A stretch of 61,779 nucleotides of DNA from a virus, in IMG/VR virus record IMGVR_UViG_3300025030_000017, positions 1-61,779 of that record; one strand, given 5' to 3'. This document shows positions 1 through 61,779 of the stretch, piece by piece. The notes under the pieces were generated by a model, which did not search any database, was not told the DNA's origin, and worked only from the letters and a program-made list of their open reading frames with translations. The position numbers and the translations under genes were made by a program. Numbering within the stretch: position 1 is the stretch's first letter; each line of letters begins with the position of its first letter.

Positions 1-124
1 TTCAAACACTGTGAGGAGGTGGCTGTGCAGGAAGAATATAGAGGACCGGAGCGGCGGGGAGCGGGGGATAGGAAGCTGACCGAAGCCGACATTGAGGCGA
101 TCAAGGCGGCATTTTCTGACCATC
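1..124. repeat. Left copy of the 124-bp terminal direct repeat
   Basis: Bases 1-124 are identical to bases 61656-61779. This is the overlap expected when a circular genome is opened by an assembler, or a true short terminal redundancy. It lies wholly inside a reading frame that runs across the join, which favours circular closure over an internal repeat. The exact 124-bp length could equal an assembly k-mer size, so a biological terminal repeat cannot be claimed. Confidence 0.95.
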
Positions 125-300
125 CGTGCCGCTTCCCCTCCCTGACCACAGAAGAGGTCGAAGACCTGCGAAGGGTGGCGCATGTGACGAACAAACTTGG
201 GAACAGGTTTATTGACGGCGTATCGTGGGCCATTGGGGTGTCAATCCTCGCGTTCATATATCTGATGGTGACGCATAGGCTATGGCCGGGAGGTAAATAA
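1..300 (+). CDS. Small membrane protein, holin-like (3' part of the junction-spanning gene)
   Basis: Single hydrophobic segment near the C-terminus (DGVSWAIGVSILAFIYLMV) followed by a short basic tail, and a GPERRG motif near the N-terminus. It sits directly before the endolysin, so a holin or pinholin role is likely. Internal starts exist at GTG 19 or GTG 25 behind GAGGAGG. Across the circular join the frame stays open back to ATG 61617, which overlaps the tail-fibre stop and would give a 112-residue protein. Which start is used is uncertain: the internal GTG has the better ribosome site, the upstream ATG has translational coupling. Confidence 0.6.
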   Translation, partial: FKHCEEVAVQEEYRGPERRGAGDRKLTEADIEAIKAAFSDHPCRFPSLTTEEVEDLRRVAHVTNKLGNRFIDGVSWAIGVSILAFIYLMVTHRLWPGGK

Positions 301-383
301 TGCACTGTCTAAATCCTTGTGAGCATCAACGAAAATACGGTTGCTGCCTCCGTGACTGCCCCAACTGGACGCCGCCCAAATGA
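300..383 (+). CDS. Tiny cysteine-rich protein (27 aa)
   Basis: ATG overlaps the preceding stop (TAATG) and its own stop overlaps the next start (ATGA), so it is embedded in a translationally coupled series. The peptide has cysteines at 3, 7, 15, 16 and 20, suggesting a small metal-binding or disulfide fold. No recognisable family. The tight coupling is the main argument that it is translated. Confidence 0.45.
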   Translation: MHCLNPCEHQRKYGCCLRDCPNWTPPK

Positions 384-571
384 AAGCCGTCCCTCTCGCT
401 ATAGCCGAAGCTATCAATCTTTGCGGCATGGCGCGGGATTGGGCGTATGGGCCGGGAGAGCATCAGATTATTGACCGGTGCGAAGTGTTGTTGCAGATGG
501 CGGTTGACGAGTTATTGGAGATAAAACGTGGAAGCGATCGACAAGACAAAATTTCTATCTCTGTACCGTGA
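380..571 (+). CDS. Hypothetical protein (63 aa)
   Basis: Mostly helical, acidic, no recognised family. It overlaps the 27-aa gene by four bases at the start and the endolysin by 44 bases at the end. The overlap and lack of a clear ribosome site make it less certain than its neighbours, but the phase and spacing fit the lysis operon. Confidence 0.45.
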   Translation: MKAVPLAIAEAINLCGMARDWAYGPGEHQIIDRCEVLLQMAVDELLEIKRGSDRQDKISISVP

Positions 572-1082
572 CGAGTGGGGAGAGCCGAAGCAGCCGGCGA
601 AGGACGGCCTTCTCTTCCTTCTGCAATCCCTTGAACAGGACGAGACTATCACCGACATTCGCCACGCCGCTTACATGCTGGCCACGGTACGGCACGAATG
701 CCAGCGCACCTGGCGCCCTATCGAAGAATACGGCAAAGGGTCCGGCAGGAAGTACGGCCTCCCGGCGAAGAATGGCAAGGTTTACTATGGCCGGGGATAT
801 GTCCAACTGACATGGGCGGAAAACTATCAGGCTATGGGGCAGGCGCTGGGGGTGGATCTGTACGGCAAGCCGGAACTCGCCTGCAATCCTGACATTGCCT
901 ACAAGATCATGAGCCGGGGGATGCGGAAGGGGTCATTCACTGGCGTTAAACTCTCGACCTACATCAATGGTGAGGAATGCGATTATCCCCATGCGCGGAA
1001 AATTATCAACGGGATGGACTGCGCCGAGATGATAGCCGGGTATGCGGTGGAGTTTGAACGGATGCTGCGGCAATCTATATGA
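528..1082 (+). CDS. Endolysin, glycoside hydrolase family 19 (chitinase-like) fold
   Basis: 184 residues. The segment YYGRGYVQLTWAENY is the conserved GH19 substrate-cleft signature, and ATVRHECQRTWRPIEEYG carries the likely catalytic Glu of the HE motif. These enzymes cut the glycan strand of peptidoglycan at the end of infection. No signal peptide, so export would need the holin. GTG 528 is chosen because TTGGAG lies about seven bases upstream. It sits between the holin-like gene and a papain-fold/exported protein set, a normal lysis arrangement. Confidence 0.85.
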   Translation: MEAIDKTKFLSLYRDEWGEPKQPAKDGLLFLLQSLEQDETITDIRHAAYMLATVRHECQRTWRPIEEYGKGSGRKYGLPAKNGKVYYGRGYVQLTWAENYQAMGQALGVDLYGKPELACNPDIAYKIMSRGMRKGSFTGVKLSTYINGEECDYPHARKIINGMDCAEMIAGYAVEFERMLRQSI

Positions 1083-1098
1083 GCCAAAGGAGAAAAAT

Positions 1099-1497
1099 AT
1101 GAGCAAGAAATTTATCAATCAGATGGTGGACCGTTTCCTGTGTTGGAAATTGCCGGCGGATTTCGCCCCTGACTGCGGCATCAGCTTCGATGGCAGAGAG
1201 GACGATGAATGGAACAAGGACAAGACATGGCCGGTCGGGACCAACCTTTTTACCGCAGAGCAGGCAAAGCAAATGTTTTCCGAAGTGGTAGCGGATGATG
1301 AAGAATTGACTAGCAGGGAAGAAACAGCATGGTTAATCGAACTGGAAGGGCCAAAATGGGCGGGATTTGTTGACGGTAAGCCGGAATGGACAACGGACCC
1401 GAATAGAGCGCTCCGCTTTGCCCGTAAAGAGGATGCCGACAATTTCAAAGCTTTCTGGTGTATGACGGCTGCCAGCACAGAGCATTCCTGGCTGTGA
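1099..1497 (+). CDS. Conserved phage protein, 132 aa, unknown function
   Basis: The N-terminus (VDRFLCWKLP ... FDGREDD ... WPVGTNLFTAEQAKQM) matches a short protein often seen in tailed phages next to lysis or accessory genes. Start at ATG 1099 is set by AAAGGAG at 1086-1092; a longer frame opens upstream but lacks a ribosome site. The C-terminal half (TDPNRALRFARKEDADNF) resembles a small alpha/beta domain. No function can be assigned. Confidence 0.7.
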   Translation: MSKKFINQMVDRFLCWKLPADFAPDCGISFDGREDDEWNKDKTWPVGTNLFTAEQAKQMFSEVVADDEELTSREETAWLIELEGPKWAGFVDGKPEWTTDPNRALRFARKEDADNFKAFWCMTAASTEHSWL

Positions 1498-1576
1498 ACC
1501 CCTACTGCCCGTATCACAGGCGTAACGGAGTGCATGGTATAGAGCCGTGCTGTAAGTATTGCCAATGGAGGGACTT

Positions 1577-2335
1577 ATGAAGATAGCTTTCCGCAAGAAG
1601 TGCCACACCATTTACAGTCGCATCATCTGCTTCTGGACCTTTGGCAAGTACTCTCATTCGGAACTTGTTTTTTCCGATGGCAAGAGTTTTTCCGCTGATG
1701 AGTCCGACGGTGGGACGCGCTGGAAAGACTGGCAGATGAGCGACGACGAATGGGACTTCATCGACATCCCTTGCAACAAGACTCAGGAGAAAGAAATCCG
1801 CAAGTTTTGCGAAGGCGAGGACGGTTTGAAATACGACATGATCGGCATCGGCTTTTCCTTTCTCCCCATTCCTATCGGCTGGCAGTCTGCTGAGAAATGG
1901 TTCTGCTCTGAAATCTGCGCGGCGGCACTGCAACAGATTGGCTATCTTGTCGGCTACACGCCTTCGAGGATCAGCCCGAACAAATTGTACTCCCTGCTGA
2001 AGAATGAACGGCGGTTTCGTATCAAGTCGCTGCCGTTGACGCTGGTGGTGCTGTTGATGGCACTTCTATTCAACTCGTCGGCTTTTGCCAATGGTTGCGA
2101 ATGTCTCAAGGCTAAAGAACTTCGTGAGCAAGATTTACGGGCAAAACTGAAAATGGCCAGCATGGTTTCAAAACTGATGGCCGATGAAATTGTGACCACC
2201 TCTCCAAAAGCGTATTACGAAAGAGAAAAGGTTTTGGAACAATACCGATATTGGGCCGATGAAGTCGAAAAGCTTTTTGAGGAGTCAATAGATGAAGCGT
2301 CTACCGGGTGCATTTGCAACGATGGCATGTTTTAG
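1577..2335 (+). CDS. Permuted papain-fold (YiiX/DUF830-like) hydrolase with a C-terminal membrane anchor
   Basis: Residues 1-140 have the order His-Ser-Glu (GKYSHSELVFSD) then a nucleophile-type Cys (WFCSEICAAAL), the permuted arrangement of NlpC/P60-superfamily amidases. After it come a hydrophobic stretch at about 155-175 (LPLTLVVLLMALLFNSSAFA) resembling a signal peptide or TM segment and a charged helical tail ending in cysteines. The tail overlaps a lipoprotein gene in another frame, reminiscent of an Rz/Rz1 pair, so this could be a peptidase fused to an inner-membrane spanin-like tail. Start ATG 1577 is preferred over ATG 1559 because GGAGG lies upstream. Confidence 0.6.
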   Translation: MKIAFRKKCHTIYSRIICFWTFGKYSHSELVFSDGKSFSADESDGGTRWKDWQMSDDEWDFIDIPCNKTQEKEIRKFCEGEDGLKYDMIGIGFSFLPIPIGWQSAEKWFCSEICAAALQQIGYLVGYTPSRISPNKLYSLLKNERRFRIKSLPLTLVVLLMALLFNSSAFANGCECLKAKELREQDLRAKLKMASMVSKLMADEIVTTSPKAYYEREKVLEQYRYWADEVEKLFEESIDEASTGCICNDGMF

Positions 2336-2507
2336 TTTCTGGCGAAAATCTATAATAGCGGTCGTTATTTTATCCGGCTGCGCCTCCGTAGCCTGCCCCA
2401 AGACAGTACAGGTTGAGGCAGGAACCGGCGTAAGACACGAGGTAGGGGAATCGCCAGTGAAAACAAACACGGCCATTGTACGGGCCACATGGGAGTTCAG
2501 GAAATGA
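2292..2507 (+). CDS. Small lipoprotein, possible outer-membrane spanin
   Basis: 71 residues with a basic N-terminus, hydrophobic core and lipobox LSGC, so the mature lipoprotein would begin at Cys 30. It starts inside the previous gene (44-base overlap) behind GGAG seven bases upstream, the layout typical of o-spanin genes. It is not proline-rich, so spanin identity is inferred from context only. Confidence 0.55.
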   Translation: MKRLPGAFATMACFSFWRKSIIAVVILSGCASVACPKTVQVEAGTGVRHEVGESPVKTNTAIVRATWEFRK

Positions 2508-2857
2508 AATACATAATCGTTGCACTACTTCTCTTGGTGGCTTCCGGCGCGTATGCCGGATGGGAAGGTTTTTCTTTTGCCAACGAAGGTGGTTATACAT
2601 GCGAGTACGAAAAGGTGACGCGGCTTGTGAATGAGGGCGATGCCGCTTGCGATCATGAGTGGGTTTATGAACCGGAAAGCATAAGACCTAGTGCAGTGTA
2701 TGCCGTCTATTGCGCCTGTGGTTGTCCCAACGAAGGGCGCAACAAGATATGTCGCAAATGTCTCCGTAAGGTCAATGAAAAGACTGAAGGGAGAATGGTG
2801 TCACCAAAGGAGTCGGAATACGAAAAACTGAACCGGCAGATTGGAGGCGAGAAATGA
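2504..2857 (+). CDS. Secreted cysteine-rich protein
   Basis: Signal peptide MKYIIVALLLLVASGAYA followed by a 99-residue mature chain. A cysteine cluster (YCACGCPNEG, CRKC) suggests a zinc or disulfide fold in the periplasm. ATG overlaps the preceding stop as ATGA. No known family. It is one of four consecutive genes for exported or membrane-linked products next to the lysis module. Confidence 0.6.
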   Translation: MKYIIVALLLLVASGAYAGWEGFSFANEGGYTCEYEKVTRLVNEGDAACDHEWVYEPESIRPSAVYAVYCACGCPNEGRNKICRKCLRKVNEKTEGRMVSPKESEYEKLNRQIGGEK

Positions 2858-3012
2858 GATGGATCTTGATAGCAACACTCCTTGCCGGATGCGCCTACAA
2901 CTCACAGACTGTTAATGCTTATGGCAGTCTCGTCTATTGCCACGGCACTGTTGATAAACCGGTCGATGTGAGCACCGATTTAAAAGGCAACAAAGTAACC
3001 CCTCTACCGTAA
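2854..3012 (+). CDS. Small lipoprotein (52 aa)
   Basis: Lipobox LAGC at residues 10-13 gives a 40-residue mature lipoprotein beginning at Cys 13. The start overlaps the preceding stop as ATGA. Could be a second spanin candidate or a superinfection-exclusion lipoprotein; the sequence does not decide. Confidence 0.55.
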   Translation: MRWILIATLLAGCAYNSQTVNAYGSLVYCHGTVDKPVDVSTDLKGNKVTPLP

Positions 3013-3022
3013 AGGACAGACC

Positions 3023-3970
3023 ATGAACGAATCATTCAGGTACGACAAGGGATTGGGAGATGCTGCGATTTACATGAGGCTCCTGAATAGTACAGGCGAG
3101 TTCTACGACTTCCTGGCTACGTCATTTGTCTCTGAGGAAACCGCCAACTGCCAACTCCTGATGACGGAGTTCCCCGACAGTTCAACGGAACAGTCCTGGT
3201 ACTATGTGACCTTTGATTCTCCTGCCGGGGGTCCGTTTGCTATCGAGATAGTCCTAGTCTCGACCAGTGAAGTCATAGGTTACGATACGGTCTTCTCTTC
3301 GACTGAAGCAAGCGAAGCCGGGGAAACGTCCATCGGTGATCTTCTGGACATCGTTATCGGAAGATTTGCGAAAATCAACAAGCCGCCGATGATCGATTTC
3401 CTGACTGCGGCTAACATGACGATGGACATCATCTACCGCAGACTCATGACGAAGAAATCGGAACTCATCCTTGGGTCTTTCTCTCAGGCTGTCTTAGCGA
3501 ATGCGTCAACCGTGACCCTCCCTACCGATTTCCAAGGGTTTTTCGAGCGTCCCTATATCTCAGGGTCAACCTGGCATCTCGACCCGTTACCGGGCGAATA
3601 TCGAGCTTCTTTAACGACTGCCGGCAGACCTCAGTTTTACGGATTGAGGGGAACGACGATGACTTTGTTCCCGACGACGAGTGCTGCAATAACCATCGTC
3701 GGTCAGTATTACAAAAAGCCGGTCAAGTTTACCGCGCTGACCAACGTCATTCCTTACAACGGGCTTATCGATAACGTCCTTCAGGAAGGCATCATTGCAG
3801 TTGGCATGACGGGGATGGGCGCGTTACTCGACGCTCAATTCCAGGCAATCATGAGCAAGATGATCGATGAGATCCTTGCCTTTAGATCTCCACGAACTGT
3901 CAGATTCCACTACACCTATGAAAACAGCCAACGTATGCGGGGCGCACACCCTGACTACTTCAACGTATGA
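3023..3970 (+). CDS. Virion structural protein with adaptor-like C-terminal half
   Basis: 315 residues. About 110-300 show the pattern of head-tail adaptor proteins (DLLDIVIGRF, IYRRLM, VTLPTDFQGFF, then a helix-rich end). The N-terminal 100 residues are beta-rich and may be an added decoration or Ig-like domain. RBS AAAGGA precedes ATG 3023. The next two genes are an adaptor-family protein and a nozzle-like protein, which supports a place in the portal-tail complex. Confidence 0.55.
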   Translation: MNESFRYDKGLGDAAIYMRLLNSTGEFYDFLATSFVSEETANCQLLMTEFPDSSTEQSWYYVTFDSPAGGPFAIEIVLVSTSEVIGYDTVFSSTEASEAGETSIGDLLDIVIGRFAKINKPPMIDFLTAANMTMDIIYRRLMTKKSELILGSFSQAVLANASTVTLPTDFQGFFERPYISGSTWHLDPLPGEYRASLTTAGRPQFYGLRGTTMTLFPTTSAAITIVGQYYKKPVKFTALTNVIPYNGLIDNVLQEGIIAVGMTGMGALLDAQFQAIMSKMIDEILAFRSPRTVRFHYTYENSQRMRGAHPDYFNV

Positions 3971-3978
3971 GGTAACTA

Positions 3979-4626
3979 ATGGCGACGATTACCGCAGAAT
4001 CAGTGATGAACAAGGCGCGAAAGATCCTCAACGATGCGGGGTCTGTGCGGTGGGATAATGCCGATTTGTTGGGTTGGTTAAATTCAGGTCAAAAGGAAAT
4101 CGTCCTCTATAAGCCGAACGCGAATACCGAGACTGCCGTCATGACTATGGTCGAGGGAAGCGTTCAGACTGTCACCGGGCTTCAGTTCATCAGGATCATC
4201 AGCAATGTCGCGTCGGACGGAACGACAGCAACCAGCGTCCCGAGTCCGGTTGAACAGTCGGTGTTGGATGGACTCTACCCGAACTGGATGGCAGCGACGG
4301 CTAGTGCGATCCCCAAGTATTACTGCTTTGACAGGAAACTTCTCAAGACGTTCTTTGTCTATCCGCCGCAACCTGCGTCTCCCGGCAAGGTGAGAATCCT
4401 TCAGTCGGCGGCTCCTGCGGTGATTCTCATCGGGAATATTTCTTCTGCAACGATTCTCGATGACATCTACGAGACGCCGTTGATCGATTACATCGTCTAC
4501 CGGGCCTTCTCCGAAGATACCGAAGTCATCGACGCTGCAAAGAGCGATGCGTTCTTCCAGAAGTTTGTCGCAGCAATGGGCGGTAAGGCTCAAGCCGAAA
4601 CCATTGGAGAGATGAATGCGAATTAG
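3979..4626 (+). CDS. Head-tail adaptor protein (DUF6682-like)
   Basis: The start MNKARKILNDAG..RWDNADLLGWLNSGQKEI matches podovirus adaptor proteins that sit between portal and tail nozzle. 215 residues, the usual family length, with C-terminal helices. It overlaps the next gene by 11 bases. Confidence 0.7.
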   Translation: MATITAESVMNKARKILNDAGSVRWDNADLLGWLNSGQKEIVLYKPNANTETAVMTMVEGSVQTVTGLQFIRIISNVASDGTTATSVPSPVEQSVLDGLYPNWMAATASAIPKYYCFDRKLLKTFFVYPPQPASPGKVRILQSAAPAVILIGNISSATILDDIYETPLIDYIVYRAFSEDTEVIDAAKSDAFFQKFVAAMGGKAQAETIGEMNAN

Positions 4627-6202
4627 TCTGAAGCCTTTTGGCGGGATCATTCCGAAAGCCGACCCTCACTATCTGCCTGACTCAGCGGCAGTGACGGCGC
4701 AGAACTGCAAATTCACGTCCGGTTCTCTGGAAGCGTGGAAGAATCCTTTGACAGTGAACACGCCTTCGAAAGTCGGGACGAAGACCAGCATCTATCTCTA
4801 CGAGAATCAATACTGGCTGCATTGGGTTGATCTGGATGTGAATGTCGCCAAAAGTCCTACGGCGACAGATGCGTATAAAAGGATCTACTGGACCGGCGAC
4901 GGCGCTCCAAAGATGTCTGTCTTGGATGCGATAGTCACCGGAGGAACGGCCTATCCGAACAACTCTTACCTCCTGGGTGTCCCTGCTCCGGCAATGGCTC
5001 CTACTGTCTCGGTGGTTGGGAGTATTACCGACCCCGACCCGACCCTTGTGGAATCTCGGACCTACGTATATCGGTACGTCTCGGCCTATGGTGAGGCAGG
5101 CCCTCCGTCTTCTGCTTCCGTAACCGTTGACGTTGCTCCCGGTCAAAGCGTTGATATTACGAACATGAGCGTTGCGCCAGTCGGGAACTACAACATAGCA
5201 ACGAAGGAAATCTTCCGTTCGAACACAGGAAGTTCCGATACGGCCTATCAGTTGGCTGGTTCAGTCGCAGTGGCGACAACGACCTTCTCTGACACCGTGG
5301 ACTCAGCCGATTTAGGTGAGGTTTTGGACAGTCTGTTGTGGGATGTCCCGCCGACTGGCTTGAAAGGGTTAATTGCTCTCCCAAATGGTTGTCTTGCCGG
5401 CTATTCCGGAAACGAACTCTGTTATTCAGTTGCCTATCAACCTCATGCGTGGCCGTTGAATCAGCGATGGCCTGTCTCTGACGAGATCATGGGTATCGGG
5501 GCATATGGCATGACGGTTCTCGTCACGACAGACGGTGCTCCCCGCATTGCCACCGGTCAAGACCCGACTGATGTGACGATTGAGAGACTTGAAAACGGCT
5601 ATGCCTGCACTCTGAAACTCGGTGTCGTGGATATGGGCTACGCTGTCGCTTATCCTTCGACCGGAGGCTTGATGTCTGCCGGCGTCAACGGGGTGGAACT
5701 GATTACCAGGGATATTCTTTCTAAAGACGACTGGCAAGCGTTGGGTCTGACGAAAGCCTACTTCTACGGAGGTCTGTATATCGGTTTCGGGACGACGACT
5801 TTCATCTTCAATCCCGCTACCAAAGACCTGGCTACTCTCTCCGGAATAACCGCGACGGCTGGTTATCATGACCCGGCGACTGGCGAACTCTATCTCATGG
5901 TGGGGAGCAACATCGTCAAGTGGGATGCCGGGGTTGGGTATCTGACGTATACCTGGAAGTCGAAGCCGTTTGTCTCTGAGAAACCGATCAACATGAGTTG
6001 CGCGAGAGTCTATGCCGACAGTTACCCGGTGACGCTGAAAGTCTACGTAGACGGGACTTTGAAGCATACACAGACCGTCGCCAATAACCTGGTCTTCCGC
6101 CTGCCTTCAGGCTTTCGTGGCACTGAAATCTCGGCGCAAGTGGAAGGCACTGTCAACGTCTATGCGGTGGACATTGCCGAAAGCGTGAGTGAGATGAAAT
6201 GA
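4616..6202 (+). CDS. Tail nozzle/hub-like structural protein
   Basis: 528 residues, largely beta-strand. The N-terminal pattern FGGIIPKADPHYLPDSAAV..NCKF..G.LEAWKNP is typical of large podovirus tail proteins that follow the adaptor gene. Repeated short beta motifs suggest a propeller or stacked sheet fold. The gene ends overlapping the receptor-binding protein by four bases. Confidence 0.6.
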   Translation: MRISLKPFGGIIPKADPHYLPDSAAVTAQNCKFTSGSLEAWKNPLTVNTPSKVGTKTSIYLYENQYWLHWVDLDVNVAKSPTATDAYKRIYWTGDGAPKMSVLDAIVTGGTAYPNNSYLLGVPAPAMAPTVSVVGSITDPDPTLVESRTYVYRYVSAYGEAGPPSSASVTVDVAPGQSVDITNMSVAPVGNYNIATKEIFRSNTGSSDTAYQLAGSVAVATTTFSDTVDSADLGEVLDSLLWDVPPTGLKGLIALPNGCLAGYSGNELCYSVAYQPHAWPLNQRWPVSDEIMGIGAYGMTVLVTTDGAPRIATGQDPTDVTIERLENGYACTLKLGVVDMGYAVAYPSTGGLMSAGVNGVELITRDILSKDDWQALGLTKAYFYGGLYIGFGTTTFIFNPATKDLATLSGITATAGYHDPATGELYLMVGSNIVKWDAGVGYLTYTWKSKPFVSEKPINMSCARVYADSYPVTLKVYVDGTLKHTQTVANNLVFRLPSGFRGTEISAQVEGTVNVYAVDIAESVSEMK

Positions 6203-8487
6203 GTCTACCCGACCTCCCTACCATACCGTCGAGTCAGGAGCCGAATACCAAACGGGCAATCGACATGCTGCGCGTCCTCTTTAATTCTCTCAAGAAGAAG
6301 GGCGGTCTGGTAGCGGTCAACGACTTGGTGAATGCGGGTCTGGTTAATTCATCCCTTCAGGCGACCGGCTCTGAATATGACGGTGCGATTCCCCCTGCTA
6401 TTGTCGGTCTGACGGCGACAGGAGCCTTCCGAACGATCATCCTTGAGTGGGATGCGGTCAACTTTAGAAACTACTCCTACGTCGAGATTTGGCGCTCCAC
6501 GACTGACGACTTGGGTACAGCAGTGAAGATCGGCACGACGACAGCAACACTTTACTCCGACCTTCCGCCTAATGCGTCAATGGCCGTGACTTACTATTAT
6601 TGGGCGCGGGTCATCAGCCGATCCAACATGATCGGCCCGTTCAACGCGACTGCCGGGACTGGCGCGACGACTGCCAACGACCCTGCCTATGTCATCGAAA
6701 TTCTCGAAAACCAGTTGACTGAAAACGAATTGTACGGAGATTTGCAAAGCCGTATCAACCTCATCGACACGACCGGGACGGGTCTTATCGACCGAATGAT
6801 TTCCGTCGAAGCGGGGGTGGAGACTGCCCTTGCCAATGGGATTTCTACCGCGCCCTTTGACGAGAATGATACCTACATCGTCGGTGCGCTCGTTTCCTAT
6901 GACAATTCAATCTATAAGTGCATCCTTGAAATCAACTCGACCCCAGCTCCGATTCCGACGAACGAGACGTATTGGGTTCTGATTGGAAACTATGCGACTC
7001 TGGCAGACATGGTTTCGGCTAATGCGGCGAGTCTTGTGTCTCTGGACAGCGAAGTAGATGGTATTGGGAGCACCGTTGCCGCGCATTCAGGGTACATCAC
7101 GGCTCTGGAAACGACCGTCAATGATCCAGCTACCGGAGTCCTAGCGACTTCAGGAGCCTTGACTACGCTGACTTCAAGAGTGACGAATACCGAAAACACG
7201 AACATCTCTCAGGGTTCAGCTATTACGGCGCTTGAGTCCACAGTAAACAATGGTACGACTGGCGTGACGGCGACTGCCTCTGCTCTCTCGACTTTAACGA
7301 CGAGAGTGACGAATGTCGAAGGCGTGAACACTTCTCAGGCGTCAAGTATCTCGACACTGCAAACGACTGTCGGGGGGCATACGACTTCGATTCAGACCAA
7401 TGCTTCATCAATCGACGGTATCCAGGGAAAGTACACCGTCAAGATAGACAATAACGGGTACGTCACAGGGTACGGGCTTATCTCTTCCGCAAACAACGGA
7501 ACGCCTACTTCAGAGTTCATGGTTGTCGCGGATAAGTTCTCAATCGCTCCTGTAGCAACGAACGGAGACGCGGTTGACGGTTCCCCCTTCTTCCATCTGA
7601 CGACGACAACAACGGTTGACGGGGTAAGCCTGCCTGCCGGAACGTACATGAAGAAGGCGTTTATAACCGACCTGACAGCGACCAATATCAGGGCGGCGAG
7701 TGTCACTGCCGACAGACTTAACGTTACGCTGCTTTCTGCGATCTCAGCCAACCTTGGCACAGTGACGGCGGGGGATATTATCTCTGCGACCTACCGAACG
7801 TCATCAACCAATGTCAAGCGAATTGACATCAACTATACAACGCAAGGCGAGATGACTTTTTACGGAGACAGGGGCGACGGTACAGTTACGGTCCTGGCAA
7901 CTATAGGCATAGGGCAAGTGGAGTCAGATTATTACGTGGGTATTTTTGGTAACACCAATGCCGGCAATTCCCGCGTTGGTCTGTTTGCTGGAAGCAGTAG
8001 TAGTTATGGGCTTGTCGTAAAATCAGAAACAGGCAGCGCGTCATATTTCTTTACGAATGGCAGTGCTGCGACTGGCGTATATGTCACAGTCACTGGTGCA
8101 AATGCTTATGGAGCCAAATTCTATTCTAACGGTACGGGTGGAGTAGGGCTACAAGCTACGGGAGTCAGTACCGGAGTTGTCGGCAGCAGTTCAGGAAGTT
8201 ATGGCGTTTCTGGATTGGGAGTGACGGGGGTGCATGGCAGCGGGAGTAATTACGGTGGTGAATTTAACGGTGATGTTTATGGGGCAGTTTTTAATACAGG
8301 GTCGTATGGTTCTATCAAGATAGGTTCGAGGACCAGCGACCCGCCAGGTGCCGAAGGCGGGGCGATGTACTTCAATAGTTCCAGCAATAGATTGAAGGCG
8401 TATTCAGTGTATATATCCGGCTATAACGAGGGCAACCCGATTCTCGCCGGGCCTTCCTGGGTATTTGCCGATTTCACAACAACATAG
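6199..8487 (+). CDS. Receptor-binding tail fibre with gpJ-like modules
   Basis: 762 residues. About 70-155 look like a fibronectin III repeat (TIILEWDAVNFRNYSYVEIWRS), 220-260 like a chitin-binding-type module (DTYIVGALVSYDNSIYKC...YWVLIG), and 400-510 match the DUF1983 region found at the C-terminus of lambda gpJ-type tip proteins (KYTVKIDNNGYVTGYG, then RAASVTADRLN). A coiled or repetitive section lies between, and the last 200 residues are glycine-rich. The last part (about 7790-8487) is more AT-rich than the rest, suggesting a recently acquired receptor tip. Confidence 0.65.
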   Translation: MSLPDLPTIPSSQEPNTKRAIDMLRVLFNSLKKKGGLVAVNDLVNAGLVNSSLQATGSEYDGAIPPAIVGLTATGAFRTIILEWDAVNFRNYSYVEIWRSTTDDLGTAVKIGTTTATLYSDLPPNASMAVTYYYWARVISRSNMIGPFNATAGTGATTANDPAYVIEILENQLTENELYGDLQSRINLIDTTGTGLIDRMISVEAGVETALANGISTAPFDENDTYIVGALVSYDNSIYKCILEINSTPAPIPTNETYWVLIGNYATLADMVSANAASLVSLDSEVDGIGSTVAAHSGYITALETTVNDPATGVLATSGALTTLTSRVTNTENTNISQGSAITALESTVNNGTTGVTATASALSTLTTRVTNVEGVNTSQASSISTLQTTVGGHTTSIQTNASSIDGIQGKYTVKIDNNGYVTGYGLISSANNGTPTSEFMVVADKFSIAPVATNGDAVDGSPFFHLTTTTTVDGVSLPAGTYMKKAFITDLTATNIRAASVTADRLNVTLLSAISANLGTVTAGDIISATYRTSSTNVKRIDINYTTQGEMTFYGDRGDGTVTVLATIGIGQVESDYYVGIFGNTNAGNSRVGLFAGSSSSYGLVVKSETGSASYFFTNGSAATGVYVTVTGANAYGAKFYSNGTGGVGLQATGVSTGVVGSSSGSYGVSGLGVTGVHGSGSNYGGEFNGDVYGAVFNTGSYGSIKIGSRTSDPPGAEGGAMYFNSSSNRLKAYSVYISGYNEGNPILAGPSWVFADFTTT

Positions 8488-8495
8488 GAGCGCAA

Positions 8496-8765
8496 ATGGC
8501 ACTGCAAACTAACTACACAACACAGCACGGGCTTTCCATCCAGTCTGCTTACATAAGAGTTTCCTATGTTCACGGTGACAAAAACAATCTCTGTATCGAA
8601 TTCGCCGTGTATCCAAGCAAACTACTCAGGGACGCAGGCAAACCGTGCGTGGAAGCGTTTAATTTTACCGTGTCCCACGACTTGGAATTTAGGGGTAACA
8701 GTATCCAGCTTGCCTATTCTGAAATGAAGAAGCGCAATGAATTTACGGAGGCTACAGACGTATGA
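8496..8765 (+). CDS. Hypothetical protein downstream of tail fibre (89 aa)
   Basis: Small beta-rich protein (SAYIRVSYVHGDKNNLCIEFAVYPS) of a type that often follows a receptor-binding protein. RBS AGGAG lies upstream of ATG 8496. It may be a fibre chaperone or cap; no family is recognised. Confidence 0.55.
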   Translation: MALQTNYTTQHGLSIQSAYIRVSYVHGDKNNLCIEFAVYPSKLLRDAGKPCVEAFNFTVSHDLEFRGNSIQLAYSEMKKRNEFTEATDV

Positions 8766-8935
8766 GTGAGATTACCTACAACGTGAATAAACTGGCAAGA
8801 CAGAATGCAATTTTGGCTGAACTCATGGAAGCGAACGAGATCATCGTTGGTCTGACGAACGAGAAAACAGCGTTGCTCGAAGAGAACGCGAACCTCAAAA
8901 GAACCATCGACAAGCTGGCGACCGTCAATGTTTGA
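8762..8935 (+). CDS. Small coiled-coil protein (57 aa)
   Basis: Starts on an ATGA overlap with the previous stop and overlaps the next start by eight bases. The peptide is one long amphipathic helix (LTNEKTALLEENANLKRTIDKL), consistent with a coiled coil. Unknown role in the tail/ejection operon. Confidence 0.5.
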   Translation: MSEITYNVNKLARQNAILAELMEANEIIVGLTNEKTALLEENANLKRTIDKLATVNV

Positions 8936-9308
8936 GTTGTACATGGAAATTTTCAGTTTCCTCAAGTCTCACGAAGGGGTATACGTGGTGACGAACAAGA
9001 CCTGTTTCGAGTTGATTGATTCCTTAGTCAACAACAGGTTCTTCCTCGAAAGAGATGAGGACGGCAAGATAGCGACTTTCTGCAACTACTGGAAGATCGA
9101 TGACGTGGAAACAGCGAGAAACGGTGGCCGGCCTGAGAACGTGGAAAACGGTTCAGTCCTCTTTGTCGTTGATTGCGCCAGCACAAAGGGTCTGAGACTC
9201 AAAGACTTCAAAAGGTACTGCAAGGGAATGAAAGGGGCGGCGTGGTTCCACAAGACGATAGTGCCGTCTAACTTTAGGTTTTACCAGCTAAAAGGAGCCG
9301 CGCTATGA
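8928..9308 (+). CDS. Hypothetical protein, possible GNAT-fold acyltransferase relative
   Basis: 126 residues. The middle (ATFCNYWKIDD ... VENGSVLFVVDCASTKGLRLKDFKRYC) has the strand-turn pattern of toxin-activating (HlyC-type) acyltransferases, but the match is weak and by eye only. It precedes the ejection-protein genes, so modification of a virion protein is conceivable. Otherwise unrecognised. Confidence 0.4.
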   Translation: MFELYMEIFSFLKSHEGVYVVTNKTCFELIDSLVNNRFFLERDEDGKIATFCNYWKIDDVETARNGGRPENVENGSVLFVVDCASTKGLRLKDFKRYCKGMKGAAWFHKTIVPSNFRFYQLKGAAL

Positions 9309-9949
9309 TGACGCACAATGTTTTCCTTGCCTTCACGTTTCACGAAAGGCTGATGTCGAGGGGCATCTGTTTCAAAGGCGGTTCCAACGAGATCCCCGAA
9401 ACTGCGGCACAGGTCGAAGCGTCGAAAGTCGCCATTGACCAGTACAACACGTACATGGAAGAGTACCGGCCTTTCGAGAGAAAGTTCATTGCTGACGTGA
9501 TGAAACCGACCGCCGTTAAAGAAGCGAAAGCGGCGGGTCAGGTCAACGCCGACATAGCACAGAAGGCCGCGATTCCGGCAGGGATGGACCCGAACCGACT
9601 GATAAAGAATCCGACCATCGCTTCCAACATGGCTGAAGTCTCCGGCAGGGCAAGAAACGAAGCAGTCCAGAACGTCCAAGACCAGCGAGTTCAGGGAATG
9701 CAGGCGATTTCCGACATTGGTATGGGGAAAGCAACTGATGCGAAGTTGGGCTTCGAAGGGTTGGCGACTGAATCCTTGAGAAAAGCCGTTGGTGAAAAAG
9801 CTGCTGACATCCAGGTGAGCAACGCGATAACCAGCGGCGTCATGGGTGTAGCGGGAGCGGGAGCGGCGGGATATTCGAACTGGAAGAAGCAACCGGAAAA
9901 CATCGAGGGGAACACGTACTTCCCGAACGTAGGTTATCAGAAGGGGTAA
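9305..9949 (+). CDS. Internal virion (ejection-type) protein, 214 aa
   Basis: Helical and alanine-rich, with a C-terminal glycine/alanine segment (ITSGVMGVAGAGAAGYSNW) that may insert in membrane. AAAGGAG precedes ATG 9305, which overlaps the previous stop. Size, composition and position upstream of two similar small proteins and the giant protein fit the podovirus ejection set. Confidence 0.55.
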   Translation: MMTHNVFLAFTFHERLMSRGICFKGGSNEIPETAAQVEASKVAIDQYNTYMEEYRPFERKFIADVMKPTAVKEAKAAGQVNADIAQKAAIPAGMDPNRLIKNPTIASNMAEVSGRARNEAVQNVQDQRVQGMQAISDIGMGKATDAKLGFEGLATESLRKAVGEKAADIQVSNAITSGVMGVAGAGAAGYSNWKKQPENIEGNTYFPNVGYQKG

Positions 9950-9952
9950 AAC

Positions 9953-10489
9953 ATGGCGCAACCTATTATAAATCTGTATTCTGGCGCTGCTGATTATTCT
10001 GCCACCGATTTCTACAACGGGAACCCTCAAGTTGCGAAACCGGGAGAGTTCGGCACCTTGCCTATTGGTGGGTCAGGGTATAACCCTTTAGTCTATGGTG
10101 GCAAAGCAGCAGACATGGCCGCGCAAGTTACCAGGGCAACCTATGAGGATTGGAAGAACACCTATCTTCCGGTCGCGCTGCAAATGATGAACGAAGAGAC
10201 CGCCTATAACAATCCCGGCCTAGTCTCGAAAGGCGTGACTCAGGCCGTGACCAACGTTAACAAGTCCTTCGATAACGCGGCGGCACAACAGCAGCGCATG
10301 GCTTCTCGCTACGGAGTAGGGATTTCCTCCGAACAGCAGGCGGTGAACGATCGGGTGAACAGCGTCAATCGGTCTACCTCAGTCGTGGACGCAGCGAATA
10401 GAATCAGACAGAGACTTGCCGACCGAGACAGGGCAATCGCGCTAGGCGGTGTACCTAATCTTTCAGGTAAGAACATGGGAGGCCAATAA
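9953..10489 (+). CDS. Internal virion-type protein, 178 aa
   Basis: Helical, glutamine/alanine-rich (SFDNAAAQQQRMASRYG). No catalytic motif. Its stop overlaps the next start by one base (TAATG). Probably a component of the ejected protein channel. Confidence 0.5.
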   Translation: MAQPIINLYSGAADYSATDFYNGNPQVAKPGEFGTLPIGGSGYNPLVYGGKAADMAAQVTRATYEDWKNTYLPVALQMMNEETAYNNPGLVSKGVTQAVTNVNKSFDNAAAQQQRMASRYGVGISSEQQAVNDRVNSVNRSTSVVDAANRIRQRLADRDRAIALGGVPNLSGKNMGGQ

Positions 10490-10857
10490 TGGGCGGGATA
10501 CTTGGCACTGGTCAACAGATGCAGGGGCAGGCGATTTCAGGCTTGAGACGGGCGTCTGAAGTCGAGTCGCAGCGAGACGCGGCGAATGACCAGATTGTAG
10601 CCGGCGAAAAAGCACAAAAAGTAGGAGCCATGTCTTCCGGTATAGGTACAGGTGCAATGATAGGCGGCGTAGCCGGTGCTAGTGGAGCGGCTGCCGGTAC
10701 AGGCGCGGGAGTAGCGGCAGGAACGGCGGTTGGTGCAGGGGGTGCGGCATCTGGTGCGGCATCCGGCGCGGCTGCAACTTCTTGGTCTGGTCCTGGAATG
10801 CTTATCGGGGCAGCGGTCGGTGCGATTGCTGGCTACTTACTCAGCGAGGTATTCTAA
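10489..10857 (+). CDS. Glycine-zipper ejection protein
   Basis: After about 45 helical residues the chain becomes a run of GxxxG/GxxxA repeats (TGAMIGGVAGASGAAAGTGAG and on), the glycine-zipper pattern of membrane-active ejection proteins. Ends with a hydrophobic segment (MLIGAAVGAIAGYLLS). It likely helps DNA cross the inner membrane. Confidence 0.6.
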   Translation: MGGILGTGQQMQGQAISGLRRASEVESQRDAANDQIVAGEKAQKVGAMSSGIGTGAMIGGVAGASGAAAGTGAGVAAGTAVGAGGAASGAASGAAATSWSGPGMLIGAAVGAIAGYLLSEVF

Positions 10858-10858
10858 A

Positions 10859-12367
10859 ATGTTCGAGCGAGTCAATCCTGTAACCGAAAGCATCAACGCA
10901 TATAAAGCAGTCAATGACATCTTCCGTGGTGATAGGGAAGAACAGAGGGCGATTGCCGAAACCGAGTACAACCGTAACCGTCAGGCAAGACTTGACGAGA
11001 TGAGCGCGGAGAGTCACAAGGCGGTGTTGGAATCGAACGCTCTGGCACAGGAAACGTCACGGCTTCAGTTGAAAAAAGAGAAGGACGCGGCAGAAGCGAA
11101 CAAATGGCAAGCAATCAAGCTCATGGCCCTCAGAAACCCGCAAGGCTGGTATAACGACCTTGACCCTTCTGACTCGGAAAGAATCATCGCAGAGACGAAA
11201 TCTGACCCCAAGTTTGCGTTTCTCCACACGCCGGAAGCGAGACGGACGCAGCTTGCGAAGATTCAGCAGATTTACGCCGCGATGCCGAATCCTGACAAGC
11301 CTCAATTTGACATGCCGAGTCTTCTGGAAGGGATGAATCACGTCTTCGCGTCTCAGCTTGCGAAAGGGACTGACGACAAGGGTGAGCCGGCGAAAAAGGA
11401 GATTGTCAGTTTCACGATGGACCCGCGAGACAAGTCGTTTATTCCGGAACTCAAGATAACAAGGAAAGACGGCAGTTCATATACCGCGCCGATGACCGTT
11501 GACCCTTTGACGGGTGAGCGCAGTTCCTCTCCTGACAGCATCGTGAAGAAGATTACCATTCCGCAGATTGCCGATTACCTTGGCGTAGCGGAAGGGCTTA
11601 TCAATCTGGCTGATGCGAAACAGGTGAGCCTTGGTGATGATGAACCGTTGAAACAAGCTATTACCGATGCCAAGACAGCCAAATCGTTCAAAGCCGTTAA
11701 GGATGCTGCACAAGCATTGCCGGAAGGCCCGTTGCGTGATGCGCTGATAGCGATTGCTCCCGGCGTGGCTTCAGGAGAAATCCCCGGTGCGATTGCCGAT
11801 ACGATGCTCAAGGCAGCAACGAAAACAGAGGAAAAACTTGATTTTAAAGAGGCTGGACATGGGCAAATTATCTGGCTAACAGGCCCGAAGAAGGGCCAAA
11901 AGGAACGTGTCCCGGTCAAGCCTGACAAAGAAGGTTCCGGTGCCGGTTCTAAGATGGGTGAGGCTGAAAAAACCCTCTATAACCAGATGATAAAAGCGTG
12001 GCAGGACATGAAGAAGATCACCAGTTTGCCGGCTGGCTCCAAGACAACCGTCGAAGAGTACGACCCGATCATGCAGACGACGAGGACCAAAGAAGTCACG
12101 GTGCAGAAAGAGACGGTTGATGCTGCAAGGGCTATCTATTACGGTCTTGAGAGACGCGGCATGGAGACGTATGGCTGGAAGCCAGATGCGACGAGTCCGA
12201 ATGCAAAGCAGGGTGCTGTAAAGAAACCCGACGAGTCAAAGGGAACAAAGATTGAAGTGAAGCAGTCGTTTAACGGCGGTGACGTGATTCTTGCGACTGA
12301 CGGGACGTACTACAAGAAGACGAAGAACGGCTATGTCAAGGCTAACGTCAAACAGCGAGGTGCATAA
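10859..12367 (+). CDS. Internal virion protein, 502 aa
   Basis: Start chosen at ATG 10859 directly after the previous stop; a longer frame upstream overlaps the glycine-zipper gene and lacks support. The protein is long, charged and helical in its first 120 residues and has no obvious enzyme motif. It ends overlapping the giant ejection protein by one base. Size and order resemble the middle ejection protein of podoviruses. Confidence 0.55.
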   Translation: MFERVNPVTESINAYKAVNDIFRGDREEQRAIAETEYNRNRQARLDEMSAESHKAVLESNALAQETSRLQLKKEKDAAEANKWQAIKLMALRNPQGWYNDLDPSDSERIIAETKSDPKFAFLHTPEARRTQLAKIQQIYAAMPNPDKPQFDMPSLLEGMNHVFASQLAKGTDDKGEPAKKEIVSFTMDPRDKSFIPELKITRKDGSSYTAPMTVDPLTGERSSSPDSIVKKITIPQIADYLGVAEGLINLADAKQVSLGDDEPLKQAITDAKTAKSFKAVKDAAQALPEGPLRDALIAIAPGVASGEIPGAIADTMLKAATKTEEKLDFKEAGHGQIIWLTGPKKGQKERVPVKPDKEGSGAGSKMGEAEKTLYNQMIKAWQDMKKITSLPAGSKTTVEEYDPIMQTTRTKEVTVQKETVDAARAIYYGLERRGMETYGWKPDATSPNAKQGAVKKPDESKGTKIEVKQSFNGGDVILATDGTYYKKTKNGYVKANVKQRGA

Positions 12368-15300
12368 TGGCTGAACCGGTCATCTATTTGGATGAACTGC
12401 AAGACGATACTCCTGTTATTGACGTGGGGAGTTTGAAGCCGGATACGTCTACAGCCAAGGTTGAAAAGCCGAAGCGTTCTCTTGTCGGGGAATTTGGTGC
12501 CGGCCTTGCCCAAGGCGCGCTGCAACTGCCGCAGATGGTGGGGGGAGCTACCAAGCTGGCTGGCGATGCGATAGGTAGTGAAACGGTCAGCGCCTTGGGG
12601 AAAGACGCCATCAACTATTGGGGCAACAAACTGAAGCCCTATGAAGCGGAAGTGCCGTCATTTACCGATGTTGAAGATGCGGGAGACGCGGCGAAATACG
12701 TTGCTCATGGCGTCGGTGCGCTCGTCCCGACTGTCGCTGCGTCGGTCGTTTCAGGTGGTATCGGTGCCGGCCTTGCCAAAGAAGGCGTCAAACGCGCCAT
12801 AGCCAAGGAGATTGTCAAGCGCGAACTCAAGCACGAAGCCGTTGATCTCATGGCGAAAGGTGCCGTCAAGGAAACGGTGAAGAAAGCCGTTACCAGGGGG
12901 GCGATTGCGGGGGCCGGCGCTGCGAGTTACGGGATGGAAGCAGGAAGTATCTACACCGATCAAACTGAACAGGGCATCGAGAAACCTTTTAAGGCGGCGT
13001 TGACGGCGGTTCCTGCGGCGGCACTCGATGTCATCCCTGAGTTAAGAATCCTGTCGAAGATTCCTGCGTTCAAGGTCTTACAGGAGATCCCCTTCTTCAA
13101 GACTGCCGAAGGGCGTAATGCCCTTGTCAGAGGGGGGAAGGAAGCTCTCAAGCAAGGCGGGGCGGAAGGCGTTACCGAATTTGCTCAGACGCTTATCGAA
13201 CGGTACGGTGCCGACAAGGAAGCGTTCTCGAAAGAAGGTCTGTTGGAAGCGGCGAACGCTGGCATCCTTGGGGGCATTGGTGGCGGCATGATGGGTGGCG
13301 TTGCTGGTTCAGTGCAGAAACCGGCGACTGATACGAATCTGCTCAAAGAGGACTCCAAAGAAACCAGCGACATCGCTCAAGAGATCCTGCGGGTCAGAAA
13401 TCAGCCTCTTCCAGAACAAGCGCCTCCTGTCGCACAGCCTGAAGCCTACGATGGTCCGGTAATGGATGCCGAAGCACCGACTCCCGAAGACCTGGAGCTT
13501 CAGTCGATGCAACGCGAGAACGAGAACTACCGTCAGCAGCAGTTGATGGACAAACAGGACATCCCGACTGTGGAAGAGAAGCCCGTCCCGCAAGTCCCTT
13601 CGTCATTCAAGACGGTAGACGGCAAAGTGACGGTGAAGACCAAAGCTGTCGGTGAAGGCGTTTTTCAGGTCGAGACAACGAACATTGACGAGTACGGTCA
13701 CAAGAAGACGTTTGTTCAAGAGATGAACGCGGAAGATGCGGTCAAGCATATCGACAATGTAACGCCTCCCGTAACAAGGGATCAATATCTTCAGGTCAAA
13801 GGAGCGAATAATGAAGCAATGTCCGAAATGCAAACATCAAATGCTGAAGGCGACCAAAGTCTGCCCACGTTGCAAAACGAAGGTAGCGTAAATGATAGTC
13901 CAGAAACCGGAGGGGTGGTACGTCCAGTCGGAGAAGGGGCGCAACCTGGGGGGGCCGTATCAGACACAGCAACAAGCGCACTCCCGACAGGCGAAGGTGG
14001 AGGAATGTTGCCTGAGGGATCGACCGTCGAAACCGCGTCCTCCAAAGAAAGTAAAGCAAGTGATGAAACGTCCAAAACGGCTCCCAAAGTAGTCATCAAG
14101 TCTTTGTCTGACCTTCCCACTGGGCAACATGAGATAAAGGGTGCAGGGACGTTCCTCGTTGACGACAAGGGAAAAGTGAAGATCCTTCGCGGGACGAAAC
14201 TTGAGTCAGTCGATCCGATGCGTCGAAAGCTGGCAATCGACAAGTACAACGGGATGGTTCTTGCGGAGAAGCAGAAGGCAAATCTTGAAGCCCTGAAAGT
14301 CGGTAAGACGAAACAGAAAGCGATGGCAGAGGAAGCGCGGGGCATTGCTGAAGACGACGCTCCTTTCCTTCGTGCCGCTCTTCAGAACGTCAAGGATGCC
14401 GACTTTGGCAAAATTAGCGTCGATGGCAACCAAGCTGAAGCCACCTGGTCAACCTTTGGCGCGTTGATTCCGTATATCAGAGGGACGGGTTTCAACAAGG
14501 CCGATGCAGTGAAGATCATGGCGGAAGCGGTCAATACGGGTAAACTGCCTCCTGAGAAGAATAAAGCAGAGAGAAGTTTGGTAGAGTCTGCCCTGAAGCA
14601 TGAAAAGGAACGCATCGAGGAAGCGGAGAATCGCGTTGAGACGGAGGACGAGAGGCTTGTTCAGCAAGAGTTAGCAGAAGAAAGAGACACGGTAGAGGGC
14701 GGGGATACGAGTTTTGAGTTTGGGGAAGAACCTGAGTCTTCAGTTCTGATGGAAGGCGACCAACCCAAACTCTTCCCCACTCCCCCGACCTTTGGCAAGA
14801 AGCCGCAAGGGACAGGAACCGTCTCTGAAACGCCGATGCTCACGGAAATGAAGGAGCGGGAAGCGGAGTCGAAGCAGACTTCAATGACGCTTGACATGCT
14901 TGGGATGCAGCAGATTTACGAGTCCTTGACCGATGGAGCGATAAAGGCACACGCTGCAACCGCTTTGGATAAAGTGCATCGGATGCTTGAGAACCCCGGT
15001 GGCCTTGGTTCAATGGAACGGGGCAAGGAATACCTGCAACTGAAATATCTCTTAAGTGGCACTTTTGACAGGTTACAGGAAGTTCAAAGAAATCTGTACC
15101 AAGACTTTCGCAAGGCATCTAAGGAAACGAAGGAAAAGATTTTTGAGTTCATGGAAGACGCGCAAGCCGACCCATTGACGATTCCCGTCGAATACCGGCA
15201 GAAAGCAATCAACGCGAAAACAATGATTATGGAGGTTGGGGCTAAACTGGTTGCTCGTAAAATGCTGCCGGCTGAAATCTACGAAGAGAACAAGGGCCGG

Positions 15301-17814
15301 TATCTCCCGCGTGTTTACTTAAAGCATATCCTTGGTGAAGACGGACGGGCGATGGTGATGAACGGTTCTGGCATCAAGGCGTATCTCGGTTATCTGAAAA
15401 AGCGCCTCGAAATGACTCCTGAACAGAGACTCGCCTTGGGTCAGATTAAAGACCCTGGCTATCTCATTTCCCGCGCCTTTGGTGTGCCGATGCGTGATAT
15501 GGAAATCTTTGACTTCTTCGATGAGATGATTACGAATGACGAGGGCGAGGCTGCCTGGGTTTTGCCTGAATCAGCGACTCCGTGGACTGTAGACGGAGGC
15601 AAGGCGATACAGCAGGTTGGCAACGTGACCTACACCAAAAACGATGACGGCACGTATAACCTGACTATCAAGAAAGTATCTCACGTCCAAACGAAGAACA
15701 AGGCTATTCCCGCCTCCGACCTGAATCTTCTGTTGGGAAGCGACAAACTTGCTGACTACATCAAAGCCGGGAAGGGTAAGCAAGTAATGCGGAAGGACGG
15801 CGACGTTTACAAACCTACTCCCTGGAAACGGGTCGGGCATATCCAGTACCGCCTTAATCCTGACGGGACGTATAACGTCAATCTTACCAATAAGGTTGCC
15901 AGCGAAACAAAAGTTGATAACGTCAAAAATCTTGAAGACCATATCAGTGAGTACAAAGCGGAACGAATCACGGAGGGCAAAGGGAAAGTAGTCAATGGCC
16001 GCATGGTGACTCCTTATTGGTTGTCTGCCGAAGCCGACCGTATTCTTACCAAACAAATTCCTAACATGGCTGAACCGGACAGGTCGAAGGCTATTGAGAT
16101 TGCCAAAAGGATGCAGGACACGGCAGCAAAGATGATGGAGGGGCTTAACAAGACCCCTGAAGAAGTAGCCAAACATTTCCAAGCAATGCCGGATTCCCCG
16201 AAATATGGAGCGTTGAGAGGGCTGTGGGTACGCAGGGAAATCTATAACGATCTTGTCGGTAACATGAAGATCACCGTTGGCGAAAGATCGTGGCCTGAAT
16301 TTCTCTTGGATTACATGATGAATAAGGGTACATCGCTATGGAAATGGGTACATGTCGCGGCGAACCCTCCGACGCAGGTGGTCAACTTTATCTCCAACGG
16401 GTTTCTTTTGCATATCTCTGGCGTGCCTATGGCGATGGTGCCGTACCGTATAACTCAAGCCATAAGCGAGATGCTGGTAGGCAGTCCGAATTGGCAAAAG
16501 CTCAAAACAAAGATAGGCCCGGTGGCTGCGGCACGAGTGGAAAAGTTTGCCAAGGGCGGGAAACATTGGAAGATTGCAAAAGAAGGTGGGGTCAAGTCGG
16601 CAGGTATGGCAAACGTAGAACTGTACCGCGTTGAACAGGACATGCTCGACCTTATCGCCCTTGATAAGCCGTGGTGGCATCCGAAAGTCATGCTGAAGAT
16701 TGGCGGCAAAATCATGAATGCGACGGGTGACGTTTATCAGATGTGGGAGTCTATCGGTAAAACGGCGAAGATCATTCATGAAAAAGAAACTCCCCGGTGG
16801 CGCGAAAAGGATGGCAGCGTCAAGCCGTATGCCTTTGCTAGGGACAAAGGTAGTTCGACCTATCGGAAAGCTACCGATAACGAAGCAATCGTGGCGGCTC
16901 ACGATGCACTCTTTGATTATTCGCTGGCTCCAGGATGGGTGAAGTTTATCAGAAAGTTTCCGTTAGGGACTCCGTTTGTAACCTTTACTTACAAGGTTCT
17001 TCCCGCGACTATCAAGGCAGCGGCTCTTACACCGTGGGTCTTTACTCCGTATCTCGCTATTCATTACGGTCTTCCCTACGCGATCATGGCGATGACGGGT
17101 ATAGATGACAAAGACGATTACGACAAGCTGATGCAGACCATCTTTAAATTTGTCCGAGAGAAATCTCACGTCTACCTCTGGCCGGTTAAGGATGCTAAGG
17201 GCAGATGGCAAGCATTCGACCTTGGCAGATATATTCCCTGGGCGCAATGGATGGCCTTTCAGGATCATGTCAGAAAAAGAGAAATCGTAACCGCCTTCGC
17301 CGATGATCTTGGAGTGGGTAGTGGCCCTGCGATGGATCTTGTAGACTTGGCAAAAAACCAAGACTCTTTTACCAAACAACCGATATACGATGTGAACGCA
17401 GACTTCAACGAACAAGCTGGACAAGTGATGATGTACCTAACTCAGATGGCCACTCCCCCCTGGCTGACGAATAGAGGGTGGGCCGGCAAACTTTATTCAG
17501 CGATGAATAACGAGATTGGCAAACCTGGTGAACAAAAGCCTACTGTGGCACAAGCTAATCTGAGGCTTATCGGGGCGAATTTCTATCAGTTCGACCCTGA
17601 AATGTCGAGAGCACAAAACATTAACCAGATGGACTATGCAATTGCAGAGGTCAGGCAACAGAAAAATAGCGCTTTAAAGGACAGGGATTTAACTGACGCA
17701 GATAGAAAAGAAGTGACCTTAAAATACGATACGATAATCCAGAAAATGAACCTCAAGAAGATGAAGTACGCCGCCAACTCGATGCCGAAAGATCAGTCAT
17801 TACTACAACGCTAA
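12367..17814 (+). CDS. Giant ejection protein (large polyvalent protein), 1815 aa
   Basis: N-terminal third has Gly/Ala-rich hydrophobic helices (GAGLAQGALQLP, GIGGGMMGGVAGS), suited to membrane entry. A low-complexity acidic/serine linker lies at about 480-575. The C-terminal part (GERSWPEFLLDYMMNKGTSL onward) has the helical hydrophobic character of large-polyvalent-protein C-terminal domains. This is the largest gene and ends the ejection operon. The linker DNA also carries two small reading frames in the +1 frame with their own ribosome site and better codon bias, so it seems to have formed by overprinting. No protease or lysozyme signature was identified with confidence. Confidence 0.7.
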   Translation: MAEPVIYLDELQDDTPVIDVGSLKPDTSTAKVEKPKRSLVGEFGAGLAQGALQLPQMVGGATKLAGDAIGSETVSALGKDAINYWGNKLKPYEAEVPSFTDVEDAGDAAKYVAHGVGALVPTVAASVVSGGIGAGLAKEGVKRAIAKEIVKRELKHEAVDLMAKGAVKETVKKAVTRGAIAGAGAASYGMEAGSIYTDQTEQGIEKPFKAALTAVPAAALDVIPELRILSKIPAFKVLQEIPFFKTAEGRNALVRGGKEALKQGGAEGVTEFAQTLIERYGADKEAFSKEGLLEAANAGILGGIGGGMMGGVAGSVQKPATDTNLLKEDSKETSDIAQEILRVRNQPLPEQAPPVAQPEAYDGPVMDAEAPTPEDLELQSMQRENENYRQQQLMDKQDIPTVEEKPVPQVPSSFKTVDGKVTVKTKAVGEGVFQVETTNIDEYGHKKTFVQEMNAEDAVKHIDNVTPPVTRDQYLQVKGANNEAMSEMQTSNAEGDQSLPTLQNEGSVNDSPETGGVVRPVGEGAQPGGAVSDTATSALPTGEGGGMLPEGSTVETASSKESKASDETSKTAPKVVIKSLSDLPTGQHEIKGAGTFLVDDKGKVKILRGTKLESVDPMRRKLAIDKYNGMVLAEKQKANLEALKVGKTKQKAMAEEARGIAEDDAPFLRAALQNVKDADFGKISVDGNQAEATWSTFGALIPYIRGTGFNKADAVKIMAEAVNTGKLPPEKNKAERSLVESALKHEKERIEEAENRVETEDERLVQQELAEERDTVEGGDTSFEFGEEPESSVLMEGDQPKLFPTPPTFGKKPQGTGTVSETPMLTEMKEREAESKQTSMTLDMLGMQQIYESLTDGAIKAHAATALDKVHRMLENPGGLGSMERGKEYLQLKYLLSGTFDRLQEVQRNLYQDFRKASKETKEKIFEFMEDAQADPLTIPVEYRQKAINAKTMIMEVGAKLVARKMLPAEIYEENKGRYLPRVYLKHILGEDGRAMVMNGSGIKAYLGYLKKRLEMTPEQRLALGQIKDPGYLISRAFGVPMRDMEIFDFFDEMITNDEGEAAWVLPESATPWTVDGGKAIQQVGNVTYTKNDDGTYNLTIKKVSHVQTKNKAIPASDLNLLLGSDKLADYIKAGKGKQVMRKDGDVYKPTPWKRVGHIQYRLNPDGTYNVNLTNKVASETKVDNVKNLEDHISEYKAERITEGKGKVVNGRMVTPYWLSAEADRILTKQIPNMAEPDRSKAIEIAKRMQDTAAKMMEGLNKTPEEVAKHFQAMPDSPKYGALRGLWVRREIYNDLVGNMKITVGERSWPEFLLDYMMNKGTSLWKWVHVAANPPTQVVNFISNGFLLHISGVPMAMVPYRITQAISEMLVGSPNWQKLKTKIGPVAAARVEKFAKGGKHWKIAKEGGVKSAGMANVELYRVEQDMLDLIALDKPWWHPKVMLKIGGKIMNATGDVYQMWESIGKTAKIIHEKETPRWREKDGSVKPYAFARDKGSSTYRKATDNEAIVAAHDALFDYSLAPGWVKFIRKFPLGTPFVTFTYKVLPATIKAAALTPWVFTPYLAIHYGLPYAIMAMTGIDDKDDYDKLMQTIFKFVREKSHVYLWPVKDAKGRWQAFDLGRYIPWAQWMAFQDHVRKREIVTAFADDLGVGSGPAMDLVDLAKNQDSFTKQPIYDVNADFNEQAGQVMMYLTQMATPPWLTNRGWAGKLYSAMNNEIGKPGEQKPTVAQANLRLIGANFYQFDPEMSRAQNINQMDYAIAEVRQQKNSALKDRDLTDADRKEVTLKYDTIIQKMNLKKMKYAANSMPKDQSLLQR
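13811..13891 (+). CDS. Overprinted zinc-knuckle peptide (26 aa) inside the ejection gene
   Basis: In the +1 frame relative to the giant gene. AAAGGAG at 13798-13804 lies six bases before ATG 13811, an ideal ribosome site. The peptide has two Cys-x2-Cys pairs (CPKC and CPRC) ten residues apart, a zinc-ribbon pattern unlikely by chance. Its stop is immediately followed by the start of another +1 frame gene. Confidence 0.5.
   Translation: MKQCPKCKHQMLKATKVCPRCKTKVA
13892..14092 (+). CDS. Overprinted small protein (66 aa) with a GWYVQSEKGRNLGGPY motif
   Basis: Directly follows the zinc-knuckle frame (TAA then ATG). The first 35 residues resemble a short phage/bacterial protein type containing W-x-V-x-S-x-x-G-x-x-L-G-G-P-Y; the tail is lysine/proline-rich. 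Third codon positions in this frame are strongly G/C, whereas the giant gene's frame across the same bases is low-complexity with mixed third positions. I infer this was the older coding frame, now read through in another frame as the linker. Confidence 0.5.
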   Translation: MIVQKPEGWYVQSEKGRNLGGPYQTQQQAHSRQAKVEECCLRDRPSKPRPPKKVKQVMKRPKRLPK

Positions 17815-17825
17815 AGGAGAGTCTT

Positions 17826-18224
17826 ATGAAGAAGCTGCTCATTGTATTCGCACTGTTGTTCGCTGTGGAGGCTTATGCAACCGGACTATCCAAGGTGAGT
17901 TTCCAACCGTATTCATCGGCTACGCAAGTGACCTGTGTGGTCTATGGGATGGAGAAGTTACTGTTCACCGATCAGAACGGTTCGCATCCGTCACAGTCGT
18001 TTGTGCTTGACCCTGATTTCAGAAGGTCGTTGAATTTGGGAACGAAGACGATGGCTAATTACTCGACAACGCTTGGCGGGAAGAAGGTCAGGTACATCAA
18101 ATATACCTGTACGCAGACGGGAACGAATACGACTGTATCGGTAAAGCTCGGAGTGAACGGGTCAACCGCAATTCCTCTGACGCTGGATCAGGCGACGTTT
18201 GCGCTGAAAGAATCGGCTAATTAA
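17826..18224 (+). CDS. Secreted protein of unknown function (132 aa)
   Basis: Clear signal peptide MKKLLIVFALLFAVEAYA, then a beta-rich mature domain of about 114 residues. AAAGGAG lies upstream of ATG 17826. It is the last gene of the rightward late operon and is followed by a terminator. Export to the periplasm suggests a role in host envelope or superinfection exclusion, or a virion-linked product. Confidence 0.65.
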   Translation: MKKLLIVFALLFAVEAYATGLSKVSFQPYSSATQVTCVVYGMEKLLFTDQNGSHPSQSFVLDPDFRRSLNLGTKTMANYSTTLGGKKVRYIKYTCTQTGTNTTVSVKLGVNGSTAIPLTLDQATFALKESAN

Positions 18225-18256
18225 AGTTACTGGCGTTCCCTCCTTCGCCGGGATTG

Positions 18257-18286
18257 GCCGCTCTGCAAAGGGCGGCTCTTTTTTTT
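18257..18286 (+). terminator. Rho-independent terminator of the tail/ejection operon
   Basis: Eight-pair stem GCCGCTCT/AGGGCGGC (one G-U pair) with GCAA loop, then TCTTTTTTTT. Placed 32 bases after the last gene. Confidence 0.9.
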
Positions 18287-18640
18287 GAGACGACTATACC
18301 CCTTTTATCTCCTGATAACCCTAACGGGTGCTCCGTTTACATGCCAACAACACACTCGGGAGCAGAAGATTACTCGGTTAGCCCTTACCTCGGCGTACTT
18401 TAAACGCGTTTGCCGGTTATCTCCCAACCCTTGACCCGGTTGGCATCTTCACAGTGTTTTGTTGGGCGCGTTCTGTAAAGACTCTTCAGGTTCCGCTTTC
18501 GCGGCATTAGTTACCGGTCGTCAAGGGGTAGACGTTGCCGGATTTATTTACGCGGTCAGGGTCGCCACGCTCGACGGTATCTCCTTCTGAGGGAGTGTCC
18601 TGTCTATTTTTGCCGTGGCCCGTACAGGCGGGGCCGCATA
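18287..18640. ncRNA. Structured non-coding region between convergent operons
   Basis: No credible gene on either strand in about 350 bases. Many exact complementary segments: GATAACC 18314-18320 with GGTTATC 18415-18421; ATGCCAAC 18341-18348 with GTTGGCAT 18439-18446 (crossing the first, so pseudoknot-like); TGCTCC 18329-18334 with GGAGCA 18359-18364; CCAACC 18424-18429 with GGTTGG 18438-18443. CCGC/GCGG at 18493-18504 closes a GAAA tetraloop when read on the minus strand. Minus orientation is therefore favoured, which would place it at the 3' end of the leftward early transcript. Identity unknown. Confidence 0.4.
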
Positions 18641-18643
18641 ATG

Positions 18644-18904
18644 TTAGATTTTCGCTTCTTGTTTGACGATATAAGTATTGTCACGAACAAAGCCATGTAC
18701 GGGTTTATTCCCTATTGCGGTAGTGGTTACCGGAGTTAGCGGTAGTAAATCTTTTACTATGAGGCAATAGGTCTCAAAATCTATACCGTACCGTTCACTC
18801 AATATGCTGTCTGTTTCGCTATTATTTATGATTTCTTCAGTTTCTTCTTCTGATTTCCCACAGGCCGCGCAAGCTAATTCCTCTATATCCCATTCGATGC
18901 TCAT
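18644..18904 (-). CDS. Hypothetical early protein (86 aa)
   Basis: Acidic N-terminal half with CAAC, no recognised domain. AAAGG precedes the ATG, itself preceded by a small hairpin (GCACC/GGTGC). It lies beyond a minus-strand terminator, so its expression needs read-through of that terminator or a promoter not identified here. Confidence 0.5.
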   Translation of the reverse strand: MSIEWDIEELACAACGKSEEETEEIINNSETDSILSERYGIDFETYCLIVKDLLPLTPVTTTAIGNKPVHGFVRDNTYIVKQEAKI

Positions 18905-18942
18905 AAATAGCCTTTCTGCACCTTATAGGTGCGCAATGCAAA

Positions 18943-19012
18943 CGCAAAAACCCCGGCTTCCTTTTGATTTGCGAGATCGTTTGGGCCGGGGTTCTTGGTA
19001 CTGCACTGATTG
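18943..19012 (-). ncRNA. Candidate small RNA of about 70 nt
   Basis: A sigma70-type promoter (19019-19047) would start transcription near 19012, and a perfect terminator hairpin ends it near 18943. The terminator loop contains CCAAACGATCTCGC, exactly complementary to a segment of the upstream leftward transcript at 19059-19072. No gene fits in this stretch. Confidence 0.45.
18946..18993 (-). terminator. Rho-independent terminator (minus strand)
   Basis: Nine-pair perfect stem AACCCCGGC/GCCGGGGTT followed by TTTTT when read leftward; loop of 27 bases. Confidence 0.85.
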
Positions 19013-19018
19013 TATGAA

Positions 19019-19047
19019 ATGATACCGTTGTCGGTGGGTTAAGTCAA
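19019..19047 (-). promoter_or_regulatory. Sigma70-like promoter for candidate small RNA
   Basis: Minus strand TTGACT at 19047-19042, 17-base spacer, TATCAT at 19024-19019. Confidence 0.45.
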
Positions 19048-19118
19048 ATTTCCTGCTACCAAACGATCTCGCGGAAACAGATATACCACCGATAATGAGA
19101 ACACTGCAAGCAAAAAGT

Positions 19119-19292
19119 TTACTTTGCCTTCAGCGCCGTCACTTCATTCCGCGCTTCCTGGGCAAGCGTCTTGACTTTCATCAGGGCGAGTCTCAGTCTG
19201 GTCCCTGCTGCGTTGTTCTTCTTGTCGTAAAACTTTACAGCGTCATCATCTGCGGCGGCGATTGCTTCCTTGAGTTCCTGGAACTTGTTCAT
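19119..19292 (-). CDS. Histone H1-like (Hc1-type) small DNA-binding protein
   Basis: 57 residues starting MNKFQELKEAIAAADDDAVKFY, then KKNNAAGTRLRLALMKVKTLAQEARNE. This is the helical N-terminal domain seen in Hc1-like bacterial histones (GN-AA-R-R pattern). AGGAGG lies upstream. It may act on nucleoid or phage DNA packaging. The lysine-rich tail of full Hc1 is reduced to ALKAK. Confidence 0.6.
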   Translation of the reverse strand: MNKFQELKEAIAAADDDAVKFYDKKNNAAGTRLRLALMKVKTLAQEARNEVTALKAK

Positions 19293-19310
19293 GTGCTTCC
19301 TCCTTGGTTG

Positions 19311-19457
19311 TCAGATGTTTTTGTTGTTGCGTTGGACTGCGGAGACGTGGGCCAGATTTAATGCAGCTTGGGTAAATTTGAGCGCTTCATCTGGCTTCAC
19401 ATCGCTTTTGATCTTTTCTGCCAACAGTTTAATTGCGTCTTCGATTGCTTTTTCCAT
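19311..19457 (-). CDS. Small helical protein (48 aa)
   Basis: AAGGAGG seven bases before ATG 19457. Sequence MEKAIEDAIKLLAEKIKSD and a second helix; no family recognised. Sits between the histone-like gene and a small conserved gene in the leftward operon. Confidence 0.55.
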   Translation of the reverse strand: MEKAIEDAIKLLAEKIKSDVKPDEALKFTQAALNLAHVSAVQRNNKNI

Positions 19458-19495
19458 GGGTTTTACCTCCTTGGTTGGTGTGCTGCTTAAAAGTG

Positions 19496-19663
19496 TTATC
19501 CTGCGTGGTTGTGGTAGGCATCTATCCAGTCTGAATACCCTCGTTCAACCGCTGCATGATTCGCGTAAAAAATAATAGTGTCCTGGTTGCTGGCTCCATC
19601 ACAGGGCCAAGGGTCGCAGCACATCAGCAAGTCCAAAAAAGCCCTAAATTCCATTGCGTCCAT
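19496..19663 (-). CDS. Small phage protein with CCDPWPCD motif (55 aa)
   Basis: The start overlaps the stop of the RuvC-like gene by one base and AAAAGGAGG lies upstream. Contains LLMCCDPWPCDG and a C-terminal RGYSDWIDAYHNH, a pattern I associate with short conserved phage proteins of unknown function. Confidence 0.6.
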   Translation of the reverse strand: MDAMEFRAFLDLLMCCDPWPCDGASNQDTIIFYANHAAVERGYSDWIDAYHNHAG

Positions 19664-20199
19664 TACTTCCTCCTTTTGGTTGTCTTCTCAAGAGACGCAA
19701 GACGTATTGCGTCGATGACTTCTCTTTGCGGCACGATCAGGTTGATATCGATCTCTTCGAGGGCAAGAGCGATTCTGCTGAGTCCGTAAGCGTCTGCCTG
19801 GTTATTGTCTACCGGTGTCCATTCCCAACGCTTGTAGACGTGCATCATCACTTCGTCCTTAATGCCAACGCCCTTCCCGGTGACGAACTTCTTTAACTGT
19901 GAAGGCGGTATCAGTTGGAAGCGAAAGTCATTGCGGAACAAAAGCAGCTTGATGACTCCCCCAAGCTCCCCAATGGAAGCAAGTTGACCGGCGCGACTCC
20001 CCATGCTGTAGCCTTCGATGCAGGTCAGGGACGGGTTGTGCTTGGAAACGATTGTCCCGATCATTGACCGGATGTAGGCGAGTCTTTCCATGTCGCGCAA
20101 CTTGGAAGAAACCGTAATGTGTTCCGCTACCGTCCCGTCATAGTTTAGGACGACGACTCCTGTGCCGGTCAAGGACAAGTCCAGTCCCATGACTTTCAC
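19663..20199 (-). CDS. RuvC-like Holliday junction resolvase
   Basis: RNase H-like fold: first acidic motif GLDLSLTGTG (Asp 7 region), second CIEGYSMGSRAG, third DNNQADAYGLSRIAL. 178 residues, the usual size for phage RuvC-like enzymes. It would resolve branched recombination or replication intermediates, fitting the RecE/RecT genes upstream in the same operon. The ATG overlaps the previous stop. Confidence 0.85.
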   Translation of the reverse strand: MKVMGLDLSLTGTGVVVLNYDGTVAEHITVSSKLRDMERLAYIRSMIGTIVSKHNPSLTCIEGYSMGSRAGQLASIGELGGVIKLLLFRNDFRFQLIPPSQLKKFVTGKGVGIKDEVMMHVYKRWEWTPVDNNQADAYGLSRIALALEEIDINLIVPQREVIDAIRLASLEKTTKRRK

Positions 20200-20840
20200 A
20201 GCGCATCCTCCTGCTCTGCGATTTCAGGCGGGTCAGGCCACTCTTTGTCATCATCCTCTTTGGGAGAAAAGAGATCCCTGACGTTACTGACCGACTGTTC
20301 AGCGGCAAAGTTAAAATCGGTCTGCAACTCTTCAGCGGTCAGGGTGACGGTTTCGACTTCCTCGTAAGTGTCACAACGGATGATCCTCTTGACACCGTGC
20401 GGTACGTCGAACTCAGCGTAGCACTGCACGTCGCGTTGTTCGCAGCCGGCCTGGACGATTTCAGCAATCTCGACGTATTTTTTTTCAGTGGTATCAATTA
20501 ACGATTTTGCTGCCTTGTCATACGCTTTCTTGTCGAGTTTCGCCTTTGTCCAGATGCTGATGAGGCGCGACATCTCTTCACCGTTCTCCGACAGTTCTTC
20601 CTGGGACAGCTTGACGGGAAGTTTACGGGTGAACGGTTTTGACGTGTTGCCGGCCGAGACGGCTTCTGTCGTTTCGGGGATTGAGTTGGAATGATCGGCA
20701 AGACCATTGACTTCGTTCGTCTCGTCTCCTGCGGTAAAGCTGGTAATGGGTCCGAAGCAGTCGAATTCTCTGCTCTCGCCGCCTTCCTGGGTGCAATCCG
20801 ACCCGGCTTCTTTGCACGTTTCCAGTCTTTCACATTGCAT
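20196..20840 (-). CDS. Conserved early phage protein, 214 aa
   Basis: N-terminal Cys cluster (CERLETCKEAGSDC), disordered middle, then a helical-beta section (SQEELSENGEEMSRLISIWTKAKLDKKAYDK ... QCYAEFDVPHGVKRIIRCDTYEEV). The latter recurs in phages beside RecT genes. No catalytic residues identified. It overlaps the resolvase gene by four bases, suggesting a shared recombination role. Confidence 0.6.
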   Translation of the reverse strand: MQCERLETCKEAGSDCTQEGGESREFDCFGPITSFTAGDETNEVNGLADHSNSIPETTEAVSAGNTSKPFTRKLPVKLSQEELSENGEEMSRLISIWTKAKLDKKAYDKAAKSLIDTTEKKYVEIAEIVQAGCEQRDVQCYAEFDVPHGVKRIIRCDTYEEVETVTLTAEELQTDFNFAAEQSVSNVRDLFSPKEDDDKEWPDPPEIAEQEDAL

Positions 20841-20868
20841 TTGCTACCTCCTTTGATTGTGCTGCAAG

Positions 20869-21789
20869 TTATTCAAAAAGACCGCTGGCTTCCTTTTCTT
20901 CTTTCGTGCCAAACTCAGCTACTTCAGCTCTGCGGATCTCGGCTTCTTCTTCGGGGGAGATGGTGGTTTCGCCGGTATCGGTGAATTGTGCATCGTCTGC
21001 ATCTCTGAATCGATCCATGACTTTCTCAGCGCGGTTAGCGATAGAGGTTTTGGCGTCCATTAACCCTTCATGCTCGTTCAAGACTTGTACCGCCTCACTC
21101 ATACGGTCGGTTTGTGGAAGCAGTTTGTATGCGTGTTTGACCAGTGTTTTAAGACACATTTCGTCAGGATGAGTTCTCCACGGTGTTTTATCACCGCTGG
21201 TCATACTGGTGTCCATTGCTTTTTTGAGTTTCCACTTTGGCAACGGCTCGGTAATGATCTTGACTCCATTGTGGAGAGTGGCGACAACATACCCACAGAC
21301 AACGTAATCCCAAAACTTTGAAGGCCCAGCGCAAAAATCTGGTGGAGGGTTCATGTTCTTTTCGTAAGTGATGTTCATGTTGCCGTCAATCTCTACGCAG
21401 GAAAACTTATCAAAGGAATAGACAAGCCTTGGCGCAATGTGTGTGACGCTACCACTGTCCATTGCTATGCCGGCAAGTCCGATATAGGACATATCGAGAC
21501 AACACAGCATGACGCCATTGACTTTCCTTGGGACAAGGTAGGCTTTTTTAAGCGCCGGGTTAAGTGATGTCCCGCAAAGTGCGACGTTGGCGATGGCGTT
21601 TTTGATTGAGTCTGCACCGGCAGGCGTTTCACAGACCTTTTGCAGATAACTACTGCCGCGTAAAATCTGGAGGGCAAAGCCAATCTCTTTCATCCACGTT
21701 TCTTCCCCGGCAACTTTGGCAAAAAGATCATGAGCCGACAATGCCATCATTTCAAACTTAGGTTTTTGTGCTGGTACGTTTTCAGCCAT
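20869..21789 (-). CDS. recT: RecT-family single-strand annealing protein
   Basis: 306 residues with RecT landmarks: ADSIKNAIANVALCGTSLNPALKKAYLVPR, LDMSYIGLAGIAMDSGSV and a C-terminal acidic end. Anneals complementary strands after exonuclease resection. A strong ribosome site precedes the ATG. Works with the PD-(D/E)XK exonuclease encoded about 2.3 kb upstream in the same operon. Confidence 0.85.
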   Translation of the reverse strand: MAENVPAQKPKFEMMALSAHDLFAKVAGEETWMKEIGFALQILRGSSYLQKVCETPAGADSIKNAIANVALCGTSLNPALKKAYLVPRKVNGVMLCCLDMSYIGLAGIAMDSGSVTHIAPRLVYSFDKFSCVEIDGNMNITYEKNMNPPPDFCAGPSKFWDYVVCGYVVATLHNGVKIITEPLPKWKLKKAMDTSMTSGDKTPWRTHPDEMCLKTLVKHAYKLLPQTDRMSEAVQVLNEHEGLMDAKTSIANRAEKVMDRFRDADDAQFTDTGETTISPEEEAEIRRAEVAEFGTKEEKEASGLFE

Positions 21790-21833
21790 TGTATTTCTCC
21801 TTATGGTAATGCTCAGATTAATGCTTAGAATGC

Positions 21834-22115
21834 TCAGATTATGTTATCAGGTGTTTCAAATCCCCCTACCGTATCAACTGCCTCCTTAACATGCTGCTTC
21901 AAGGGAAGTTCAGGGATGCGTTTCGACCCGGTGGGTAGGACTTCGATTTCGAGTTCTTTTTCTTCATCGATGGACAAGACGGTTTTGCTATCCACCCAAT
22001 CTTCTTTTATGAAAGCAACGGTATCCAGTAATTTACACAAAATCCCGATCTCTTCCGCAGCAAGGTCTTTAGTCAAAAGTGTGACGTTATACGATGCCTT
22101 AATCAAAAGTCTCAT
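21834..22115 (-). CDS. Hypothetical protein (93 aa)
   Basis: Alpha/beta protein (VTLLTKDLAAEEIGILCKLLDTVAFI) without recognised family. ATG overlaps the stop of the upstream Cys-rich gene (ATGA). Confidence 0.55.
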   Translation of the reverse strand: MRLLIKASYNVTLLTKDLAAEEIGILCKLLDTVAFIKEDWVDSKTVLSIDEEKELEIEVLPTGSKRIPELPLKQHVKEAVDTVGGFETPDNII

Positions 22116-22243
22116 TCTGACCCCCTGTCTCGTAATTTAATATCCTTCTTGTCCATCCTGTCACTGCACTCGTCGCAAGCTATGAACCAGGTACAGCCGC
22201 AGTCTCGGTTGTAACCGAATAGTCTCTTGAGGAAGGCTAGCAT
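22112..22243 (-). CDS. Small cysteine-rich protein (43 aa)
   Basis: Cysteines arranged CGC ... CDEC suggest one zinc site. Coupled by overlap to the downstream 93-aa gene. An AAAGGA-like site lies about ten bases upstream. Unknown role. Confidence 0.5.
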   Translation of the reverse strand: MLAFLKRLFGYNRDCGCTWFIACDECSDRMDKKDIKLRDRGSE

Positions 22244-22249
22244 AATGAG

Positions 22250-22468
22250 TCATCCTTTCCCGTTGCCATCGAACTTCTCGACTACTTCCCAAAGATGTTG
22301 TGGGTCAGGGACAAAGCACATGGCAACTCGTAAATCAAACCCGCTTTGCATTCCGTAACCCTCATGTATCTGGTTGTGTACTACGTCTTCATACGCCTTG
22401 ACAAGCCAGCCACCAAATATCTTGGCGCGTTGGTGATAATTGTCGATTTGTTCCCAAGTTAAAGCCAT
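22250..22468 (-). CDS. Hypothetical protein (72 aa)
   Basis: ATG 22468 (MALTWEQIDNYHQRAK) is preferred to an upstream in-frame ATG because GGAGA lies before it. Contains MQSGFDLRVAMCFVPDPQHLW. No family recognised. Confidence 0.5.
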   Translation of the reverse strand: MALTWEQIDNYHQRAKIFGGWLVKAYEDVVHNQIHEGYGMQSGFDLRVAMCFVPDPQHLWEVVEKFDGNGKG

Positions 22469-22469
22469 G

Positions 22470-22673
22470 TCAGTGTTTCTCCGCAAGGTGCAATCTACCG
22501 GCCTTAATCGTCTTGTCGAGTTGACGCACCGACCAGTTTTCGATGAACTTGGCGGGTACTACGTGGTAGCCCTTGAATCCACCGGGAATGCAAAAGTTAG
22601 CCTGCGCTAGAATGTAGGCTATCGCATCTATTAACTTGTCAATCTGCTGGCCCTTGCGGTACGTTCTCGACAT
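22470..22673 (-). CDS. Hypothetical protein (67 aa)
   Basis: AGGAGG lies six bases before ATG 22673 (MSRTYRKGQQIDKL). Overlaps the dNTP-hydrolase-like gene by 35 bases. Helical; unknown. Confidence 0.5.
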   Translation of the reverse strand: MSRTYRKGQQIDKLIDAIAYILAQANFCIPGGFKGYHVVPAKFIENWSVRQLDKTIKAGRLHLAEKH

Positions 22674-22986
22674 TTTCAGCCTCCTTGAGTGCATTGTGTA
22701 ATCTCAATAAAGCATTAAATGATACCTGTGCTAAGTGGTAGACCGTTACTCCGTACTTCTCAAGAAGTTCCTGGTCGATTGCAAGCGGATCGATCTGACT
22801 TGCTTTGGTATGTCTCATTTGCCCGTCATAGAAGCGTCTGGATGCATCCTCAAACGGCAAGAGACAGTTGAATATCTCGTACTTCAATTCGCCGGCTGCA
22901 AAGACATCTGCCAACGGTTCCAAGACTTCCAGCGGCATCGCAAACCAGGGCTGCTTTCCTTGGTCAAATTTCATCCCTCCACTCAT
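22639..22986 (-). CDS. dATP/dGTP diphosphohydrolase N-terminal-like protein (DUF5664 type)
   Basis: Starts MSGGMKFDQGKQPWFAMP, then LEVLEPLADVFAAGELKYE, RRFYDGQMRHTKASQIDPLAID and VYHLAQVSFNALLRLH. This is the characteristic order of phage DUF5664 proteins, some linked to dNTP diphosphohydrolase activity (MazZ-like). 115 residues from ATG 22986, which overlaps the previous stop. No PurZ or base-modification partner is present, so a Z-genome is not supported; pool control is the modest inference. Confidence 0.65.
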   Translation of the reverse strand: MSGGMKFDQGKQPWFAMPLEVLEPLADVFAAGELKYEIFNCLLPFEDASRRFYDGQMRHTKASQIDPLAIDQELLEKYGVTVYHLAQVSFNALLRLHNALKEAENVENVPQGPAD

Positions 22987-23207
22987 TCTGCCCGTTCCTC
23001 CCATATCTTTTCCTCGATCAGTTCAAGCGCCTTGTCACTCAGCATTTCGTAAATATCAGTGCCATTGACGATGACTTGTTCAATCAAGGCAAACTCTTCC
23101 TCGTCAGGCTCGATCTTGATGCCGTCTACAGTGCGACCTTTTGAGGCAGGGGTGTAGTCATAGTGGACTTCCATTTCGATGCCGTGAAGGGTGATGAGGA
23201 CTTCCAT
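22983..23207 (-). CDS. Hypothetical acidic protein (74 aa)
   Basis: Begins with a beta strand (MEVLITLHGIEMEVHYDYTP) and ends with an acidic helix (LELIEEKIWEERAE). Stop overlaps the next start. A small phage type of unknown role. Confidence 0.55.
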   Translation of the reverse strand: MEVLITLHGIEMEVHYDYTPASKGRTVDGIKIEPDEEEFALIEQVIVNGTDIYEMLSDKALELIEEKIWEERAE

Positions 23208-23217
23208 GTTTGGCTCC

Positions 23218-23580
23218 TTACTCTGTACTATTTCTAATGATTTTAAGCACTACCTCGCAAATTGCTTCGTGGATGGTTTTACCTACTCCAAAGAAAGCAA
23301 GGCCGGATTCGTAATGTTTTGGGCTTACCTCAATGCGCTCCCATAATTCGAGATGCCACATATCGTCATATTTGCGTTCCAGCAGTGGGAAATAATCTTT
23401 TGTTACCAGAGCAGGTAAGAGTGCAATAGCGTGGGAATCTAGCAATGTGAAATCACCGTTTACCCTGTATCTGTTAGAGTCAGTAGACTCCATTTTTGCG
23501 TACATGCAATCATTTTGCTGGCTAATATGAACGTCTGTCCATCCGAGCCATTCCGCTATTTTTATGTTATCCGTGTCCAT
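23218..23580 (-). CDS. Phage ABA-sandwich-like protein
   Basis: IKIAEWLGWTDVHI at the N-terminus, FTLLDSHAIALLPAL in the middle and a C-terminal helix match the alpha-beta-alpha sandwich small proteins common in phage early regions. AAAAGGAGG precedes ATG 23580. 120 residues; function unknown. Confidence 0.55.
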   Translation of the reverse strand: MDTDNIKIAEWLGWTDVHISQQNDCMYAKMESTDSNRYRVNGDFTLLDSHAIALLPALVTKDYFPLLERKYDDMWHLELWERIEVSPKHYESGLAFFGVGKTIHEAICEVVLKIIRNSTE

Positions 23581-23634
23581 TGTGCCTCCTTTTTTATAAC
23601 TCACGCTTCACCCGACGAGCGGGTGAGCTTGGTG

Positions 23635-24006
23635 TTATCCCTGATGGTGCATCCACCGTTTAACCTTCTTGTGTTTTTTGCTCCGGCACAGTTCCAAGAT
23701 AAACCCGCTAATATCATGAGACTCCACCAGCAGTTGAATCCCGCAATAGACATGGCCAAGTTCTTTAGCCAGCAGAGCACGGTTACTGGTCTTTTCGGGG
23801 TCATCAGGATGATAGCTCTGATACCCGTGCCGCAGAATTTTACCGATGATCTGCTGCGCTTCAGCCATTTCTTCCATCACAAATGCAAGCCGTTCCGCCT
23901 CCGCAGGTGTCAGCCGATTAAAAGGGATAACCAGTGAATCGACCGGTGTTCCATCCTTGTCGCACTGGCAATTGAAAGTTGATGTATCTACCGTTGATTT
24001 ACACAT
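23635..24006 (-). CDS. MazG-like nucleotide pyrophosphohydrolase
   Basis: LAFVMEEMAEAQQIIGKILRHG supplies the EE...E helix and LLAKELGHVYCGIQLLV the second acidic helix of the all-alpha NTP pyrophosphatase fold. 123 residues. It may trim non-canonical or excess dNTPs, or lower host alarmone signalling. Second nucleotide-handling gene in the operon. Confidence 0.65.
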   Translation of the reverse strand: MCKSTVDTSTFNCQCDKDGTPVDSLVIPFNRLTPAEAERLAFVMEEMAEAQQIIGKILRHGYQSYHPDDPEKTSNRALLAKELGHVYCGIQLLVESHDISGFILELCRSKKHKKVKRWMHHQG

Positions 24007-24036
24007 TTGTTTTCTCCCCGGTCATTCACAGACCCG

Positions 24037-24117
24037 TTATACTACCCAAGACGGAACATCAAACTCATGGTAAAAATCACAGTCGTTTTTGATTATCAAT
24101 GTGCCGTCGCAGGTCAC
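24037..24117 (-). CDS. Possible micro-ORF (26 aa)
   Basis: GTG overlaps the exonuclease stop (GTGA) and the peptide MTCDGTLIIKNDCDFYHEF ends 30 bases before the MazG-like gene. Only the coupling supports it. Confidence 0.25.
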   Translation of the reverse strand: MTCDGTLIIKNDCDFYHEFDVPSWVV

Positions 24118-25016
24118 GCAGCCCTCAAACTGTAAGGTGTCTGGGCGACCTCAATCATATCCTGTGGAGCTAATTGCTTAAAACTGCCGCAGGATTTCAG
24201 ACCAAGCATTTGCGCCATACTAATAGTATCCAGTGGCACCTTATACTTGGGGAAGTGATCGGCTTGCCGGCATTCATGAATCAGGAAGATGGTGGTTCGC
24301 GCCAAGCGCATTGACTTTTCCATGTATTCATCATCCATTGCTACAATCCGCACTTCAGGTGGGTCCCCAAAGTTAAAAGCCACAAAAGCGAAGCCAAGTA
24401 CGTCCATGCCGTTAATCAAGGCACCATTGGTATAATGTCCACCCTGAAGGAAGTATCTTAGTTTTTCTATCTGATTGTGAAAATTATCCAGTCTTGCACA
24501 CTTTTTTAGATCGAAGATCGTTTTGTAACTGGGGTCCGGATAATGGTCGAGTCGGCCTTTGCATGCCAAGCCAGTATCAGGGTCATTCCAGAATAAAGAA
24601 AGCTGCTGATCGCCCTGGCGAAAGATGATTTTAGTCATGGGATGTTCACGGTATAGAAAGTTGTCAACATCCGTGATTGCCTTCAGTGTAGGGATTTTCT
24701 TTGTGGTGACGGTTGCCGGCAAGATCGTCTTGCCTTTACCCTGCATTGACTCAATAAACTCGTCCCGCTCCTTGCGCCTGGCCGGACTTCTCATATCCCC
24801 GAAGTCAGGCATGATGATAAAGTTCTGGTGAAAATGTTCCGGCCCGTAAAGCGTAAAGGAATCCTGTGCGCTACCGAGTTCCATATCTTCGCTCACCTCC
24901 ACCGGGTCAAGAACGGATGCAGGGCAATCGTGGAACCGTTTCAAGGGGCTGGACCCAAGCGCATTGAGAGCGTGGTATTGTTTTTCAGGCATGCCAGAAA
25001 TGATTTCAGCGCCCAT
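24114..25016 (-). CDS. RecE-like PD-(D/E)XK exonuclease
   Basis: The order CKGRLDHYPD then KTIFDLKKC gives the D...D-x-K metal site of RecE/YqaJ-type nucleases. N-terminal SPLKRFHDCPASV and LGSAQDSFTLYG are typical of the family. It would resect double-strand ends for RecT. Start set at ATG 25016 because AGGAG lies just upstream; a start at 25073 would run deep into the HNH gene. The real start overlaps that gene by only 11 bases. Confidence 0.8.
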   Translation of the reverse strand: MGAEIISGMPEKQYHALNALGSSPLKRFHDCPASVLDPVEVSEDMELGSAQDSFTLYGPEHFHQNFIIMPDFGDMRSPARRKERDEFIESMQGKGKTILPATVTTKKIPTLKAITDVDNFLYREHPMTKIIFRQGDQQLSLFWNDPDTGLACKGRLDHYPDPSYKTIFDLKKCARLDNFHNQIEKLRYFLQGGHYTNGALINGMDVLGFAFVAFNFGDPPEVRIVAMDDEYMEKSMRLARTTIFLIHECRQADHFPKYKVPLDTISMAQMLGLKSCGSFKQLAPQDMIEVAQTPYSLRAA

Positions 25017-25689
25017 AACAACTCCTGTCTTTTTTGCGTTGGACTTTTTCTCCGTATTTCCACTTATACCCACTAGTTTGGAAAAGCTTCCCTTGGCAAA
25101 CTTGAGTTATAGATGATTGATGGCAACCGGAAACGAGTGCCGCCTCTTTAGTTGAATCGAATCGTTGCAATTCTTTTCCTTCGAGATCGCACATAATGAC
25201 TTGTGTTCTACGTGTTTTTATCAGTTCAGAACGACCTTTCAACTTATTGTCCGCCCAAGTCATTAATTGCAGATTGTCTAAAGTGTATGGTTTTGTACAA
25301 TCTTTCCTATCAAAGCTAGGTCTTAGATTGGTGTCGTATCCAGATGCAACCCAAGAATCGTACAGAGAATTAAACACCGGGCAATCCATAAACAGTTCAT
25401 GCAATATTGCTAAAGAATAATTAGGCATAGGGTGCCCACGTTTGACACTCATTTCTCGTTGGTGGTTATGGGCTACCGTTAAAACACCTTTCTTGGTCTT
25501 TTTGTACGTTCTTAACCCTCCTTTCCACATTGGATGGTTTACGCCTTTAGAGTTGTGCCCTAGTATGTAATTTATGTGTTGGCCTTTTATCCACCCTTTT
25601 ATTTTGTTATTTCTAGTTGCGATCCGTGTTGTCCCACCACACCCGCATTGGCAATAACCTTCTGCAATTTCCAACTTGAGCGATTTCAT
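25006..25689 (-). CDS. HNH homing-type endonuclease with NUMOD-like tail
   Basis: 227 residues. N-terminal zinc-finger type GYCQCGCGGTTRIA, central HNH-type region (FDRKDCTKPYTLDNLQLMTW) and a C-terminal NUMOD1-like DNA-binding module (FDSTKEAALVSGCHQSSITQVC). The gene sits between the Xre regulator (ATGA overlap) and the exonuclease, so it looks inserted into the early operon. Its lower GC content than the flanking genes supports mobility. Confidence 0.7.
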   Translation of the reverse strand: MKSLKLEIAEGYCQCGCGGTTRIATRNNKIKGWIKGQHINYILGHNSKGVNHPMWKGGLRTYKKTKKGVLTVAHNHQREMSVKRGHPMPNYSLAILHELFMDCPVFNSLYDSWVASGYDTNLRPSFDRKDCTKPYTLDNLQLMTWADNKLKGRSELIKTRRTQVIMCDLEGKELQRFDSTKEAALVSGCHQSSITQVCQGKLFQTSGYKWKYGEKVQRKKDRSCYGR

Positions 25690-25868
25690 TGCAAGTCCTT
25701 TACCTGTACATGAAGTGCCTTGGCTATTGCTTTAGCATTGTTTAAGTGAACGCCCTTGCCGGACTCGATTCGGTTGATAGTCCGACCCGTCAGCCCCGTT
25801 TTTGCGGCCAACTGCTCTTGGGATAAATTGTTCTGCTTTCTTAATTCTGCGAGTTTGGTCAGTACCAT
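25686..25868 (-). CDS. Xre-family HTH regulator (60 aa)
   Basis: LRKQNNLSQEQLAAKTGLTGRTINRIESGKG is a full Cro/C1-type helix-turn-helix. AGGAGG precedes ATG 25868. First gene of the leftward operon next to a divergent promoter region, so likely an early Cro-like repressor. It overlaps the HNH gene by four bases, making a regulator-nuclease pair. Confidence 0.8.
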   Translation of the reverse strand: MVLTKLAELRKQNNLSQEQLAAKTGLTGRTINRIESGKGVHLNNAKAIAKALHVQVKDLQ

Positions 25869-25888
25869 TGTTTTCCTCCTGTGATGCG

Positions 25889-25917
25889 AAATTATCAACA
25901 TTGAGATTATATGTCAA
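25889..25917 (-). promoter_or_regulatory. Leftward early promoter
   Basis: Minus strand TTGACA at 25917-25912, 17-base spacer, TAATTT at 25894-25889. It would drive the Xre-HNH-RecE-RecT operon. Confidence 0.6.
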
Positions 25918-25943
25918 GAAAAATTTATGTAAATATCCCCTTG

Positions 25944-26079
25944 CAATTTTATTTTTTCGGGTTTATGGTAGCGCCATGTTCAGCCAACAGGAAACATCAA
26001 TGGGAGGTGTCACATGCAACCAGGGGGGGGAAAGCCCTCCGCAACAGGGGAAGGGCGGATAACAACTATCGCCCTTTTT
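25944..26079 (+). ncRNA. Possible short leader RNA ending at a terminator
   Basis: A plus-strand promoter-like pair TTGCAA ... TATGGT with 17-base spacing lies at about 25944-25972. About 105 bases on, a hairpin GGGC(G)GAT/ATCGCCC plus TTTTT (26053-26079) would stop it. The interval holds only a 28-codon frame. Could be an early regulatory RNA or leader peptide. Confidence 0.3.
26053..26079 (+). terminator. Rho-independent terminator upstream of replication promoter
   Basis: Stem GGGC-GAT with one bulged G against ATC-GCCC, seven-base loop, TTTTT tail. It separates the control region from the rightward replication promoter. Confidence 0.65.
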
Positions 26080-26093
26080 CTGCAAAATCTTAC

Positions 26094-26121
26094 TTGACAT
26101 TAATTATTTTTCTGCTACCTT
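26094..26121 (+). promoter_or_regulatory. Rightward promoter of the replication operon
   Basis: TTGACA at 26094-26099, 16-base spacer, TACCTT at 26116-26121. The 150-base leader after it forms two hairpins (GGCTC/GAGCC and AAGCCTG/CAGGCTT), possibly controlling read-through into the O-like gene. Confidence 0.55.
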
Positions 26122-26270
26122 GCGGCAAAATTGAATATCAACCGCTGGTCGAGAGCGTGTTAAAACTTGGTGATGGCTCCTAGTTGAGCCAGATCCCGTA
26201 AGCCTGTCAGGATGCTCGACCCATCTTGGCAGGCTTTCGTTATTTCAGCCGATGGCAAAAAGGGATGGGA

Positions 26271-27113
26271 ATGGGGCCACAATGCGAAGATGGCTATACC
26301 AAAATTGCTAATGAGCTGCTTGAAGCTTTGTGCCGTTTTAGAATATCTGGAGAATCAATGCAGGTTTTTTTGACAATTTTACGCAAGACTTATGGTTTTG
26401 GTAAGAAGTCCGACATGATCGCTTTGAGCCAATTTGCAGAAGCAACCGGCATTGGAAAGCCAAATGTAGTAAGGGCGCTCAGACAACTGTCTACTCTCAA
26501 CCTGATATTGGTTGAAAAGGGTTCGGTCATATCTTACGGGATTAACAAACACCATGAAACCTGGATCAGGGAAAAGCGAGAAAAAATACGTCCGTCTTTA
26601 CCTAAACCTGTTATCAAAATTGATAACGATATTGTCAAAAACGATAACGATAGCGTTATCAAAATTGACAACGCGTCGTTGTCAGAAACGATAATAAACG
26701 TTATCGAAATTGATAACAAACCGTTGTCAAAATTGACACCCACAAAAGAAAGGAAAGAAAAGAAAGAAACTACTACAAAAGAAAAAGTAAATCTTCTTGA
26801 AATATGTGAAGCATGGAAAGCGTTTGTGGAAATGCGTAAATCAATCAAGAAGCAGATGACTGAATATGCCATGCGTCTCAGAGTTAAAGAACTATTCCGT
26901 TTATACGAACAGGGATACGACCCCATAGAAGTTTTAAATCAATCTACCGCTAGTAATTATCAAGATTTATACCCAACAAAGGAGAAGACAAATGGACGCC
27001 GAGACGAAGGAACTGGAACTCCAAAAGAAAATCAAAGAAGGCCAGGATTTATTGAAGCAAACGGCCCTGACGCTGATTGGCTCGGAACTGGCCAACAACC
27101 CCCCCTCTTGTGA
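26271..27113 (+). CDS. Replication initiator, phage O-like
   Basis: N-terminal winged-helix type domain: EDGYTKIANELLEALCRFRISGESMQVFLTILRKTYGFGKKSD, the Rep_O signature. Residues about 115-160 are encoded by the iteron cluster. The C-terminal part is helical and basic and should bind the helicase loader. Start at ATG 26271 follows AAAAGGG. It overlaps the loader gene by 122 bases, an unusually long coding overlap. As in lambda, the origin is inside this gene. Confidence 0.8.
   Translation: MGPQCEDGYTKIANELLEALCRFRISGESMQVFLTILRKTYGFGKKSDMIALSQFAEATGIGKPNVVRALRQLSTLNLILVEKGSVISYGINKHHETWIREKREKIRPSLPKPVIKIDNDIVKNDNDSVIKIDNASLSETIINVIEIDNKPLSKLTPTKERKEKKETTTKEKVNLLEICEAWKAFVEMRKSIKKQMTEYAMRLRVKELFRLYEQGYDPIEVLNQSTASNYQDLYPTKEKTNGRRDEGTGTPKENQRRPGFIEANGPDADWLGTGQQPPLL
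26610..26740. repeat. Six-iteron replication origin inside the initiator gene
   Basis: Six 18-bp imperfect palindromes of the form GTTRTC-AAAATT-GAYAAC start at 26610, 26631, 26655, 26678, 26700 and 26723, i.e. every 21-24 bp (two helical turns). Copy one is a perfect palindrome. The layout copies the lambda ori. They translate to an I-K-I-D-N-type repeat in the initiator linker. Confidence 0.75.
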
Positions 27114-27792
27114 CCGCTGTGGGGGGGAAATGTCGTGGAGCGGGAAACTGGATGGATGGTGCTGTGTAGCTTGCTATGAAAGACAGCAAGCTCACGAAGC
27201 GTCCCGCCTTGCAAAAGCCAGGAAGCGTATGCTGGAACAGTCTGGTATCGGGGAACGATTTATTGGCATGACTTTTAGCAATTACATTCCGGAGAATCTA
27301 GCTGCTGAAAAAATATTGGGAGCTTGTAAGGACTACGTTGACAAATTTAGTCCAGGGTCAGATTCGTATCTTATTTTTATAGGTTCGCCGGGTACTGGTA
27401 AAAATATGTTAGCCGCTATTATTGGGCAAGAAATTATCAAGAAAGATTTTCATGTGGTTCATACAACTGCAATCAAATGTGTGCGGCAAATAAAAGATTC
27501 TTGGCGTGGTAAGGAAAATTCTGAACAGGATGTTATAGATTCTTTTGTGAGGCCCGATTTGTTGATAATCGATGAGGTAGGTGTGCAGTTTGGTACGCCT
27601 ACAGAGCAGCTATTTCTTACTGAAATCATTAACGACAGATACGAGCGCAAAAAACCGATGATCCTTATTTCCAACTGTACGTTAAAGCAGTTGGAAGATT
27701 TAATGGGAGCGCGTGCTATAGACAGGTTCCATGAAAGCAATAGCCAGATATTTGTTTTTAACTGGAACAGCTACAGGCGCAAATCCAAATGA
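26992..27792 (+). CDS. DnaC-like helicase loader ATPase
   Basis: AAA+ ATPase of 266 residues with Walker A GSPGTGKN and Walker B LLIIDEVG. An N-terminal zinc finger (CDRCGG ... CCVAC) precedes it. AAAGGAG lies upstream of ATG 26992. It would load the DnaB-like helicase encoded next (four-base overlap). Confidence 0.8.
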   Translation: MDAETKELELQKKIKEGQDLLKQTALTLIGSELANNPPSCDRCGGEMSWSGKLDGWCCVACYERQQAHEASRLAKARKRMLEQSGIGERFIGMTFSNYIPENLAAEKILGACKDYVDKFSPGSDSYLIFIGSPGTGKNMLAAIIGQEIIKKDFHVVHTTAIKCVRQIKDSWRGKENSEQDVIDSFVRPDLLIIDEVGVQFGTPTEQLFLTEIINDRYERKKPMILISNCTLKQLEDLMGARAIDRFHESNSQIFVFNWNSYRRKSK

Positions 27793-29135
27793 ACGACCGC
27801 AAACTACCACCGCAAGCCATAGAGGGCGAAGTCTCGATCCTTGGGGCCATATTTCTTGACAACTCTTGCATCCGTAAAGTCTCCGGAATCATCGACGCAA
27901 TGGACTTTTACCGTGAATCGCATCGAAAAATATTCAGAGCGATGCTTCATCATCAGTCCAAAGGAATTCCTATCGATCTCGTAACACTCAGCAACACGTT
28001 GAAGGATCGTGATGAGCTGGAAGAAGTCGGCGGGGCATCCTATCTGGTCCAGCTTGTCGATTACGTCCCGACTTCAGCCAACGTCGAGTATTACTGTAAG
28101 ATGGTCAAAGAAGCATCGGTGCGCCGGCAGATGATCTTGTACGGCGAGAAGATAAGCGAGATGGCCTATGAAAGCGAGTCGGTAGGCGAGATCATCCCTG
28201 AAGCGAAGTCAGGTTTGTCTGAAATCACGGCAAACATGGATTCGTTTGGCGGTGTTTCCCTGCAAGACCTTTCCACCTTCGACTCTCGTATGGCGAATTA
28301 CGAACGGCGCGTCAAGACAATCGACCAAGACAGGTTCATCACTGAATACGCACTGCTGGACAGGAAAATCAGAGGGGTAGCGCCTGGGGAAGTGATGACC
28401 ATAGTTGCAGAGCCGGGAGGGTTCAAGACTGCGTTTCTGCAAAACCTTCTCAAGCGTGGGGCAAAACGGACGAGCAAACATGCGCTGTTTTTTTCAATGG
28501 AGATGCCTGACGACAAGATATTTGAACGGGAAATCCAGATTGATTGCGGTGTTTCAGGGTGGGATGTGGAGTGTCATTTCAAGGGTGGCGGTAGGTATGC
28601 GATAGACCAGAAAAACATCGCTGCCGGCCATAACGGGCTGATTGTCTGTTCGAAACCGCGTCTTTCGCTGGAACAAATGGAGCGGTATGTTGATCTGACA
28701 CGACAGAAATTTGGCGAAGTGGTGGCCCTTGGGATTGACTTTATCCAACTCATGCCGGGACCGCCTGGGACTAGCAAAATATTTGACAGGATCGAGCACA
28801 ACGCTTATGGAGCAAAAACTATGGCGAAGGCGCTCAACGTCCCGGTGATTCTTCTGTCGCAGATTAACGTATTAGGACGTAAGGAAAAGCAGGGTATCAA
28901 TTTCAGCGATGCGAAAGGCGGCGGGGCTATAGAAGAAGCTGCCGACATAGGACTTGGTTTCTACCATGATAAGAGCGGCGTCCTGGTTTGTGAAGGGCTG
29001 AAGAATCGCAATGGGCCGCGAGGTTGGAAACTTGAAGCAGAGATCAACCGGGTTACGTTTCAGTTTATCGACTTCACTCTTTACGAGGAACGGAAGGGCA
29101 AGGCTAAAGGGGAGGATGACGGATGTCCGTACTAA
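27789..29135 (+). CDS. Replicative DNA helicase, DnaB-like
   Basis: N-terminal DnaB domain (PPQAIEGEVSILGAIFLDN ... GGASYLVQLVDYVPTSANVEYYC), then a RecA-fold ATPase. The P-loop reads AEPGGFKTAF: the usual Gly before Lys is replaced by Phe, a variant rather than a loss of the Lys-Thr pair. Walker B-like GIDFIQLM and LLSQIN follow. 448 residues, normal size. Confidence 0.8.
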   Translation: MNDRKLPPQAIEGEVSILGAIFLDNSCIRKVSGIIDAMDFYRESHRKIFRAMLHHQSKGIPIDLVTLSNTLKDRDELEEVGGASYLVQLVDYVPTSANVEYYCKMVKEASVRRQMILYGEKISEMAYESESVGEIIPEAKSGLSEITANMDSFGGVSLQDLSTFDSRMANYERRVKTIDQDRFITEYALLDRKIRGVAPGEVMTIVAEPGGFKTAFLQNLLKRGAKRTSKHALFFSMEMPDDKIFEREIQIDCGVSGWDVECHFKGGGRYAIDQKNIAAGHNGLIVCSKPRLSLEQMERYVDLTRQKFGEVVALGIDFIQLMPGPPGTSKIFDRIEHNAYGAKTMAKALNVPVILLSQINVLGRKEKQGINFSDAKGGGAIEEAADIGLGFYHDKSGVLVCEGLKNRNGPRGWKLEAEINRVTFQFIDFTLYEERKGKAKGEDDGCPY

Positions 29136-29154
29136 TGAAGGGGAGGGAGCAATT

Positions 29155-29340
29155 ATGGGATTGAAACAGCATATTGGCTTTCTGGTGATATTGGCCGTCA
29201 TGATGTTTATAGCTTGGCTGTTTGACATTAATAACGTCCAGAATAAGTATGATTGGACTGTCCCGTTCGTATCTGCGTTCATGGTTTGGTTGATAGCTGA
29301 AGTATTGTACTGGCTGTTCTATTATTTTTTTATCGTTTGA
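29155..29340 (+). CDS. Small membrane protein with two TM segments (61 aa)
   Basis: GGGGAGGG precedes ATG 29155. Hydrophobic segments IGFLVILAVMMFIAWLF and FVSAFMVWLIAEVLYWLFYYFF flank a short polar loop. Unknown role; last part of the replication operon. Confidence 0.6.
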   Translation: MGLKQHIGFLVILAVMMFIAWLFDINNVQNKYDWTVPFVSAFMVWLIAEVLYWLFYYFFIV

Positions 29341-29355
29341 CCTTCAAGGAGACGT

Positions 29356-29568
29356 ATGCAAACGCTCAACCTACTCAACGACACCATTCTCGTCTGTAAT
29401 TCCGGTGAAGTGCGTCAGGTCTGGACCGATCAGCCGAACGAGCACAAGTATCGCGTCTGGACGGAGCAGGAAGTGAGACTCGCGACCTTACTTGACGAAA
29501 AGGATCTCTTGGAAATCGTCAAACGGAAGAAATCGCCAAAAGGGTTTGTGTTTAAAGGTCAGGTATAG
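29356..29568 (+). CDS. Hypothetical protein (70 aa)
   Basis: AAGGAG precedes ATG 29356. Beta-rich start (LNLLNDTILVCNSGEVRQVW) and basic end. No known family. Confidence 0.55.
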   Translation: MQTLNLLNDTILVCNSGEVRQVWTDQPNEHKYRVWTEQEVRLATLLDEKDLLEIVKRKKSPKGFVFKGQV

Positions 29569-29695
29569 GGCAGGGACGAACGAGGCTAAGGCAGGAATTG
29601 ATTTTGAGACAGGGTGAATGGTTGTGGTAGGGTCGGCAAAGGCAAACGTGTTATAACGCAAATTTGGAAGAAATTGAAATCGAAAGGAGGGAGTG

Positions 29696-29854
29696 ATGGA
29701 TGATGCGGAGATTTGCCCTTATAAAGATGCGAAATATTGCACTAGACCGCACGTACACGCCAACGTGCGTCATTGCCGATGGGCGGCGAGGGTTCGGCAC
29801 AAGTCGCAGTGGGGTGGGTCGTTGGTGAGATGCTGGAAGGGGAAGAAATTATAA
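29696..29854 (+). CDS. Small Cys/His-rich cassette protein (52 aa)
   Basis: AAAGGAGG lies upstream of ATG 29696. Cys 7, 15, 27 and 46 with His 19, 21 and 26 suggest a metal site; the rest is Arg/Trp-rich. Stop codon overlaps the attC-like box, as in integron cassettes. Unknown function. Confidence 0.5.
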   Translation: MDDAEICPYKDAKYCTRPHVHANVRHCRWAARVRHKSQWGGSLVRCWKGKKL

Positions 29855-29910
29855 CGGTTTGAAATAACCGGCGAAGCGCAGCAAAGACCGAGTTGATTGT
29901 TTGGTTATAG
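29849..29910 (+). other. attC-like site A
   Basis: Box TTATAAC, spacer GGTTTG, arm AAATAAC-CGG, 16-base loop, arm CCG, one extrahelical A, GTTGATT, spacer GTTTG, box GTTATAG. The outer boxes pair over six bases, the inner arms over nine with one mismatch, with unpaired spacers between, matching attC folding rules. Confidence 0.45.
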
Positions 29911-29935
29911 CCCGTTTTCGCCACGGAGAGGCGGC

Positions 29936-30196
29936 ATGATTAAGGCACCGTGGACAACAGCGCAAATCGAAAATCTAAGGAAACGGCAAGCAGAACCAAC
30001 ATTGCACTCCTATACCTGCGACGACTGCGGGAATGATCTGTACCCGACAGAGCAAGGATGGGAGTGTTACACAGATGGATGCAACTACACTCAGGATTGG
30101 GCACACACTTCGGACGTGACCGGAGAGTTTCAATCACTAGTGGATTTCAGGAAGCACCTGGACAGCAAAATAGACGCATCACTGGAAGGGATATAA
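29936..30196 (+). CDS. Zinc-ribbon protein in a cassette (86 aa)
   Basis: YTCDDCGNDLYPTEQGWECYTDGCNY is a four-cysteine zinc ribbon at residues 26-52. ATG 29936 follows GAGAGG. The stop overlaps ATATAAC (30191-30197), which matches the reverse complement of this cassette's opening box GTTATAG at 6 of 7 bases. The downstream half-site is degenerate. Confidence 0.6.
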   Translation: MIKAPWTTAQIENLRKRQAEPTLHSYTCDDCGNDLYPTEQGWECYTDGCNYTQDWAHTSDVTGEFQSLVDFRKHLDSKIDASLEGI

Positions 30197-30259
30197 CAAT
30201 GATTACCCTGCCATATCAGCCGTGATAACTGGATAATTAGCGACAAAGGCAGAAATACA

Positions 30260-30556
30260 ATGACCGTGCCAAACCTTTACAAACGCTGCGACAACCCCCC
30301 CTGCCACGAACTAGCCCCATACCCTGACCCGTACTGTTGCCCACGGTGCAAGAAGAACCACCAGAGCAGGATGTATCACTTGCGGCACTTTGGCCCAACG
30401 CGTCAGGAAAAGGTAACGTGGCAAAGCAAGCGCCAACGAGTGATGACGGACGCGGAACAGGAGCAGATTAACTTGACAGCAACACGGGCGATGGCGGCGA
30501 GGATGAAGCAGCCGCTTGATAAACTGGCAGCGCGGAGATGTGGCGCTCTTTGGTAA
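30260..30556 (+). CDS. Cysteine-rich hypothetical protein (98 aa)
   Basis: N-terminal cysteines CDNPPC ... CCPRC suggest a zinc finger, followed by a basic Arg/His helix. No strong ribosome site. Followed by a copy of the CGTGACCGGC repeat. Confidence 0.5.
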   Translation: MTVPNLYKRCDNPPCHELAPYPDPYCCPRCKKNHQSRMYHLRHFGPTRQEKVTWQSKRQRVMTDAEQEQINLTATRAMAARMKQPLDKLAARRCGALW

Positions 30557-30583
30557 AACGTGACCGGCTAATTGGGGAGAGAT

Positions 30584-30773
30584 ATGAGCCAACAGGACTT
30601 GATTGAAATGTGCAACGACGCGATAACTGAAAGGCCGTCGCCTGGAATTACGGCTTAAACGAGATCCACCGGCTGATATGCCGAAAGGATTTTTGCTTGA
30701 AGAAGACAAAGGGAAGGGGAGGCTTTATGAGTTTAACCCCTGGAAGGTTAAGGCGTGGGCGGAGGGGAAGTAA
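30584..30773 (+). pseudogene. Frameshifted small gene
   Basis: GGGGAGAG precedes ATG 30584 (MSQQDLIEMCND). The frame stops at 30658, but KAVAWNYGLNEIHRLI continues in a second frame and MPKGFLLEEDKGKGRLYEF in a third, to 30773. Joined, they read as one plausible small protein, so two indels probably broke it. A sequencing error is possible. Confidence 0.4.
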
Positions 30774-30804
30774 AAAAGAGGCCGGGAAATTAATCTCGGC
30801 CTCT
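30771..30804 (-). terminator. Rho-independent terminator of the leftward accessory operon
   Basis: Perfect eight-pair stem AGAGGCCG/CGGCCTCT followed by TTTTTT when read leftward. It ends the minus-strand operon 5 bases after its last stop codon. Confidence 0.85.
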
Positions 30805-30809
30805 GTGCG

Positions 30810-30977
30810 TTAATCCTTGTGGCAAGCTGTAATGCAACTTTCTGGCTCTCCGTATTTACTGATGACTATCCCTTCATGCAACACCTTGGCTTCTTCTGGT
30901 GGCCTTACTAGCAGCGCGGCAAATATCGCCAGTGCTATCAAGCTTCCGATCAGCGTCCTCTTCTCCCGTCTCCTCAT
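30810..30977 (-). CDS. Small single-TM protein (55 aa)
   Basis: AAGGAGG lies upstream of ATG 30977. Basic N-terminus, TM segment IGSLIALAIFAALLV, then a short outside domain with two cysteines. It overlaps the end of the next gene by about 100 bases in another frame, like a spanin-type nested arrangement. Role unknown. Confidence 0.55.
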   Translation of the reverse strand: MRRREKRTLIGSLIALAIFAALLVRPPEEAKVLHEGIVISKYGEPESCITACHKD

Positions 30978-31074
30978 GTCTTACCCTCCTTGTGATGTAA
31001 TACACAGTCTCAGCTAAAATATAGGCCATTCCTATCAGTAGTAGATGAGACTGAATCCAGTTGATGATCTTCAA
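30874..31074 (-). CDS. Small membrane protein (66 aa)
   Basis: TTG start overlaps the previous stop (TTGA) behind a G-rich site. TM segment about 8-26 (SHLLLIGMAYILAETVYYI) and a charged tail. The last 100 bases are shared with the 55-aa gene in another frame. Confidence 0.45.
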   Translation of the reverse strand: MKIINWIQSHLLLIGMAYILAETVYYITRRVRHEETGEEDADRKLDSTGDICRAASKATRRSQGVA

Positions 31075-31412
31075 AATTCCCCCCTTAATCTCGCGGCACA
31101 TATCGCGGCGGTGATGTCTTCTTTCGTGTGACCGGCAGCTATTAAGGCTTTCTGTTGCCAGTTTTTGACCTTGATTTCGCATGAGTAGACGATTTTCTGA
31201 AGCTTCAGGTATTGCGTGTCAACGGCCATGAGATAAACGCGCCTGGTTGTGACTTTGTTTGTCCGCACCTGTATAAGCTGATAAATGTGACCGGCGAATC
31301 GTAACAGGGGGCGCTCCTTTGACCATAGAATCGGAATGGTCGTGACGCATTTCGGGTTGACTGCTCCGAGTTCCAGGCAAGCGTAGGGCTGTGTGCGTTT
31401 CTGTTTCTTCAT
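31071..31412 (-). CDS. Member of a three-gene phage family with W-Q...ITAAI motif
   Basis: 113 residues. The C-terminus VKNWQQKALIAAGHTKEDITAAICAARLRGE recurs in the genes at 32735-33073 and 48594-48878, while the N-terminal beta-rich parts differ. The start overlaps the preceding stop by four bases. Function unknown. Confidence 0.6.
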   Translation of the reverse strand: MKKQKRTQPYACLELGAVNPKCVTTIPILWSKERPLLRFAGHIYQLIQVRTNKVTTRRVYLMAVDTQYLKLQKIVYSCEIKVKNWQQKALIAAGHTKEDITAAICAARLRGEF

Positions 31413-31543
31413 TTCTCTTCCTCGTTCAAACTCTCGATGATGACTTGCTCTGCTTCTTCGAGGGTATAGTTACAGATGGGGCAATGATTTCTGAATGTCC
31501 AGACATGGCAGAGAGGACAACTATGCCCCTGCTTCCGCTTCAC
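31409..31543 (-). CDS. Zinc-ribbon peptide (44 aa)
   Basis: CPLC ... CPIC pairs, eleven residues apart, then an acidic helix. GTG 31543 overlaps the stop of the previous gene (GTGA) and its stop overlaps the next ATG. Strong coupling supports it. Confidence 0.55.
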   Translation of the reverse strand: MKRKQGHSCPLCHVWTFRNHCPICNYTLEEAEQVIIESLNEEEK

Positions 31544-31728
31544 ATATGGATTTTGCATACTTTGCATAGTGCTTCGCCCCCCCGCGTTTCAAATAATTCA
31601 GACGATGCGCGTTGCAGTCCAGGGTTACAGATCGCGGCAAATAAACCTTTGGCCTCGGTCTGTCTCCAATAGTGGTAAACCCTGGCGCTTTCCCTGACTT
31701 TGGCTTTGAATTTTGGCGGTAGTTTCAT
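31540..31728 (-). CDS. Hypothetical protein (62 aa)
   Basis: AAAGGGGAGG precedes ATG 31728 (MKLPPKFKAKVRESARVYHYW). Contains CNPGLQ ... CKVC, perhaps a zinc site. First gene after a palindromic operator region. Confidence 0.55.
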   Translation of the reverse strand: MKLPPKFKAKVRESARVYHYWRQTEAKGLFAAICNPGLQRASSELFETRGGEALCKVCKIHM

Positions 31729-31750
31729 GGTTCCCTCCCCTTTTTTGAAA

Positions 31751-31844
31751 GTGTAGAATATTCTTGTCAAGCAAAATATTCACACGCATTTTTAAGTTAG
31801 AACTAGAACTGTGGCAGCTTCAGATGGTGTAGAATATTCTACAC
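31751..31844. promoter_or_regulatory. Two GAATATTC-centred operators
   Basis: GTGTAGAATATTCTACAC (31827-31844) is a perfect 18-bp palindrome. A half-matching copy GTGTAGAATATTCT lies at 31751-31764 next to a leftward TTGACA. Two copies 76 bases apart suggest cooperative repressor binding at the promoter for the 31728 gene. The regulator is unknown. Confidence 0.5.
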
Positions 31845-32049
31845 ATCATTTTTATTGGAAACGTGTGCTATAGTCTTAATTGTAAGGCCGTCAGATAGCG
31901 TCAGTCTTCTGACGTGCTGCAATGTTTAGCGATGCCAGTTAATCAAGACCTTGGTGAGAGGATAAGCATTTCCTCTCCCCAATACCCCTCTACCCTTCCG
32001 AGTTCTCAAGGGTAAAACCAATCAACCAAAATCGTGACCGGCGATTTGC
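31845..32049. other. Intergenic region with promoter-like sequence, no gene
   Basis: Contains an extended -10 type sequence TGCTATAGT on the plus strand near 31869-31877, a hairpin-forming segment (GTCAG...CTGAC) and at the right end one copy of the AAAATCGTGACCGGC repeat (32028-32042). No gene with a ribosome site is seen. Confidence 0.35.
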
Positions 32050-32694
32050 TCAAACCATGTCACCGTCTTCATCGAAAAGATAATCTGCCCCCTCGAAATA
32101 CTCCGTCAAATGCTCGTTGCTTGTCAAATAATCGTGCTCCTTCTCAAGCGTCCGGTAGATCCCGCACATCTCTCGTTTAAAAATATCCTCGGCCTCTTGT
32201 GCAAGCCTATGGATTTCATCGTCGGCATGGTCAAGCAAGTTGATTGCCTTGAAAGCGTGATACCTTAGATCATCCTGGTCGTAGTCGATGAGATAGCGCC
32301 AGTCCTCGTAATCGTACTCAAAGGAACAGCGGTCGTGACTGCGGCTGTCACATTTGAAGCTAAAATAGAAACCGTCAATGTTTAACAGCTTGCGGATCGT
32401 GGCGAAGTCTTCAGCCTTGTAATATGCCTCAAGGAATTTAGGCAAGTCTTCAATGTAGCCGTCGAAACTTGCGCCGTCTCCCTGGCAACAGAAACCACTG
32501 AACCACATATCATTAACGTGGATGCCCTTCTCTTCCATCTCGGCTTTGAAGTCTTCATCGGTAAGATCCCACCAGTCATTATTATCAACTTCAAAGTACC
32601 GTTGCTTGTCCAGAATCGCGGCTCTCACGTCTTCAGGCGCATCGGCAAAAGTCCAGGGCCCATAGTCTTCATCTTCGGCAAGGTTTGATTGCAT
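32050..32694 (-). CDS. Conserved phage protein (214 aa), antitoxin-annotated type
   Basis: Acidic protein with MWFSGFCCQGDGASFDGYI and DGFYFSFKCDSRSHDRCSFEYDYED, landmarks of a phage family often labelled antitoxin, without proof. AAGGAGG precedes ATG 32694. The gene is flanked by exact 15-bp direct repeats AAAATCGTGACCGGC at 32028 and 32709, suggesting it moved as a unit. Confidence 0.6.
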   Translation of the reverse strand: MQSNLAEDEDYGPWTFADAPEDVRAAILDKQRYFEVDNNDWWDLTDEDFKAEMEEKGIHVNDMWFSGFCCQGDGASFDGYIEDLPKFLEAYYKAEDFATIRKLLNIDGFYFSFKCDSRSHDRCSFEYDYEDWRYLIDYDQDDLRYHAFKAINLLDHADDEIHRLAQEAEDIFKREMCGIYRTLEKEHDYLTSNEHLTEYFEGADYLFDEDGDMV

Positions 32695-32708
32695 AGTATT
32701 CCTCCTTA

Positions 32709-32723
32709 AAAATCGTGACCGGC
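32709..32723. repeat. 15-bp direct repeat flanking the 214-aa gene (right copy)
   Basis: AAAATCGTGACCGGC; identical copy at 32028-32042 and a near copy AAAACGTGACCGGC at 30555-30568. Confidence 0.6.
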
Positions 32724-32734
32724 TAATTGACAAA

Positions 32735-33073
32735 TCACGTTGCTAAAAGTCGCGCTGCACAAATCATTGCAGTGTATTCCTCTTCGGTAAAACCTGCGGC
32801 AATGATCGCCTTTTTTTGCCAGTTCCCGCGCCACGATTCAACTTTTAAAACCGTCTCGCCTTGCCTCCCGTCTGGATTCAGGAACACGACGCATCTATTT
32901 TCATAGGTGCGTTTTGGTCCGTGGGTCTTATGATATGACTTGCTGTAATAGTTCCAATCTTCGTTTGTGTCATAGCGTGCCCAAAGGATTCGCCCGTCGG
33001 GCAATAAAAGCTGAGTCGTTTCTTTCGTGGTTGCGTAATCTTTCCAGGCAAGCGGGTTTGTCGTTGTCCACAT
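32735..33073 (-). CDS. Paralogue of the W-Q...ITAAI family (112 aa)
   Basis: Ends VESWRGNWQKKAIIAAGFTEEEYTAMICAARLLAT, clearly related to the 31071-31412 and 48594-48878 products. N-terminal part is different (RILWARYDTNEDWNYYSK). AAAGGAGG lies before ATG 33073. Confidence 0.6.
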   Translation of the reverse strand: MWTTTNPLAWKDYATTKETTQLLLPDGRILWARYDTNEDWNYYSKSYHKTHGPKRTYENRCVVFLNPDGRQGETVLKVESWRGNWQKKAIIAAGFTEEEYTAMICAARLLAT

Positions 33074-33133
33074 GGTTGTCCTCCTTTAATCGCTCTATCG
33101 CTTCCCTGTGGCATTCAGGGAAGCTAACAACGA

Positions 33134-33319
33134 TTAATGCGATTCGATCAGATTAATATTGAGGGCTTTTGCGGTCTGCCGCGCTTCTGTTTTCGTGTCA
33201 AACCATGGCTGTACTATGTCGTTTCCGTTTTCATCTACTATGCGCCATGCGTTAACGTACCATGCTTTGTATGTATTAAATCGCTCCTGTCTGTCTTTTT
33301 TCAAATAACCTGTTCTCAT
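33134..33319 (-). CDS. Hypothetical protein (61 aa)
   Basis: WYVNAWRIVDENGNDIVQPWFDTKTEARQTAKALNI is the short beta-beta-alpha pattern of small phage proteins (W-x-V...P-W-x-D-T-x-x-E-A). GAAAGGA precedes the ATG. No function. Confidence 0.55.
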   Translation of the reverse strand: MRTGYLKKDRQERFNTYKAWYVNAWRIVDENGNDIVQPWFDTKTEARQTAKALNINLIESH

Positions 33320-33341
33320 GGTCGGTCCTTTCTTTGTTGGT

Positions 33342-34562
33342 TTAATGACCGGGGCGGAGGCGCACTATTTCACCAAATGGCGGCGGGCTGGCTTGATACT
33401 TCCCGGTATTGACCCATAGACAGGGATACTCTGGCTCGTTGCCATAATCTGAACAGGCCAGATCAGTCAAATACACGACGGCGCATGGCGTCTCTTCCGC
33501 GTTCTCTTCTATCCATTTCCAAACCGGGTAAAATCGCGTCCCGCCTCCGCCTTTCGCGTCAAGCCTAATCGGCCTCGTCTCTGCGGTGAACTCTTCAACG
33601 TGTTGTACTTTGGTGTCACAGTAGATCACGGTGACGGTCGTCGGGTACTGGTTCAAAATGTCGTCAATCTCGCTGGCGAATTGCTGTAAATCGTCTTTGG
33701 TGATACTGCCGGAAGTGTCAACGGCTACGACAAGCGGCGGCATTTCCTGGTTGTAGAGTGAGGGAAGGATAAGACCTCTTGAGAAATATCGCGGGTTCGG
33801 GCGCTTCCAGGTGTAGTCGTTTCGGGCGGTGCGGTCGATGAACTGTCTAAGTGCTTCCCGCCAATCAACAACCGGTTCTAAAAGCTCGTCAACGTACCTT
33901 GCAAGACTTCCCGGCAACTTGCCCGCCATTTTCGCGGCTTGCGCTGCCTGCTGCGTGGCAATTTTCCAGTCTTGCGCGTTCTGTGCCTTGTCGCTGTCGC
34001 TGGCTGGCTGTCCGTCTTTTCCTGGCAAGTCCCTTACCTCGCCACATTTACCGGGATCGCCTAAATTTGGCTCCTGCGGTCCTTTGCCTTGCTTCCCTGC
34101 TCCGTTGCCTGCTCCGTTTCCCTTTCCCGGTCCTGGGCCTTGTGGTGGCTCTGGGATAAGGTTGTAAATCGCTTCCGCTTCCAGGTTTGCAAAGGCGGGT
34201 GACAAAAGTCTATCTTTCGGAAGTTGCATACCTGCGGCTTCGATCAGGGGGTTAATTGCATAATCGGCGGCAAGGTTCCAGCGTTGCGGGTCGCGTTCTC
34301 CCCTGCGGCATTGGTGCGCGTTGGCAAGGTGCATAACTTCATGGCATAAAACACCTTTAAGCTGGTCAATCGGGAGTGAGTCCACAAAGGCGGGGCAATA
34401 GCCGATATTTACTCCGTCGGTCCACATGGTGCGTTGTTCAGGGTTCTGGATGTACAGCATTTCATCCTCGATCAACTTGGTTTTGAGGGCAAGCGAGCCG
34501 AAAAAGGGCTGGTCAAGTATGAGAGCACTCCTTGCTTTTCTCATTTTCTGTTCTGCTGTCAT
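33342..34562 (-). CDS. VWA-like metallopeptidase (DUF2201-type)
   Basis: 406 residues. N-terminal zinc motif CHEVMHLANAH (HExxH plus a further His) and Asn/Asp residues downstream give a metallopeptidase-like domain. A Pro/Gly linker at 147-180 leads to a VWA-type domain with MIDAS VVAVDTSGSI. Together with the MoxR ATPase it forms a known kind of ATPase/VWA pair that remodels or inserts metal into targets; here the targets are unknown. Confidence 0.75.
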   Translation of the reverse strand: MTAEQKMRKARSALILDQPFFGSLALKTKLIEDEMLYIQNPEQRTMWTDGVNIGYCPAFVDSLPIDQLKGVLCHEVMHLANAHQCRRGERDPQRWNLAADYAINPLIEAAGMQLPKDRLLSPAFANLEAEAIYNLIPEPPQGPGPGKGNGAGNGAGKQGKGPQEPNLGDPGKCGEVRDLPGKDGQPASDSDKAQNAQDWKIATQQAAQAAKMAGKLPGSLARYVDELLEPVVDWREALRQFIDRTARNDYTWKRPNPRYFSRGLILPSLYNQEMPPLVVAVDTSGSITKDDLQQFASEIDDILNQYPTTVTVIYCDTKVQHVEEFTAETRPIRLDAKGGGGTRFYPVWKWIEENAEETPCAVVYLTDLACSDYGNEPEYPCLWVNTGKYQASPPPFGEIVRLRPGH

Positions 34563-34772
34563 TTACATTCCCCTTTCTGTATAAATACGCTCAATGGCGT
34601 CTATCTGCTCTTGTGGTGCGTTCCGGATTTTTGCAGGATCGGCGTTTACCCCTCTGGATGAGTCGGATAAACGTGTTAGGCTAATCCTGCCGTAATAGTC
34701 AACTAACCCTTCCAATCGCCAATATCGGCCTTTGTAATACACGTATTTTGTAAACTGCGGTAAATTTGCCAT
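34563..34772 (-). CDS. Hypothetical protein (69 aa)
   Basis: Start ATG 34772 (MANLPQFTKYVYYKGRYW) chosen for AGGAGGG upstream. Small beta-rich N-terminus and helical end. Between the VWA protein and its partner gene. Confidence 0.5.
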   Translation of the reverse strand: MANLPQFTKYVYYKGRYWRLEGLVDYYGRISLTRLSDSSRGVNADPAKIRNAPQEQIDAIERIYTERGM

Positions 34773-34838
34773 GGTTCCTATTCCCTCCTGTTGATTGCTT
34801 AATGATGCCCCTGAATAGATCAGGAGCACGATAAACAA

Positions 34839-35696
34839 TCAAGCTGCGTTCATGTAACCGCACATCTTAGACATGATTTCGGCACAGTCATTTGCAACGG
34901 CTTGCCGGGTCTTCTTATCGATTCTCAATGTCTCGGGTTCGTATGCTGTCAACCTGGCGGAAACTTCCTTTGTCAGTCGGTCAAGTTCGGCGTCTCCTGC
35001 GATATTCAAGCGGGGTAACAGGTCCACGAGTTCAACGATGTTGCCGACAAGGGAATCCCTGAAGATAGCATCAGGAGTGCTTAACCGTTCTGCCATTGCT
35101 GATACTGCGGTATGCAGGCGGCTCCATACGTCTCTCATGGCTGCGTCCTGGGCCTGCTGGCTTCTCGCGTCAAGCTCGGCTTTGATCCGGCTCACTTCGG
35201 CGTCTCCAAGGTCAACGCGAAAGTCTGACGCATCCGGAAGCGGGTCAACCTGCGTTTCGAAGGAATATTTACTGACGATGTTTTCGGCGCTGGGGTAGTC
35301 TGACTGCACAAACAACGAATTGAGGCGGATTTTAGCATCTTCGACTAATGCGGGGTACTCGATTAAAAACTCGCTGACTGCTGCCTGGAACGCTGCTTTA
35401 TGTTTTCGCATCCCTTCAGAATAGGCGAAGAAATTAGCGGCGGGTAGAATCCTCGCTCCGTCGTCGTTCCAAGGAAGGGTTTGTGCATAGTGAAAAGTTC
35501 GGGCGTCTCCTGCTGCGCTCTGTACCTTCTTCAAGGCGTTGGTGGCTATCAGGGATTTATTGTATCTCCCGGCGTCGTTCGAAGTCTGGAAGTCGTTTTT
35601 GATCTTCTCTGTCGCGGTTTTGTCCAAGCGTCTCGCGCTCCAAATACTTATAGAGAGACGGGCAAGCATGGCTTTTTTACTGATAACGTGTGTCAT
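34839..35696 (-). CDS. Partner protein of the MoxR/VWA set (285 aa)
   Basis: Helical, rich in Ala/Asp/Arg; N-terminus SISIWSARRLDKTATEKIKNDF resembles the third component commonly found between phage or plasmid MoxR and VWA genes (DUF3150-like idea, not confirmed). Function inferred from neighbours only. Confidence 0.5.
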   Translation of the reverse strand: MTHVISKKAMLARLSISIWSARRLDKTATEKIKNDFQTSNDAGRYNKSLIATNALKKVQSAAGDARTFHYAQTLPWNDDGARILPAANFFAYSEGMRKHKAAFQAAVSEFLIEYPALVEDAKIRLNSLFVQSDYPSAENIVSKYSFETQVDPLPDASDFRVDLGDAEVSRIKAELDARSQQAQDAAMRDVWSRLHTAVSAMAERLSTPDAIFRDSLVGNIVELVDLLPRLNIAGDAELDRLTKEVSARLTAYEPETLRIDKKTRQAVANDCAEIMSKMCGYMNAA

Positions 35697-35699
35697 GGT

Positions 35700-35909
35700 T
35701 TAATGCTCCTTTCGTTGTCTGCGGTCGTTTCCGCGTGATGTAAAGCACTGGTTCGGGCAAAGTTGACAGGGTTTCCGATCAACGGCAAAATACAGGTCAA
35801 TTAAAAAGTCTGCTCCGCGTGGCGTCTCCATCAGTTTGCATCCGTGTCTTACGAGGTCGGCTAAATCGGGCTGCGGCTTGTGCCTCCGTTCCTGCAGTCG
35901 TCTGGTCAT
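35700..35909 (-). CDS. Small Cys-motif protein (69 aa)
   Basis: CQLCPNQC with a basic Arg/His tail; AAAGGAG precedes ATG 35909. Perhaps an iron-sulfur or zinc site. Lies between the MoxR gene and its partner. Confidence 0.5.
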   Translation of the reverse strand: MTRRLQERRHKPQPDLADLVRHGCKLMETPRGADFLIDLYFAVDRKPCQLCPNQCFTSRGNDRRQRKEH

Positions 35910-36003
35910 AGCTCCTTTCCTCCGTTTAGTGAATTACCGTGTGGTTGGCTGTAACTGCTTATCTGAACCGTTAAGGATCTTAACGGCTCAATAAACGGTC
36001 AAG

Positions 36004-37014
36004 CTAGATTAAGAGGCTGCTATGGCTGGCCGCCCACTTCACGAAACCCCTTGAACTGGTAACGGTCGGGGCGAGTTTTACCGCGTCTCTCATCAGCAAA
36101 ACAGAAAATTCAGCGGGTAGCCGGTCGCAATATTCCGCAAGCCGATCAATCGTATTATCTGAGGCTTTCCGGCTCAAAGCACCACAAAGTGCGTACAGGG
36201 TCGCCGGATCGGTCGGCACTTCTCCTGCCTGGGGGTTCATCAATATCGCGTCGGGGTTCGGGAGGTTGCGACAGATACGAAGGAATCCAAGGAATTCGGC
36301 TGCAAAGGCTTCTCCTGCTGCGCCAGCGATAACGGGATATTCAAGTTCCTGAGCTATGCCTAGATTTAAGATCCTGCCGACGTTGGCAACGGTGCGGGGA
36401 CAAGGGCTGTTAAATAGGTCGGGGGATGGTTTGAAATCGTGTAGTAGGTTCGGGCGGAAACGGACAAAACTGATTAACTCGGTCGGCATGTTGTTGGACA
36501 ATGCCCAATTGCACCAGGAATCAAGATCAGGCTGTAACTCAACGATGGTTGTAAAGCGGGATTTGACAGGCTCCAAGAGTCCAGAAACGCCGGCGCGGTC
36601 CTGCCTCCGGTTGGTGGCTCCGATAAAACAAATGTGGTCTGATACTTTATGACCGTTCACGCGGCGTGCTAGGATGAGTTGCATTGCTGCGGCTTGCGTG
36701 GCGGGTGGCGCTTGTCCAAGATCGTCTAAAAAGAAAAGGGTGGGGCGCGTTGCCTCGACTGCCTGACGGAGTTCCCCGAAAGGTAAAAACTCGGCGGCGT
36801 CGTTGACTATTCCAGGCAGCCCCTTAAAATCCACGGGGTCTGATACTACGGGATGAGTTATAATGAGGTCTGCGCCTGCGGCTTTCGCGGCCTGGGTGAC
36901 GATATCACTCTTGCCAACTCCCGGCGCTCCCTGGATCAATACCGGCTCTCTCGCGGGTATCATGGTAGCTAGAAGCGTCTCAAGCTGTTTCGGGTTCAAT
37001 GCGATTTCTGACAT
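36004..37014 (-). CDS. MoxR-type AAA+ ATPase
   Basis: 336 residues with Walker A GAPGVGKSD, Walker B LFFLDDLGQ and a sensor region ICFIGATNRR. MoxR ATPases act with VWA proteins as chaperones. It is the first gene of the three-gene set in transcription order. Confidence 0.8.
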   Translation of the reverse strand: MSEIALNPKQLETLLATMIPAREPVLIQGAPGVGKSDIVTQAAKAAGADLIITHPVVSDPVDFKGLPGIVNDAAEFLPFGELRQAVEATRPTLFFLDDLGQAPPATQAAAMQLILARRVNGHKVSDHICFIGATNRRQDRAGVSGLLEPVKSRFTTIVELQPDLDSWCNWALSNNMPTELISFVRFRPNLLHDFKPSPDLFNSPCPRTVANVGRILNLGIAQELEYPVIAGAAGEAFAAEFLGFLRICRNLPNPDAILMNPQAGEVPTDPATLYALCGALSRKASDNTIDRLAEYCDRLPAEFSVLLMRDAVKLAPTVTSSRGFVKWAASHSSLLI

Positions 37015-37017
37015 GGT

Positions 37018-37317
37018 TTAGTTTCCTCCTTTGGCTTTGACAATGGCGTCAATAGCCATATAGTAAGCGGCTGCGGCGTCTTCGTCGTCTTCGTGGAGCT
37101 CCATAAAAAGTCGGATTTCTTCGGCGACTCTCTCTAATGCCGTTAAAAGTTCCGGCGCGGCTGCTATCAACTGCGCATTTGCAAGGGCTTCCTCGTCGCC
37201 AATGTCGCGTGATACAAAATTAACTCCTGCAACAGATGACGATTTCGCATCCGAATAAATGAAGTGATTACCTGATGACGATGCTTTGATAGTCCATGGT
37301 CCTTTTGTGTGTTTCAT
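37018..37317 (-). CDS. Conserved small phage protein (99 aa)
   Basis: The motif DEEALANAQLIAAAPELLTALE is typical of a widespread short phage protein. Start ATG 37317 (MKHTKGPWTIKA) follows AAAGGAGG. Function unknown. Confidence 0.65.
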   Translation of the reverse strand: MKHTKGPWTIKASSSGNHFIYSDAKSSSVAGVNFVSRDIGDEEALANAQLIAAAPELLTALERVAEEIRLFMELHEDDEDAAAAYYMAIDAIVKAKGGN

Positions 37318-37318
37318 G

Positions 37319-37390
37319 TCAATTTCCTCCTTTAATCTGTAGTAATGCCCAAAAAAGCACGATAATTCCGCCAATGGTGATACATTCCAT
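37319..37390 (-). CDS. Tiny membrane peptide (23 aa)
   Basis: GGAGG before ATG 37388-37390, then MECITIGGIIVLFWALLQIK, a single TM helix. Its stop lies next to the next start. Short but well placed and with a good ribosome site. Confidence 0.4.
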   Translation of the reverse strand: MECITIGGIIVLFWALLQIKGGN

Positions 37391-37395
37391 GTGGG

Positions 37396-37530
37396 TTAAT
37401 CCTCCAAAATGACGGTTTCAACCTTTAGAGGCTGCTTTGTGTAAATGACGATGGTCAAGCGGTCGCTGTCCTGGGTTGCGGTCAATAGTGCGTCACCTAA
37501 TTTGACTGTGGTAATCAAGGGCTGTGTCAT
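37396..37530 (-). CDS. Small beta-rich protein (44 aa)
   Basis: TTAGGAGC precedes ATG 37530. Alternating hydrophobic strands (TTVKLGDALLTAT, RLTIVIYT). Unknown. Confidence 0.45.
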   Translation of the reverse strand: MTQPLITTVKLGDALLTATQDSDRLTIVIYTKQPLKVETVILED

Positions 37531-37542
37531 TGGTCGTTGCTC

Positions 37543-37638
37543 CTAAAATCTGACTTCAAGAATAAGATGCCTTACGCGTGGCAGTTCTGAGCGTTTGATA
37601 TAATCCCATTTGCCGGTTATCCATTTCACGCGGATCAT
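37543..37638 (-). CDS. Small basic protein (31 aa)
   Basis: AAAGGA upstream of ATG 37638 (MIRVKWITGKWDYIKR). Positioned in frame with the operon's tight packing. Unknown. Confidence 0.4.
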   Translation of the reverse strand: MIRVKWITGKWDYIKRSELPRVRHLILEVRF

Positions 37639-37640
37639 GT

Positions 37641-37829
37641 CTAAAGTCCTTTCTGGTTGGTGCTTAGATGTTTCTGGATTCTACGACGGCAATTCTTGCA
37701 GGTGGCTTGATTGCGGAAAATAGTATTGTCTAGCTTTGTTATTGATCCAGGGCCGTCATCGAGTTTAACGCCGCAGTACGCTTCTTGATCAGTGTAGAAT
37801 CGTTTGTAATGGATAGGTCTGTTTTTCAT
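37641..37829 (-). CDS. Zinc-binding-type small protein (62 aa)
   Basis: Cys 19 and CKNC at 44-47 with His 7 suggest a metal site; GGAGGAACCCC precedes the ATG. First gene after a regulatory region. Confidence 0.5.
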   Translation of the reverse strand: MKNRPIHYKRFYTDQEAYCGVKLDDGPGSITKLDNTIFRNQATCKNCRRRIQKHLSTNQKGL

Positions 37830-38077
37830 GGGGTTCCTCCGTGGTTGGTATATACCTTAAATGTAAGCATATCTTGTGCCAACAAATTGAGGGATAATAT
37901 AGCAGTGTAATCAATGGGTTATAAATGGGGTGAATGTGAGTGTAAAGAAATCCAACACAAGTGGAAAGTATTCCACAACTTATCAAGGAGTTATCCCCAG
38001 ATAAATTGGCGTAACATGCGGATATTTAAGGAAGTCGGGAAATATTACAGAAAATCTGTGGATAAGTGGCTATTGTG
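37830..38077. promoter_or_regulatory. AT-rich regulatory region of the accessory operon
   Basis: No gene. Holds a 16-bp palindrome GTGGAAAGTATTCCAC (37961-37976), an exact DnaA box TGTGGATAA (38057-38065), a near DnaA box TTATCCCCA (37991-37999) and, on the minus strand at 37865-37882, a sigma54-like TTGGCAC-N6-TGC with GG/GC ten bases apart. These could combine an operator, a replication-linked control and a promoter. Confidence 0.4.
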
Positions 38078-38536
38078 TCAGTCTTTTTTACACTTTCGGG
38101 CATAGTCGGCTATGATCTTGTCAAGAAATGCTTGGTCAAGGGGGGGGAGGGTTCCAGGGCGGATATAGTTTTGTAGCATGTCGCGTATTGTGGCGCTTGG
38201 CGTTTTCCCTAATAATCCAGCAATGAGGCGCAATTCCCACATGATACCAGGTGTGAGCCTTACTGATACCATTACCTCTGCTTTATCCTGGCGTTTCCTT
38301 GGGGCGATCTGCGGCCAAAATATTTCATGTGTATAAAGATACTTCCGTTCAAGCTCCCGCCTCGCCAGTATAAGGCGGGGTTGGGGGTCGATGTTCTCCA
38401 GGTCGTTCCCGTCCTGGTCGATCCAGGTAAAGCCAAGGGTGGACTCCAACAAACGTATCTCCTGCGGCTCCTGCGTTTCGCGGTCGATCAGGCTAACGGT
38501 GTATTCCATCTGTCGTGCGGAGTCGCGTTTCCCCAT
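38078..38536 (-). CDS. Ribbon-helix-helix transcription regulator (152 aa)
   Basis: VMVSVRLTPGIMWELRLIAGLLGKTPSATIRDMLQNYI is a C-terminal RHH domain. The N-terminal half is a separate beta-containing domain. It lies next to the palindromic region at 37961 and may regulate the accessory operon. Confidence 0.65.
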   Translation of the reverse strand: MGKRDSARQMEYTVSLIDRETQEPQEIRLLESTLGFTWIDQDGNDLENIDPQPRLILARRELERKYLYTHEIFWPQIAPRKRQDKAEVMVSVRLTPGIMWELRLIAGLLGKTPSATIRDMLQNYIRPGTLPPLDQAFLDKIIADYARKCKKD

Positions 38537-38552
38537 GTGCTTTATTCCTCCA

Positions 38553-38738
38553 TTAAATATCCATAGGTGTGTTCAGGTCGATCCAGGTCATTCTTCTGGC
38601 TGCTTCCAGGTCCTTTATCGTTTGTGCCGTTGTGGTGGCTGCTTCCTGCATGGCTGCTTTGCCTTCCGGAGTCTCAAGCCATGCGGCGGCTGCTGCTGCC
38701 ATTGCTTCAAGTTCATCAAGGGTGAATTCGTTTGTCAT
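38553..38738 (-). CDS. Small alanine-rich helical protein (61 aa)
   Basis: MTNEFTLDELEAMAAAAAAWL, then a helical Ala/Thr-rich end. GGAGG precedes ATG 38738. Sits beside the RHH gene, perhaps as its partner. Unknown. Confidence 0.5.
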   Translation of the reverse strand: MTNEFTLDELEAMAAAAAAWLETPEGKAAMQEAATTTAQTIKDLEAARRMTWIDLNTPMDI

Positions 38739-39456
38739 GGGTCCTCCGTCTTGGGGCTGTGTCGTCAAAAGTCGCGTTTCCCCTGTTGCCTCTTTCCCAT
38801 ACCTCAATATAGATACTCCTGAACTTTAGCCTCTGCCGTTCCCCTTGGGGGCTGTGCCATAAAAGCCTAAATCAAGGCATACTATCCCCTGTCCTACCTA
38901 CTTAAAAGCCTTCTCAGGGCAAATTTGGAGTTCAGACACATCCCGAAAACAGCCAAAAGAGCCAAAAACAGCCTTTTTATGGGAATAACAGAATACAAAC
39001 GGGAAAACAAGTGGGAAGTCGGCTGCATACAAAAGGCGCTAGAAACGAGAATGAAGAAAGGGGCGGCTCATCGTCGCGGGGTATTATGTCAAGTTCATGC
39101 GCGCGCGTCCGCTATGGTGGCCGATCTAGCTATATTCCAGAGGTGCAAATGAGGTACATCAGGAGGGGGGAAGCGTGTGGCAAGGTAGCATGGACCATCG
39201 ACAGATGTGCCAAGTGCTTAATTATCGCGTGGTTACTCCATTAACTACTTCCATTAGTTGCTCAATGTGGCCCGATCTCCCCCGTCCTGGCGGCTCCTGC
39301 TGGCCTGCTCTCTGCCCCTGCCGGCCCCACCCCCACCCCCCTAGTTGTCCCGACACATCATTTAATATGTCACCCCCTCTCTCAAGCTTGCCCCATTTTT
39401 GGAGTTTAAAACGACTCCCCCCCCCTAAAAAATTTTTCTCCCCGTTTTTTATTCTA
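38739..39456. other. Gene-poor divergent region with unusual composition
   Basis: Two imperfect direct repeats begin TTGGGG(G)CTGTG at 38751 and 38845. A C-rich pyrimidine tract runs from about 39275 to 39430. An imperfect inverted repeat GACACAT/ATATGTC lies at about 39350-39372. Plus frames at 38925-39244 lack ribosome sites or recognised content and I do not accept them. Confidence 0.5.
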
Positions 39457-39501
39457 TTGACTTGCTCAATCCAATTATGATAATAGTGGTAATCATTGGA
39501 T
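39457..39501 (+). promoter_or_regulatory. Promoter and overlapping operator of the recombinase operon
   Basis: TTGACT (39457-39462), 16-base spacer, GATAAT (39479-39484). An exact inverted repeat ATCCAAT (39469-39475)/ATTGGAT (39495-39501) straddles the -10, a likely repressor site. Confidence 0.55.
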
Positions 39502-39512
39502 TGGAGGTGGCT

Positions 39513-39635
39513 ATGAGTGAGTATGTTTGTAAGCGGTGCGGGTATGATTGGGTGAGCAGAATTAAAAAGCCTAAGTGTTGCCCCCGATGCAAAAGTTACC
39601 TGTGGGAAAAGGAGGTAGCAAATGAGTCGGTCTAG
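39513..39635 (+). CDS. Rubredoxin-like zinc-ribbon peptide (40 aa)
   Basis: CKRCGYDW ... CCPRCKS: two Cys-x2-Cys knuckles in the rubredoxin-type order. GGAGG before ATG 39513. First gene of the operon, overlapping the next by 14 bases. Confidence 0.6.
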   Translation: MSEYVCKRCGYDWVSRIKKPKCCPRCKSYLWEKEVANESV

Positions 39636-39921
39636 GCGAGTTTGGAACGAAGTGGCGTACAAGCCTGGGGTCGAAGTGACTGTTGAGCCGATAGAGGGGG
39701 CCGCGCCTTCTATAAAGTCTGCGGCTAAGACGGTGCGCGAGAATTGGCAGCGTTGTGCTGAATGTGGCAAGGAGATTTGGTCTGAGTTCGGGAAGGAATA
39801 TTATCATCTTCTTGCGTGTTCCAAGAGCAATGGGATTGGGTATTACGATGGTGAACGGACTCAGTGTTGTGGTAGGCCGATTAAGGAGCAGGAAGCGATT
39901 ATGTCGAAGGTGAAGAAATGA
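39622..39921 (+). CDS. Zinc-finger protein (99 aa)
   Basis: CAECGKEIW ... LLACS ... QCCGRP supplies cysteine ligands. AAAGGAGG lies upstream of ATG 39622. It ends overlapping the recombinase by four bases. Unknown; could be a recombination accessory factor by position. Confidence 0.55.
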   Translation: MSRSRRVWNEVAYKPGVEVTVEPIEGAAPSIKSAAKTVRENWQRCAECGKEIWSEFGKEYYHLLACSKSNGIGYYDGERTQCCGRPIKEQEAIMSKVKK

Positions 39922-40502
39922 CACGTCAAATGGCTCAAGCGCAGAATCATCCGAAAAAGGACAGCATCATAGCATCGAAGCCGATTACGGATATGGCGAG
40001 GATAGCGAAGATCAAAGCTGACTTGTCTTCTAGGCCGCGTGACTTTGCTCTGTTCACCGTGGGGGTCAACACTGCGTTTCGTGCCTCGGACCTTTTGAGC
40101 CTCAAGGTTGGCGATGTGAGGGGTGACGTTATCGAGAAGCGCGAGAAGAAGACTTCAAAGGTCAGGAAGTTTTATCTCAACAACACGATCAAGAAAGCGG
40201 TCGCGCCTTTGATCGCAGGGAGGGATGACGATGACTGGTTGTTCGTCTCTGAGCGCGGTGGTGGGCCTCTGACTGTGCCTGCGTTTTCTCAGATGGTGAA
40301 GACGTGGTGTTTCAGGGCTGGTCTTAGGGGAGGGTATTCGGCTCATTCGTTGAGAAAGACCTGGGCAAGATACCAGTACGAGGCTGGTGAATCATTGACG
40401 ATGATTTCTGATGCGTTGGGTCATGTGTCGGAGAAGGTGACGCGGGTTTATCTCGGCCTTCAGGTGGAAGATATGAAATCGATGTATATGAGGGAGATAT
40501 GA
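39918..40502 (+). CDS. Minimal tyrosine recombinase
   Basis: 194 residues with the full catalytic set: Arg in NTAFRASDLLSLKVGDV, Lys in EKKTSKVRKF, His-x-x-Arg in SAHSLRKTWA, His in DALGHVSEK and Tyr in VTRVYLGLQ. The N-terminal arm- and core-binding domains of full integrases are nearly absent (about 35 residues before the fold). It lacks the extra helix of IntI. It could be a resolvase or small integrase; its neighbours include attC-like cassettes. Confidence 0.75.
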   Translation: MTRQMAQAQNHPKKDSIIASKPITDMARIAKIKADLSSRPRDFALFTVGVNTAFRASDLLSLKVGDVRGDVIEKREKKTSKVRKFYLNNTIKKAVAPLIAGRDDDDWLFVSERGGGPLTVPAFSQMVKTWCFRAGLRGGYSAHSLRKTWARYQYEAGESLTMISDALGHVSEKVTRVYLGLQVEDMKSMYMREI

Positions 40503-40642
40503 AACTCTGCATCAAATGCGGCGGCGAGGTCAAGAGCAAGAAGGGTGTCTATTGCCCTGCGTGTCTCAAGAAGATTTGCCAGCCACGTTTCAATGGACGG
40601 CGCGGGGTTATCATGCCTGATTATAAAAGGAGGTCACTGTGA
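40499..40642 (+). CDS. Zinc-ribbon peptide (47 aa)
   Basis: CIKCGG ... CPACL with basic tail. ATGA overlap with the recombinase stop. Third zinc ribbon in a row. Confidence 0.5.
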   Translation: MKLCIKCGGEVKSKKGVYCPACLKKICQPRFNGRRGVIMPDYKRRSL

Positions 40643-40767
40643 GTGTTTTTGACGTTCCTATCACCGACGAGAACAGCGAGTTCCTAGAGCGCGTTGCTAT
40701 CATCATGGAAGGTGAGAAGTGCGATGAGGCGAGGGCTGTGGAGATTGCGAAGGAGACGACAAAGTGA
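40639..40767 (+). CDS. Small acidic protein (42 aa)
   Basis: GTG start follows AAAAGGAGG, eight bases away; overlaps the stop of the previous gene (GTGA) and the next gene. Helical (NSEFLERVAIIMEGEKCDEAR). Unknown. Confidence 0.5.
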   Translation: MSVFDVPITDENSEFLERVAIIMEGEKCDEARAVEIAKETTK

Positions 40768-41090
40768 CCGACTCTCCCGACCTCTACGCGATTATCGAAC
40801 TGATGGGCCGGCAGACAATAGCCGGGAAGGTGAGCGAGTACAGCCTTGGTGGGACATTTGTGCGCGTTGACGTGCCTGCTGTTGGTGGCAATGTCGGATT
40901 TACCAAACTATTCGGGGCGCAAGCGATTTACGGCACGTTTGTGGATCGGGATGTTTGTTTGGCTGCTGCTGAAAAGTTGGGTCGGGTGCCGGTGACTGTC
41001 TACGATTTAGGAGCAGTGACGGCAGAGGCGGTGAAGCAGAGGCTTTTGGAGTCAACACGTGTGGATGGCTATGACGACCCACCGTTTTAG
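40764..41090 (+). CDS. Conserved small phage protein (108 aa)
   Basis: ELMGRQTIAGKVSEYSLGG..VRVDVP...GFTKLFGAQAIYG is a recurring phage protein pattern. GTG start overlaps the previous stop. Function unknown. A cassette-like region begins right after its stop. Confidence 0.65.
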   Translation: MTDSPDLYAIIELMGRQTIAGKVSEYSLGGTFVRVDVPAVGGNVGFTKLFGAQAIYGTFVDRDVCLAAAEKLGRVPVTVYDLGAVTAEAVKQRLLESTRVDGYDDPPF

Positions 41091-41115
41091 ATAACACCCG
41101 CGCTGCGGGGGAGGA

Positions 41116-41165
41116 GTCTAACGGTTTGAATTAACCCGCCTGTCGGGTTCGATGTCTGGTTATGG
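41116..41165 (+). other. attC-like site B
   Basis: Box GTCTAAC (41116-41122), spacer, arm ATT-AACCCG, five-base loop CCTGT, arm CGGGTT, extrahelical C, GAT, spacer GTCTG, box GTTATGG (41159-41165). Its first bases share TAACGGTTTGAAWTAACC with site A. Confidence 0.45.
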
Positions 41166-41400
41166 CGCGCGGTGATCGGAGACTAAAATGGATTTTACTT
41201 ATGACCAAGCAAGAGATTTATTTGAAGCATTCGGCGGGGATGAAGAAACGGTGATAACTGTAACTCTCGTAACAAATGGGCATAGTGGACCTGGCCTGTA
41301 TGCCAGCTTTACAGACTATCCCGAAGAGGGAGGCATCTTTCTTGGCGACGAAGAAGCACCATAACCAACAAGCTCACCGGCTCGTCCGGTGCAGCGGGAG
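41159..41400 (+). mobile_element. Integron-like gene cassette 3
   Basis: Opens with GTTATGG and its gene ends at CCATAAC (41359-41365), an exact seven-base reverse complement. The stop codon overlaps the second box. The hairpin of site C follows. About 240 bp with one gene, the size of an ordinary integron cassette. Confidence 0.5.
41188..41364 (+). CDS. Small cassette protein with GHSGPGLY motif (58 aa)
   Basis: MDFTYDQARDLFEAFGGDEE then TNGHSGPGLYASFTDYPEEG. I associate this motif with small hypothetical proteins of Gram-negative bacteria, some in cassettes, but cannot verify it. A weak GGAG is nine bases upstream. Its stop lies in the attC-like box. Confidence 0.55.
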   Translation: MDFTYDQARDLFEAFGGDEETVITVTLVTNGHSGPGLYASFTDYPEEGGIFLGDEEAP

Positions 41401-41406
41401 TTCCGC
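41359..41406 (+). other. attC-like site C
   Basis: Box CCATAAC, spacer CAACAA, arm GCT-CACCGG, five-base loop CTCGT, arm CCGGTG, extrahelical C, AGC, spacer GGGA, then GTT (41400-41402). The stem and the position of the extrahelical C match site B base for base in layout, though not in sequence. Confidence 0.5.
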
Positions 41407-41451
41407 CGCCATCTGCGCGGCCATAACGAGGATGATTGGCGAGGAGGAATG

Positions 41452-41628
41452 ATGACTATAACGATACCAATCCTGGGGATGCTGTCTTGTATCACCGGGC
41501 TAGCTTATCTTAAATGGCAGAGGACAATAGACCCAAAGTGGCGCGATGTGTGGTTTAGAGTGGCGCTTATAACAGCTTACTTCATAAACTTTTTCGTGCT
41601 GATACTAATGCTAAAGGAGACACCATGA
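41452..41628 (+). CDS. Small membrane protein with two TM segments (58 aa)
   Basis: GAGGAGG precedes ATG 41452. Segments IPILGMLSCITGLAYL and VALITAYFINFFVLILML. Overlaps the next gene by four bases. Confidence 0.55.
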   Translation: MTITIPILGMLSCITGLAYLKWQRTIDPKWRDVWFRVALITAYFINFFVLILMLKETP

Positions 41629-41894
41629 AAAAGCTACTGGTAGCGGTAATGATGCTATGGTCGGGGGTGGCGTGGGGGTACGACCTGCCAAAAGAGATGA
41701 ATAAAACATTTGAGCTTACACGGACTTCATTCTTTGAGCTGGGTTTCTATAACGGGGCGCTTTGTGCCGTCAAGGCCACGAACAAGTACAAAGAATTGGT
41801 GGATAAGGGGCAAATCTCCGGGGCCAATGATTGGCTAGAACAACAGTTGAACCTATGCCTGAAAAAAGCCAAGAAAAAACACGACATTAAATAG
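41625..41894 (+). CDS. Secreted helical protein (89 aa)
   Basis: Signal peptide MKKLLVAVMMLWSGVAWG followed by a helical mature chain with two cysteines (GALCAVKA, LNLCLKK), perhaps a disulfide. AAAGGAG upstream. Periplasmic role unknown. Confidence 0.55.
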   Translation: MKKLLVAVMMLWSGVAWGYDLPKEMNKTFELTRTSFFELGFYNGALCAVKATNKYKELVDKGQISGANDWLEQQLNLCLKKAKKKHDIK

Positions 41895-41902
41895 GAGGCC
41901 CC

Positions 41903-42166
41903 ATGAGCGAAAATAGCGACCTGCGGGAGAGGGCGAGGGAGGTACTAACCCGGCTCGATACTTGGTCCTACGTTGACGGTATAAACGTAGCCACTCAAGT
42001 AGTATACGACGCTGAAGATATAATTCAAAATCTTCTAAAAGCCCTTGACGCCACCGAGCGGGAGGAAAGGGAGCGGTGCGCGTATCTATCTGAGAAGCAT
42101 GGATGTTGGACCTTTGACTGCGGGGATAAGATTGCTGCCGCCATCCGGCGCGAAGGGGGGAAGTGA
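41903..42166 (+). CDS. Hypothetical protein (87 aa)
   Basis: Helical protein with CAYLSEKHGCWTFDCGDKIAAAI near the end, a pattern of short phage proteins (EREEACAALCE-like). GGAGG precedes ATG 41903. Confidence 0.55.
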   Translation: MSENSDLRERAREVLTRLDTWSYVDGINVATQVVYDAEDIIQNLLKALDATEREERERCAYLSEKHGCWTFDCGDKIAAAIRREGGK

Positions 42167-42603
42167 TGAGTACCAGCTTAAAAATGGATCACACGCAATT
42201 GAGGATTGATTTACTGATGCACGAACTCGCCACCCTCCGCGCCAGATTGGATAAACCTATTACTTTCTGCCCCGAGTGCGGCTGCTCTGACATTGTAGAA
42301 CTGCACTTCGCACAAAGGACGGAAAAGGGACATAGCTACTGCATCCGTTGCAAACAGGAACTTTTCAAAGGCGTTGACTACTCAGAGGTTATTGCTGCGA
42401 ATATTGAATCCCTTCGCGCCGCCCTTGCCGAGATGACGGAGAGGGCGAGGAAGTTGGGGGAGGCGGTGCTTGAGGATCACTCGAAAGATTGTAAGCACTG
42501 CTCACTGGCAACCGATAATGAAGCCAACTGCAACGAGCTTCGAAAACGGCCAACGTGCTGCGACTGCCCCGCCTGCACAAGAGCGCGGGAGGTCGTTAAG
42601 TGA
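42166..42603 (+). CDS. Zinc-finger protein (145 aa)
   Basis: Zinc ribbon FCPECGCSD...CIRCKQ at 27-65 and a second cysteine-rich end (CKHC ... CNEL ... CCDCPAC). ATG 42166 overlaps the previous stop. Unknown function. Confidence 0.55.
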   Translation: MSTSLKMDHTQLRIDLLMHELATLRARLDKPITFCPECGCSDIVELHFAQRTEKGHSYCIRCKQELFKGVDYSEVIAANIESLRAALAEMTERARKLGEAVLEDHSKDCKHCSLATDNEANCNELRKRPTCCDCPACTRAREVVK

Positions 42604-42631
42604 GCGACATTGTCTACTCGCGTTCGTACTG

Positions 42632-42787
42632 ATGACGGCGGCGAACTGGAAAGTAAAAACTCCGCGTGACAAGAACTTTCTCCTGTGGCTCTTAACTCAG
42701 GAATGCGAGTTGCGAGGCCGTGGGCCGTGCATGGGGCAGAAGATTTATCATCATACCTCGACAGGTGGCACGTCGTTGACTGTATGA
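42632..42787 (+). pseudogene. Truncated HNH nuclease (DUF968-like)
   Basis: TPRDKNFLLWLLTQECELRG...HHTSTGGTSL matches the first 45 residues of the intact nuclease at 43586-43912, then stops just where the RHH-HNH promoter begins. It looks like the remnant left when that cassette arrived. Confidence 0.55.
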
Positions 42788-42795
42788 TTTTTTAC

Positions 42796-42823
42796 TTGAT
42801 TTGTAATACTGTCACAGTATATT
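42796..42823 (+). promoter_or_regulatory. Promoter/operator of RHH-HNH cassette 1
   Basis: TTGATT (42796-42801), 16-base spacer, TATATT (42818-42823). The spacer carries an odd-centred palindrome ACTGTCACAGT (42808-42818), a likely RHH operator. Confidence 0.55.
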
Positions 42824-42861
42824 CTGCGCACAGATTGCATTTTGCTATATAGGAGAATCTC

Positions 42862-42996
42862 TTGAACAGAACAATCAGCATCCCAAAGCAGTGTGATGAT
42901 AAATTGGTGAAAGAGAAAAAAGAAACTGGCCTTACGATTTCCGAAATTATCCGTCGGGCGCTCGACAACTATTTTCACGAACGGAGCAAAGCATGA
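42862..42996 (+). CDS. RHH regulator of HNH cassette 1 (44 aa)
   Basis: NRTISIPKQCDDKL...TISEIIRRALDNYF is a minimal ribbon-helix-helix. TTG start follows AGGAG. About 61% identical to the 44-residue product at 47674, and its stop overlaps the HNH start (ATGA). Probably an autoregulator of the nuclease. Confidence 0.65.
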   Translation: MNRTISIPKQCDDKLVKEKKETGLTISEIIRRALDNYFHERSKA

Positions 42997-43586
42997 TCGG
43001 GCGGAGATTCCATCGTCTTGTAGTGGTGTCTAAAGCTGAACCAGAAAAGCAGAGAACAAGATGGAATTGCGTTTGTGATTGCGGGAAAGACCATATAGTT
43101 AAAAGTAAGTACTTGTTAAACGGTGAGGTCAAGTCATGTGGATGTTTAAAGTACGACGCCACAGCAAACCAGACGCATGGAATGAGCAATTCTCCAATTT
43201 ACCATGTGTGGTTTCAGATGAAACAACGATGCAATAATGTCAATAATACTGATTATTTTCTTTACGGTGGCAGAGGAATTACGGTTTGTGATAGGTGGAG
43301 TAAGTCGTTTGAAAATTTCTTCGAGGATATGGCTCCAGGCTACAGTAAGGGGTTATCACTAGATAGAATAAACAATGACAAGGATTATTCTCCAGAAAAC
43401 TGCCAGTGGGCAACACTCGAAACTCAAGCGAACAATCGCAGAAATAATGCCGTTATTGTGATGGACGGTGTGTCCAAGACTATGGCCCAATGGTCACGGC
43501 ACCTTGGCATTAATTATTCCACCATAAGAAACAGGTGGAGAGTTGGCTTAACTCCAGAAAAAATCTTATGCAAAAAGGTGAGATAA
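42993..43586 (+). CDS. HNH homing endonuclease, AP2-domain type
   Basis: CVCDCGKDHIVKSKYL, then QRCNN..NTDYFLYGGRGI, DRINNDKDYSPENCQWAT and an AP2/HTH-like C-terminus. 197 residues. Lower GC than neighbours. Placed in the gap left by a truncated nuclease, with the RHH gene upstream. Confidence 0.7.
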   Translation: MIGRRFHRLVVVSKAEPEKQRTRWNCVCDCGKDHIVKSKYLLNGEVKSCGCLKYDATANQTHGMSNSPIYHVWFQMKQRCNNVNNTDYFLYGGRGITVCDRWSKSFENFFEDMAPGYSKGLSLDRINNDKDYSPENCQWATLETQANNRRNNAVIVMDGVSKTMAQWSRHLGINYSTIRNRWRVGLTPEKILCKKVR

Positions 43587-43912
43587 TGAGCCAACCGAAA
43601 TATTTAGCTGACCTCCGAAAACCCCACACACCTCGGGACAAGAAGTATCTTTCATGGATACGAAAACAACCATGTATCAGAGGACATCAAGCACCTTCAA
43701 TACCTCACCATGAAGGGGATAGAGGCATGGGTATTAAAGCCAGCGACTACAGCACGTTGCCAATGTGCCACCGCTGCCATATGGAAAGGCATCGGGTCGG
43801 GAAAAATATCTACAATTTATGGAACATTGACTTTGAAGCAATTATTGCCCGAAACAAAATACAGTACGAAACGCAAACTGGCAGAAAAATTCTTGACAAT
43901 TCCAAAAAATGA
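43586..43912 (+). CDS. DUF968-like HNH nuclease (108 aa)
   Basis: TPRDKKYLSWIRKQPCIRG...PHHEGDRGMGIKASDYSTLPMCHRCHMERH: a small HNH with C-x2-C...H pattern typical of DUF968 phage recombination nucleases. GGTGAGATA precedes ATG 43586. Complete version of the truncated copy at 42632. Confidence 0.7.
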   Translation: MSQPKYLADLRKPHTPRDKKYLSWIRKQPCIRGHQAPSIPHHEGDRGMGIKASDYSTLPMCHRCHMERHRVGKNIYNLWNIDFEAIIARNKIQYETQTGRKILDNSKK

Positions 43913-43928
43913 GGGGGAGAGTATCGTT

Positions 43929-44138
43929 ATGGCAAAGTTACCACATCAACTTAGAGTCATTGAAGAACGCCAAGAACTTGACGAGAAGCGACAGAAGTTG
44001 ACCGCGTTTATTGGTGGCGAACTGTACCGGAAACTTGACAACATGGAGCAGTCGCGGCTAAACCGGCAGTTGGAAGCAATGACGCTGTACTCGAACATTC
44101 TTGTCGAACGTATCGCTGCATTCGGGGAGGACGAATGA
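43929..44138 (+). CDS. Small phage protein (69 aa)
   Basis: LRVIEERQELDEKRQKLTAFIGGELYRKLDNMEQSRL matches a common helical phage protein. GGGGGAGAG precedes ATG 43929. Unknown role. Confidence 0.6.
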   Translation: MAKLPHQLRVIEERQELDEKRQKLTAFIGGELYRKLDNMEQSRLNRQLEAMTLYSNILVERIAAFGEDE

Positions 44139-44488
44139 GCACACACAACTGTACCAAGCAAACTAACACTGTCTGCGGTAACTGCGGCGATTGTAAACCG
44201 AAAAAGTTTGACATCCCGGCAGAAGAAGTCGAAACCCTATCCGGCTTTGAAGCACTAAAAGCCCTACCGATGGAACAGCGACTCGTCTTCCTCCTTCAGA
44301 CCTTGGACAGACTGATGAAGTCGAATCTCTCGAAGCAGAAGCATCCGGCGCTGACGAGAAGCCAGATGGACGAGAATCACGAGAGACATGGGGCGGCGAA
44401 AGCGTATCAGGACACGTCGAAATTCGTCACCGGGCTGTTCGGGGAAGAACTGAGGGCGCTGTTGATACCGAAGGAGGAACTGCATTGA
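44135..44488 (+). CDS. Hypothetical protein with zinc-knuckle N-terminus (117 aa)
   Basis: CTKQTNTVCGNCGDC at the N-terminus and a helical rest. Overlaps previous stop (ATGA). Unknown. Confidence 0.5.
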   Translation: MSTHNCTKQTNTVCGNCGDCKPKKFDIPAEEVETLSGFEALKALPMEQRLVFLLQTLDRLMKSNLSKQKHPALTRSQMDENHERHGAAKAYQDTSKFVTGLFGEELRALLIPKEELH

Positions 44489-44745
44489 CTTTCCGACCGA
44501 ATGAACTTGCTGAAAAACGCGCTAATGAATCAGATGATTGCCGCAAATGGACCCCAAGAGACGCGCTACTCGCCTGTCTCAGAGACTTGGAAAACGGCGA
44601 GATTAACCCTGAACGGCTGGTGATAAGTTATACCGTCCGTGTAGACGAAACCTCTGTTGATTACAACTTCTACGCCGCGAACGTGACGACGATGGAACAC
44701 GCGGGACTTCTTGCAATGCAATTACATAGAGTAACTGGGAGGTAA
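44485..44745 (+). CDS. Conserved small phage protein (86 aa)
   Basis: TTG start after AAGGAGG. Pattern ERLVISYTVRVDETSVDYNFYAANVTTMEHAGLL is seen in many phages. Function unknown. Confidence 0.6.
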   Translation: MTFRPNELAEKRANESDDCRKWTPRDALLACLRDLENGEINPERLVISYTVRVDETSVDYNFYAANVTTMEHAGLLAMQLHRVTGR

Positions 44746-44747
44746 CA

Positions 44748-45056
44748 GTGGCAACTCAAGCCGGCGAGATCGAGCACGATTCTTCATGGGTGAATTTCTA
44801 CCGTCTCTACAAACTTCACAAACCCGATGGCACGGTCAACGAGTTCAAACAGTGGATGGCGTCTTTAGGAGAGTTGCAGAAAACGATCAAGGAATGCCCC
44901 TGGTGCAAAGGATTACCGGCTCTGAGGGTGCATCCGAGTGACGAGCAGCTAGTCTATGGGGTCGGTTGCGAAAACGATTTCTGCGCGGTAAATCCTGAAC
45001 TTAACGAGGTCTTTGACAATCCTGAAGAAGCTATCTTGGAGTGGAACAATGTCTGA
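44748..45056 (+). CDS. Lar-like restriction alleviation protein
   Basis: The order CPWCKG ... VGCENDFCAV ... FDNPEEAILEWNNV resembles the Lar family (C-P-x-C-G...C...W-N-x), small proteins that lower host restriction. 102 residues; GTG start. Located just before the terminase. Confidence 0.6.
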   Translation: MATQAGEIEHDSSWVNFYRLYKLHKPDGTVNEFKQWMASLGELQKTIKECPWCKGLPALRVHPSDEQLVYGVGCENDFCAVNPELNEVFDNPEEAILEWNNV

Positions 45057-45681
45057 CGAAATCATCGAGATTTTTCCATCGACCATCGAGACTCCGACCA
45101 TCAAGCGTAAGAAGCTCAGCAAGAAATCCCTTGCCAAGCGTCAGAAGCAGAAGGAAGAACAGGGCTTTACGGGGCAAGAGATCAACATTGTGAAAGCGCA
45201 TCTCTTCAATCCTGACGCGACACGGCTGGAAAAAGCCAAAGCAGCGGGTCTTATAGGCAAAGATGCGACGATAGCGAATAAGGTGACAACGACTCTTGAA
45301 AAGGTAAAGGAAAAGACTAGCAACAACCTCCGTCTACAGGAACTCCTTGCTCTTAAAAACGCGGGGGTCGAGAAGATTGCTACGGTTGTAGCCGACGCGA
45401 TGAATGCTGAACAGGCGTTCAGAGGGCGGGAAACGACGATTGAAGACGGCAAACTGGTGACGAAGGAAGTCATCAAGATGTATCCCGACCATCGAGCGAG
45501 AATGGACGCGGCAAAGTTTGCTGCGGAGGCGCAACAGGCGATGCCGGAGAAGAAGGTTGTCATCGAAGAGTTCAAGTACGAGCAGAAAGTCCAGCTTATC
45601 GCAGAGGTCAAGGCGAATCCGAGCATGTTGGCGGATCTTCAGAAGATGCTTGAGATGAAACAACAGGGGGCTGGAGAATGA
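45049..45681 (+). CDS. terS: Terminase small subunit (probable)
   Basis: 210 residues of helical, charged sequence next to the large terminase. No clear conserved family residue beyond the general shape, so the call rests on position, size and predicted helices (RLEKAKAAGLIGKDATIANKV may be a DNA-binding helix). It would recognise the packaging site. Confidence 0.6.
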   Translation: MSDEIIEIFPSTIETPTIKRKKLSKKSLAKRQKQKEEQGFTGQEINIVKAHLFNPDATRLEKAKAAGLIGKDATIANKVTTTLEKVKEKTSNNLRLQELLALKNAGVEKIATVVADAMNAEQAFRGRETTIEDGKLVTKEVIKMYPDHRARMDAAKFAAEAQQAMPEKKVVIEEFKYEQKVQLIAEVKANPSMLADLQKMLEMKQQGAGE

Positions 45682-45851
45682 ATTATATCTTTCTAGTCGG
45701 TTTGATATTGTTGCAAGCAGGTTTGATTGTGTTGCAAGTTGTTTTAATAAGAAGAGAACCAACTGATTTTATAGTTGGATTTGGCGTATTCAATATAATT
45801 ATCAACGTGGTGTTTGGTATCATGAATATCATAAATCTTTTCAGGTTGTAA
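45678..45851 (+). CDS. Small membrane protein (57 aa)
   Basis: Two hydrophobic segments (YIFLVGLILLQAGLIVLQVV, GVFNIIINVVFGIM). ATGA overlap with the terminase small gene. AT-rich insert between terminase genes; unknown role. Confidence 0.5.
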   Translation: MNYIFLVGLILLQAGLIVLQVVLIRREPTDFIVGFGVFNIIINVVFGIMNIINLFRL

Positions 45852-45852
45852 C

Positions 45853-47598
45853 ATGACTAACGCCCTTCAACAATTCGAAGACCTCAGTGCCGATCAGATA
45901 GCGGAGTTGATCGCTGACTTGAAGATGTCCGTGGATTTTGAGGAATACGCCAGGACGAAGCTCAAGGTGCAGCCAAGGGAGGGAGGCGGCTTTGAGCGTT
46001 TCATACTTAACGGTCCACAACGACTTTATGAAAAGATTGAAAGAAAAATCATAGCCAAAGGCCGTTTGGTCAGAGTGGTTATTTTGAAAGGCAGGCGGCA
46101 GGGCATAACAACGCTTTTTTCTGGGAAAAATTACCAGCATGTTACGAGCAATCCAAGCACATATTGCATGCAAATTACACACGAACCTGCTGCGAGTGAG
46201 TTCATTTTCAAGATGGTCAAACGCTTCCACAACAATATCCCGGCAAAAGAAAGGCCAGATGTCCTCGCCAACAATGCCCGTCTTTTAGAGTTCAACAACG
46301 CACAAGGAACGGGCCTTGATTCTGCTTTTCGTGTTGCGACTGGCGGTAAAGATGATGTTGGTTCAGGGCAAGCAGTGCATCGACTGCATATATCTGATGC
46401 CTTTAAACTGCCCCGCGAAAATGCAGAAGGTCTGATTAAGGCTGTACTGCCATGCGTACCTCCCGAACCAGGTACAGAAGTAGTGATTGAAGGCACAGCA
46501 GACGGCGTTGGGGGGGAAGTATACCGAAGATTTTGGGGGTGCCGCTTTAGGTATTTTGTGAAAAGGCTGGACGATAACGGTGAACCAATGGTCGAAGAGG
46601 AAATCAACGAATCTGCCAATAAGTCAAATAACTACACGGCAGTCTTCTTTCCCTGGTTTATTTTTGAACTCAATAGGATGCTTGTACCTTCTGATTTTGT
46701 TTTAACAGAAGAAGAGATCGAAATAAAAACTCAGTTCAATTTAGATGACGAACAGATGTATTGGCGCAGATACACGATTGATAATGATGCCGATGGCATT
46801 ATTGAGAAATTTAACGAAATGCACCCTTCTACACCAGAAGAGGCGTTTCTTTCAACTGGAGTTCCAGTTTTTGACAACAAAAAGATTGCGGCTTTTAGAG
46901 ATGCAGCAAAACCGCCCAAAGTACGTTATTCGTGTATGCCGTCAACGGGCGTATGGTACGCAAAAGAAGACGGAGAACTCCGTGTGTGGCAAGAACCTAA
47001 AGTCGGAGCATCGTATATCATCAGTGCTGACGTGGCCGAAGGTCTTGAAAGCGGAGATTTCGATTCGGCTGATGTTATAGACCACCGGACAGGCGAACAA
47101 GTGGCCCATCTCCATGGCAAATGGCCTCCCAAGATATATGGTCAAATACTGGTGTCTCTTGGTAGAAGATATAACGTGGCGTATTTAGCCCCTGAGCGCA
47201 ACAACCATGGCCTTACGACTGTCACCGAAATAGTTGACTCCGGATACCCTAGAATCCACATGGAGATGGTCCCTGAACCGCCAGGCAAACCACGTAAACG
47301 GTGGGGATGGGTAACGAGTTCCAAGACAAGAACCGAGATCCTTGACACTCTCAAACTTGAGTGTATCGAAGGGACTCACGGCATAAATTGCGCCGAAACA
47401 TTCAGCGAAATGCTTGGCTTCAAAAAGTGTGGATCGAAAGAAGAAGCTGAACAAGGTTGGCACGATGATAGAGTTATTTCCATAGCCATTGGCAAGTATT
47501 TACGCCTAAAGGTCCCAATCCCTCAACGTCCGAAACCATCTCATATTAAAGAAGGTAGAAGTTCAGGTGGTAATAGGGGGGGGTGGGGGGGTGTATGA
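45853..47598 (+). CDS. terL: Terminase large subunit
   Basis: 581 residues. ATPase part: LKGRRQGITT is a Walker A variant without the usual Gly-Lys. Nuclease part: SADVAEGLESGDFDSADVID and GWHDDRVISIAIGKYL carry the acidic residues. It powers headful or site-specific DNA packaging. The C-terminus is glycine-rich. Directly upstream of RHH-HNH cassette 2. Confidence 0.8.
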   Translation: MTNALQQFEDLSADQIAELIADLKMSVDFEEYARTKLKVQPREGGGFERFILNGPQRLYEKIERKIIAKGRLVRVVILKGRRQGITTLFSGKNYQHVTSNPSTYCMQITHEPAASEFIFKMVKRFHNNIPAKERPDVLANNARLLEFNNAQGTGLDSAFRVATGGKDDVGSGQAVHRLHISDAFKLPRENAEGLIKAVLPCVPPEPGTEVVIEGTADGVGGEVYRRFWGCRFRYFVKRLDDNGEPMVEEEINESANKSNNYTAVFFPWFIFELNRMLVPSDFVLTEEEIEIKTQFNLDDEQMYWRRYTIDNDADGIIEKFNEMHPSTPEEAFLSTGVPVFDNKKIAAFRDAAKPPKVRYSCMPSTGVWYAKEDGELRVWQEPKVGASYIISADVAEGLESGDFDSADVIDHRTGEQVAHLHGKWPPKIYGQILVSLGRRYNVAYLAPERNNHGLTTVTEIVDSGYPRIHMEMVPEPPGKPRKRWGWVTSSKTRTEILDTLKLECIEGTHGINCAETFSEMLGFKKCGSKEEAEQGWHDDRVISIAIGKYLRLKVPIPQRPKPSHIKEGRSSGGNRGGWGGV

Positions 47599-47605
47599 AA
47601 TTAGC

Positions 47606-47634
47606 TTGACTTTTGATTAGTCGTTACGTATAGT
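47606..47634 (+). promoter_or_regulatory. Promoter of RHH-HNH cassette 2
   Basis: TTGACT (47606-47611), 17-base spacer, TATAGT (47629-47634). Lies in the 76-bp gap after the terminase. Confidence 0.55.
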
Positions 47635-47673
47635 GCGCTTGTGAATTACATCTGCCCACAAAGGAGCAAGCGC

Positions 47674-47808
47674 ATGAACCAAACAATTAGCCTGCCAAAG
47701 AACTACACCGACAAGCTAAAACAAGAAAAAGCATCTACCGGACAAACCATGTCAGAAATTATCAGACGCGCCCTGGATCTCTATTTCGAGAAAAGGGAGC
47801 GCGGCTAA
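47674..47808 (+). CDS. RHH regulator of HNH cassette 2 (44 aa)
   Basis: MNQTISLPKNYTDKL...TMSEIIRRALDLYF; close paralogue of the product at 42862, same length. AAAGGAG upstream. TAATG overlap with the next frame. Confidence 0.65.
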   Translation: MNQTISLPKNYTDKLKQEKASTGQTMSEIIRRALDLYFEKRERG

Positions 47809-47903
47809 TGTCTGACATCCCTTATGGTTATTGTCATTGCGGCTGCGGTATGAAAACGACTGTAGCCGGGCCAGAAATGGGCAGGTTAAGGGAGAGCCTA
47901 TGA
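47808..47903 (+). pseudogene. N-terminal zinc-finger fragment of a frameshifted HNH gene
   Basis: GYCHCGCGMKTTVA matches the start of the HNH at 25689 (GYCQCGCGGTTRIA). The expected continuation (RNGQVKGEPMRYIHSHH) is in the next frame, so one indel near 47865-47880 split the gene. The short frame ends overlapping the next start. Confidence 0.5.
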
Positions 47904-48349
47904 GGTATATCCATAGCCATCATCCCAAAGTGCCACTAGAAGTAAGGTTTTGGAGCAAAGTCAATAAAACCGATACGTGTTGGGAATGGACTGGATATAA
48001 AGATCGTTATGGCATTTTTGGGATTGAAGGCAAAAATCTAAAAGCTCATAGAGTGTCTTGGGAAATTACTTTTGGGCCAGTACCGGAAGGCTTACACGTA
48101 CTGCACAAGTGCGACAATCCCGGCTGTGTGAAACCAGACCATCTTTTCCTTGGCACTCATACCGATAACATGAGGGATATGGTTGTGAAAGGTCGCGGAG
48201 GTCGCGCTAAATTGACGTTGGATGAAGTTCGAGAGATACGCAGGATAGGGCGCTCTGTAAAATCAAAGGTGATTGGAGCACAATACGGACTGTCTGAGTC
48301 TCAAGTATGCGCCATTCTCAGAAATGACCAGTGGGCTGCGTTGCAATGA
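47900..48349 (+). CDS. HNH endonuclease catalytic part (149 aa)
   Basis: CWEWTGYKDRYGIFG ... LHKCDNPGCVKPDHLFLGTHTDNM is a complete HNH core, followed by an HTH-like recognition end (VIGAQYGLSESQVCAIL). GGGAGAG precedes ATG 47900, which overlaps the fragment's stop, so it may still be translated alone. Confidence 0.65.
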   Translation: MRYIHSHHPKVPLEVRFWSKVNKTDTCWEWTGYKDRYGIFGIEGKNLKAHRVSWEITFGPVPEGLHVLHKCDNPGCVKPDHLFLGTHTDNMRDMVVKGRGGRAKLTLDEVREIRRIGRSVKSKVIGAQYGLSESQVCAILRNDQWAALQ

Positions 48350-48612
48350 ACATCTATGGATACCAAACAGTCAAGCCGATGACAAAAGAAGAACTTAAAC
48401 GCAAATGGCCCACGTCTCAAAACACGCTGCACATCCCGCTCCACGACTTCATGAAACTCCCCTGCGAGACACCGGAAGCGTTAATCACGACGCTGAAGAT
48501 GCAGATGAGGTTGCATGGGGTGGACTTAGAGCATCATGACGGGCTAAGAATCGACATCGACTTCAGTGGAAACGTGGTGCGGGTCAAGCCAGAATGGGAT
48601 TTGCCGTTTTGA
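48346..48612 (+). CDS. Hypothetical protein (88 aa)
   Basis: ATG overlaps the HNH stop. Its end LITTLKMQMRLHGVDLEHHDGLRIDIDF...VRVKP resembles the end of the gene at 49314-49889, so the two share a small domain. Unknown role. Confidence 0.5.
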   Translation: MNIYGYQTVKPMTKEELKRKWPTSQNTLHIPLHDFMKLPCETPEALITTLKMQMRLHGVDLEHHDGLRIDIDFSGNVVRVKPEWDLPF

Positions 48613-48878
48613 CGCGCAATCCCTTGAAATGGCATCCGAAGATAGAGCCGGTGCTTGAGTTCAAAGGAGTAGTGTACGTGATTCCTCAAAACTCTAATAG
48701 GTTTGGTCATGCGAGGTATTTTGTGACCGAGGTAGAAGAAGACGTGATGGTAAAGGTTGGCGACATCCCTACCTGGTCAGGCGACTGGCAACGTGCCGCA
48801 TTACGACAGATTGGCGCAACCGACGAAGATATAACCGCAGCGATAGTCTATGCGAGACTTACGGGGGAGACGGTATGA
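48594..48878 (+). CDS. Third member of the W-Q...ITAAI family (94 aa)
   Basis: Ends VGDIPTWSGDWQRAALRQIGATDEDITAAIVYARLTGE, related to the products at 31071 and 32735. Overlaps the previous gene by 19 bases; a later TTG start is possible. Confidence 0.6.
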   Translation: MGFAVLTRNPLKWHPKIEPVLEFKGVVYVIPQNSNRFGHARYFVTEVEEDVMVKVGDIPTWSGDWQRAALRQIGATDEDITAAIVYARLTGETV

Positions 48879-49021
48879 CTGATGATCCTTTCAAAGAAGC
48901 GAACAAAGTTGCAAAAGAATCTTTCTATGAGATATTTGCCGCGCCACTTTCCCCAACAGTTTTCAAGACAGCTTTTGATGATTCGTATTTTGACGATGCA
49001 CAGGAGGAACGTTTGCCATGA
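48875..49021 (+). CDS. Small hypothetical protein (48 aa)
   Basis: ATGA overlap at both ends. MTDDPFKEANKVAKESFYEIF and an acidic end. Unknown. Confidence 0.45.
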   Translation: MTDDPFKEANKVAKESFYEIFAAPLSPTVFKTAFDDSYFDDAQEERLP

Positions 49022-49317
49022 CTGACTCAAAAACACACGAACGCTGCATCTGTCGCGTCTACATCAGCGCCTCAGACCTTGCGAAAGAAGGAATGCCGTT
49101 GCCTCATGGAGCAGAGATATTGAGGATCATGCCTGTCTCTGATATATGGAATGACGACAGAGGTTTCTTTGACCACGTGATGATCCTGCGTCACGAAGAC
49201 TTGCCGGAAGTACCGATAGGCCAACCTGTCCCGTTGCGAAGGATTGTAGTCGAGGTCAGTGAACGCGAACTCGGCGCTTATACGAAGATGGTTCACAAGA
49301 AAGCGAGGTTTGAATGA
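49018..49317 (+). CDS. Hypothetical protein (99 aa)
   Basis: AGGAGG precedes ATG 49018. Beta-rich; EMPLPHGAEILRIMPVSD-like N-terminal part (EGMPLPHGAEIL). Unknown. Confidence 0.5.
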   Translation: MTDSKTHERCICRVYISASDLAKEGMPLPHGAEILRIMPVSDIWNDDRGFFDHVMILRHEDLPEVPIGQPVPLRRIVVEVSERELGAYTKMVHKKARFE

Positions 49318-49889
49318 CCTACGACAACCGTGATGGCAGGAAGACATTGAAACAAGCGCATGATGAACAGAATGATTCGCCTCTAGGACCATGGCACTCA
49401 ATGCGCGATAAAATACTTGGCATTGGCGCGAAGCCGGAAGATTATATGATTACTGCAACAGAGCATGCGAAGCAACAGGCGCTTGCTGAAGCTACACGCA
49501 AGCAATATGAAGCCTACATGAACCAGTATTCACCGCCGAACTTTGACAGACCTCCCCCGAAACCGACCTCCATCACCATCTCTTTCGAAACCTTCCAGAA
49601 GATGCAGATCGAGTCAGGTAAGGAATTACTCTCTGCGTTGTCTGTGATGATGCGTATGGAGGGGATTGACGTAGCAGAGGCGGATAAGATCACGATTGAG
49701 ATTGGGGATGAGGTTAAGGTTAGTGTGAAGCCGAATATACCGTATGATTGGAAGTATAAGAGTATACACAAGCCGAATAACTACGCTCAATCAATGCTGG
49801 ACTCCTACTATGGGCAAGCAGCACAGCAAATTGCGAATGACATCGACAGACAAATCCTCGACAGCATCAGGAATGAAAATAAAAGTTGA
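49314..49889 (+). CDS. Hypothetical protein (191 aa)
   Basis: Helical start, proline linker (PPNFDRPPPKPTS), then ISFETFQKMQIESGKELLSALSVMMRMEGIDVAEADKITIEIGD, related to the 48346 product. Unknown; last gene before a long non-coding RNA-like region. Confidence 0.5.
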   Translation: MTYDNRDGRKTLKQAHDEQNDSPLGPWHSMRDKILGIGAKPEDYMITATEHAKQQALAEATRKQYEAYMNQYSPPNFDRPPPKPTSITISFETFQKMQIESGKELLSALSVMMRMEGIDVAEADKITIEIGDEVKVSVKPNIPYDWKYKSIHKPNNYAQSMLDSYYGQAAQQIANDIDRQILDSIRNENKS

Positions 49890-49915
49890 CAACGAATAAT
49901 CTTTGGGGGTATTTA
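49886..49915 (+). promoter_or_regulatory. Promoter of a structured RNA
   Basis: TTGACA (49886-49891), 18-base spacer, TATTTA (49910-49915). Confidence 0.45.
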
Positions 49916-49920
49916 ATCGG

Positions 49921-50332
49921 CAGACCAAGAGTAAGTGAGTAACAACCTAAAACTAAATAGCTGCACCGGCATTTGCCGTTTAACCCCCTTGGGCGTTACT
50001 TACTTTCTTGGTCGATTGTAAAAGTCTCCCCAAGGGGGTTTCCTTATCCTTACTGTATGCCGTATCAGTGGGGGTTATGGTGCGACGGTGAATAAGCGGG
50101 GATTGGCTAGCACCGACCTAGACGAATCACAGAGGGCGTCAAGGCCACCAAAGTATCGGTGCCGTACCAACGGGTCTGTGAGCGGATAAGCGAGAGGATA
50201 ACTTCGCAGGACACAATGCGCGGTTCTCGTTGATGCCGTAGTTGCCGAACCTACTTTCTAAGCACTTCTATGCTTGGGGGGAAGGGGGGGCTTGACTACG
50301 GCATCACTCAAGGGATTCATCGAGGACATCAA
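49921..50332 (+). ncRNA. Long structured non-coding region with competing hairpins
   Basis: A long hairpin joins 49923-49943 to 49995-50013 (about 19 pairs, few mismatches). A 12-base perfect inverted repeat AACCCCCTTGGG (49982-49993)/CCCAAGGGGGTT (50029-50040) competes with it, because one arm is inside the first hairpin. Further on, TGATGCCGTAGT (near 50232) pairs with ACTACGGCATCA (near 50294), enclosing G-rich GGGGGGAAGGGGGGG. No gene fits. Confidence 0.45.
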
Positions 50333-50527
50333 ATGACTAAAGAAGGTTTTAAAAGAGTCTTACGTGCAATTCTATATTGGCTTTATCCACAGCAAGGAGC
50401 GATTGACGCTTTACAGAAGAAGGTAAAAGCGCAAGAGGCGCTAATCCAGACGATCAGAGCTAACCGGCAAAGCATTTTGAATGAGAATGCAAAATTGTGG
50501 GCAGAGATAGATAAGCTGAGGGGGTAG
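50333..50527 (+). CDS. Coiled-coil small protein (64 aa)
   Basis: ATG 50333 (MTKEGFKRVLRAILYWLYPQQ) chosen over an upstream frame. A long heptad-like helix (KKVKAQEALIQTI ... NENAKLWAEIDKL). Unknown. Confidence 0.5.
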   Translation: MTKEGFKRVLRAILYWLYPQQGAIDALQKKVKAQEALIQTIRANRQSILNENAKLWAEIDKLRG

Positions 50528-50533
50528 TTAATT

Positions 50534-50749
50534 ATGAAGGTGGGAGATCGGGTCACTTGGGTACACTGCACTCGTCGCGGGAAAAGCAGAATCCAATTTT
50601 CGTCGCGAGAGGGGAAGATTGAGCGTTTGACCGAAACCAATATTACCGTGAAGTATCGTGGTGAGTTGGTGCATCTCCGTCCTGACAAGGTGCGGCTGAA
50701 AGGGCAGCGGCTCGAACTCACAGAAATGATAATGGGAAAGTGGTCATAA
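50534..50749 (+). CDS. Small SH3/KOW-like phage protein (71 aa)
   Basis: VGDRVTWVHCTRRG...REGKIERLTETNITVKYRGELVHLRPDKVRL is a small beta-barrel type pattern common in phages. Unknown role. Confidence 0.55.
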   Translation: MKVGDRVTWVHCTRRGKSRIQFSSREGKIERLTETNITVKYRGELVHLRPDKVRLKGQRLELTEMIMGKWS

Positions 50750-50772
50750 CAACTATTCCATCGGAGGCGGAC

Positions 50773-50982
50773 ATGAATTGGAAATGCGAATTTTGCGGCA
50801 AAGATAACGACCCCTTTAAATGTCAGTTTGGGGAAGAATCCGACCTCCTAGAAAGAGCGGCTAAAGCCATTGACAACCTCAAGGGCATGTCTGGGTCTAT
50901 GGCGCGTGTCCAGTATGATAACGGCAAAGGACACGCACGGCTGATAGAAGAGCTTGTTGCTGCAAGTCGAAATAAAACTTGA
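50773..50982 (+). CDS. Zinc-ribbon small protein (69 aa)
   Basis: CEFCGKDNDPFKC at the N-terminus and a helical tail. GGAGG precedes ATG 50773. Confidence 0.5.
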   Translation: MNWKCEFCGKDNDPFKCQFGEESDLLERAAKAIDNLKGMSGSMARVQYDNGKGHARLIEELVAASRNKT

Positions 50983-51015
50983 CAAATGTCTTCTTTGTGT
51001 GTTTTGGTAATTTTC

Positions 51016-51171
51016 ATGAACAAGCCCTTGTGGTTAATTAATTTGCTAAAGGACTTGAAAAGAGAAGGTGAGATGCCTGTGACGCATACAGGCGAGATTA
51101 TGATTCTTGTCAACGTGTCACAAGGAGGTATTCAGGATGCGAAGGTATCGGTTTCCAAGACTATAAGGTGA
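51016..51171 (+). CDS. Small hypothetical protein (51 aa)
   Basis: MNKPLWLINLLKDLKREGE then TGEIMILVNVSQGGI, a short phage pattern. Its last codons run into the structured RNA that begins at 51149. Low certainty. Confidence 0.4.
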   Translation: MNKPLWLINLLKDLKREGEMPVTHTGEIMILVNVSQGGIQDAKVSVSKTIR

Positions 51172-51311
51172 GGGCGCAAGCCCTTTATGTGCGAGGGTTC
51201 CGGTTGGGCGCCCCATAGCGGCAGCACTGACGAGCCGCGTGACCCTTCGGGGTTGAGCCTGTGACCGAAAGGCATAGGAAACCGGTGACTTTGGGGGTAG
51301 AAAGAACCCCC
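51149..51311 (+). ncRNA. Multi-branched structured RNA, HEARO/omega-RNA-like candidate
   Basis: Outer stem CGGTTTCC (51149-51156)/GGAAACCG (51277-51284). Inner hairpins: GGGC-GCAA-GCCC (51172-51183), ACCC-TTCG-GGGT (51242-51253), GCCT/AGGC near 51257-51272. A last hairpin GGGGGT/ACCCCC lies at 51293-51311. GNRA and UUCG loops with a closed multi-branch are marks of a true RNA fold. From memory the element order resembles HEARO, the RNA partner of IscB nucleases, but no IscB gene is present. Confidence 0.5.
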
Positions 51312-51371
51312 GACAAATAATTTTCGGAATCTTAAAGTCGCCTCCTCGATGGTGGAGGATGATTGAACGAG

Positions 51372-51423
51372 AGGGCCGGATGGTAATCAAGGGAACTTGA
51401 CGCTATCCGGCCCTTTCTTTTTT
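51372..51423 (+). terminator. Terminator upstream of the portal gene
   Basis: Ten-pair perfect stem AGGGCCGGAT/ATCCGGCCCT with an inner TCAAG/CTTGA hairpin, then TTCTTTTTT. It separates the upstream operon from the head genes. Confidence 0.85.
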
Positions 51424-51434
51424 GGAGTAACAAC

Positions 51435-53537
51435 ATGGCACAAGCAATCGACGGCGTATCAAGCATCGGATTTCATAAAATCAGACCTCCAAGCGCCGTC
51501 TTTGCCGAACAAGCCTCCAAGACCCCTGCCCCGCAAGACAACCCTATCATCTCTCCCCTTTCTGGATACATCGCCAAATGTTGGGACGCTGCGAAAATGG
51601 CGAAGCAGCCGATTGAACAGCAGATGCTTAGAAATCTTCGAATGGATAACGGCATCTACGAAGCTGATGTTCTGGCGGCAATCAGGGAAATGGGCGGGTC
51701 TGAAGTCTACGTCCTTTTGACCGCGAAACTCTGTAGAGCGGCGGAAACGTGGATCAACGACATCCTCCGACCGATAGACGACAAGCCGTGGACGATTCAA
51801 CCGACTCCGTTAGCGCAACTCTCTCCTGACCTCGAAGCCGAAATCATGAACGAGACTGAGATGGTTTATCAGGAAGTCTTAGCTCAAATCATGCAGGCTG
51901 GGGAGATGTTCAACCTCTCCGACATCAAGGACGAGATCAGGGAATACGCAACCACGAAACGCGACAAGGCTCTGAGGGAAGTGCAGGAAGAAGCCGTCCG
52001 ACGTTGCGCGAGAATGTCGCAGAAGATAGACGACCAGATGACCGAAGGGGGCTTTCATGATGCACAGTGGGCCTTTGTCTCGGACTTCGTAAGACTCAAG
52101 GCCGGCATCATCAAGGGTCCGGTAATACGCTACACCAAAAAACCTGAATGGGTGCGTAACGGTGCGGATTGGTCAATAAGCGCAGAAGCAAGTTTGCGCC
52201 CTACTTACGAACGAGTCTCCCCGTTTGACCTCTACCCTGCTCCTGATTCGAGAAATCCCGACGACGGTTATTTGATCGAGAGAATCCCCCTGACTCGCAA
52301 AGGTCTGTGGGAGATGATCGGCGTCCCTGGCTACTCGGAAGAGAACATCAGGACCGTCATTCGTGAGTACGGCGTTGGAGGAAAGAGAGAACAGCTTTCA
52401 ATCGACTCTCAACGAGCCATGTTCGATTTTGGTTCCACCGATTCCCTTTACAAGTCGGACAAGATGGACGGTCTGGAGTTTTGGGGATCGGTTCCCGGCT
52501 CGATGCTTCTTGATTGGGGCATGAAAGACCTTGACCCTGAAGAAGAGTACGAAATCAATGCCATCATGGTTGGGTCTTACGTCATCAGGGCAATTCTCAA
52601 CCCTGACAAATTAGGCAGGAAACCGTATTCAGTAGACTCCTATCACCGCGTTCCCGGTTCCTTTTGGGGCAAGGGCGTTCCTGAGTTGATGGCAGACGCG
52701 CAGCATCAGGCGAATGTCGCGGGTAGGGCGATTGCCAACAATGCAATGCTTGCTTCAGGACCGATCATCGAAGTCAATACCGATAGGTGTGGTGAGAACG
52801 AGAAGTTACACCCCTGGAAAATCTTTCAGTCAACCAACGCTCAAATGTTGGAAGCCCCCGCCGTCAGAGTCTACAACATTCCTATCGTCGTGCAACAGCT
52901 TCAGGCCGTTTTGGAAGTCTGGTCAACCATCGCAGAAGATCAGACCGGCATTCCCCGGTGGGCCTACGGCAATACCAGCATTGGCGGTGCAGGGTCTACG
53001 TCTTCCGGCCTGTCCATGCTCATGACTTCCGCTTCCCGAAACATCAAGGAAGCAATCGCCCACATTGATCGCGTCTTCTCCGGCTGTGTCTCTCGGACCT
53101 ATGACTTCAACATGCTCTACGACGCCGACGAAAGCATCAAGGGAGATGCGAAAGTCGTGGCAAGGGGTTCCGCAGGGTTCATGGCGAAGGAACAGAAGAC
53201 CGTTCGCACGAACGAGATCCTTGCCGCTACCAACAACCCGATAGACTCGCAAATCATGGGTATACCCGGCAGAGCAAAATTGCTCAAGGTGGCGCTGCAA
53301 GGACTCGATATTCCGGTTGACGACATCATCCCCGATGAAAACGGACTCAAAGAGATCATGGCGAAAATCGAGGAACAGCAGAAGCAGCAACTCCTTCAAT
53401 TGCAGCAGAAAGGTTCCTCCCCGATGGGTGGTTCTCCGACAGGTATGAATGGGCCGTCTCCCGGTCCCGCGCCTCAAACCCTCGACCCTGCGGGGAATCC
53501 TGCGGGTGGGGCTGATATGCAGGGGTTAGCGGCATGA
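51435..53537 (+). CDS. Portal protein
   Basis: 700 residues, the size of podovirus head-tail connectors; the region DLYPAPDSRNPDDGYLIERIPLTR and the helical C-terminus fit. The C-terminal tail is Gln-rich then Pro/Gly-rich. First gene of the head operon, just after a terminator, so it needs its own promoter, read-through or antitermination. Confidence 0.8.
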   Translation: MAQAIDGVSSIGFHKIRPPSAVFAEQASKTPAPQDNPIISPLSGYIAKCWDAAKMAKQPIEQQMLRNLRMDNGIYEADVLAAIREMGGSEVYVLLTAKLCRAAETWINDILRPIDDKPWTIQPTPLAQLSPDLEAEIMNETEMVYQEVLAQIMQAGEMFNLSDIKDEIREYATTKRDKALREVQEEAVRRCARMSQKIDDQMTEGGFHDAQWAFVSDFVRLKAGIIKGPVIRYTKKPEWVRNGADWSISAEASLRPTYERVSPFDLYPAPDSRNPDDGYLIERIPLTRKGLWEMIGVPGYSEENIRTVIREYGVGGKREQLSIDSQRAMFDFGSTDSLYKSDKMDGLEFWGSVPGSMLLDWGMKDLDPEEEYEINAIMVGSYVIRAILNPDKLGRKPYSVDSYHRVPGSFWGKGVPELMADAQHQANVAGRAIANNAMLASGPIIEVNTDRCGENEKLHPWKIFQSTNAQMLEAPAVRVYNIPIVVQQLQAVLEVWSTIAEDQTGIPRWAYGNTSIGGAGSTSSGLSMLMTSASRNIKEAIAHIDRVFSGCVSRTYDFNMLYDADESIKGDAKVVARGSAGFMAKEQKTVRTNEILAATNNPIDSQIMGIPGRAKLLKVALQGLDIPVDDIIPDENGLKEIMAKIEEQQKQQLLQLQQKGSSPMGGSPTGMNGPSPGPAPQTLDPAGNPAGGADMQGLAA

Positions 53538-54109
53538 TAATGACCGGCGATAACGAAAACGGGATTCCTGAAGTCGTCAAGGTCGATGCCTTAACAAATG
53601 ACCTGGTGGTTATCACTCAGGACCATCACGGCATCCATCAGAAAATCGCTTTCACGGTGACGCACAAGTTTGTCAACATCGCCTCGGAAGGGACGGCGTT
53701 TCTCTACTTCGTGACTCCGGCAATCGCCAGTGGGCTGGTGCATTTCAAGCCTTCGCTGTTGACCAGTGACGGCCCGAATGTCGATGTCGAGATGTATGAA
53801 GGCGGGACGGTCGCGGCGAATGGTACGGGACTGACTCCGGTCAACAGGCATCGGTACAACCCGGTAGCAAGTGCGATGGTGAGTACCTTTTTTCACACCC
53901 CGACGACGCCGAATCCGACCTTGAAGATCGACTCCGACTTTCTCGGTGGTGGAACGGGAGTCGGCATCAGTAAGACAGGGGCGGGGGCTATTGTCGAAAA
54001 CGAAATTGTTCTCAACCCTGGAACCAAATATTTCATCAAGGTCACTAACAACGGTGCCGCGACAGTCAACGTACATCTCAAGCTGTTCTGGTACGAGGAA
54101 TCATATTGA
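53534..54109 (+). CDS. Head or decoration structural protein (191 aa)
   Basis: Beta-rich, no catalytic motif; ATG overlaps the portal stop by four bases. Its location between portal and scaffold suggests a head accessory protein. Unproven. Confidence 0.5.
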   Translation: MIMTGDNENGIPEVVKVDALTNDLVVITQDHHGIHQKIAFTVTHKFVNIASEGTAFLYFVTPAIASGLVHFKPSLLTSDGPNVDVEMYEGGTVAANGTGLTPVNRHRYNPVASAMVSTFFHTPTTPNPTLKIDSDFLGGGTGVGISKTGAGAIVENEIVLNPGTKYFIKVTNNGAATVNVHLKLFWYEESY

Positions 54110-54366
54110 TAACCGATACACGACTTCTAGGTGAGTTGAACGAACTCAAGGATTCGCGCTTCTATGAGCATCTTCTGAAGTTGAAGGAAGACGCCAGCGA
54201 AGAAATCGACAACTCCGCATCTGACAGAGTGGCGAACGTCGCAATCGGCAAACGAAGAATCCTGAAAGAGCTTCTTGAAGAAATCGACAACGCCTTGAAC
54301 AACTTTCAAAGTCTCAAGGCGAAGGAAGCAACCAGCAAAGCAGTGAACATGAGCAAGACATTCTGA
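54106..54366 (+). CDS. Small helical head protein (86 aa)
   Basis: Almost entirely helical (LNELKDSRFYEHLLKLKEDASEEID ... LLEEIDNALNNF). TTG start. Possibly a head-completion or scaffold helper protein. Confidence 0.5.
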   Translation: MITDTRLLGELNELKDSRFYEHLLKLKEDASEEIDNSASDRVANVAIGKRRILKELLEEIDNALNNFQSLKAKEATSKAVNMSKTF

Positions 54367-54437
54367 CCGGGATTCCGGCCCTCCGGCCCCGGCATTTAAC
54401 ATTGGGATTCGCTTTAAGCGCCCCTTGGAGGCAGTAA
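54367..54437 (+). other. Intergenic hairpin before the scaffold gene
   Basis: CCGGG/CCCGG pairing with palindromic CCGG inside (54369-54393); no T tail, so more likely an mRNA processing or stability structure than a terminator. Confidence 0.35.
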
Positions 54438-55394
54438 ATGGAAGATGGAGCAACGAAAGCCAGAAAAGAAAAGGAAAGGTTGATCAAGTTGGAACAGGAG
54501 CGCATCGCAGCGTTGACCGGCGAGACTGACCAGACACCAGAAGTCGAAACCGAAGGGACTCCCGAAGTGGCCCCTGAAGTCGAAACTCCCGTTGTCGAGG
54601 TTCCTCCCGACCAGAAGTACGAAACGCTGTTGGCGAAGTACAACTCTGAAGTCCCCCGTCTCCATTCGTGGAACCGGGAAAAGGACGAGAAGATTGCGAC
54701 CCTGACCAACGAGATCACCACCCTTCAGCGCCAGATCATCGAACTGCAAACGGCATCGGTTCCTGAGACTGATGACGAAGGCAAACCCCTGTACCGCTCT
54801 CCGCACGTCACTGATGAGATCCGGAAATCGGATACCTATCAGTATTACCTCGCGGAGTTTGGTCAGACCTACGCCGAACGTCAAGCCGAAATGTCGATCC
54901 TGGCCGCGCAAAATACGGTCAAGCCCGTCGAGGATAGAATGAACTCGAACGAGGCCGAGACTGCCGAAGAACGATTCCACCGGGAACTCCACGAAATCTG
55001 CCCCGACTGGATCGATGTCAAGCGAGGCATCAACGTAGATCCCGCTTTTGTCGGCTGGCTCACTGAGACGTTTGCGTTGAAGGCGTTTCAGGAAGCGGCC
55101 TACGAAGGCGACATTCACAGCATGGCGAACATCATCAACCGCTTCAAATCAACCATCAAACTACCGGACCCCCCTCCGAAGCGAGAAATACCCGCTCATC
55201 TGGCCGCGCCTGCAAAGATAGGTGGTGGCGCTCAGACAATCATCGAGAACAACAAGGGGAACGTCATGAAAATGACCGACCTTGAAGCCTTGTACCAGGA
55301 CTTTTCACGCGGTCTGTATCGTGGGAAAGAACAGGAGTACGAGGCAAAGAAGCGGGAATTTCTGCAAGCTAAGGCAGAGGGCAGACTGGTTTAA
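54438..55394 (+). CDS. Scaffold protein
   Basis: 318 residues, N-terminal charged coiled-coil regions, acidic, Pro/Glu/Val linker (EVETEGTPEVAPEVETP), and a basic C-terminal end (YRGKEQEYEAKKREFLQAKAEG) as in coat-binding scaffold tails. GGAGG precedes the ATG. It lies directly before the coat gene. Confidence 0.65.
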   Translation: MEDGATKARKEKERLIKLEQERIAALTGETDQTPEVETEGTPEVAPEVETPVVEVPPDQKYETLLAKYNSEVPRLHSWNREKDEKIATLTNEITTLQRQIIELQTASVPETDDEGKPLYRSPHVTDEIRKSDTYQYYLAEFGQTYAERQAEMSILAAQNTVKPVEDRMNSNEAETAEERFHRELHEICPDWIDVKRGINVDPAFVGWLTETFALKAFQEAAYEGDIHSMANIINRFKSTIKLPDPPPKREIPAHLAAPAKIGGGAQTIIENNKGNVMKMTDLEALYQDFSRGLYRGKEQEYEAKKREFLQAKAEGRLV

Positions 55395-55405
55395 GGAGAG
55401 TCACA

Positions 55406-56347
55406 ATGTCTGTCAATCGAGTAGCAGGTTATCCCGATCTTTCCAGTTCGGGAGCAAGCGTTTACACCCCTCAGATTTATGCGATGGAGCTTTTGGAGAA
55501 GTTCTACCTCTCCACCGTTTTTGCCCAAATCTCCAATTCCAAGTACGAGGGAAGCATCTCGAAACAGGGCGATAAGGTCATCATCCGGACCCGTCCCGAC
55601 GTGACCATCTTCGATTACGTCAAAGGGATGTCGCTGCGTGAGCATCGGCAGACTCCGGAATCCTCGACAGTCGAACTGTTGATCGACAAGGCAAAAGCCT
55701 ATGCCCTCAACATTGACGACATCGACAAGATCCAGAACGACATCGATGCAATGGCTGCCTGGGCTGAAGACGGCGGGAAGCAGCTTGCCATTTCCATCGA
55801 CCGTTCGATTCTTAATGCAATTGATGCCGACGCTCCCGCTGCCAATACCGGCGCGACTGCCGGCGCAATCTCCGCGTCTTACAACATGGGCGTTACCGGC
55901 ACTCCTGTTGTCATCACCAAAGCCAACGCTCTGGACGTGATTCAGGATATGTGCTCCGTCATCTCCGAACAGAACTGCCCCGACACCGACCGCTGGCTTG
56001 TCCTTCCGGAGTGGTGGTTCAACCTGCTCAACAAAGGCGACCTCAGAAGGGCTGACGTAACCGGCGACCAGACCAACAAGGTCATCCGTAACGGCTACAA
56101 AGGTCAGATTTCCAACTTCGACCTCTACGCCTCCAACAACTACGCCGGGGTTACTGACGGTGCCATGACCTGCTGGAACGTGGTCTTTGGTCACAAGTCT
56201 GCGTTGACCTTCGCTTCCCAACTCATCAAGAACCGCACCTTCCCTGACCCCGATTCCTTCGCCACCATCATGGACGGCCTCCAGGTCTACGGCTATGAAG
56301 TCGTCAAGCCGACCTCCCTGGGCGTCTGCTACGCCGTTAAAGGTTAA
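55406..56347 (+). CDS. Major capsid protein, HK97-fold
   Basis: 313 residues. N-terminal VYTPQIYAMELLEKFYLSTVFAQISN, GDKVIIRTRPDVTIFDY and a later P-domain-like ALDVIQDMCSVISEQNCPDTDRWLVLPEWWFNLL are coat-protein landmarks. Strong ribosome site GGAGAG. The gene is followed by a hairpin at 56356-56379, perhaps a partial terminator. Confidence 0.8.
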   Translation: MSVNRVAGYPDLSSSGASVYTPQIYAMELLEKFYLSTVFAQISNSKYEGSISKQGDKVIIRTRPDVTIFDYVKGMSLREHRQTPESSTVELLIDKAKAYALNIDDIDKIQNDIDAMAAWAEDGGKQLAISIDRSILNAIDADAPAANTGATAGAISASYNMGVTGTPVVITKANALDVIQDMCSVISEQNCPDTDRWLVLPEWWFNLLNKGDLRRADVTGDQTNKVIRNGYKGQISNFDLYASNNYAGVTDGAMTCWNVVFGHKSALTFASQLIKNRTFPDPDSFATIMDGLQVYGYEVVKPTSLGVCYAVKG

Positions 56348-56355
56348 TCTCTTTC

Positions 56356-56379
56356 CCCCCTCGCTTTCATAGGAGGGGG
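56356..56379 (+). terminator. Weak terminator-like hairpin after the coat gene
   Basis: CCCCCTC (56356-56362)/GAGGGGG (56373-56379), ten-base loop, followed by CAACTTTTA rather than a T run. May trim or partly stop transcription. Confidence 0.45.
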
Positions 56380-56402
56380 CAACTTTTACAGGAGACATAG
56401 TT

Positions 56403-56849
56403 ATGGCAGCTTATCCTTCGACTACGACCGCCGTGAGCACTGAGGCGATTGTTGCCCGTTCTCAGGCGAATCAGCCGTTCATGATCGAGAAGACGTTTGA
56501 TCTTGACACCCTTCTTTCCGCGAAAATCGCCAATGCAGACATCATCAACCTTTTCACCCTGCCGGCAAATCACGTCATTCTTGCAACCAGAATCAAAATC
56601 ACCGTTGCCAACGTAGGGGCTGGCGGGACTTCGACTTTGAAGCTCCGTTTCGGGACTACCGATGTTTCCGCGACTGCCGACATGCTGACCGTTAATACCG
56701 TGGCAACTGGCGGTTCGGCCACGACTGCACTGCCGCTCAACGTCGGGACTTCCGATGTTCTGGTGAATCTCGTCGCCGCTGTCGGTTCCGGCACGACCAC
56801 CACGAATCCCACCGTCTTGGTGAAAATGCTCGTTTGCGACATGAGCTAA
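56403..56849 (+). CDS. Head decoration-type protein (148 aa)
   Basis: Beta-rich with Thr/Gly/Val repeats (ATRIKITVANVGAGGTSTLKLRFGTTDVSA). No enzyme motif. GGAGAC precedes the ATG. Probable capsid surface protein. Confidence 0.55.
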   Translation: MAAYPSTTTAVSTEAIVARSQANQPFMIEKTFDLDTLLSAKIANADIINLFTLPANHVILATRIKITVANVGAGGTSTLKLRFGTTDVSATADMLTVNTVATGGSATTALPLNVGTSDVLVNLVAAVGSGTTTTNPTVLVKMLVCDMS

Positions 56850-56859
56850 GGGGGAGAGC

Positions 56860-57501
56860 ATGGGGGAAATACTCAGAGACATAACATTGGCCGGTGACGG
56901 GGGAACCGTCAACACGCTGGCCTACGATGAGAGAGGCAACAAGCTGATTGCAACCGGCGCTACTGTTCCTGCTGACGCCGGTTCAGGTTACGCAAAAGGC
57001 TGCCTCTTCATCGAAACCGATACCGCAACCGCCAATCACGCACTTCATCAGAACACCGGCACTTCTACTTCCTGCGTCTTTACCGCTCTTGGTGACAATA
57101 CCAAAGCGGTGCAGGTTTCCCCGGCGTCGATAGCAACGACCGGCAACACCGACTGCTACGTTATTGCGCCAACTGCCGGGCTTCTGTCGGAAGTGTTCTT
57201 TTCGTCGATTGACGCACTTGCGGCTCACGACACCAACTACATCACCTTTACCATCACCAACCTCGGACAAGCCGGGGCAGGCAGTACGGTGATGCTGGCG
57301 GCTACTGCTGCTAACACGACAAAAGCCACTGGTGGTTCGGCTCTCGTCGCCAATGGCAAACGGACGCTGACCCTTGCGGCTGCGGCAAATCTGGTGGTTG
57401 CAGCTGGCGACAGGTTGCTGATTCGTTCAGCGGCATCCGGGACTCTGGCAGGTGCAGTGACCGGTGGCACATTCTGCGCGAAGTTTGCTTCAAATGTTTG
57501 A
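56860..57501 (+). CDS. Capsid-associated protein, duplicate domain copy 1 (213 aa)
   Basis: ATGATVPADAGSGYAKGCLFIETDTATANHAL...TSCVFTALGD in the first 80 residues repeats in the 57569 product. The C-terminal 130 residues form a separate beta-rich domain. GGGGGAGAG upstream. Likely virion surface or head-fibre protein. Confidence 0.55.
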   Translation: MGEILRDITLAGDGGTVNTLAYDERGNKLIATGATVPADAGSGYAKGCLFIETDTATANHALHQNTGTSTSCVFTALGDNTKAVQVSPASIATTGNTDCYVIAPTAGLLSEVFFSSIDALAAHDTNYITFTITNLGQAGAGSTVMLAATAANTTKATGGSALVANGKRTLTLAAAANLVVAAGDRLLIRSAASGTLAGAVTGGTFCAKFASNV

Positions 57502-57513
57502 TTGTTGAAAGAC

Positions 57514-57535
57514 GGGGAGAAAGCAATTTCTCCCC
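57514..57535 (+). terminator. Strong hairpin between structural genes
   Basis: Nine perfect pairs GGGGAGAAA/TTTCTCCCC with a GCAA loop; followed by TGATTTG, no clear T run. Processing hairpin or weak terminator. Confidence 0.45.
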
Positions 57536-57568
57536 TGATTTGAGCAACCAAACAAAAGGAGATTCCCG

Positions 57569-57826
57569 ATGAGCGAAATATTTGACGCAATCCAGTTAGG
57601 CGGCGTTCCCGATCTCAAGGGTGGGCAACGCATCAAGACGCTAATCTATGACGACCTGGGGGACATCCTGCTGGCCACCGGCACGACCGTCCCAACCAAC
57701 GCGGGAGTCGGCTTTGCCAAAGGCTGTCTATTCATCGACACGAACGTTACAACCGGGACGACCGGCCTTTACTGCAACAAGGGAACTCGTCTGTCCTGCG
57801 AGTTTACCGCTATCACTCAAGGGTAA
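57569..57826 (+). CDS. Capsid-associated protein, duplicate domain copy 2 (85 aa)
   Basis: ATGTTVPTNAGVGFAKGCLFIDTNVTTG...LSCEFTAI corresponds to the first domain of the 56860 product. AAAAGGAG precedes the ATG. Suggests tandem duplication of a head-surface domain. Confidence 0.55.
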   Translation: MSEIFDAIQLGGVPDLKGGQRIKTLIYDDLGDILLATGTTVPTNAGVGFAKGCLFIDTNVTTGTTGLYCNKGTRLSCEFTAITQG

Positions 57827-57828
57827 CA

Positions 57829-58308
57829 ATGGCAACCATCGTAACTAATGGCGAAACAACTGGAATGTCTGACGTTCCGCCTGAATACGGCGTGAAATAC
57901 AAGGCACCTATGAAATCCAAGGAGGCAGCAATGAAAATCGATCTTCAAAACCCACCGAAGTATCTGAAACAGACCACGACCGGACGTATCTATCCCTTTT
58001 CTCCGTTCAAGGCGAATCGTGACGACATGGAACCGTATGAGATGCCTGCCCCTCTCAGCGAAGAAAAGACCGCCGCGCTGGACACCATGATTGATGCAGC
58101 AATTGCACTCAACGAATTGGAAGATGATGCCGCGGAGATAGTTTTTGATCGTCTGGAAATAATCAAGGCTGCAATCGCACAGATTCCCGTTGAGGCTTAC
58201 GGCAAGTCTATCGGCAACAAGCCTGCTCTGCCGAAAGTCAAGGACGTTTCCGACCTGGCCGGCTTCAAAGTATCTGCTGCTGAAATACTGGACATCATCA
58301 AGGGGTAA
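57829..58308 (+). CDS. Head-associated protein, two possible starts (159 or 125 aa)
   Basis: ATG 57829 has little ribosome site, whereas ATG 57931 (MKIDLQNPPKYLKQTTTGRIYPFSP) follows AAGGAGGCAGCA. Both could be used, or the first only by coupling to the previous stop. Helical C-terminus. Unknown function in head or neck. Confidence 0.5.
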   Translation: MATIVTNGETTGMSDVPPEYGVKYKAPMKSKEAAMKIDLQNPPKYLKQTTTGRIYPFSPFKANRDDMEPYEMPAPLSEEKTAALDTMIDAAIALNELEDDAAEIVFDRLEIIKAAIAQIPVEAYGKSIGNKPALPKVKDVSDLAGFKVSAAEILDIIKG

Positions 58309-58311
58309 CGC

Positions 58312-61300
58312 ATGAAACGCGGCACTTTACCGATCATCGCAGCTTTTGGGATTATCGCTTGTGTTGAAATCCTCCCTCACGTTTGGGCGGGAGTCGCACA
58401 GCCGGCGAAGACTGATGCCAACAAGATCCAGGGGAAGCGGGTTGAAGCTCCGACTGCTGGCGATGACGGAAGTGCTTTGGTCTACATCAATGCGTCGAGT
58501 GCCTATAAACATCGGCCTAATGCAGCGGCAAGTGTTGCGGGGAAACTCGATGAAGCGACCTTTGCCGCGTATACCTCGCAAGACAGGCTCTTGACATCGA
58601 TATTTGCCGCATATACTTCGATTGAACGCGCAGGTGGTGGTGGGACGTGGGGAAGCATTACCGGCACGCTGAGTGACCAGACTGACTTGAATGAGGCGCT
58701 TGGCGACAAGGTCGATACCTCAGTCTTTGCTGCGTACACCTCTATCGACAGGTCCGGTGTCTCTGCTGAAACCTTTACGAATTACACAAGCCAGGACCGG
58801 GTGACGGTAACAACTTTCTCCCGGTATACCGCCGCAAATAGGTCATGGGGTACGATCACCGGGACGTTAAGCGACCAGACCGATCTTCAGAACGCGCTCA
58901 ATGCAAAACAGGCGACCGTAACCGGGGGAGCAACGACTATAACGGGGAGCGACCTTACCGCAAGTCGGGCGCTTGTCTCTAATACATCAGGGAAAGTCGC
59001 AGCGTCTTCCGTGACCTCGACTGAATTGAGTTATCTGAGCGGCGTAACGTCCTCAGTCCAGACGCAGTTCACCGGGAAGATAGGCACTTCAGCTTCTTTT
59101 GGTGGCGATGTCTCAGGAACGTATGGGGCCATTGTAGTAGGCGACGATACACACAACCACACGTCTTCGACCATCCCTTCCAACTCGTTTACGGCGGCAG
59201 GCCTGGTAACTTCAGGGGCGGGGAATGCCTCGAAGGTCTGGAAGACTGATGGTTCAGGTAATCCGGCTTGGCGAGATGATTTGACTGGTTCAAGTCCGAC
59301 CTTTGACACGGTGGGCGGGGGAACGAATACCTCGTCAACGATGACTTTGGGTTCTGGCGGAACGCTGACTTACTCAGGAACGGGTGTCGTCAATGCTAGC
59401 AAGTACAAGGGCGAAACGGGGCCGAGTGCGGTTGAGTTTGCCTACCTCTCCGACCTCGAAAGCGCGATACTGGAAGTTAATGATGTGGTCAACAACCTGA
59501 CGGCAGGGGGTACGGCTGTACCGTTGAGCGCGGAACAGGGGAGGACGCTGAACACGGCGTTTGTGAACTACACTTCTACCGACCGTCTTGCAAAAGCATC
59601 ATTCACTTCCTACACTTCCGCCCACAAAACCGCCGACGATCACCCCCAGTACCACAACGACACGCGGGGGGATGCGCGGTATAAAGCTCCCTTTGATGCT
59701 TACACCTCGGTGGATAGAGTAACTAGAACAACCAATGAAACAATCACTGGCAGGAAAACTTTTCAACCCTCCGCAACAACAACCACATCATCTGTGTATA
59801 TAAACAGAGACGCTAACTATACAGGCGGGGATGCTGGGTACGTCAACTCTGGTTTATATGTATTTGATGCGGTTAGAGCAGGAACTACAGCCTATGAATG
59901 GGCCATAACTGGTGTAGTTGATAATTATGGGTCTGGTGAAAACGTAGGCGTATATGCTCAAGGCAGAAAAAGTGCCGCCAGCACAACCACCTGGGGCGGA
60001 GTATCTGAAGCTAAAGATTTTACGGCAGATAATACCGGGACTCTCATAGCCCATGAATTTGATATAGAAGCTGATGGGGATGATGTAACTGGAACTGATA
60101 ATTCAGGGAACCGTGTAGGCCTAGATGTTTTTGCAAAGCGTCACGGGGAATCCGGAACTGCTGAGATTGGTAGTGGACTAAGGCTAAATGCAGTAAACAA
60201 TTCAAAATTTAGAAATGGAATAAAGACACGCGGCGAAATAACTAACGGGATAGTTTTAAGTAATACCGGCACAATAGGCATAGATATTTCGGGGGCAACA
60301 TTATCTGGTAATGCTATCAAATTATCATCTACGCAAACCATAGGAGATGGAACTAATAGTTATACCATTGCTCAATTGGCTTCAGGAGGTGCAGCGTCTC
60401 CGCTTAGTTTGGTTGCAGATGGGGCTAGTAGTCTTATTTTTGAAGATGCCTATGGCACTGCCTCTGTTGCTGCTGTGAACGGTAGAAAATCAAACGGTTC
60501 GTTGGCTAGTCCAACAGCAGGCACTTCAGGACAAACAGCATTTAGACTATCAGGCTTTTCCACCTATGACACATCAGGAACGTTTCGAGAGGGAGGAAGA
60601 GTAAAATATTATCTTTTGGAAAATTGGAGTGCCAGCGCTGGTGGCATGGCAATCGAATTTGATTATACGCCAATAGGGGCAACATCTATAGTTCCGGGGC
60701 TGACCATTGGTGATAGTGAGGCGGTTATAACATCTAAGGGTAGAACAAGCGGAAGTACAGACTACACGCTAAAACTTAAAGATTCTTCAGCCGCTACAAT
60801 ATTTTCCGTAAGGGATGATGGGGCTGTTACATCTTCTGCACAGATTGAATCAACCTCCGGAGGTTTTAAACTCCCAGACGGGACAATAATTGATGCTGCC
60901 GCCGATTTAGGTGGTGCCGGAGCAATGCAATACAGCGCTATCGTATCGTACGGAGACGGCCAAAACCCCTCTGTAGATGATTTTGGGAAGGTGGTTATTT
61001 TTACAGCAGGCACATCGCACACTGTCCCGCAACTAATAAGTACTGGTACAACTTATACGGCCACGCCAAAACGAACATTACTGGTAAACGATACAACCTC
61101 AAGCATGACTATCGACAGTGCCTCTGCCGGAGACTATTTTAACATTGACGGTACACGCAGTAATTCAGCGTGGACTTTAGGTGCTAGAAAGAGCGCAGTA
61201 TTAGTCCCGCTAGATTCGACAACAGGTAGTTATCAAGTAGAAGGTTACACAACTACAGCAACTGTCACGGCATCAGGCACATACACTCCAACAGCAGTTT

Positions 61301-61617
61301 CAGTAAGTAACTTAGACTCCACTCCAACCCCGACAGTGGCGAGATATATTAGAGTGGGGAATACCGTTACCGTGGCGGGTCGGGTAAGTATTGATCCAAC
61401 AGCAGGCGCGCCAACATCTACAACGTTTAACCTGTCAACTCCTATAACAACATCATTTACACAGGTATACAACGCAACCGGCCCAGCAACTTCTCTATCT
61501 AGTGGAAGCGGTTTTGTCAGGGCAGCAACATCGAGCAGCAACGTACTATTTAATATCAACGCTTCAAACACATCAGCTTTTGATGTGTACTACCAGTATT
61601 CATACGATATTGAATAA
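58312..61617 (+). CDS. Tail fibre with N-terminal signal-like segment (1101 aa)
   Basis: N-terminus MKRGTLPIIAAFGIIACVEI resembles a signal peptide or membrane anchor, odd for a virion protein. Residues about 85-450 hold FAAYTS-type repeats (FAAYTSIDR and similar) and LSDQTDL motifs typical of fibre shafts; the rest is Gly/Thr/Ser-rich with parallel-beta character. From about 59740 the DNA is distinctly more AT-rich than before, so the distal half may have come from another phage. The final gene overlaps the start of the junction-spanning gene. Confidence 0.65.
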   Translation: MKRGTLPIIAAFGIIACVEILPHVWAGVAQPAKTDANKIQGKRVEAPTAGDDGSALVYINASSAYKHRPNAAASVAGKLDEATFAAYTSQDRLLTSIFAAYTSIERAGGGGTWGSITGTLSDQTDLNEALGDKVDTSVFAAYTSIDRSGVSAETFTNYTSQDRVTVTTFSRYTAANRSWGTITGTLSDQTDLQNALNAKQATVTGGATTITGSDLTASRALVSNTSGKVAASSVTSTELSYLSGVTSSVQTQFTGKIGTSASFGGDVSGTYGAIVVGDDTHNHTSSTIPSNSFTAAGLVTSGAGNASKVWKTDGSGNPAWRDDLTGSSPTFDTVGGGTNTSSTMTLGSGGTLTYSGTGVVNASKYKGETGPSAVEFAYLSDLESAILEVNDVVNNLTAGGTAVPLSAEQGRTLNTAFVNYTSTDRLAKASFTSYTSAHKTADDHPQYHNDTRGDARYKAPFDAYTSVDRVTRTTNETITGRKTFQPSATTTTSSVYINRDANYTGGDAGYVNSGLYVFDAVRAGTTAYEWAITGVVDNYGSGENVGVYAQGRKSAASTTTWGGVSEAKDFTADNTGTLIAHEFDIEADGDDVTGTDNSGNRVGLDVFAKRHGESGTAEIGSGLRLNAVNNSKFRNGIKTRGEITNGIVLSNTGTIGIDISGATLSGNAIKLSSTQTIGDGTNSYTIAQLASGGAASPLSLVADGASSLIFEDAYGTASVAAVNGRKSNGSLASPTAGTSGQTAFRLSGFSTYDTSGTFREGGRVKYYLLENWSASAGGMAIEFDYTPIGATSIVPGLTIGDSEAVITSKGRTSGSTDYTLKLKDSSAATIFSVRDDGAVTSSAQIESTSGGFKLPDGTIIDAAADLGGAGAMQYSAIVSYGDGQNPSVDDFGKVVIFTAGTSHTVPQLISTGTTYTATPKRTLLVNDTTSSMTIDSASAGDYFNIDGTRSNSAWTLGARKSAVLVPLDSTTGSYQVEGYTTTATVTASGTYTPTAVSVSNLDSTPTPTVARYIRVGNTVTVAGRVSIDPTAGAPTSTTFNLSTPITTSFTQVYNATGPATSLSSGSGFVRAATSSSNVLFNINASNTSAFDVYYQYSYDIE

Positions 61618-61779
61618 TGTACCAACCCCACGAACGAGCATCCTGGCAAACGAACTTCAAACACTGTGAGGAGGTGGCTGTGCAGGAAGAATATAGAGGA
61701 CCGGAGCGGCGGGGAGCGGGGGATAGGAAGCTGACCGAAGCCGACATTGAGGCGATCAAGGCGGCATTTTCTGACCATC
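61617..61779 (+). CDS. 5' part of the junction-spanning holin-like gene
   Basis: ATG 61617 overlaps the TAA of the tail fibre by one base and stays in frame to the end of the window, where the sequence equals positions 1-124. It continues in the same frame to the stop at 298-300. The 13 extra residues (start MYQPHERASWQTN) are soluble. Listed separately only because the gene is split by the linear representation. Confidence 0.5.
   Translation, partial: MYQPHERASWQTNFKHCEEVAVQEEYRGPERRGAGDRKLTEADIEAIKAAFSDH
61656..61779. repeat. Right copy of the 124-bp terminal direct repeat
   Basis: Exact copy of bases 1-124. Removing one copy gives a circle of about 61,655 bp in which the tail-fibre stop codon overlaps the start of the membrane-protein gene that continues at position 1. 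Confidence 0.95.

Follow-up and report, generated by a model that had tools for sequence, protein, structure and literature searches.

The giant late gene described here poses an unusual question: does it contain two further genes in another reading frame and, if so, which of the frames came first? The window, i.e. the whole stretch of DNA analysed, comprises 61,779 bases of a virus (IMG/VR record IMGVR_UViG_3300025030_000017). Its relevant features are the following.

12367–17814, + strand: giant open reading frame, 1815 aa, hosting the nested genes at about aa 482–575
13798–13804, + strand: Shine-Dalgarno sequence AAAGGAG of gene 1, identical in the related contigs L006 and L007
13811–13891, + strand: nested gene 1, 26-aa C4 zinc ribbon with two CxxC knuckles, in the +1 frame of the giant
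13892–14092, + strand: nested gene 2, 66-aa basic protein (pI 10.5), in the +1 frame of the giant
13892–14002, + strand: conserved βββα 'SEKGKNLGGPY' domain of gene 2 (aa 1–37), from relatives and AlphaFold2
14003–14089, + strand: lineage-specific basic tail of gene 2 (aa 38–66), kept as protein between the window and L007
13811–14092, + strand: overlap as read in the giant frame, a Gly/Ser/Thr/Pro-rich linker without sign of residue conservation
16123–17733, + strand: C-terminal region of the giant, about 520 aa, common to the non-nested giants L248 and L259 (MW202615.1)

Layout and selection at the nested locus

Gene 1 starts with the ATG at 13811, encodes MKQCPKCKHQMLKATKVCPRCKTKVA and ends with a TAA at 13889–13891. 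The ATG of gene 2 (13892) directly abuts this stop codon, and gene 2 ends with a TAG at 14090–14092. The ribosome site, the 26-aa CxxC...CxxC frame and the abutting 66-aa frame, both frames +1 within the giant, are present as an earlier sequence-only reading had described them. The third same-strand frame contains nine stops over the overlap. The same reading had proposed that the small frames carry the G/C-rich third positions of real genes, and this holds because third-position GC is 57.7% in gene 1 and 65.2% in gene 2, compared with 42.4% in the giant frame over the overlap. Elsewhere in the giant it is 57.2%.

Selection could be compared in a trio consisting of the window and L006 and L007, two IMG/VR contigs that encode close relatives of the window giant. 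These are three genomes only, all from assembled metagenomes. Both small frames are retained in L006 and L007; stops in the +1 frame of relatives that keep the linker, a result that would have refuted the two small genes, are hence absent. In the giant's flanks, 48 of 64 substitutions in L006 and 39 of 49 in L007 fall on giant third positions; the corresponding counts within the overlap are just 3 of 21 and 1 of 12 (Fisher p = 1e-6 and 8e-6, respectively). This phase switch is confined to the overlap, where substitutions fall on small-frame third positions instead. Between the window and L007, all eight base differences in gene 2, including a CGA>AGA change, are synonymous in the small frame, while 6 of 66 residues are altered in the giant frame. 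When the same substitutions were placed at random, none of 5000 trials produced so few small-frame changes; the giant-frame changes over the overlap matched random expectation. Judged from these substitutions, the small frame is therefore constrained and the giant frame over the overlap is a loose linker. The comparison between the two frames, which the sequence-only reading had suggested, thus places selection on the +1 frames, and its description of the giant frame as linker agrees with the Gly/Ser/Thr/Pro-rich composition and unconserved residues.

In gene 1, all four cysteines are kept in L006 and L007, changes around them are mostly synonymous (TGC/TGT, CCA/CCG, AAA/AAG), and the substitution test against L006 gave P = 0.006. 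Zinc-ribbon models in Pfam recognise the 26-mer at scores below the curated cut-off (DZR, E = 2e-4), and the two CxxC knuckles conserved in the trio speak for membership of the C4 zinc ribbons. On this evidence gene 1 looks real, with its expression unproven. When the surroundings of 162 small genes were searched, to 600 bp upstream and 800 bp downstream, a gene 1-like partner appeared as a separate nested gene in the trio only. Since gene 1 is restricted to the trio among the loci read, its age is open and the evidence does not establish an ancient operon of two genes. The small genes of L007 are set apart by an in-frame insertion of 114 bp; there, gene 2 is preceded by its own AAGGAG, seven bases upstream of the ATG. 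Gene 2 of L006 carries A at the P22 position.

The sequence-only reading had called the giant an ejection protein, a label without family support: no family matches were found for the window giant, and no polyvalent-protein domains were recognised in it. Its neighbourhood consists of late structural genes, and L248, which shares the C-terminal region, gives a sub-threshold ART-PolyVal match. The giant is probably an ejected or polyvalent-type virion protein, as inferred only from relatives with polyvalent-protein domains. A profile scan with all three trio giants did not find further close relatives. Giant identity within the trio is about 84–86% over the first ~788 aa; between the window and L007 it is about 46% thereafter, which suggests that the C-terminal half has been swapped, with the junction near aa 790. 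The L007 giant (858–6872) has an extra in-frame block of about 170–190 aa near the junction of the N- and C-terminal halves, and a 605-aa ORF of L007 (7283–9100) separates stretches that lie close together in the window. Further upstream in the window, a 258-aa ORF (1559–2335) matches phrog_1128 (enoyl-CoA hydratase-like, E = 6e-35); its position and fold class would be compatible with a ClpP-like head protease. The giant's end and the large terminase-like gene of the window (45853–47598) are about 28 kb apart, the latter downstream, and in this the window differs from phages whose small gene adjoins the terminase.

The gene 2 family in free, fused and nested form

Searched alone, the 66-aa product has hundreds of phage relatives, so that a lack of homologues elsewhere can no longer be held against it. 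At least 368 relatives were found in IMG/VR and 111 in GTDB species genomes. Residues 1–37 match, with 46% identity (E = 0.002), a free-standing, unannotated 43-aa frame with the same start in Aeromonas phage 1233 (OR359403.1, 54724–54852; L001). That record is sparsely annotated, with 28 features in 67 kb. The family consensus reads MIVKxxxGWxVxSEKGKNLGGPYxTxxxAxxRLxQVEYFKH, with a core, in window numbering, of G16, L19, G20, G21, Y23, A29 and R32, which gene 2 of the window fits. The start residues of gene 2 and its free-standing homologues coincide. A literal search of the literature for the motif gave no occurrence.

The usual form of the family is a free gene of about 43 aa, often near terminase or portal: directly 3' of large terminase genes in L010, L014 and L029, and 5' of portal genes in L028 and L078. 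In-frame fusions occur in other phages, with the domain at the N-terminus of a ~470-aa capsid-cluster protein, at the C-terminus of a Vibrio phage protein, or within pseudoteven phage genes annotated as 57B, 'RNA ligase' or anti-CBASS. In Citrobacter phage KKP_3664 (L261, 2006–2629) and RB43-like phages the domain forms the in-frame C-terminus, and it is relatives of these genes that carry the 57B, RNA ligase and anti-CBASS annotations.

AlphaFold2, run with 58 sequences, predicted a strand-strand-strand-helix arrangement with a pLDDT of 86–94 for the block of residues 1–40. Foldseek against the PDB returned a best E of 0.5, with the order of elements as in the DUF1508/YegP-like fold. Fold comparison gave weak matches to 6q2z (Z 3.9, 48 aligned, rmsd 4.2) and 3bid (Z 3.7, 52 aligned, rmsd 5.5), both of which we take to be DUF1508 structures. 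Pfam matched DUF2188 weakly in 4 of 13 relatives (E = 2e-5), and not at all in gene 2 of the window up to E = 1 (PF09954). Because the PDB matches are this weak, no function was read from the folds. From neighbours and charge alone, we offer only a weak guess that the small βββα protein is a basic, perhaps nucleic-acid-binding, accessory of assembly or packaging.

To describe nesting, we counted a copy as nested when it lies out of frame inside an ORF of more than 250 aa that extends on both sides. Among 129 distinct free-length small genes, 19 are nested, and L024 and L224, whose start codons lie slightly upstream of the match, are additional cases. Host ORFs mostly exceed 1000 aa, the longest reaching 3919 aa; those below 1000 aa (L036/L127, L099, L168) were included in the count and are less certain. 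The nested gene occurs in about a dozen (~13) different giant backgrounds. The domains recognised differ between giants: L020 combines ART-PolyVal and a 2'-5' RNA ligase domain, L063 has AAA_34 and a methylase, L035 carries inorganic pyrophosphatase and GGDEF, L253 has LPD38 and L258 ddrB-ParB. The 2'-5' RNA ligase-type domain of L020 (2296–8111) also weakly matches the anti-CBASS Acb1 model. Some BLAST similarities between giants reflect nothing more than the small gene's bases as translated in the giant frame (GxGxEPGxxx...GGVLQA).

A Shine-Dalgarno match of at least 5 nt precedes the nested gene in 13 of 18 lineages; among the remaining +1 ATGs of these giants the proportion is 7.3% (p about 1e-11). 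Four nested lineages without such a match belong to one subgroup (L150, L164, L165, L166), which possibly represents phages of hosts that do not rely on Shine-Dalgarno sequences. Together with L224, the only one to have a Shine-Dalgarno sequence, these share a variant motif GKNLS(Q/K)P. The DNA of the overlap is common to L150, L164, L165 and L166, and the flanking DNA does not align. Between L150 and L166, whose flanks are likewise not alignable, 3 of 45 residues differ in the small protein and 18 of 44 in the giant frame, with 3, 1 and 17 substitutions at the three codon positions. A phase switch was also observed in independent lineages, between L101 and L134 (p = 0.03), with 3, 5 and 8 substitutions at small-frame codon positions 1 to 3 over the overlap and 17, 45, 19 and 24, 88, 27 in the flanks. 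L099 and L101 share an N-terminal module to just beyond the nested gene and then diverge.

The relative frame is identical in all nested copies. This constancy is largely forced, because an ATG followed by A places a TGA in one of the other same-strand frames and leaves only one frame for read-through by a giant; we therefore dropped it as a meaningful signal, the off-1 frame being open in none of 110 free genes. The off-2 frame is open in 21 of 110 free genes against 3.2 expected from pooled codon usage, an excess that is not evidence either, since this expectation ignores differences in G+C.

Relatives of the nested giants also occur without the nested gene. In all 21 records searched whole, the small gene is present in exactly one copy, nested or free. 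The L249 giant is homologous at both ends to the nested giants L250 and L251 (E = 3e-49, and 3e-259 for the C-terminal end), and the small gene of L249 stands free, 1.2 kb upstream of the giant. In L248, whose giant shares its C-terminal ~500 aa with the window-type giant (E = 4e-20 to L006), the small gene is free about 1.2 kb downstream. MW202615.1 encodes a related giant and lacks the small gene. Related giants without the linker, whose existence the sequence-only reading had proposed to check, do therefore exist, and the placement of the small gene outside the giants of L248 and L249 fits the absorption of an older 66-aa gene. On the tree, the nested/free state needs 12 changes, at least three of them forced by well-supported branches, although the tree is poorly resolved overall (3 starred branches of 126).

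Order of events and alternative readings

We consider it highly likely that this is genuine same-strand overprinting, in which an old small gene was overrun by the giant's frame and kept its own product; there are no expression data. Ancestrally, the small gene would have been separate, often in a head, packaging or ejection cluster. A giant gene for a virion or polyvalent protein would then, repeatedly and in some phages, have lengthened its frame across the small gene and read the latter's bases as linker in the sole other open same-strand frame, while the small protein would still be translated from a start inside the giant. Gene 1 of the window would use AAAGGAG; the start of gene 2 at the stop of gene 1 suggests translational coupling, by which translation of gene 1 may lead into gene 2. 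The frames, start signals, small-frame selection, family membership, recurrence and nested-or-free alternation are observed. We infer, without transcript, ribosome-profiling or mass-spectrometry evidence, that the giant's mRNA serves for the translation of both small proteins; that the giant frame is the newcomer is likewise an inference, and the giant's translation as one piece over the overlap is an assumption that rests on its uninterrupted frame. The sequence-only reading had the giant absorbing an older small operon as a linker. For the 66-aa gene, with its free homologues and copies outside related giants, absorption of an older gene is well supported by the comparative evidence; the operon is not, gene 1 being found in the trio only.

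Could the +1 frames be open by chance, with the giant alone coding and the motif an accident of the linker? Their small size and the uninterrupted giant ORF would allow it, but homologues with coincident start codons, substitutions synonymous in the small frame, the phase switch, the Shine-Dalgarno enrichment and recurrence in different giants leave this reading next to no credibility. It is harder to dismiss, though still improbable, that translation over the overlap is confined to the small genes, the giant being in truth an upstream protein and a re-initiating downstream one joined by a fortuitously open frame. Giant-frame residues in the overlap are not conserved, L256 (606 aa) ends ~130 aa past its nested gene, and the open offset-2 frame in 21 of 110 free small genes makes openness cheap. 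Against this stand two large flanks in one continuous frame in ~13 giant backgrounds and all trio genomes, and the in-frame length of the L007 insertion. Overprinting is usually described as a new frame arising in an existing gene (PMC8227390), which would make the giant older and the small family one born inside giants that later escaped. We regard this as very improbable: across many phages and prophages, most members of the family are either free genes or in-frame fusions to other proteins, and the constrained frame is the small one and the loose frame the giant's.

A further reading is compatible with overprinting of an old small gene: the small gene may act as an anchor, mobile or recombining, for the exchange of cargo domains between giants, a conserved island whose occurrence in different giants would be due to DNA recombination at that site. 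The shared overlap between unalignable flanks in the L150 subgroup, the L099/L101 module that ends just past the nested gene and the 12 state changes would fit this. However, conservation of the overlap DNA as codons is expected from protein selection alone, and the tree that yields the state changes is poorly resolved; the anchor remains rather doubtful. We would similarly put forward only as a speculation, somewhat easier to entertain, that a portable small gene repeatedly serves as 'transparent' cargo in giant injected-protein genes, co-expressed with them and marking a domain-swap junction. If this were true, the small product would be expressed with the giant, and the site would be a junction for swaps of the giants' variable domains.

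Under the favoured reading, the usual overprinting story is reversed, an old small gene being overwritten by a growing giant frame, and free genes, genes beside a giant and genes inside one would form a natural series for studying gene absorption. The nested copies of this one family would escape ordinary annotation, and their recurrence in about a dozen giant genes suggests a systematic blind spot. Literature searches on nested genes in giant phage genes returned nothing on this case.

Relation to known systems

The Aeromonas phage 1233 gene differs from gene 2 in being free and in having neither the basic tail nor a zinc-ribbon partner. Like DUF2188 and DUF1508 (YegP-like) proteins, the family is small and βββα, with weak profile and fold matches; unlike them it has a distinct SEKGKNLGGPY signature, and the similarity is too weak for a claim of descent.

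Polyvalent-protein domains (Iyer et al. 2017, PMC5512222) are found in several giants that host a nested gene, including ART-PolyVal, LPD38, ddrB-ParB and AAA_34 with a methylase. The window giant, by contrast, has no match to these hallmark domains. In the parts of that paper available to us, the text on overlap, nesting or reading frame does not describe a second-frame gene.

Embedded genes in tailed phages, such as lambda Rz/Rz1, have been described as rare, and annotators are advised to use extreme caution in recording fully nested phage genes (PMC8785237). The arrangement reported here resembles Rz/Rz1 in that a small complete gene with its own start signal lies in another frame inside a larger phage gene. 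It differs in that the host is a giant virion-type gene and the small gene a member of an old free-standing family, and in that nesting recurs in ~13 different giant backgrounds.
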